IMG/VR virus record: IMGVR_UViG_3300042868_008548
Location: 1-21,193 of that record
Source of the DNA: a virus
Length of the DNA: 21,193 nt
Direction: 5' to 3' (one strand)
The notes beneath the pieces were generated by a model that was given only the letters and a program-made list of their open reading frames with translations, made no database searches and had not been told where the DNA came from. The translations under genes were made by a program, and so were the position numbers. The number at the start of each line of letters is the position of its first letter. Within the stretch, counting starts at the first letter, position 1. Positions 1 to 21,193 of the stretch are shown here, piece after piece.

Positions 1-578
1 GGTTTTTTAATCTTGTCGGGATCAACCTCCTGTTGTTTAGAATTAAGTTTTCTATTAATTTCTGCTACAGGTAAATTTGTGACTCGCAACAGTTCTGAGC
101 CCGAGGTAATTCCATATCTATCGCTGTCTGTTTTATCAATATCAATTTGTGACGATCCGGCAATCGCAGGCACCATGTTGTTGGCAAATCTTGCTGGCAC
201 GCAACCAATCCAATATCCCTGTGCTGGATCTCCGTCGATGAATACCACTAATACTGTTACGCCCACGTCCGGTGGTACAAACCACATGCCGTAACTTTTT
301 TGTGTGTCGTTATAAGCATCGCTGGTCTTACCCGAGACCGTAGCAGAATTTTGCCCCATAAATTCAAAACCAGTATAACCGAAAAACGGCATAGCACATC
401 TAACCACGTGTGTCTGTGTGTCTTCACCGAAGGTATTTCCTTGTTCTCTTAATAGAGTGACTTCAAGGCCGCCCATTAAACTAGGATCAAGATGATTGAC
501 TATTCTGGCCAGATAGGGACCAGCCCTTAATCCACCTTGATTTGCATATTCCGACGACGGTCTACTTTCTTCAGCCAT
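1..578 (-). CDS. 5: gp5-like baseplate hub spike / tail lysozyme, N-terminal part (runs off left edge)
   Basis: An open frame of 192 codons starts at ATG 578 and leaves the window without a stop, so only the N-terminal part is seen. The protein begins MAEESRPSSEYANQG and then has a beta-rich OB-fold-like stretch: GPYLARIVNHLDPSLMG, later GMWFVPPDVGVTVLVVFIDG and GYWIGCVP. This 'VPP.VG..V.V.FI.GDP..GYW.G' pattern is typical of the OB domain of gp5/gpV/VgrG spike proteins, which sit at the tip of the baseplate hub. In T4, a lysozyme domain and a triple beta-helix follow; that part is not visible, so lysozyme activity cannot be judged. The stop of the next upstream gene of the same minus-strand operon (591) lies 12 bp before this start. 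The family call is fairly sure; the presence of a lysozyme domain is not. Confidence 0.75.
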   Translation of the reverse strand, partial: MAEESRPSSEYANQGGLRAGPYLARIVNHLDPSLMGGLEVTLLREQGNTFGEDTQTHVVRCAMPFFGYTGFEFMGQNSATVSGKTSDAYNDTQKSYGMWFVPPDVGVTVLVVFIDGDPAQGYWIGCVPARFANNMVPAIAGSSQIDIDKTDSDRYGITSGSELLRVTNLPVAEINRKLNSKQQEVDPDKIKK

Positions 579-590
579 TTGATTTATCCA

Positions 591-2954
591 TTAAGTTATT
601 GCTCTATCGCCAGGAACTCGATTGCCTCTCACTGATACAGGCGTAAAGTTTGGTGCAACTGCTTGATTATATCCCGGATCATCTAAAGGTGAACTTGCTA
701 CTGGTTCGTCAGATCCTATTGTCATTGCACCCGATGTTGAAATATTCGGATCATTGAGTAACTCTGGAGGATTATCTTTGTAATCCACTGCCTGTCCTGG
801 CATTCTTAGGCAGGTTAATTTTTGTTTAAATGCCCCATCGGCAAAAATACTTTCGCAGGCAGATACTCTATAAATTCCGCTGAAAGGACTCACTTTACCA
901 CCTGTAGCAAACTCATATAATCCTGTGGTTTCATCTATATCTGTCGGTGTTCTAAAACTGAGATATACATATACATCTCCGCTTTCATAGTTCATTGTTC
1001 CATCTTCAGTAAGGGCCGGATTAGAATCTGACGGTGATGCAAAATAGTTAGATATTCCGCTGTCAACTATCCAATATGGGTCTCCCAGTATCTCTAGATT
1101 CACTGTGACTAATTCTGCCCCGTTATTTAAAAATGCTTCATGAAATGCCTTGGCCACTTGTTGTTCTGTGTCTGTTTGATTGGCTCCACCTTTCAACGAC
1201 TGCTCAATTAATGTAGGATCTCTTTTTAATCTTGCTCGACCGCCACTGGCCAGTTGAGCTCCTGGTGAGGTTCCTTGCCCGGTTTTAGCCTGCTTGTTAA
1301 TCTGCGGTGAAGTTCCGCCGCCGGTGTCGGGATTTGCTGTGGTGCCCGAGTCGCTGGGTTTACTAGAAGTGACCCCTGTAAAGAATAAATTATTAATCTG
1401 TATGTCAAATTTTAACACATCTACATTTTGTCCTGTGTAGATATAATTGTAACCTTTAGAAATCGTTTTTTGTAATTCACTGTAACCAATAGGTGCAGAA
1501 TTCGGATTAGAGAATATTGTTTCATGCACAAGATAAGGAACTACTCGGAAGGTATATTTTCTAGCATATTCGCCAGTAACTTCATCAAATTTTAATAATT
1601 CAATCTGAACGTCTAGTCGAAACCACTTGATAAATCCTTCGGGGGTTCGACCAGTTTTTGAATTAGGATTAATAGCGTTGGCTGCATAATCTGAACTTAA
1701 TATTATTTGGTTCATAATTGCTGTAAGGCTTTGTCCTTGTGCAAATTGAAACACACGCTTGGTTGGATCGATAACCATTTTATCTCTGTTGATCAATCCG
1801 GTTCTAGCATCTCGTTGATCGTTTTTACGCATCACATAGGTTCCGCCTTTGCTCTGATCGAATCCCATACTGGCTCCACCTATTTCATTTTGGTCAAAAT
1901 CTTTTTTTACTTCTACATTGGTACCACTGATCACTGTTTTTGGTGATTCGTTAGGATCCACTGTGGCAGCCTTGGTATTAGCTGGACCATTCACTGAATT
2001 AAATTCTGATGATTTTGTGGGGAATACTATTTCGTAGACATCTTTTTCTCCGATCAATTCATCGTCTTTTAATCTCTGCTCTATGTCATTTAAAACTTTT
2101 TGTAGACTTTCATTAGTAGTGCCCGACAATAATTCTTCTACAAGACCTTTTTCTCCTAGTGTTAATTTCACATCATTAAATGCTAGATTAACAAGATCGC
2201 TGAATCCTTTATGGTTGAAGGGCACACCTTCCATTTTATAGGTGCTGCCACTTTCATTGACTTCAAATTTTGCAGCCGTTATACACAGTGTAAAAAATTT
2301 AGGTTTCACAGATGTATATGGAACCCCTAGTTCGTCGTACCCTTGAAAATCTAATCTCAACACAAAGGGTGTGTTATTAAGGTAGTTAGGATATCCTGCA
2401 TTTTTTGCCGCTATCTGTAGACTCTGTAATAATAGTCCCATAGAATATGGTTCGTATATAGTCCACTCAAATTTAAAAGCATTGCTGTTACCTGTTTTTT
2501 TATTGGCACCTACCACTGCTTTCATGGTAAAATTGTTGATAAAAAATTCTGGGGTGCCGCTGGCTGTCTGCACTCGCTGGGTATCGTATCTACCACCAGA
2601 ACTCATTACTATATATTTTAGGTCGGCAGGACTGTTTCTATATGATCTAGGATCGTTATACTGTTCTGGAGTGAGGCATGCCAAGGTCCATAATGGCGTA
2701 TATGATGCAAATTGTTCTAGAGGATTTGGTATTACCTTGGGTAATTGTATCGTGGCTTCATTGGATCTTAAAGTGTCGTTCTCTAGACTGCTGGTACCGT
2801 TGTTTATAACATCTGTGGCTCGTGCTGGTACTAATCCTGTGGTTACTGTTGCTGACCCTTTGCTGATAAATGTTGATAGCTCATTACCTAAGCTAACACC
2901 ACCGTCTGGTCTTATAACTTCTACTATCGCTCTACCAATATCTCTGATAGCCAT
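591..2954 (-). CDS. large baseplate structural protein, possible hub (gp27-like) component
   Basis: This 787-residue protein starts at ATG 2954, with an AGGAATC ribosome site inside the end of the gp53 gene, and lies in the gp53-gp5 baseplate operon. It has no signal peptide or membrane segment. The N-terminal half includes PEFFINNFTMKAVVG and FKFEWTIYEPYSMGLLLQSL. The centre has VFQFAQGQSLTAIMNQIIL, a type of segment found in hub/tail proteins of the gp27/gpD class. A Gly/Ser/Thr-rich linker lies around residues 520-580, followed by a C-terminal part with NLEILGDPYWI and YRVSACES. I associate this protein with virion structural proteins of marine T4-like phages. Its position directly upstream of gp5, and a spike needs a hub partner, suggests it takes the gp27 role; that is inference. 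The structural call is fairly firm, the exact subunit is not. Confidence 0.6.
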   Translation of the reverse strand: MAIRDIGRAIVEVIRPDGGVSLGNELSTFISKGSATVTTGLVPARATDVINNGTSSLENDTLRSNEATIQLPKVIPNPLEQFASYTPLWTLACLTPEQYNDPRSYRNSPADLKYIVMSSGGRYDTQRVQTASGTPEFFINNFTMKAVVGANKKTGNSNAFKFEWTIYEPYSMGLLLQSLQIAAKNAGYPNYLNNTPFVLRLDFQGYDELGVPYTSVKPKFFTLCITAAKFEVNESGSTYKMEGVPFNHKGFSDLVNLAFNDVKLTLGEKGLVEELLSGTTNESLQKVLNDIEQRLKDDELIGEKDVYEIVFPTKSSEFNSVNGPANTKAATVDPNESPKTVISGTNVEVKKDFDQNEIGGASMGFDQSKGGTYVMRKNDQRDARTGLINRDKMVIDPTKRVFQFAQGQSLTAIMNQIILSSDYAANAINPNSKTGRTPEGFIKWFRLDVQIELLKFDEVTGEYARKYTFRVVPYLVHETIFSNPNSAPIGYSELQKTISKGYNYIYTGQNVDVLKFDIQINNLFFTGVTSSKPSDSGTTANPDTGGGTSPQINKQAKTGQGTSPGAQLASGGRARLKRDPTLIEQSLKGGANQTDTEQQVAKAFHEAFLNNGAELVTVNLEILGDPYWIVDSGISNYFASPSDSNPALTEDGTMNYESGDVYVYLSFRTPTDIDETTGLYEFATGGKVSPFSGIYRVSACESIFADGAFKQKLTCLRMPGQAVDYKDNPPELLNDPNISTSGAMTIGSDEPVASSPLDDPGYNQAVAPNFTPVSVRGNRVPGDRAIT

Positions 2955-2955
2955 A

Positions 2956-3258
2956 TTAGATTCCTAAAAATTTTTCTAGGTTTGATCTTTTTGGAAGATA
3001 GATAGTTATTCCTGGTTCAAAATCATAGATAGGGTCTTTAAGCACGCTCATATTACGCTGTACAAACACCCACCATAATTTAGGATTACCGTAGAGATCG
3101 TAGGCCAATAGATCCGGTCTGTGTCGATATTGATTTTCAATCACATATCTAAAATCGTCGTTTTCAGCTGGCACTGGTCTTATTGACAGCAGTTCTAGAT
3201 ATAGTTTATTCTGTCTAGTATTGTTATAGGGACTGGATTTGCTGTACGTGATTGCCAT
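2956..3258 (-). CDS. 53: baseplate wedge subunit gp53
   Basis: This 100-residue protein carries the gp53 core: RPDLLAYDLYGNPKLWWVF followed by QRNMSVLKDPIYDFEPG and ITIYLP. This is the LysM-like 'D.YG.P.LWW.I...N.i.DP....G..i.IP' pattern of T4 gp53. In T4, gp53 completes the baseplate wedge and is needed for joining wedges around the hub. It is about half the length of T4 gp53 (196 aa), so it represents mainly the conserved core. The stop is separated by a single base from the next gene's start (2954), and the start (3258) by a single base from the upstream gene's stop (3260), so translational coupling is likely. I am confident in this call. Confidence 0.85.
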   Translation of the reverse strand: MAITYSKSSPYNNTRQNKLYLELLSIRPVPAENDDFRYVIENQYRHRPDLLAYDLYGNPKLWWVFVQRNMSVLKDPIYDFEPGITIYLPKRSNLEKFLGI

Positions 3259-3259
3259 C

Positions 3260-4384
3260 TTAAATGTATCCTACACTGTCTGCGGCCTTGCCTCTTGAAT
3301 AATCTTGCAGGCTGAATTTTCTTAATCTACGTCTGTTGTACACCGGAGTCACTGTCACTGATATTGTGCTGAGCACAGGAACCCATGTATTTGTTCCAAA
3401 CGTGTTGCATCTTATGTAGTTTACATCATCTTTGAGATCCACAGAAAAGGCTTTGACAATCACCGGAACCTTGTCAAAAATACTTGATCCGTAGCCTGAT
3501 AAATTACAGACTATAGGAGGATTTCCTGCGAATTCTCCTTCACCAAAAAACATTTTAGTGGCAGTTTTAAAGAAGGTAGTGGCCGCTATCCAATAGGCTG
3601 CATCGGTTTCTGTTTCGCAACTGAACTCACCGCTGATCTGAATATCATCTACAACGCTGTTTTTATATGCCTGGAATTGATAATTGCTGTGTGTGGTATC
3701 TATAGCTGTGTAGTTGGCTTTGGTGGACACTGTGATATTAGGATTATAAGGCCAAACCACGCCGCCAGTGTTTTCTAATAATTTAAACAGCGGACTGTTG
3801 AATATGTTCCACTGTGCATTGATTCTCACACGCCAATCATTTTTTGCACTAGGTTGCAGTTGTATAGGTGATCCTTGTTTAAGAAACAGTTCACCACCTG
3901 ATGGCAGGTTAGCACCTCTTCTAAGACTTAGAAAATTATTCAACATACCTGCGGATGAAGAAATTTGTCCTGCTAGACTCTGCAATCCGCCTGCAAGATT
4001 ACCGCCTGTTAATTTGTTTAGTGTACCTGAGATATCTGCAGTGATGTTGCTGGTTGAGCCTGCTACGGTTTGCAGAGTTGAGATGCCTCCTGCCACTGTA
4101 CTCTGTATGGTATTGCCCAGTCCGCTTAGTGTTGTGCCGCCGCCTGCAATAAAATTACTGTCTCCATTTTTAAGAGCGTCTAGCCCTGTTCCTATACCAG
4201 CTGTTAATCCGTTTAATCCGCTGCCAATTTCTCCACTGAGTCTGGAAATAGTTGCATCAAGATTGGCTTTAGATAGTGCATCACCTATCTGTGGTAAGCG
4301 AGCCTGCGCTTCGTTGGTGGCCTGCGTGATGGCCTGCGATGATGATGTAATTAGCTGTGCTAAAGGGTTTACAGATAATGGCAT
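3260..4384 (-). CDS. 48: baseplate tail-tube cap/initiator protein, gp48-like (or gp54-like)
   Basis: This 374-residue protein is the first gene of the minus-strand baseplate operon. Residues about 1-150 are Gly/Ser/Thr/Leu-rich and low in complexity (for example GSGLNGLTAGIGTGLDAL). Residues about 175-374 look like a folded tube-type domain: WNIFNSPLFKLLENTGGVVW, then VVDDIQISGEFSCETETDA and FGTNTWVPVLSTISVTVTPVYN, ending SRGKAADSVGYI. A variable N-terminus followed by a tail-tube-like domain fits T4 gp48 (364 aa) and gp54 (320 aa), which cap the baseplate and start tube polymerisation. Being next to gp53 favours gp48, but I cannot exclude gp54. The ATG at 4384 has a GGAG 14 bases upstream, a rather long spacing. 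Confidence 0.6.
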   Translation of the reverse strand: MPLSVNPLAQLITSSSQAITQATNEAQARLPQIGDALSKANLDATISRLSGEIGSGLNGLTAGIGTGLDALKNGDSNFIAGGGTTLSGLGNTIQSTVAGGISTLQTVAGSTSNITADISGTLNKLTGGNLAGGLQSLAGQISSSAGMLNNFLSLRRGANLPSGGELFLKQGSPIQLQPSAKNDWRVRINAQWNIFNSPLFKLLENTGGVVWPYNPNITVSTKANYTAIDTTHSNYQFQAYKNSVVDDIQISGEFSCETETDAAYWIAATTFFKTATKMFFGEGEFAGNPPIVCNLSGYGSSIFDKVPVIVKAFSVDLKDDVNYIRCNTFGTNTWVPVLSTISVTVTPVYNRRRLRKFSLQDYSRGKAADSVGYI

Positions 4385-4411
4385 TTTGAGTAAATATTCT
4401 CCGTTATACTC

Positions 4412-4419
4412 TATTTATT
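4412..4419 (-). promoter_or_regulatory. late-promoter-like octamer for the baseplate operon (minus strand)
   Basis: Read on the minus strand this is AATAAATA, one base from the T4 late promoter consensus TATAAATA recognised by gp55. It lies 27 bases upstream of the gp48-like start at 4384, so a transcript starting about 10 bases downstream would have a short leader. The position in the divergent gap between a late structural operon and gp55 supports it. An 8-base AT motif alone is weak evidence in DNA this AT-rich. Confidence 0.45.
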
Positions 4420-4437
4420 CTTTACAAAATGTGCTAT

Positions 4438-4443
4438 TATAAT
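4438..4443 (+). promoter_or_regulatory. sigma70-type -10 box upstream of gp55
   Basis: A perfect TATAAT lies 23 bases upstream of the gp55 ATG at 4467, and AGGAG (4451-4455) provides a ribosome site. No clear -35 box is seen at the usual spacing (4415-4420 is TTATTC), so this could be an early promoter or an activator-dependent middle promoter for gp55-gp47-gp46. It is a weak call resting on one box and its position. Confidence 0.35.
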
Positions 4444-4466
4444 AAGTAATAGGAGAATCATATCTA

Positions 4467-5312
4467 ATGACACTGATACCAAAAATAAAGTACCTAACCA
4501 ACAAAGACCTACTAAAAGAGATCCATCGCAGCAAAAACACATACTGTACATACACAGACAAGGCCTACAGCGATTATGATCTAATCGTAAGCAGTCTAGA
4601 AAAACTCAACATCAGAACCATCGCAGAAGCCAAAAGAAACCGTGCATCAAGAATGAGCAAGATTGCACACGAAGCTGGAATGATCGCAGCCGGTAAAAAA
4701 TTACCTGCCAAAGAATTTGAAGTAGACTATAAAAAAATTACCAAAGAAGAGCTGGTGTTCCGTATCATGACTTTTGAACATATACCGCTGGCTCCGGGTC
4801 GTAAAAAGACACTAAAAAATACTGCTGACAGTCATGACAAGGTAAACTTTCCTCCGTTCCAACATTGGAAGTTTGATGACAAAGGCAACCTAATATGTGT
4901 AGGAAAAAGCCATTGGAAAGGTCCGCTAGACTCTGGTGAGTTCAATAAAGAACATGGACAGATGACTGATAATCTAGCTCGTATGTTTTTAAAATTATGT
5001 GAACGATATGCAACTAGAGGTAACGTTCGTGGATATACCTACAATGATGAAATGCGTGGACAGGCCATACTTCAACTAACCCAAATAGGACTACAATTTG
5101 ATGAAAGTAAATCTGACAACCCTTTTGCTTACTATACTGCTGCTGTTACTAATTCATTCGTTAGAATTATCAACATTGAAAAACGTAACCAAAATATTAG
5201 AGACGACATCCTCGAAATAAATGGTATGAATCCAAGTTGGACTCGTCAGAATAGTGGTAGTGGTCCTGCAGCTGGTCCTGTGACAATCACTACCGGCAAC
5301 GAAGAAGATTGA
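4467..5312 (+). CDS. 55: late-transcription sigma factor gp55, with a long internal extension
   Basis: This 281-residue protein begins MTLIPKIKYLTNKDLLKEI, matching the 'Y..NK.LL..I' start of T4 gp55. The sigma region 2-like core is near the C-terminus, residues about 165-250: MTDNLARMFLKLCERYATRG, DEMRGQAILQLTQIGLQFDE, NPFAYYTAAVTNSFVRIIN and IEKRNQNIRDD. gp55 binds the host RNA polymerase and recognises TATAAATA late promoters. T4 gp55 is about 185 aa; here roughly 130 extra residues (about 25-160) separate the first motif from the core and include FEHIPLAPGRKKT and VNFPPFQHWKFDDKG. The C-terminus (GPVTITTGNEED) lacks the hydrophobic clamp-binding motif that T4 gp55 uses to contact gp45. 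It is the first gene of the gp55-gp47-gp46 unit. The assignment is confident; the role of the extension is unknown. Confidence 0.85.
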   Translation: MTLIPKIKYLTNKDLLKEIHRSKNTYCTYTDKAYSDYDLIVSSLEKLNIRTIAEAKRNRASRMSKIAHEAGMIAAGKKLPAKEFEVDYKKITKEELVFRIMTFEHIPLAPGRKKTLKNTADSHDKVNFPPFQHWKFDDKGNLICVGKSHWKGPLDSGEFNKEHGQMTDNLARMFLKLCERYATRGNVRGYTYNDEMRGQAILQLTQIGLQFDESKSDNPFAYYTAAVTNSFVRIINIEKRNQNIRDDILEINGMNPSWTRQNSGSGPAAGPVTITTGNEED

Positions 5313-5343
5313 TCTTTATAACAAAAGAGTTTAAAATATATCT

Positions 5344-6354
5344 ATGAGTCTATTTAAAAAGGTAGCCTGTTTCACTGACATTCACTTTGGGCTGAAAAGC
5401 GGTAGTAGAGTCCATAATCAAGACTGCGAAGATTTTGTCACTTGGTTTTGTGATACTGCTAAAGCACAAGGTTGCGAAACTGCAATCTTCCTAGGTGACT
5501 GGCATCACAATCGATCTACCACCGATGTCAGCACAATGAACTATACCGTTTCAAATCTTGAGAAGTTAAGTCAGAGTTTTGAAAAAGTTTATTTCATATT
5601 GGGCAATCACGATCTATTCTACAAAGACAAGCGTGAAATTAATTCCATTGAGTTCATGCGATTATTTCCAAATGTAATTCCAATTAAAGAAACACTCACA
5701 GAAGGCGATGTAACTATCATGCCTTGGTTAGTGGGTGAAGAATGGCGCAATGTATCTAAGATCAAAAGTCGATATGTGTTTGGACATTTGGAATTGCCCC
5801 TATTCTACATGAACGCCATGGTACAGATGCCTGATCACGGGCAGTTACAGGGCGATCACTTTGTGAATCAAGAGTATGTGTTTAGTGGACATTTTCACAA
5901 ACGTCAATCTAAAGGCAACATCACTTATATTGGCAATGCTTTCCCGCACAACTACGCAGACGCAGGCGATGATGAGCGTGGTATGATGATATTAGAGTGG
6001 GGTGGGAAACCTGAGTACTTAACTTGGGATCAACAACCGATATATAGAACATACAAATTAAGTCAGATCATCGATACACCAGATAAACTTCTGCGTGAAA
6101 AGATGCATTGTCGTGTTACCATCGATTTACCAATTAGTTTCGAAGAAGCTAACTTTATCAAAGAACAATTCATTCCGCAGTATAATCTGCGCGAGTTGAT
6201 GTTGATTCCTGAAAAAGTTCAAGTAGAATCAAATGCTACTCCTATCGATATCACATTTGAATCAGTTGATACTATTGTTATGAATCAGATCAATGCCATC
6301 GAAAGCGATACCTACGACAAAGCACTGCTATTGGATATCTACAAAGACCTATGA
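5344..6354 (+). CDS. 47: recombination endonuclease subunit gp47 (Mre11-like)
   Basis: This 336-residue metallophosphoesterase shows the Mre11/SbcD motifs in order: CFTDIHFG (D12, H14), FLGDWHHN, ILGNHD, FGHLELP and FSGHFHKRQ. These Asp, His and Asn residues bind the two catalytic metal ions. With gp46 it forms the complex that resects DNA ends for recombination-dependent replication and repair in T4. The length is close to T4 gp47 (339 aa), suggesting an intact enzyme. The start is 31 bases after gp55, and the stop overlaps the gp46 start in an ATGA at 6351-6354, so the two subunits are probably translated together. Very confident. Confidence 0.95.
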   Translation: MSLFKKVACFTDIHFGLKSGSRVHNQDCEDFVTWFCDTAKAQGCETAIFLGDWHHNRSTTDVSTMNYTVSNLEKLSQSFEKVYFILGNHDLFYKDKREINSIEFMRLFPNVIPIKETLTEGDVTIMPWLVGEEWRNVSKIKSRYVFGHLELPLFYMNAMVQMPDHGQLQGDHFVNQEYVFSGHFHKRQSKGNITYIGNAFPHNYADAGDDERGMMILEWGGKPEYLTWDQQPIYRTYKLSQIIDTPDKLLREKMHCRVTIDLPISFEEANFIKEQFIPQYNLRELMLIPEKVQVESNATPIDITFESVDTIVMNQINAIESDTYDKALLLDIYKDL

Positions 6355-8129
6355 TAAAAATTAAAAATCTAACAGTACGCAATTTTATGAGTGTGGGCAA
6401 TCAAACGCAGGCCATTGACTTTGACAAGGGGCAACTGACTTTGGTCTTAGGTGAGAACTTAGACTTGGGTGGTGACGATAGTGGTGCTCGTAACGGCACA
6501 GGTAAAACTACCATCATTAATGGGTTAAGTTATGCAATATACGGACAAGCGTTAACTAACATCAAACGTGATAATTTAATCAACAAAATTAATTCAAAAG
6601 GTATGCTGTGTACTGTTACCTTTGAAAAAGACGGTGTTGAATATCATATTGAGCGTGGTCGCAAACCTAATTTACTGAGATTCAGTATCAATGGTCAAGA
6701 GCAGGATTTGGAAGATCTAGACGAATCGCAAGGTGACAGCCGTGAAACACAAAAAAGCATTGAAGAAATGATCGGTATGAGTCACGAAATGTTTAAACAT
6801 CTTGTGGCTCTAAACACTTATACCGAACCTTTCTTAGCTCTGAAACCCAATGATCAGCGCAGCATCATTGAACAACTGCTGGGTATCACACTGTTAAGTG
6901 AAAAAGCAGAAAATCTCAAAGAACAACTGCGGCTGACCAAGGATGCTATTTCCACAGAAAACACACGCATAGAGACTGTGAAGGCTTCCAACGACAGAAT
7001 TCAACAAAGCATAGACGCTCTAGAACGCAAACAGAAGCTATGGGACGAGCAGAAAGAAACTGCCATAGAGAATCTTAGAAAAAGCATGGATAGACTCAGT
7101 ACTGTTGACATTGATGTTGAGATTGCAGCACAAAAAACATTGATAGAATGGACTGCGAATAAAAAAGAACGTGACAATCTCGTGTCGCTGATAGCAAAAC
7201 AAACAGCTACTTTAGACCGTGAACAAAAAATATTAGAGAAACTAGAAGAGGAATCAACTCTGTTGGCAGCTCACAAGTGTCATAGCTGTGGTCAGGACAT
7301 ACATGATACTAAACATGAGGACATGGTTGGTGCTAAAGTCAAACAAGTAGAGGAAAGTCGTACATCTATTGCGGAACATCAATTAGAACTTGCAGCATTC
7401 AACGAAGCATTAGGTCTGGTAGGGGAACTGGGTGCATGTCCGCAGGTACATTATGACGGGCTGGAGCAGGCCCTGAATCATAAAAACACACTAAGTGGAT
7501 TGGAGAAGGATGTTAGCACCAAGCAGGACGAAACCAATCCTTATCTAGAACAGATTGAAGAATTAAAAAACACTGCGGTACAGGAAATATCTTGGGATCA
7601 TGCCAATGAGTTAGTTCGTGTCAAAGAACATCAAGAATTCTTGTACAAATTGTTAACCAACAAAGACTCGTTTGTGCGTAAACGCATCATTGATCAAAAC
7701 TTGGCTTTCTTGAATCAGCGTTTGACCTATTATTTAGACAAGATTGGCTTGCCGCACATCGTGGAATTCCAAAATGATCTATCAGTTATCATCACACAAC
7801 TAGGACAAGACCTAGACTTTGATAATCTAAGTCGCGGTGAACGCAATAGATTGATATTATCTATGTCATGGGCATTCCGTGATGTGTGGGAAAATCTATA
7901 TCACAGCATTAATCTGTTGTTTATTGATGAACTAGTGGATTCTGGTATGGATTCCAGCGGTGTAGAATCTAGTATCGCTGTGTTAAAACGCATGACCCGT
8001 GAGCGTGAGAAGAATGTTTTCTTGATTTCACATAGAGATGACTTAACCAGTAGGGTGAATCATGTGCTGAAGGTAATCAAAGAAAACGGATTTACCAGTT
8101 ACTCCAACGACGTTGACATTGTAGAATGA
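6351..8129 (+). CDS. 46: recombination endonuclease subunit gp46 (Rad50-like SMC ATPase)
   Basis: This 592-residue protein has the Rad50/SbcC layout. The N-terminal ATPase half carries the Walker A GARNGTGKTT (K52). A coiled-coil arm runs from about residue 180 to 460, with a zinc-hook CHSCG (C310 and C313) in the middle. The C-terminal half has the signature LSRGERNRL and the Walker B LLFIDELVDSG, then an H-loop-like ISHRDD. It works with gp47 in ATP-dependent end resection. T4 gp46 is 560 aa, so the length is normal. Both ends are coupled by 4-base ATGA overlaps, to gp47 upstream and to the small gene at 8126 downstream. Very confident. Confidence 0.95.
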   Translation: MIKIKNLTVRNFMSVGNQTQAIDFDKGQLTLVLGENLDLGGDDSGARNGTGKTTIINGLSYAIYGQALTNIKRDNLINKINSKGMLCTVTFEKDGVEYHIERGRKPNLLRFSINGQEQDLEDLDESQGDSRETQKSIEEMIGMSHEMFKHLVALNTYTEPFLALKPNDQRSIIEQLLGITLLSEKAENLKEQLRLTKDAISTENTRIETVKASNDRIQQSIDALERKQKLWDEQKETAIENLRKSMDRLSTVDIDVEIAAQKTLIEWTANKKERDNLVSLIAKQTATLDREQKILEKLEEESTLLAAHKCHSCGQDIHDTKHEDMVGAKVKQVEESRTSIAEHQLELAAFNEALGLVGELGACPQVHYDGLEQALNHKNTLSGLEKDVSTKQDETNPYLEQIEELKNTAVQEISWDHANELVRVKEHQEFLYKLLTNKDSFVRKRIIDQNLAFLNQRLTYYLDKIGLPHIVEFQNDLSVIITQLGQDLDFDNLSRGERNRLILSMSWAFRDVWENLYHSINLLFIDELVDSGMDSSGVESSIAVLKRMTREREKNVFLISHRDDLTSRVNHVLKVIKENGFTSYSNDVDIVE

Positions 8130-8356
8130 CCACAGAAAGTCACGACAAGATGATTGCTGCTTTTCAGGAATACTTTAAGTGGCAGGAACGATTTGAATAC
8201 AAAGGCTCAGACGAAGCAGGCATCAAGGCACGCTATTGGCTATCAGAAATACGCAATCTAGCATCAACTAGGCGCACAGAAATACAGGCAAAACGAGAAT
8301 CAAGAAAGCTAGCCAGAAAAGGCATCAAAGGCAGACCTCCAAAACTAACTAAATGA
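8126..8356 (+). CDS. small conserved basic protein of unknown function downstream of gp46
   Basis: This 76-residue protein starts in the ATGA overlap with the gp46 stop. It is mostly helical and charged: EYFKWQERFEYKGSDEAG and ARYWLSEIRNLASTRR, then a strongly basic tail (AKRESRKLARKGIKGRPPK). I recognise it only as a type of small protein seen beside gp46 in marine T4-like phages; I know of no function. The basic tail, with an AT-hook-like GRPP, could bind nucleic acid, and tight coupling to gp46/47 hints at a role in recombination or replication. Both points are inference. The stop at 8354-8356 is followed directly by the next gene's GTG. Confidence 0.65.
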   Translation: MTTESHDKMIAAFQEYFKWQERFEYKGSDEAGIKARYWLSEIRNLASTRRTEIQAKRESRKLARKGIKGRPPKLTK

Positions 8357-8791
8357 GTGCAATGGACGTATCAAAATCAACCGGTAGAACAAATACCTGA
8401 AGGCTATATTGGCTTTGTTTACATCATCACGAATCTACACACCGGGCAGAAGTACATAGGCAAGAAACTAGCACAATTTAAACGCACTAAACCACCACTC
8501 AAAGGCAAAAAACTTAAAAGAAGAAGCACAGTAGAAAGCGATTGGCGCGAATACTGGGGGTCATCTGATAGGTTAAACGCGGATGTCCAAGCAGTAGGGC
8601 CGGAAAACTTCACAAGAGAACTACTGTACTATTGTCAATCCAAGGCAGAACTAAGTTATTTAGAAGCAAGAGAGCAATTTGAACGCAGAGTTTTAGAAAC
8701 AGATGACTATTATAATGGCATTATAAACGTCAGAGTTGGCGGTTCAAACATACTCAGACAACGTCTTTTAGAACAATCAAAGGCAAAATAA
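8357..8791 (+). CDS. GIY-YIG nuclease, SegE-like
   Basis: This 144-residue protein shows a GIY-YIG nuclease core. The first motif appears as GFVYIITN, the second as KYIGKK, with basic residues after it (KRTKPPLKGKKLKRR). SDWREYWGSS and ENFTRELL follow, with the likely catalytic Glu in SYLEAREQF, then YYNGIINVRVGG. It resembles the phage SegE-type GIY-YIG family, which includes free-standing homing endonucleases in T4. No separate DNA-binding domain is obvious, so it may be a minimal or domesticated nuclease. The frame has no ATG near its beginning; GTG at 8357 directly abuts the preceding TGA, with no clear ribosome site, so re-initiation is likely. It is the last gene before the hairpin-rich gap. 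Confidence 0.75.
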   Translation: MQWTYQNQPVEQIPEGYIGFVYIITNLHTGQKYIGKKLAQFKRTKPPLKGKKLKRRSTVESDWREYWGSSDRLNADVQAVGPENFTRELLYYCQSKAELSYLEAREQFERRVLETDDYYNGIINVRVGGSNILRQRLLEQSKAK

Positions 8792-8800
8792 AGCGGTTTT

Positions 8801-9172
8801 TTGGCTAGCGCAGGCCTAATTTCGTGCGCTCTATACCTGGTCTACGTGTCTCAGGGACGGAATTCCATGCCGCAATGGTACTCAGCAACTACCCGTTTGG
8901 ATGAAGATCACTTATAAGACCTGTGATTTTGCTGTTTGAAAAGGAATAAAAGGGCAAAAAGAAGGGAGAGAAACCCTTAGGTTATTACGTATGTTAGCGT
9001 ATGCGTAATAATCCACCGTCATATTGACTGAGCTCGTGGTATCGGATGACCGCCACTGTAATGCTTTAACGCTAGGTGTACTGTGCAACTCGCATAATGT
9101 TACATTCTTAACCCGTGTCTGGGTTAAGTGTGACTGAACAATCTGCATAATGCTAAAATGCTTCGCATTTAT
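8801..9172 (+). ncRNA. candidate structured non-coding RNA region
   Basis: The stretch 8792-9289 holds no convincing gene but many inverted repeats. From left to right: AGCGCA 8807-8812 with TGCGCT 8825-8830; AAGATCAC 8904-8911 with GTGATTTT 8923-8930; AAGGG 8962-8966 with CCCTT 8974-8978; a 12-bp stem 8982-8993 with 9000-9011 (two G-U pairs, loop TTAGCG); GTGG 9036-9039 plus CGG 9043-9045 with CCG 9050-9052 plus CCAC 9053-9056; CTTAACCC 9107-9114 with GGGTTAAG 9121-9128; and AAATGC 9156-9161 with GCATTT 9165-9170. Such density on one short stretch suggests a folded RNA. I see no tRNA T-loop, tmRNA or RNase P signature and cannot assign a class. Ends and strand are inferred from the neighbours. 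Confidence 0.4.
9076..9152 (+). repeat. two imperfect direct repeats of about 25 bases
   Basis: Copy A (9076-9099) and copy B (9128-9152) both read GTGT, then ACTG, CAA and an identical GCATAATG end, with one insertion and a few mismatches between them. They are 52 bases apart and flank the CTTAACCC/GGGTTAAG hairpin. CATAAT in each could be a -10 element, or the copies may be a duplicated part of the RNA fold. Confidence 0.45.
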
Positions 9173-9212
9173 AGTTCTTCATAACTTCAATAATGTTTTA
9201 AAAGAAGAAAAT

Positions 9213-9235
9213 GCTTTGAGCGCAAGCGAAAAAGC
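9213..9235 (+). other. hairpin with GNRA tetraloop and tandem G-A pairs
   Basis: GCTTT pairs with AAAGC, then GA faces GA (potential tandem sheared G-A pairs), then GC pairs with GC around a GCAA tetraloop. This is a recognisable stable RNA motif. It lies immediately before the terminator hairpin and may belong to the 3' end of the transcript or RNA from the gap. Confidence 0.4.
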
Positions 9236-9257
9236 AAATGAGCGTAAGCTCATTTTT
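9236..9257 (+). terminator. rho-independent terminator
   Basis: AAATGAGC and GCTCATTT form an 8-bp stem closed by a GTAA tetraloop, and the 3' arm runs into five T residues. This would end transcripts from the gp55-gp46 unit and any RNA of the gap, just before the late-promoter-like site at 9258 starts the next unit. Confidence 0.7.
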
Positions 9258-9265
9258 AATAAATA
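9258..9265 (+). promoter_or_regulatory. late-promoter-like octamer for the internal-protein cassette
   Basis: AATAAATA, one base from the T4 late consensus TATAAATA, lies directly after the terminator and 24 bases before the ATG at 9290. A ribosome site (AGGA near 9280) follows. Its position between a terminator and a structural-type operon supports a promoter role for gp55 polymerase. Confidence 0.5.
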
Positions 9266-9289
9266 ACTCAATATACTATAGGATTACAA

Positions 9290-10723
9290 ATGCGCATAGA
9301 GCAATTGTTAGAACAAAACAAATATAATTCACAAATAATTCTTCAAGAGTCTTGTGATGGCCTTACTAATGCGCAAAGACTTGTTGTAGAAGGCATTTAT
9401 AATGAGCTATCACCTTTATTAGAAGTAGCTCTTACTACTGATCAGATTAAAAACATATTTCAATCTGTTGAAAAGAATGCAACAGCAGCTGGCGGTAATA
9501 GAACACTGATAGGCAAGGGTGTAGACACAGCTCAACAGGTCAATGCTGCACTTAGCAAATTAGGTAAATGGCTGCAGGATACCACTCCGGTCAACGCATT
9601 TGACTCTAAGTTTGAACAATTAAAATCCAATGTAGGTAAAAAGTTTCCAGAATTAGATAAAAAACTAACTAGCATGGGTGAATGGGCCAAGACCAATCCA
9701 GGCAAGACCGCAGCAGTTATTGGTATACTCACAACACTAGCAGCTCTAGCAGGTGGTCCAGTTGGCGGTGCTATCGCGGGTCAGATACTAAAAGGTTCCG
9801 CAGAACTGCTCAAAGGTGAAAAACTTTCTACCGCTGTGGGCAAGGGTATGAAAGCTGCTGCCTACGGTTTCCTAGCTGGCAAATCTCTAGAAGCCATTGG
9901 CGATATATTCAAAAGCGGTATAGAGTTTGTGGCAAATAAAATGTATCCTGGAGTAGTTAACTCAACCATGATCCACAACAATCAAGTGTTATGGAATGTT
10001 GATCTAGCTGCGCCAGACGCTGAAAAATTAAAAGTGTTAACTGACGCTTCTTCTAAAGCAATGTTTAACAATGATCCCGATTATATAAACTTGCTGAACA
10101 AAGCTTCAAAATTTGTCGCTGACACAGTGAACAAACCAGGTTACTATGATAAACTGGTCTCTGACACTGTCGCAGCAGAAAAATTACTGTCAGCAGGCAA
10201 TGCTGCTGCCACTGCTATACAGGGCTTTGGTGCTGCGGCACAAGGTGCTGTCACTGCCCGGACCGGTGAGAAAAAAGAAAGCTATTACACACAGGCACGT
10301 CCATTAAGCGAAGGACAGGTCTATGTGTTGTTCAAGCGTGTGACAGAACAACAGGCTATCATGGAAGCAGGTATCCTAGACAAAGCTAAACAGTTGGGCG
10401 GCAAAGCACTAGGTGCAGTGGCCAAAGGTGCGGCTGCTGTGGGCAAACAGATCACAACTAATGCCACATATCCAAAATTATTCGCTGCATGGAAACTGGA
10501 AGGTTCTCCTACAGATTCAGAAGAACTAAAAAAGTTTTTAACCAACTATGGTGGTATCACTCCAGAAGTTATCAACAAAGTCTACGCAGACATGAAGATC
10601 GCAGCAGGACCCACAGCGCCTGATATTGAAGCAGTGAAGAAAATAGTCATGGGTCTGCCTACAGATCGCAAAATTAGATTGATGAAATACATACAAAAAC
10701 AACCAGCACCTGCAGCGGCTTAA
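9290..10723 (+). CDS. putative internal head (ejected) protein with a glycine-zipper membrane segment
   Basis: This 477-residue protein opens with MRIEQLLEQ, resembling T4 capsid-targeting N-termini such as MKTYQEFIAE, with an L-L-E site for gp21-type cleavage at residues 6-8 and another (L-Q-E|S) at 18-20. Residues about 136-167 are hydrophobic and Gly/Ala-rich (VIGILTTLAALAGGPVGGAI), like a membrane-inserting glycine zipper. Around residue 330 comes PLSEGQVYVLFKR, then a consensus-like I-M-E|A at 357-360. After it comes a basic Gly/Ala module (AGILDKAKQLGGKALGAVAK) and a C-terminal helical domain with AAWKLEGSPTDSEELKKFL. The two genes downstream carry related modules. I infer a protein packed in the head, processed by gp21 and delivered with DNA. 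Family unknown; it could be another virion protein. Confidence 0.55.
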   Translation: MRIEQLLEQNKYNSQIILQESCDGLTNAQRLVVEGIYNELSPLLEVALTTDQIKNIFQSVEKNATAAGGNRTLIGKGVDTAQQVNAALSKLGKWLQDTTPVNAFDSKFEQLKSNVGKKFPELDKKLTSMGEWAKTNPGKTAAVIGILTTLAALAGGPVGGAIAGQILKGSAELLKGEKLSTAVGKGMKAAAYGFLAGKSLEAIGDIFKSGIEFVANKMYPGVVNSTMIHNNQVLWNVDLAAPDAEKLKVLTDASSKAMFNNDPDYINLLNKASKFVADTVNKPGYYDKLVSDTVAAEKLLSAGNAAATAIQGFGAAAQGAVTARTGEKKESYYTQARPLSEGQVYVLFKRVTEQQAIMEAGILDKAKQLGGKALGAVAKGAAAVGKQITTNATYPKLFAAWKLEGSPTDSEELKKFLTNYGGITPEVINKVYADMKIAAGPTAPDIEAVKKIVMGLPTDRKIRLMKYIQKQPAPAAA

Positions 10724-10733
10724 GGATCCAACC

Positions 10734-11501
10734 ATGAGAATAAATGAAATACTAGTTGAATCAAAATTAGACGAAGGTCCAGTGGGATCACTGGTCAAAG
10801 CTGCAGGTCGAGGAGTAGGGAAAGCTGTAGGCGGAGTAGCCAAAGGTGTGGGCGCAGTGGCTGGAGGTATTGCGGGAATTGGATCAGCATTTAAGAAAGG
10901 ATTCTCAGCAGGTAAAAGCACTGTAGCCGGAGAACCTACCCCTGTCACACCTAAACCCACAACATCTACAGCTGGTAGCAGTACTTCAACTGCAGCCGCT
11001 GGTACCGGACAAAATGCAGCACCGGATCAAACACAGGCTAAAACAGGTAACACAGTAGGAGCACCTAGTGGTCAAGCCCCAGCAGCATCAACAACTCCCA
11101 CTGATACAAAGGCAGCACCATCTGCAGCGGCTGCACCCGCAGTTTCTGCAAAATCAACAGATGCAACAGCAGCAGCACCAGCAGCAAATCTAAAAGCAGA
11201 CACTGCTTATGCTCAAGCACAGAAAGCCATTGCAGGCATGGCACCAGAACAGAAAAAAGAATTAGTTACGATGATACAGGCTGATCCAAAGGTCAAGGCA
11301 GCATTAGTTAAACCCGCTGTACAAAAACCTGTGACAGCACCTACTGCATCCCAGGCAGTAGCAAAACCAAAAATCAAACAACCACTTAAAATCAAAGGTG
11401 CTAAACAAGCAGCACCACAACCTCAGCAACAGTTAGCAGCCAGCCTAGAACCCAAAGCTAATATGGTGGCAGAAGATTTTAGTATTTTTAGGAAGCACTA
11501 A
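10734..11501 (+). CDS. putative internal head protein, Gly-rich module plus Ala/Pro/Thr low-complexity region
   Basis: This 255-residue protein starts MRINEILVESKLDEGPVG, with two (L/I)-x-E sites (L7-V-E|S and L12-D-E|G). A basic glycine-rich module begins directly after the second (GPVGSLVKAAGRGVGKAVGG, then VAKGVGAVAGGIAG), about residues 15-57. Residues 60-150 are almost only Ala, Thr, Pro, Ser, Gln and Gly; a short helical patch (AYAQAQKAIAGMAPEQKKEL) lies around 160-180; the rest is basic, Pro/Gln/Ala-rich and ends EDFSIFRKH. No enzyme motif is visible. The start follows the previous stop by 10 bases with AAGGA upstream, and its stop shares one base with the next start (TAATG). Similarity to its neighbours suggests a shared origin and a common fate in the capsid. 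Confidence 0.55.
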   Translation: MRINEILVESKLDEGPVGSLVKAAGRGVGKAVGGVAKGVGAVAGGIAGIGSAFKKGFSAGKSTVAGEPTPVTPKPTTSTAGSSTSTAAAGTGQNAAPDQTQAKTGNTVGAPSGQAPAASTTPTDTKAAPSAAAAPAVSAKSTDATAAAPAANLKADTAYAQAQKAIAGMAPEQKKELVTMIQADPKVKAALVKPAVQKPVTAPTASQAVAKPKIKQPLKIKGAKQAAPQPQQQLAASLEPKANMVAEDFSIFRKH

Positions 11502-11968
11502 TGAAAATTCGTGATATCGTATCAGAAGCAGGTATAGTACAAGCTGTGGGCAAAGGTGTAGGCGGTCTTGCCAAAGGTGTTGGTACTGTAACAGGTGCAG
11601 CAGCCGGAGCAGCACAACTAGCACAAAAGGGATTTAAACAGGGTCAAGACACCATGGACAAGATTTTAAATCCTAAAAGATGGTTCAGCAAAGATCAAAA
11701 TAAAGATACAGCTAAGACCACTCCACACTCCACTGTATCAGAACCTTATGAAAATCGAAGAATACTTCAACAAGCAGGGCAAGGTCGTCCTCTTTATCAG
11801 CAAGATCTCGCAAATCTAAAATCATTGCACAGAGCGATTTCCAGCGGAGAAGTTCCTACCAACATAGATCAAACTTCATTATTATTGGCTTTGAAATCAG
11901 CCTATAGTGGTCAGACGTTAAACGACAATCAAAAAAAATTGCTGATGCAATTTAGCCAGCAATTTTAA
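11501..11968 (+). CDS. putative internal head protein, third member of the cassette
   Basis: This 155-residue protein starts MKIRDIVSEAGIVQ, close to the T4 capsid-targeting peptide in length and pattern, although the cleavage site reads V-S-E rather than L/I-x-E. The glycine module follows at once (GKGVGGLAKGVGTVTGAAAG, residues about 17-36), then a basic segment (KGFKQGQDTMDKILNPKRWF). A helical C-terminal part (YQQDLANLKSLHRAI, LLLALKSAYSGQTLND, KKLLMQFSQQF) follows. AGGAAG at 11490-11495 is the ribosome site. The stop (11966-11968) overlaps that of the convergent small gene at 11965. Function is inferred from its neighbours and from its N-terminus only. Confidence 0.55.
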   Translation: MKIRDIVSEAGIVQAVGKGVGGLAKGVGTVTGAAAGAAQLAQKGFKQGQDTMDKILNPKRWFSKDQNKDTAKTTPHSTVSEPYENRRILQQAGQGRPLYQQDLANLKSLHRAISSGEVPTNIDQTSLLLALKSAYSGQTLNDNQKKLLMQFSQQF

Positions 11969-12138
11969 AAGAACGGTAGATTAGTTTTTTTAGTTACTTC
12001 AAGATTTTCTTTGATTATTTCGCCAACTATTTCGCGATCTTCATAACTTAGAGTCATACCTTCACTGTAAGAAAGACCTCGCATATACCAACACAACTTC
12101 ATTACATCTTTCTTTATGGCCCTGGCCTCTTTGTCCAT
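11965..12138 (-). CDS. small ORF downstream of gp26, probable -1 frameshift extension (tail chaperone, gp51 position)
   Basis: This minus-strand frame encodes at least 57 residues from ATG 12138 (MDKEARAIKKDVM, KLCWYMRGLSYSEGM, LSYEDREIVGEII, ending KKTNLPFF). 'WYMRG.SY..' followed by 'L.Y.ERE.I...I' recalls small chaperone or gp51-position proteins next to gp26 in marine T4-like phages. The frame continues upstream without a stop through LTWPEILEWSKQ and past the gp26 stop to about 12238, yet it has no ATG, GTG or TTG before 12138. It is in the -1 frame of gp26, downstream of slippery heptamers and a stem. I therefore think the main product is a gp26 fusion of about 364 aa; the start at 12138 is the alternative. 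It is shorter than many gene finders accept. Confidence 0.6.
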   Translation of the reverse strand: MDKEARAIKKDVMKLCWYMRGLSYSEGMTLSYEDREIVGEIIKENLEVTKKTNLPFF

Positions 12139-12153
12139 CTGTTTGGACCATTC

Positions 12154-12201
12154 TAGGATCTCTGGCCAGGTTAGATCTGAGACCCTACTGCGAAAAAATT
12201 T
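12154..12201 (-). promoter_or_regulatory. candidate programmed -1 ribosomal frameshift signal at the end of gp26
   Basis: Read on the minus strand, gp26 codons AAT TTT TTC contain two in-frame X XXY YYZ heptamers: A AAT TTT (12201-12195) and T TTT TTC (12198-12192). After a 7-base spacer from the first, TAGGGTCTC (12187-12179) can pair with GAGATCCTA (12162-12154) in a 9-bp stem with one G-U pair and a 16-base loop. The -1 frame then stays open for 76 codons, whereas the 0 frame stops 7 codons after the first heptamer. Confidence 0.65.
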
Positions 12202-13058
12202 GATTGATCCATAGTGATAGGCAGTGTATATTCCTTTTCACACTCTCCACATTTAACATCTTTGGCTTTGAGTTCGATAGCAGTTTTCATTACCTGTAGA
12301 TGTCCTGAAATCACAGAAAAAACTTCTTTAGAAGTATTATTAATAAAATCTTTGATCTGTTGTTTGTCAGTGGTATCACCGTCTGGTGTTTGGATTTTTG
12401 TAATACAATCTGCAATAATATCTACAGTGAGTTCTGTTAACTTAACAAAACTTTTTCCAAACCTTTCCATTTTTTCTTCGTCGGTTAAATCATCATTGTT
12501 AATGATATTGAATATTTTTTGTTGTTCTAAGGTTTTGATGCTGGTTTTGGTTGACTCTCTATAGGTATAAGGTCTGATATGTATGGTTAACGGGTCCATA
12601 GCAATTACATCTTCAAAGACAAAATTATTAAAAACCTGCAACCATGCAGCAAGATCTATTTCGTAATCATTTTTTGCACTGCAATATGGACAGGTAGATC
12701 CTACTTCCATATTCTCACCATAGGTTGCAATACGTATAGCGATCAAACAAAAGTCGAGGTCAATGCTGGGCATAGCCCAAGGGTCTGAAATCGCAGGCAT
12801 GCAACTCTTTATAACTTCCACGGTACTTTGTCCTGATAGCAATGCATCAGGAGTTTTAAACATTAGTTCATCTTTAGCAGTCATAGCATATACTGGATAT
12901 TCTTCGCTGCTACTGATGTCTAAAGACCCTGGTGCATAAAACTTGCCCTTTGATGGTAATTTCACATAAATTTTAGGCTGACGGTACCAATTTGCCAAAG
13001 GATTCTTCTTAGGCTGTGGTATTGATTCAGCAGGGTTTTCTAACAAATCTTGGCTCAT
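12171..13058 (-). CDS. 26: gp26-like baseplate hub assembly protein / putative tail chaperone
   Basis: This 295-residue protein starts at ATG 13058, with GGAG 7 bases upstream. The open frame extends 60 codons further, but that part lies over the divergent promoter region and the start of the tape measure gene, so I reject it. Family features include YVKLPSKGKFY near the N-terminus, then YPVYAMTAKDELMFKTPDAL and VEVIKSCMPAISDP, the pattern of the T4 gp26 baseplate family. C123-P-Y-C126 and C270-G-E-C273 probably form one zinc site. T4 gp26 (208 aa) acts in hub assembly. Its place beside the tape measure gene, and the -1 frame extension, suggest that it acts like the lambda G/GT tail chaperones; this is inference. 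Confidence 0.75.
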   Translation of the reverse strand: MSQDLLENPAESIPQPKKNPLANWYRQPKIYVKLPSKGKFYAPGSLDISSSEEYPVYAMTAKDELMFKTPDALLSGQSTVEVIKSCMPAISDPWAMPSIDLDFCLIAIRIATYGENMEVGSTCPYCSAKNDYEIDLAAWLQVFNNFVFEDVIAMDPLTIHIRPYTYRESTKTSIKTLEQQKIFNIINNDDLTDEEKMERFGKSFVKLTELTVDIIADCITKIQTPDGDTTDKQQIKDFINNTSKEVFSVISGHLQVMKTAIELKAKDVKCGECEKEYTLPITMDQSNFFAVGSQI

Positions 13059-13067
13059 TTTATCTCC

Positions 13068-13075
13068 AATAAATA
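13068..13075 (+). promoter_or_regulatory. late-promoter-like octamer for the tape measure gene
   Basis: AATAAATA on the plus strand, 47 bases before the ATG at 13123, interleaved with the minus-strand TATAAATA at 13090-13097. Together they would form back-to-back late promoters for gp26 and the tape measure. Confidence 0.45.
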
Positions 13076-13089
13076 CAATTAGTAAAACA

Positions 13090-13097
13090 TATTTATA
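13090..13097 (-). promoter_or_regulatory. T4 late promoter, exact consensus, for gp26 (minus strand)
   Basis: On the minus strand this reads TATAAATA, identical to the T4 late consensus. It lies 32 bases upstream of the gp26 ATG (13058), in the 64-base gap to the divergent tape measure gene. Confidence 0.65.
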
Positions 13098-13122
13098 TGC
13101 GTATTTTTCCAGGAAAAAATTA

Positions 13123-15774
13123 ATGGCGTCAGTATTCATAGACATCCCCGGCGTAGGTAATGTAGAAGCTAAAAACGCAGCCACAGAGTCTACTCTTAGA
13201 GAGCTGGTTAATCTCATGAAAGGTGTTAAGAAGAACACCGGTGGGGGTGGTCCTCCAGGCGGAGGAGGTGGACCCGATGGTGGTGGTCAAGGTGGCGCTG
13301 GTGGACCAACTTCTGGTCTAGGCAAAGCAGCCAACATGACAGGCAAAGCTCTTGGAATAATGACTAAAACTGCATTCACTGTGATAGGTGGATTTGATAC
13401 TTTAAGTAAAGTTACCACAGGTATAATTCAAAGTTTTGCCAACGTAGGCGACAGTGTAGAAAGTGCTGCCAGTATGTTCAAAGGTATTCCTATAGTAGAT
13501 TCAATGTTTAGCGCGGTAGCCACAGCCGCAACTAAAGTAACCAAAGCCTATACAGACAGTTCTGCTGCAGGAGCCACCTTTGGTGGTAGCATGCAGAACT
13601 TTAGTCGTGCAGCCAGCACCGCTGGTATGACCATGGAAAACTTTGGCCGCATGATTGCACAAAACGGTGAAGCACTCATAGCATTTGGCACAACTACTGA
13701 AGAGGGTGCTAATAGATTTTCCACAGTATCTAAAGAATTAAGAGCCACCGGCAGCGGATTATATGCCTTAGGCTATACCACCGAAGATATCAATCAAGGA
13801 TTAGCAAACTACGGTAAAACTATAAAAATGCAGGGCCGTCAAAGCACAATGACCAATGCAGAATTAGTAGCTGGATCTAAAAAATATCTACAAGAAATGG
13901 ATCTATTGGCCAAAGTCACTGGCGAAAGTCGTAAGCAACAAGAAGACGCCAGAGAAAAACTTCTAAGGAGTGCGCAGGTACAGGCTAAGATATCAAACAT
14001 GACCAAAGACGATGGTGAAGCATTTATGAACACCATTAACGGACTGCATCCTGGACTACGAGGCGTGGCCGAAGACATTATGGTCACTGGTTCTGCGACT
14101 ACAGAACAATCACAGAAATTTTCTGCTATGATGCCTCAGTCAGCAGAAATGATGAGAAAATTTGCACAGATAACTGAGGGTGGAGGCAGAATCACTGCAG
14201 ATATGCAACAGGAATTGCAGAATCTTATGATAAAAGAAGGCAAACAGAAAGAAGCAGAAATGCGAGCTGTGGGTATGTACAGCAAAGAGAATGCCGAAAG
14301 CTATATGATGATTAAGGCTGCCTTGGGCCAGAATAAAGACGCACTGACCGCTGCAGATAAAGCACAGCTCAAAGCTCAAGAAGAAACTGATGCAATGAAC
14401 AAACGCATGCAGGAAGCTCAACAGACACTGGCAAAATTTAGTAACGGATTCCAAATGGCACTGGTAAACAGTGGACTATTAGATCTACTGATGAAAACAT
14501 TTGGCATGGTAGCGACCTTTGTGCAGAACACTGTGGTTCCTGGATTCTTTTTATTAGCAGGCATAGTCACTACTATCGGTGGGCTATTAGTAAATTCATT
14601 GTCGCCAGGCATGGCGCAGCTGAGTGATTTTATCACAAATAAATTATATCCAGTATTTGCAACCTTGGCAGCATTTTTTATAGATCATGTTATTCCTGGA
14701 ATTATGACAGCGGTAGAAAACCTATTACCAATATTTGTTGCTATAGGTGAAACACTGTTGCCGCCTATGATAGCTGTTGGCGAATTTATTTTTGACAATC
14801 TCACCCCGATACTTGTAGGATTAGGTTTTGGACTAGCGGCCTATGCTGCATATATAGCAGGTATAACTTTGATAGGCTACGCCCAAGCTACAATGGAGGC
14901 CATAAGAACTGGCACAGTGATGGCCAGCATCGCAGGATTCTTAGGATTAAACGTAGCTATGGGACCTTTTGTGCTTGCTGCACTAGCTGTGACAGCAGGT
15001 TTAATTGGATTATACATGTTGTTTAAACATTTTGGTGTGGACCTTGAGGTCGTTGGTGATGGATTTCAAAGGCTTGGCCTTTACCTCCAAGAATTCGGCC
15101 AGCAAATTGTGCGGCTGTATTACAACATCATGGACAAAATTACCCCCGGAGACAAGTACAAAGATCTAGCCGAAGAGCAAGCAGAGAAAATTAAAAAAAC
15201 CACAGACATGCAAGAAGCATTGAAAAAAAGCATGGATGACAGAATGAACGCCAATAGAGCGAAGGCTGAAGAAAAAGAAGAAAACGCAAAAAATACAAAA
15301 AATGCGTTGGATCTAAAAAATATCAAAGCAGCACAAAAAAACAATGCAGATTTAGAAGCCAACAATAAAAAACAAGCAGAAGAGCAAGAGAAAAAACTAA
15401 ATCTTAATGCTAACGAAAATGATCTATTGCTAGATTTTGCCAAACAACAAGGTAGTGGATATATCAAAGATAAACCAGCAACAACCAATGTGGCCGAAAC
15501 GAATAAAGCAAGCATGGTTGCAGAATCTCAAGCAGCAAAAGAAGGTGCACTTAAAAAAGCAGAAGAAGAACAAAAGAAAACAGAAGAAGCCAAAAAAGAA
15601 AATGCTGCTGTGGGAGCAGGTACCGCTACTCAAGAATCACCTTCATCCCTGTTGGCTAGCTTAAATACTAAGATGGATCAATTGATTAATGTAAACAGGC
15701 GTGTGTTTGAAGTGGCAGAAAATCAGTTAAGTGTCCAAAAAGGATTAACTGGCAATCTATTTAAAAGCATTTGA
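13123..15774 (+). CDS. 29: tail tape measure protein (gp29 role)
   Basis: This 883-residue protein is the longest in the window and has tape measure features. The N-terminus is MASVFIDIPGVGNVEAKNAA followed by TESTLRELVNLMKG, then a Gly/Pro-rich linker (residues about 41-64). A long helical, Gln/Ala/Lys-rich body runs to about 440, a hydrophobic stretch with several possible membrane helices occupies about 441-640 (GFFLLAGIVTTIGGLLV, LVGLGFGLAAYAAYIAGITL), and a Lys/Glu-rich coiled coil covers about 680-826. The C-terminus is MDQLINVNRRVFEVAENQL. Such proteins set tail length and help the DNA cross the membrane. T4 gp29 is 590 aa, so a longer tail is expected here. AGGA before ATG 13123 supports the start. 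It faces away from gp26, with 64 bases between them. Confidence 0.8.
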   Translation: MASVFIDIPGVGNVEAKNAATESTLRELVNLMKGVKKNTGGGGPPGGGGGPDGGGQGGAGGPTSGLGKAANMTGKALGIMTKTAFTVIGGFDTLSKVTTGIIQSFANVGDSVESAASMFKGIPIVDSMFSAVATAATKVTKAYTDSSAAGATFGGSMQNFSRAASTAGMTMENFGRMIAQNGEALIAFGTTTEEGANRFSTVSKELRATGSGLYALGYTTEDINQGLANYGKTIKMQGRQSTMTNAELVAGSKKYLQEMDLLAKVTGESRKQQEDAREKLLRSAQVQAKISNMTKDDGEAFMNTINGLHPGLRGVAEDIMVTGSATTEQSQKFSAMMPQSAEMMRKFAQITEGGGRITADMQQELQNLMIKEGKQKEAEMRAVGMYSKENAESYMMIKAALGQNKDALTAADKAQLKAQEETDAMNKRMQEAQQTLAKFSNGFQMALVNSGLLDLLMKTFGMVATFVQNTVVPGFFLLAGIVTTIGGLLVNSLSPGMAQLSDFITNKLYPVFATLAAFFIDHVIPGIMTAVENLLPIFVAIGETLLPPMIAVGEFIFDNLTPILVGLGFGLAAYAAYIAGITLIGYAQATMEAIRTGTVMASIAGFLGLNVAMGPFVLAALAVTAGLIGLYMLFKHFGVDLEVVGDGFQRLGLYLQEFGQQIVRLYYNIMDKITPGDKYKDLAEEQAEKIKKTTDMQEALKKSMDDRMNANRAKAEEKEENAKNTKNALDLKNIKAAQKNNADLEANNKKQAEEQEKKLNLNANENDLLLDFAKQQGSGYIKDKPATTNVAETNKASMVAESQAAKEGALKKAEEEQKKTEEAKKENAAVGAGTATQESPSSLLASLNTKMDQLINVNRRVFEVAENQLSVQKGLTGNLFKSI

Positions 15775-15792
15775 TAACAATAGGATAACGGG

Positions 15793-17508
15793 ATGAGTTG
15801 GAAAAAATATTTCACACCAGTGAGCGTTAACAATAGAGATACTGGATACAGTCCGATCTCTGGGGGAGCTGGACGTCCTGGGCCTGCACGTTCCAATTAT
15901 TCCAGCTATCTGCCAGATGTATATGCAGGAGCTCCGAATAGAATTGAACGCTACATGCAGTATGATACCATGGACATGGATTCGGAAGTTAATGCTGCTC
16001 TAGATATTCTAGCAGAATTCTGTACACAAAAAGACAAAGAAAACACCACACCATTCCATACACACTATCGTGGACAGGCCACTTCAACAGAAGTCAAGCT
16101 GATTAGAGATGCTCTGCAAAAATGGACCAAACAACAACAATTTGAAACTAGAATTTTCCGTATAGTTCGAAACGCTTTCAAATACGGAGATTGTTTTTTC
16201 GTTAGAGATCCTCAGACTAAAAAATGGTTATTTGTAGACGCTGCCAAAGTAACCAAAATTATTGTGAATGAAAGTGAAGGCAAAGTCCCAGAACAATATG
16301 TGATCAAAGATATCAATTTCAATTTCAAAGAAATGATCGCAGTAACTCCGCATGGTACTACAAACACAGCACCAAGCGGCACAAGTTCCTATACCACAGG
16401 TGGCGGATTTGGTCGTGGCATGGTAGGCGCAGCAGCACAAACACCTGGTACAAGATTTCAAAATGCCACCAACGAAGTTACCATAGATGCCAAAAATGTA
16501 GTGCATATTTCACTGTCAGAAGGCTTAGACAACAATTATCCTTTTGGTAATTCATTACTGGAAAGTGTATTCAAAGTATACAAACAAAAAGAATTACTAG
16601 AAGATGCTATCATCATCTATCGTATACAACGTGCTCCAGAAAGACGTATATTCTATGTGGATGTCGGTAACATGCCTGCACACATGGCCATGGCATTCGT
16701 AGAAAGAGTTAAAAACGAAATCCAACAACGTCGCATTCCTTCAGCCACAGGTGGCGGTGCTAATGTATTAGATGCCTCATATAATCCATTAAGTGTAAAT
16801 GAAGACTACTTCTTTCCACAAACAGCAGAAGGTCGCGGTTCAAAGGTTGAAACACTGCCAGGCGGTACTAACCTAGGTGAAATCACAGACCTACGCTACT
16901 TTACCAACAAACTATTCCGTGCATTGAGAATTCCAAGTTCTTATTTGCCTACATCAGTGGACGATGCTTCGAACACAGTAGCAGATGGCAAAGTAGGCAC
17001 AGCTTATATTCAAGAATTGCGTTTCAACAAATACTGTGAACGCTTACAATCTATGATCGTCGAAACATTTGATCTAGAATTTAAACTATGGCTGCAATCA
17101 GAAGGTATCAATATTGACAGTGGTATATTTGAATTGAAATTCAATGCACCACAGAACTTTGCTGCTTATCGCCAATCAGAACTAGACACAGCTCGTGCAG
17201 CTACATTTGCACAGCTACAAGAAATTCCACACATGAGCAAGCGTTTTGCTATGAAACGATTCCTAGGTATGACACAGGACGAGATCACAGAAAACGAAAG
17301 ACTGTGGAGAGAAGAACAAGGTGCAAGACTTGCTCCGGCAACAGATGCTGCTGCAGAAATGAGATCAGCAGGAATAACACCAGGGGGCATGACAGCAGAT
17401 CTAGGAGCTCAATCTGCAGAAGCACCAGAAGACATGGCTGCTGCAGCCGAGGCAGGAGCCACAGGTGCAGAAGGCGAAGCAGCACCCGCAGAAGTACCAG
17501 CTCAGTAA
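15793..17508 (+). CDS. 20: portal vertex protein gp20
   Basis: This 571-residue protein carries the T4 gp20 hallmark IIIYRIQRAPERRIFYVDVG followed by NMPAHMA, then SVNEDYFFPQTAEGRGSKVE, TLPGGTNLGEITDLRYF and LFRALRIPSSYLP. The portal is the dodecameric ring at one head vertex, through which DNA is packaged and leaves; it also nucleates the core and prohead. T4 gp20 is 524 aa; the surplus is mainly a disordered Ala/Glu/Gly/Pro-rich tail (about 530-571) and a Gly/Thr-rich insert (about 185-220). GGATAACGGG precedes the ATG at 15793, 18 bases after the tape measure stop. Very confident. Confidence 0.95.
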   Translation: MSWKKYFTPVSVNNRDTGYSPISGGAGRPGPARSNYSSYLPDVYAGAPNRIERYMQYDTMDMDSEVNAALDILAEFCTQKDKENTTPFHTHYRGQATSTEVKLIRDALQKWTKQQQFETRIFRIVRNAFKYGDCFFVRDPQTKKWLFVDAAKVTKIIVNESEGKVPEQYVIKDINFNFKEMIAVTPHGTTNTAPSGTSSYTTGGGFGRGMVGAAAQTPGTRFQNATNEVTIDAKNVVHISLSEGLDNNYPFGNSLLESVFKVYKQKELLEDAIIIYRIQRAPERRIFYVDVGNMPAHMAMAFVERVKNEIQQRRIPSATGGGANVLDASYNPLSVNEDYFFPQTAEGRGSKVETLPGGTNLGEITDLRYFTNKLFRALRIPSSYLPTSVDDASNTVADGKVGTAYIQELRFNKYCERLQSMIVETFDLEFKLWLQSEGINIDSGIFELKFNAPQNFAAYRQSELDTARAATFAQLQEIPHMSKRFAMKRFLGMTQDEITENERLWREEQGARLAPATDAAAEMRSAGITPGGMTADLGAQSAEAPEDMAAAAEAGATGAEGEAAPAEVPAQ

Positions 17509-17518
17509 TAAATACATT

Positions 17519-17767
17519 ATGCTTCTAAGAGAATTCATTTATTTCAACGACAACACAAACGACTTCGCAGTTGATCGTCGCTACGACAACAGCAAAGATT
17601 CAACTGTGGTTAAAAAGAGTGATACTCGCAAAATACGCTTAACGCTACGTCAGATCAATCAATTGAGACTGCAGGCAGAAGCACACAAAGCAGAATCTCA
17701 ATCTGAGCTGGGTTTTATACAACAAATGTACGGAACCCCAATTGAACCTACAGAAGCAGCAGCGTAA
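17519..17767 (+). CDS. small conserved protein between gp20 and the core genes
   Basis: This 82-residue protein starts at ATG 17519 (MLLREFIYFNDNTNDFAVD). A longer frame to 17465 would overlap gp20 and is unlikely. It is charged and helical: KKSDTRKIRLTLRQINQLRL, then EAHKAESQSELGFIQQMYGT. A protein of this kind commonly follows gp20 in marine T4-like phages and has the position and size of T4 gene 67 (80 aa), but I see no sequence match to gp67 and leave the symbol empty. A role in the prohead core is plausible from its position. It overlaps the next gene by 26 bases. Confidence 0.7.
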   Translation: MLLREFIYFNDNTNDFAVDRRYDNSKDSTVVKKSDTRKIRLTLRQINQLRLQAEAHKAESQSELGFIQQMYGTPIEPTEAAA

Positions 17768-18530
17768 AGCCGAGAAAGCCCTAGCCAAGGCACTAAAAGC
17801 TCAAAGAAAAAATCCCGATCAGGTAATACCGGTACCCGTAGTTCAACCGCCGCCCTTGAATCTACAACCTAAACCTAGGGGTGATGTTGTCAAAAAACCT
17901 AAGAATTCTTCACCCGTGTCTTTTGTGTTAGGTAATGGACGAAGTCGATTGAATGTAGACTGTGAAAGACTGTTGACCATAGGCACAGTATATGGGTGTA
18001 ACGCCCAGTATAGAGAATTTGCACCGCACTATCTTGTAGCTGTGGATGTTAAAATGGTTAACGAAATCATAGCCGCCGGTTACCATAAACAACAGGAAGT
18101 ATGGACCAATCCTAACAAAGGTATCACTACCAAAGACAGAATTAACTTTTTTAATCCGCATAAAGGATGGAGCTCAGGACCCACAGCACTTTGGTTTGCA
18201 GCTAGTCAAGGAGCCAGTGAAATATACATACTAGGATTTGATTATCAAGGCAGTAACGGCAAATTCAACAATGTATACGCTGATACTTTTAACTATAAAA
18301 AATCAACAGATTCAGCAACTTATCACGGAAATTGGTTAAGTCAAACAGAAAAAGTAATTAAAGAATTTAGACACATTAAATTCTTTAGAGTAATAGAACC
18401 CGGAGCATTTATTCCGGACAAGTTAGGACCTAATCTAGCCAACCTAAGTCATATCAGTGTAGAGGATTTTGGAAAAAAATTTCCAGACACTATATATTCC
18501 GATCAAAATGTTCAAAAAAGTACCATTTAA
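17742..18530 (+). CDS. conserved protein with a Rossmann-like domain, possibly sugar-transferase related; function unknown
   Basis: This frame of 262 codons has no ATG near its beginning; the first plausible starts are TTG 17742, inside the preceding gene, and GTG 17916. The first 60 residues are a basic helix and a Pro-rich linker. The domain then starts with VSFVLGNGRSRLNVD, a strand plus a glycine loop, and continues GCNAQYREFAPHYLVAVD, PHKGWSSGPTALWFAASQGA and SEIYILGFDYQG. This layout recalls DUF115/MptE-like and glycosyltransferase-type Rossmann proteins, but I see no decisive catalytic motif. It lies between gp20 and the core protein genes, a position where T4 has only head genes. A late structural role, or modification of sugars on the virion or host, are both possible. 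Confidence 0.6.
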   Translation: MNLQKQQRKAEKALAKALKAQRKNPDQVIPVPVVQPPPLNLQPKPRGDVVKKPKNSSPVSFVLGNGRSRLNVDCERLLTIGTVYGCNAQYREFAPHYLVAVDVKMVNEIIAAGYHKQQEVWTNPNKGITTKDRINFFNPHKGWSSGPTALWFAASQGASEIYILGFDYQGSNGKFNNVYADTFNYKKSTDSATYHGNWLSQTEKVIKEFRHIKFFRVIEPGAFIPDKLGPNLANLSHISVEDFGKKFPDTIYSDQNVQKSTI

Positions 18531-18550
18531 CGGAGTTTTTTAATCTACGT

Positions 18551-18558
18551 AGTAAATA
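18551..18558 (+). promoter_or_regulatory. weak late-promoter-like site upstream of the core gene
   Basis: AGTAAATA matches the late consensus TATAAATA at 6 of 8 bases and lies 40 bases before the ATG at 18599. A strong AAGGAG ribosome site (18585-18590) follows with 8-base spacing. The ribosome site is clear; the promoter is tentative. Confidence 0.3.
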
Positions 18559-18598
18559 ACACTACAGCCTAATACCATAATCTTAAGGAGAACACAAC

Positions 18599-19447
18599 AT
18601 GGCAGATAATAAATTATTAAGCCAGATGCTAGAGCATTTGGTCAACGAAGATTCAGCAAAAGCTGAAGAACTTTTCCACGAATACGTAGTAGCTAAGTCA
18701 CGCGAAATCTACGAAAATCTAATCGAAACAGAAATTTCTGAAGAAGAAAAAGACCACGAAGAAGACGACGAAGAAATGGACGAAGCTGCTAAAGATGAAG
18801 ATGCAGAAGACGACAAAGTTGACGAAGCTTCAGATGAAGACAAAGACGATGAAAAAATGGACGAAGAGTTCGAAGACATCGCAATTGAAGCAGATGACGA
18901 AATGGGCGGAGACGCTACAGACGACCTAGAAGCAGAACTTGGTGATGACCCAGAAGATGCAGAAGGCGAAGAATCTGAAGAAGAAATCATGCAAGACCTA
19001 GGTGATATCATCGACGAACTACAAGCTAAATTTGATGCACTGCAAGGTGAAGAAGATAAAGAAGACATGGGCGACGACATGGGCGGCGAAGAGCCAAAGA
19101 TGGACTCTTTTGAACCAGAATTAGAAACAGTACGTGAATATGTAGAAAAAGTTGCTACACCAAAGGGTGGAGACAATGGTGCTAACGCTAAATCAATCGT
19201 AGCTGGTAAAAATGATATGGGCGGTACTGCTGCTAATATCACTAACGGTGGCGAATCTAAAGGCGAAGGTACAAAAGGTGGATTATTAAATCCAGCAGCT
19301 AAAGAAGATAACGCAGGTAATATCAATGTTCCAGGTGGCAAAGCAGGATCTGCTTTTAACAAAAAAGAACCAGGACATGGCGCTGAGAAAAAAGGCGCAG
19401 CTGAACAAGCTGATAACAAGCAAAGTCTTTTCCGTGGCCGTAGATAA
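18599..19447 (+). CDS. acidic prohead core protein, gp67/gp68-like
   Basis: This 282-residue protein has a helical N-terminus (KLLSQMLEHLVNEDSAKAEE, LFHEYVVAKSREIYENLIE) resembling T4 gp67, which also begins with a short helix and continues into an Asp/Glu tract. Residues about 46-170 are overwhelmingly Asp and Glu, and the C-terminal 100 residues are Gly/Lys/Asn/Ala-rich, ending SLFRGRR. T4 gp67 (80 aa) and gp68 (141 aa) form the prohead core with gp22 and are cut by gp21; L-I-E, I-S-E and I-D-E sites are present. The order gp20-core-gp21-gp22 is as in T4. It is much longer than either T4 protein and may combine both roles. A strong AAGGAG suggests high expression, as fits a scaffold component. 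Confidence 0.7.
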   Translation: MADNKLLSQMLEHLVNEDSAKAEELFHEYVVAKSREIYENLIETEISEEEKDHEEDDEEMDEAAKDEDAEDDKVDEASDEDKDDEKMDEEFEDIAIEADDEMGGDATDDLEAELGDDPEDAEGEESEEEIMQDLGDIIDELQAKFDALQGEEDKEDMGDDMGGEEPKMDSFEPELETVREYVEKVATPKGGDNGANAKSIVAGKNDMGGTAANITNGGESKGEGTKGGLLNPAAKEDNAGNINVPGGKAGSAFNKKEPGHGAEKKGAAEQADNKQSLFRGRR

Positions 19448-19461
19448 TAGAGGAAACTTAG

Positions 19462-20094
19462 GTGAAAAGACTTACACTAGCAGAACATTTGAGTTACGAC
19501 CAGGCTAAGATCGTCTTAGAGAGCGAAGAAGGCAGCGACGGTAAAAAGTCGCTGCACTTAAACGGTATTTGCATTCAGGGCGATATTCGCAATGCAAACC
19601 AACGTGTTTATTCTTCTCAAGAAATTGGCAAGGCTGTCAAAACGCTCAACGAGCAAATCGCTGGAGGTTACTCCGTGCTAGGAGAAGTTGACCATCCTCA
19701 GGATTTACGCATCAACCTCGACCGCGTCAGTCACATGATTACAAAAATGTGGATGGACGGTCCTAACGGTTACGGAAAACTAAAACTACTACCGACACCA
19801 ATGGGTCAATTAATTGAAACCATGCTAACGTCGGGAGTAAAGTTAGGAGTTTCAAGTAGGGGCAGTGGTGAAGTTGACACAGGCGGCAACGTACAAGGTT
19901 TTGAAATTATCACAGTGGATGTTGTAGCACAACCCAGCGCCCCGGGAGCTTATCCAACACCAGTTTATGAACATCTAATGAATAACACAGGCGGTTATCA
20001 GGCGTACAAGATAGCACAAGAAGTCCAAGGCAACCCACAGGCACAGAAATACATAGCAGAGAGCTTGAAGAGAATTATTTCGAGACTCAACTAA
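19462..20094 (+). CDS. 21: prohead core protease gp21
   Basis: This 210-residue protein matches T4 gp21. It has LNGICIQGDIRNANQRVY at the front, the probable catalytic His in LGEVDHP (H78), and the probable catalytic Ser in KLGVSSRGSGEV (S131 or S132), followed by VDVVAQPSAPGAYPTPVY. It matures the prohead by cutting scaffold, core and internal proteins after (L/I)-x-E. T4 gp21 is 212 aa, so it is full length. The start is GTG 19462, with AGAGGA upstream, 14 bases after the core gene; no ATG fits. It ends 13 bases before gp22. Very confident. Confidence 0.93.
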   Translation: MKRLTLAEHLSYDQAKIVLESEEGSDGKKSLHLNGICIQGDIRNANQRVYSSQEIGKAVKTLNEQIAGGYSVLGEVDHPQDLRINLDRVSHMITKMWMDGPNGYGKLKLLPTPMGQLIETMLTSGVKLGVSSRGSGEVDTGGNVQGFEIITVDVVAQPSAPGAYPTPVYEHLMNNTGGYQAYKIAQEVQGNPQAQKYIAESLKRIISRLN

Positions 20095-20107
20095 CTAGGA
20101 GAATCAC

Positions 20108-21193
20108 ATGCTAGACATCGTAAAACAACTGTTTGAAAACAATGTGATTTCCGAAGAAATCAAATCGGAGATTGAATCAGCTTGGACAAGCAGAATTCAA
20201 GAAAACCGTGACCAAGTTACTGCTGAACTACGTGAAGAATTTGCACAAAAGTATGAACACGACAAAGACGCAATGGTAGAAGCTGTTGAAGCTATGCTAT
20301 CAGATCGTCTACAAGCTGAACTAGGCGAGCTTGCAGAAGACCGCCAAGGACTAATTGATGCTCGTGCAAAATACGCAGCTAAAATGACACAAGATGCGCA
20401 AGCAATGGAGTCATTTGTTCTTAATAATCTTAAGAAAGAGCTAGCAGAACTACACGAAGATCGCAAAGCAGTTGCAGGCAATGTTGCAAAATTAGAATCT
20501 TTTATCGTGGATGCACTAGCGAAAGAAATCGCAGAATTCCATGCTGATAAAAAAGACCTAGCTGAAACCAAAGTTAAATTGGTTCGCGAAAGCAAAGCTA
20601 AGTTTGAAGCAATTAAGAAAGACTTTATTGCTAAGTCAGCTAAGATCATTGAAGAAACAGTCGCAAAAGGACTGAAATCTGAAATGGCACAACTAAAAGA
20701 AGATATCGATGCAGCTCGCAAACAAGATTTTGGTCGTAGGATTTTTGAAAGCTTTGCCAGCGAATATGCTGCAAGTCATCTCAATGAAAAATCAGAGACA
20801 GCTAAACTTCTAAAAGTGGTTGCTACTAAAGAGCAAGAACTAGAAGAAGCAGCAAAAATTGTTGCAGAAACACAAGAACAGGTAGCAAGCAAAGAAAAAG
20901 AAATCACAATCATCAAAGAATCAGCAAAACGCAGAGATGTAATGGGCGAATTGTTAGGTCCTTTATCAGGTGACAAGAAATCTGTAATGAGCGAACTATT
21001 AGAATCAGTGCAAACTGATAAATTATACAATGCTTTTGACAAGTATCTACCAGCAGTAATGAATGGCGGAACACCTTCTAAAAAAGCATTAACAGAGGCT
21101 AAAGAAATAACAGGCGACAAACAACAGGCACAAACTTTCAGTAGTGAAGAAAAAACTGCTGAAATATTTGACATCCGCAGGCTTGCGGGACTA
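20108..21193 (+). CDS. 22: prohead scaffold protein gp22 (runs off right edge)
   Basis: The frame starts at ATG 20108 behind AGGAG and stays open for all 362 codons to the window's end. It begins MLDIVKQLFENNVISEEIKS and is almost entirely charged helix and coiled coil (AELREEFAQKYEHDKDAM, KKELAELHEDRKAV, KEQELEEAAKIVAE). A C-terminal domain has GELLGPLSGDKKSVMSELLE and DKLYNAFDKYLPAVMNGG, and the visible end is EIFDIRRLAGL. gp22 is the main scaffold of the T4 prohead and is degraded by gp21; many (L/I)-x-E sites occur here (LAE, LHE, IAE, IIE, LEE). T4 gp22 is 269 aa, so this one is longer. The major capsid gene gp23 would be expected next, outside the window. Confidence 0.9.
   Translation, partial: MLDIVKQLFENNVISEEIKSEIESAWTSRIQENRDQVTAELREEFAQKYEHDKDAMVEAVEAMLSDRLQAELGELAEDRQGLIDARAKYAAKMTQDAQAMESFVLNNLKKELAELHEDRKAVAGNVAKLESFIVDALAKEIAEFHADKKDLAETKVKLVRESKAKFEAIKKDFIAKSAKIIEETVAKGLKSEMAQLKEDIDAARKQDFGRRIFESFASEYAASHLNEKSETAKLLKVVATKEQELEEAAKIVAETQEQVASKEKEITIIKESAKRRDVMGELLGPLSGDKKSVMSELLESVQTDKLYNAFDKYLPAVMNGGTPSKKALTEAKEITGDKQQAQTFSSEEKTAEIFDIRRLAGL

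Follow-up and report, generated by a model that had tools for sequence, protein, structure and literature searches.

In bacteriophage T4, capsid-targeting sequences (CTS) comprise 10–19 residues, the prohead protease gp21 cleaves after L/I-x-E, and the internal proteins (IPs) are diverse except for the CTS (PMC9026906; PMC3012670). The proteins processed by gp21 include gp24, IPII and IPIII (PMC9026906), and gp2 is thought to bind the DNA ends in the head (PMC3012670).

Here, we analysed a cassette of three genes, P1, P2 and P3, in a viral record of 21,193 bases (hereafter, the window, that is, the whole stretch of DNA that was analysed) from an uncultured T4-like phage. The three products are probably internal head proteins of the T4 type, tagged with a CTS, produced late, processed by gp21 and ejected with the genome.

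Gene layout and relatives of the cassette

The initial annotation described three consecutive genes with targeting-like N-termini (P1, MRIEQLLEQ; P2, MRINEILVES; P3, MKIRDIVSEA), each with a Glu step to Ala or Gly (P1 E359↓A360, P2 E14↓G15 and P3 E9↓A10, with the arrow at the predicted cut), as well as a gp21 gene in the same window. The open reading frames (ORFs), the peptides and the positions of the steps are exactly as claimed, and the protease gene was identified by a Pfam match. The genes concerned are the following.

9290–10723, + strand: P1, 477 aa, with a CTS-like N-terminus, a helical core with a hydrophobic Gly-rich hairpin (residues ~137–215), and a C-terminal helical domain
10734–11501, + strand: P2, 255 aa, with a CTS, a glycine-zipper module, an Ala/Pro/Thr-rich linker, a helical module and a C-terminal tail
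11501–11968, + strand: P3, 155 aa, with the CTS MKIRDIVSE↓, a glycine module and a helical C-terminus
18599–19447, + strand: gp68-type prohead core protein, assigned by its position between portal and gp21, with an SLFRGRR tail
19462–20094, + strand: gp21-type prohead protease (Pfam S77, E 2.7e-26)

The spacing of the cassette is operon-like, with a gap of 10 bases between P1 and P2 and an overlap of 1 base between P2 and P3. It is flanked by segE on one side and by a minus-strand gp26-like gene on the other, a place that is kept in ~23 related metagenomic contigs. Within this interval, P2 is the constant member, present in all contigs, P3 is usually present and P1 often; P1 is absent from L029, L048, L051, L062, L064 and L085, in which the interval is covered. 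Relatives of P1 came from metagenomic contigs found in IMG/VR scans, and a gp21 scan added 80 further loci.

No match to P1, to a distant P1 homolog or to the C-terminal domain was found by tblastn against 50,697 phage records. Searches of Pfam, PHROG and NCBIfam yielded no usable family for the mature parts of P1–P3, and homology of these parts to the T4 IPI, IPII and IPIII sequence families was not found there. The matches of one P2 relative to tail-fibre families are probably due to its collagen-like repeats and were set aside. The gp21 of the window is ~53% identical to the prohead protease of Salicola phage SCTP-2, and the nearest proteases are those of the giant phages SCTP-2, Atu_ph07 and PA5oct, in which no similar cassette was seen between the gp46 and gp26 positions.

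Elsewhere in the window, the gp67 and gp68 positions are separated by an ORF (17742–18530, + strand) that is similar to phage proteins of a sialyltransferase-like type (phrog_30607, phrog_4603), which makes it an unusual insertion within the head gene cluster. In the distant relative L003, P1 is preceded by another protein (1167–1763; MKITQITSENIVSE↓APGGSALGNIARKVG) with the same layout of tag, site and glycine segment.

Predicted cleavage sites

One site per protein had been noted initially. Those sites stand, and P1 in fact contains four conserved sites and P2 an additional one near its C-terminus.

9290–9349, + strand: P1 propeptide, residues 1–20, ending ILQE↓S, with E20 in 9/9 relatives that span the site
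9422–9424, + strand: P1 E45, putative second gp21 site LLE↓V, kept in 9/10, with LIE↓A in relatives
10310–10312, + strand: P1 E341, putative gp21 site PLSE↓GQV, kept in 14/14
10364–10366, + strand: P1 E359, putative gp21 site IME↓AG, with the E kept in 14/14
10367–10720, + strand: P1 C-terminal fragment, residues 360–477, a basic glycine module and a helical domain
10734–10775, + strand: P2 propeptide MRINEILVESKLDE↓G, with E↓G or E↓A at the end of 20/20 propeptides
11475–11498, + strand: P2 C-terminal tail DFSIFRKH, after an MVAE↓ site, included in the S[ILVF]F[RKV] tail survey below
11501–11527, + strand: P3 propeptide MKIRDIVSE↓A, with [IV]xE↓[AGSV] in most relatives

The 20 distinct P2 propeptides are 14, 15, 17 or 20 residues long and all end in (L/V/I)-x-E↓(G/A), with L in the first position in 18, six different residues at x, E in every case and G after the cut in 19; in the P2 alignment, E14 is kept in 17/17. 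The spacer between the P2 tag and the cut thus varies in length, and the surrounding sequence changes while the cut sites stay. The P1 propeptide is likewise variable in length among relatives, and the internal site at E359 has the form [LI]xE↓[GA] in 15/15 (LNE↓GP, LEE↓GP and IDE↓GA in relatives). The P3 site, V-S-E, carries V where the T4 rule has L/I. Conservation in relatives, the lack of which the initial annotation had named as refuting its reading, holds for the P1 and P2 sites and for the P3 site in most relatives, the P3 site being lost in L053, L065 and L068.

This conservation is specific to the motif. In P2, the Glu of [LIV]xE is kept at 96%, compared with a mean of 12% for Glu outside such motifs; in P1, all [LIV]xE Glu, including three that are less well kept, average 77%, compared with 45% outside (Mann-Whitney p 0.013). 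In gp23 of the same phages, the place where the propeptide should end reads L[SA]E↓(S/A)A. The main mature parts would carry net charges of +7 and +8 (P1), +16 (P2) and +8 (P3).

Near its C-terminus, P2 has a conserved [LVIM]-x-E followed by a tail that ends in S-[ILVF]-F-[RKV]. Among 857 ORFs surveyed, drawn from the window, from five large contigs and from parts of the genomes of three named phages, 12 had an S[ILVF]F[RKV] tail, namely five P2 proteins, six gp68-type core proteins and one other. The likeness of the SIFRKH end of P2 to the SLFRGRR end of the gp68-type protein suggests a possible C-terminal docking signal.

The N-terminal targeting tag

The tag was modelled as a position matrix built from the N-termini of P2 and P3 only. 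Across 1005 ORFs, 17 reach 10 bits, several of them the training genes themselves, against 0.06 per 1005 for shuffled N-termini. When the window and its nearest relative were left out of the training, P2, P3 and P1 of the window still held the top ranks among 85 ORFs, at 24.3, 16.1 and 1.5 bits, respectively; the P1 N-terminus is thus a weaker match to the 9-mer.

In T4 (150 kb, 254 ORFs), the best six ORFs under the same matrix are gp2, gp24, cd.2, 61.1, IPIII and IPII. Three of these, gp24, IPII and IPIII, belong to the five known T4 proteins with short propeptides (hypergeometric 7e-5). Because IPI, whose propeptide is known, ranks 79th, the tag model is incomplete. For four of the five best ORFs of PA5oct, mass spectrometry had found the product in virions, compared with 93 of 499 overall (Fisher 0.005, the cut at five having been chosen after the list was seen). 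One of the five is gp333, which occupies the gp67 position, starts with MKINDIITE↓G and was detected in the virion; the gp67-position proteins of PA5oct and Atu_ph07 both have N-termini similar to the cassette tags. Searching T4-like genomes for the tag, as the initial annotation had suggested, thus recovered T4 head proteins. Together with the retention of the sites across relatives, this makes its prediction of prohead targeting and gp21 cutting well supported.

Tag-like N-termini are also found in T4 gp2 (MAIFQIINE↓S; L140 26061–26885, − strand) and 61.1 (MKTFKEFIKE↓D; L139 18966–19130, − strand). A search of the literature for the literal string MKTYQEFIAE, quoted initially as a T4 targeting peptide, gave no match.

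In one relative (L109, genome G005), three adjacent genes with tag-like N-termini lie elsewhere in the genome (12637–14452). One product contains DUF6321, one is endolysin-like (MRASEFITE↓ followed by LysM and GH19), and the third, of 81 aa, reads MKIREIFE↓TATAGATSSANIA, so that maturation would give it a gp23-like start. This trio may form another cassette, whose products, one of them a muralytic enzyme, would be packed into the head.

Glycine modules and predicted structure

10776–10934, + strand: P2 glycine module, residues 15–67; the aligned P2 modules together contain 79 GxxxG compared with 55 in shuffles (0/200), an enrichment that applies to P2 modules only and, the rows being homologous, counts as one observation and not fifteen

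Gly-Gly spacings in the P2 modules peak at 4, 7 and 11, the pattern of a single helix face. The proposal that the three proteins share related glycine modules is supported for P2 and P3 (alignment score 103, maximum 56 in 1000 composition-preserving shuffles), less strongly for P1 and P2 (59, maximum 54 in shuffles) and marginally for P1 and P3 (p=0.04). The module occurs in all P2, most P1 and ~4/16 P3. In or beside the P1 gene of relatives, a P2 profile matched the glycine module once (E 2e-4) and, in the P1 region, a helical YAQVK module several times (about 1e-6 to 1e-8). The idea of a mobile unit is supported to the limited extent of this distribution and of the P2 profile matches inside P1, which do not reach as far as mobility of an element; the modules have likely been duplicated or shuffled within the cassette.

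The P1 core includes a 19-residue stretch with a mean hydropathy of 1.75. AlphaFold2 models are helical with low confidence (pLDDT 56 for P1 and 60 for the C-terminal domain) and too weak for use; Foldseek matches were set aside. Neither a fold nor a family match points to a function for the three proteins, which counts against the main reading. No sequence or fold match to the podovirus ejection proteins (P22 gp7/16/20, T7 gp14–16) was obtained, the models compared being of low confidence.

Putative late promoter and upstream RNAs

9258–9265, + strand: late-promoter-like box AATAAATA, 25–32 bases before P1

In 12 of 13 contigs, TAAATA is present at positions −60 to −11 relative to the gene that opens the cassette, compared with 2.2% of random 50-mers, whereas the count over the whole window is not above chance. 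Upstream of P1, the T4 late promoter does not occur in its exact form, TATAAATA, the conserved form being the box above. By position and likeness, 4467–5312 appears to encode a gp55-type sigma factor; the box fits late transcription by this putative factor and is likely a late promoter.

The interval that separates segE from the cassette contains an RNA of the Rfam family RF01718, Polynucleobacter-1 (8803–8937, + strand; 93.7 bits, gathering threshold 37), which occupies the same place in L137, L135, L048, L012 and L085. These phages carry the Polynucleobacter-1 RNA family. Directly downstream lies a new structured RNA candidate of ~300 nt (~8955–9257, + strand), which is absent from Rfam and gave no match in phage records. 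In an alignment of 14 contigs, it comprises 66 pairs with 98.1% of cells paired, and 23 pairs have two-sided changes; the covariation score is 0.322, compared with 0.128 in shuffles (0/500) and ≤0.08 when slid. A terminator-like hairpin closes the candidate, immediately ahead of the late box of P1.

Proposed function and alternatives

The N-terminal 9–20 residues of P1–P3 would act as capsid-targeting sequences that dock the proteins to the prohead scaffolding core, where gp21 would cut after (L/I/V)-x-E and leave basic mature proteins beside the DNA inside the head. P1 would be divided into the core, a short linker and the C-terminal domain, P2 would lose its SIFRK tail as well, and all three would be ejected together with the genome. 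The conserved tags, sites and locus are read from the sequence; targeting and cutting of these proteins we infer from T4, and packing with DNA and delivery into the host would probably follow under the T4 rule. We assign the three to the internal head proteins because that rule consists of CTS targeting, a cut after L/I-x-E and a mature protein that is kept and ejected. As this mechanism is known from T4, P1–P3 would therefore not represent a new one, despite the lack of annotated P1 relatives and of a family. Their unusual features are the four predicted sites in P1, the signals at both ends of P2 and the glycine modules.

The glycine-zipper segments may enter the inner membrane of the host, or loosen it, and so help DNA or the proteins to cross. 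This suggestion, with which the enrichment in GxxxG is consistent, is speculative and plausible, and we put it forward tentatively; otherwise, the segments may serve in DNA condensation or host takeover. The complete scenario, in which a T4-like myovirus packs a cassette of glycine-zipper proteins into the head, gp21 removes their tags and the proteins insert in the inner membrane to form or ease genome passage, we regard as rather doubtful. To our knowledge, such a role in genome passage is known for podovirus ejection proteins and is not known for T4-like phages.

A role of P1–P3 in the scaffold or core, in which they would be cut and then expelled at maturation like gp22, gp67 and gp68, with no delivery to the host, would account for the several cut sites of P1, the gp68-like tail of P2 and the similar N-termini of the gp67-position proteins of PA5oct and Atu_ph07. 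This role is distinctly unlikely, given that the predicted cuts would leave main mature parts that are basic and, for the most part, large, in contrast to the acidic gp68-type protein, and that P1 is missing from several relatives, which would be unusual for an essential core part.

The location of the cassette beside gp26-like and tape-measure-like genes would instead fit proteins of the tail or baseplate, akin to tape measures or chaperones, in which case the N-terminal likeness would mark something else; tape measures also have glycine-rich hydrophobic segments, and the P2 relative with collagen-like stretches matches tail-fibre families. Yet the tag picks out T4 head proteins and not tail proteins, and the sites obey the rule of the prohead protease and persist as the sequences diverge, so that we consider a tail function very improbable. 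Hardly credible is a convergence of low-complexity sequences without common function: Gly/Ala-rich composition and the marginal P1/P3 similarity speak for it, whereas the equal-composition shuffle controls for modules, tag and GxxxG, and the conservation specific to the cut sites, speak against it.

If P1–P3 are internal head proteins, the capsid-targeting code of T4, which combines a short tag with an L-x-E cut, would be readable from sequence in distant uncultured phages. That a matrix trained on the cassette finds T4 head proteins opens a route to candidate lists of injected proteins for unannotated phage genomes, and three protein families without annotated relatives are singled out here together with a testable membrane hypothesis.

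Comparison with known systems

For the proposed membrane action, a precedent is the glycine-zipper translocation segment of the type VI secretion system effector Tde1, in which, as in the cassette proteins, GxxxG recurs close to the start of the mature protein (PMC10240207); no homology of Tde1 to P1–P3 is known, and any likeness in function would be an analogy. A phage parallel is SPN3US gp47, with a predicted transmembrane segment in the mature part (PMC5694885). In SPN3US and phiKZ, the ejection or inner-body proteins resemble the cassette in that many internal head proteins are cut after x-x-E and their genes are clustered, whereas the SPN3US propeptides often exceed 100 residues and the phiKZ cut motif is S/A-x-E (PMC9026906).

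The nearest known peptide to the P2 start, MRINEILVE↓S, is the T4 gp24 propeptide, MAKINELLRE↓S, although gp24 is a vertex protein of the shell, unlike the internal P1–P3. T4 IPI, IPII, IPIII and Alt share with P1–P3 a short propeptide that ends in (L/I)-x-E and a basic mature protein. Alt is also cut at its C-terminus, as predicted for P2 (PMC9026906), and the spacer between tag and cut varies in the cassette as it does between IPI (up to 19 residues) and IPII/III (10). Compared with the T4 internal proteins, homology is seen in the tag only, P1 is larger and has several cut sites, and the proteins of the window are distinguished by their glycine modules and by genes gathered in one cassette next to segE.

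Follow-up and report, generated by a model that had tools for sequence, protein, structure and literature searches.

The window, a stretch of 21,193 nucleotides from a viral record (IMGVR_UViG_3300042868_008548), carries on its minus strand a homologue of phage T4 gene 26. The encoded protein matches the PF12322 (T4_baseplate) profile with an E-value of 1.4e-17 and a score of 64.5 bits (curated cut-off 24.5), and PHROG 150 (baseplate hub) with an E-value of 3.9e-22. The gene closes with the codons TCA AAT TTT TTC GCA, within which lie two overlapping heptamers, A AAT TTT and T TTT TTC, both in phase for a -1 shift. A preliminary description of this DNA had pointed to the same two heptamers, and its coordinates for the end of gp26, the heptamers, the downstream stem and the -1 frame all check out (Table 1).

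Table 1. Features at the gp26 locus of the window, with the data on which each rests.
Feature	Position	Strand	Details and basis
gp26-like gene	12171..13058	-	295-aa short product; ATG start at 13058, RBS GGAGAT; PF12322/PHROG 150
Zero-frame stop (TAA) of gp26	12171..12173	-	within the hairpin loop
Heptamer A AAT TTT, upstream, dispensable	12195..12201	-	79/81 clade members
Heptamer T TTT TTC, conserved putative slip site	12192..12198	-	81/81 clade members
5' stem arm TAGGGTCTC	12179..12187	-	pair count, covariation, fold
3' stem arm GAGATCCTA	12154..12162	-	pair count, covariation, fold
-1 extension, predicted to form the C-terminal domain of the 364-aa protein	11965..12192	-	75 codons beyond FF and a stop codon
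Large divergent ORF of 883 aa, probably encoding a tape measure or virion protein	13123..15774	+	position in relatives

The large ORF that diverges from gp26 occupies the same position as a structural protein detected by mass spectrometry in PA5oct, and as an RaK2 protein described as resembling a tape measure; searched against Pfam and PHROG it gave no match, and no tape-measure family. On the other side of gp26 three plus-strand ORFs lie in a row (9290-10723, 10734-11501 and 11501-11968) and open with similar tags (MRIEQLLEQ, MRINEILVES and MKIRDIVSEA). The second has a high content of Ala, Thr and Pro, and none of the three matched PHROG. The last of them and the -1 ORF converge tail to tail, with an overlap of 4 nt at their stop codons (11965..11968).

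In the window the -1 frame is uninterrupted from a TGA at 12240 to a TAA at 11967..11965. The preliminary description held that this frame offers no start codon between the upstream stop and 12138, and that a shift would give rise to a minor, roughly 364-aa product; ATG 12138 is indeed the first start, and translation gives a predicted product of 289 + 75 = 364 aa with the junction SNFFRSR. An open -1 frame of at least 77 codons arises in 0.2% of base shuffles. Canonical in-frame heptamers are not rare, however, with 22 per 6046 in-frame positions in the window's genes. Since lone heptamers are this common, the case rests on comparison.

Scanning viral contigs for gp26 returned 359 relatives, of which 80 (61-85% identical) were kept; together with the window they form a clade of 81 sequences. 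All 81 have T TTT TTC unbroken and in phase, and the -1 ORF follows in each, three loci ending before it is complete. Both heptamers had been named as the slip site. For T TTT TTC, universal in the clade, the proposal stands; A AAT TTT fails as a universal site, being broken in two clade members (L047 and L080) and absent from most of the cyanophages considered below, and may still contribute. Elsewhere in the gp26 genes of the clade phenylalanine is encoded 579 times by TTT and 116 times by TTC, and from this usage T-TTT-TTC is expected at X-F-F with a frequency of 0.087. Among 59 distinct -1 ORF sequences, which are related and do not represent 59 independent events, the codons of T TTT TTC show zero synonymous change.

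The protein read from the -1 frame is conserved in the clade from its first codon on (FFR.KI...PEIL). For codons 9-19, a segment that lies outside gp26 and ahead of the ATG position used in the window, and that overlaps in part with the 3' stem arm, the -1 reading has a dN/dS of 0.27, compared to 1.1 and 2.0 in the other two frames. By this measure the codons of the -1 ORF that precede any shared start, those upstream of 12138 included, are under purifying selection. The first available start codon is scattered, being most often a TTG at codon 10 (30 sequences) or an ATG at codon 20 (16), 38 (13) or 8 (11), and a Shine-Dalgarno-like motif precedes it in only 4 of 68.

A conserved Phe-Phe at the end of gp26 might produce a T-rich string through protein constraint, with no further meaning, and T4 does keep Phe-Phe (KEFFELL) without a frameshift signal. 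Phe-Phe genes of the T4 group nevertheless use TTC TTT and not TTT TTC, the window clade always uses T-TTT-TTC despite its codon preferences, and the -1 ORF is coding and keeps its phase. We therefore regard coincidence as scarcely credible.

The 9-bp stem formed by the two arms encloses the gp26 stop, and the region around it (68 nt) folds in the window with -19.4 kcal/mol (z -2.2). Pairing was counted for a 10-pair stem on an ungapped alignment of 49 sequences of the window clade. The stem is formed in 91.2% of cells, against about 51% or less in slid controls; 28 cells carry changes on both sides, compared to 8.1 in shuffles, and covariation is 0.225, compared to 0.138. The column pair 15-42 has 32 GC, 16 AU and 1 GU pairs and none broken; each of the two columns is the third position of a codon of the -1 frame (Lys AAG/AAA and Ile ATC/ATT). 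The stem of the window clade thus covaries, synonymous positions included. Across the clade the mean folding z is -2.2 downstream of the heptamer and -0.1 in the upstream control. RNAalifold retained only 4 of the 10 pairs; the evidence for the stem is therefore the pair count and the single-sequence folds. The stem begins about 3 nt from T TTT TTC, a spacer below the usual, and 6 nt from A AAT TTT.

A scan with gp26 of cyanophage S-RIM8 added 80 loci (L102-L181). T TTT TTC stands at a fixed place in all 80, and 79 carry the complete -1 ORF, which is truncated in the last; this ORF is the gene annotated as gp51 in cyanophages. A Shine-Dalgarno-like string, GAGGG or GAAGG, lies 9-10 nt upstream of the heptamer in 77 of 77 distinct cyanophage loci (control 4%) and is absent from the window clade (0 of 68). 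A conserved Glu-Gly encodes this string, so selection on the protein could be enough to account for it. One phage, S-SCSM1 (L097), is an exception: it has an intact T TTT TTC at the end of gp26 (near 2187) with its gp51 ORF in the +1 frame, which reflects either a sequencing indel or a real loss, and is possibly a sequence error.

Isolated jumbo T4-like phages, the gp26 of which is about 25-35% identical to that of the window, show the same arrangement. All 13 examined have an in-phase site followed by a -1 ORF: T TTT TTC in 11 and T TTT TTT in two (XacN1 and RAS14). T TTT TTC is also present in SRB7757, Moby, S-PM2, R11Z and X1, again with the small ORF in the -1 phase; in Melnitz the site reads T TTT TTT and the -1 frame runs on. 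Scans with gp26 of Bakedbeans and Atu_ph07 added no new relatives. Folding revealed strong structure downstream (z of -3 or below) in Atu_ph07, PA5oct, XacN1 and cyanophage S-PM2, and no strong structure in BF, RaK2, CBB and Munch. A single fixed hairpin common to all jumbo phages was thus not seen; structure is strong in some and weak in others.

Mooltan, VAP7, Vibrio K413 and Cygsa01 do not have the heptamer; their small ORF nevertheless keeps the -1 phase and often overlaps the gp26 stop as TAATG. T4, AM101, phiAS4 and other T4-group phages, judged on gp26 genes with a complete 3' end, are without an in-phase heptamer. Four loci from the Ackermannviridae and related phages (L196, L200, L201 and L099) retain the small ORF in the -1 phase, carry other strings near the end of gp26 (A ATT TTC, A CTT TTC, C GTT TTT and C ATT TTC) and mostly show a TAATG overlap. 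For Ackermannviridae and relatives that are without the heptamer, either another slip signal or coupled initiation would account for expression of the small ORF. Judged from these comparisons, the majority of the wider T4-like phages that were looked at have very probably retained the frameshift.

If the run of T led RNA polymerase itself to slip, a mixed population of mRNAs would result, each then read in the normal way. A run of six T is present, and it extends to seven in XacN1, RAS14 and Melnitz. Six T is nevertheless short for transcriptional slippage, and the run stays at six because a C closes it in nearly all sequences. The X XXY YYZ phase of the site, together with a covarying hairpin or a Shine-Dalgarno-like element, fits tandem tRNA slippage better, and polymerase slippage is in our view very unlikely.

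More serious is the possibility that the small ORF is a separate gene, expressed without a frameshift by termination and reinitiation near the gp26 stop. Deposited records treat it as its own CDS in most isolates (in RaK2 and PA5oct it is omitted). Stop-start overlaps of the TAATG/TGATG or ATGA kind occur in 121Q, BF, Phosso, Moby and R11Z (TAATG or TGATG in 121Q, BF, Moby and R11Z), and 32 of 77 cyanophage loci offer an ATG 5 nt past the stop as their first start. Against this, the small ORF of PA5oct and SRB7757 is without any start codon, and in the window clade the first start wanders from codon 8 to codon 38, so that no start codon is conserved across the relatives. Coupling is also at odds with purifying selection on the codons ahead of the first start, and leaves unexplained the zero synonymous change in T TTT TTC. 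As a general account it is improbable; it may apply to the Ackermannviridae/K413 branch, in which the heptamer is missing.

The relationship to T4 was explored by profile comparison. The cyanophage fusion of gp26 with its -1 extension aligns to T4 gp51 (probability 98.5), and this alignment, which coupling likewise leaves unexplained, sets in close to the beginning, crosses the junction and reaches the end; the cyanophage -1 domain by itself aligns to residues 188-252 of T4 gp51 (95.4). T4 gp51 in turn aligns to T4 gp26 (98.9), and PHROG 634 spans both cyanophage gp51 and residues 147-246 of T4 gp51. On these alignments T4 gp51 is a paralogue of gp26, and the alignments and the coverage of PHROG 634 make it look like an in-frame long form, equivalent to the predicted frameshift product. 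The window fusion aligns to the cyanophage fusion (90.7) and the window -1 domain to those of the jumbo isolates (99.3). The preliminary description had placed the small ORF in the position of gp51: the cyanophage fusion and -1 domain lend this support, whereas the window -1 domain alone does not align to T4 gp51 (1.1). Because the chain from the window to gp51 is indirect, by way of the cyanophage fusion, the name gp51 for the window extension is no more than likely.

The gp26 model (pLDDT 81) had no Foldseek match at an E-value of 0.001, and the HK97 tail chaperone 2ob9, which aligned to it over 101 of 107 residues (Z 5.9, rmsd 4.9), was tied with unrelated chains; this single candidate is suggestive at most, and a convincing chaperone fold for gp26 was not obtained. 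The -1 domain gave a confident, helical model (pLDDT 91), for which fold comparison returned no convincing or informative match; its sequence matched nothing in Pfam, in PHROG or among the sequences of solved structures. From homology with T4 gp26/gp51 and by analogy with lambda G/GT, we infer that the short and long forms of gp26 act as tail assembly chaperones.

The comparative tests suggested in the preliminary description each turned out in its favor. Taken together, the locus is very likely best read as a conserved programmed -1 frameshift producing a tail chaperone of the lambda G/GT type, for which T4 uses two genes. Slippage itself, and how often it happens, we infer from sequence comparison. 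Gp26 would then be a gene with two products. Most ribosomes would terminate at the zero-frame stop and release the 295-aa short protein; a smaller share, held up by the stem that starts a few bases downstream, would shift back by one base at T TTT TTC, where both tRNA-Phe can re-pair with UUU, and would read 75 further codons to make the minor product of about 364 aa. The extension would serve to recruit a further component of the tail. T4 would encode the two forms separately, as gp26 and gp51.

On balance we favor a history in which the T TTT TTC frameshift is ancestral in the T4-like superfamily and its stimulators are specific to clades (in cyanophages a Shine-Dalgarno-like site ahead of the heptamer, in the jumbo-phage clade that includes the window a covarying hairpin after it), the Tevenvirinae having exchanged it for a duplication of gp26 and an in-frame fusion of the extension, that is, gp51. 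If most T4-like phages do frameshift and T4 has lost the ability, then gene duplication and in-frame fusion would explain why T4 is an exception, and the roles of T4 gp26 and gp51 as short and long chaperones become testable. It would also follow that, in public records, cyanophage 'gp51' and the small ORFs downstream of gp26 in jumbo phages have probably been overlooked or wrongly entered as genes of their own.

Xu, Hendrix and Duda are said to have described in 2004 the conserved frameshift in the tail chaperones of long-tailed phages, lambda G/GT among them, and in 2022 Vladimirov, Gautam and Davidson reportedly identified gp26/gp51 as the tail assembly chaperones of T4-like phages. A 2016 review of recoding calls the tail-chaperone frameshift conserved in long-tailed phages 'except T4' (PMC5009743). 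The PRFect paper (PMC10885494) refers to Vladimirov et al. 2022 on T4-like phages in which a short gene is accompanied by a long, fused one, and the paper on phage Adele (PMC12846349) credits that study with poly-T slip signals of T4-like TAC genes. The preliminary description did not recall such a frameshift being described for T4-type gp26, a statement that we do not adopt, given the 2022 identification and the latter citation; the core of the frameshift idea may thus be partly published already. The covarying stem and the spread of the frameshift among jumbo phages were not found in the literature, which was covered in part.

Several known systems resemble the one described here. As in lambda G/GT, a short putative chaperone gene ends in a putative slip site and a minor, longer -1 product is predicted, following the same two-product logic; unlike lambda, the protein belongs to PF12322, the family of T4 gp26, slippage would take place on T TTT TTC, and the large neighboring gene, a probable tail or virion gene, is divergent. 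Adele, a phage of the Vandenendeviridae, shares a conserved -1 frameshift deduced from comparison, a poly-T signal and a small ORF often annotated separately; it belongs to another phage family and has a GTTTTT motif, and the available part of its description does not report RNA covariation (PMC12846349). T4 itself has the gp26 homologue, and residues 188-252 of its gp51 correspond to the cyanophage -1 domain, but its two forms appear to come from two separate, divergent genes, whereas the window, the cyanophages and the jumbo phages would make both from one gene and a frameshift. In E. coli dnaX, ribosomes slip on A AAA AAG under the joint influence of an upstream Shine-Dalgarno-like element and a downstream stem. 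Both elements have counterparts here, the first in cyanophages, about 10 nt before the heptamer, and the second in the window clade; unlike in dnaX, each clade clearly shows one stimulator.
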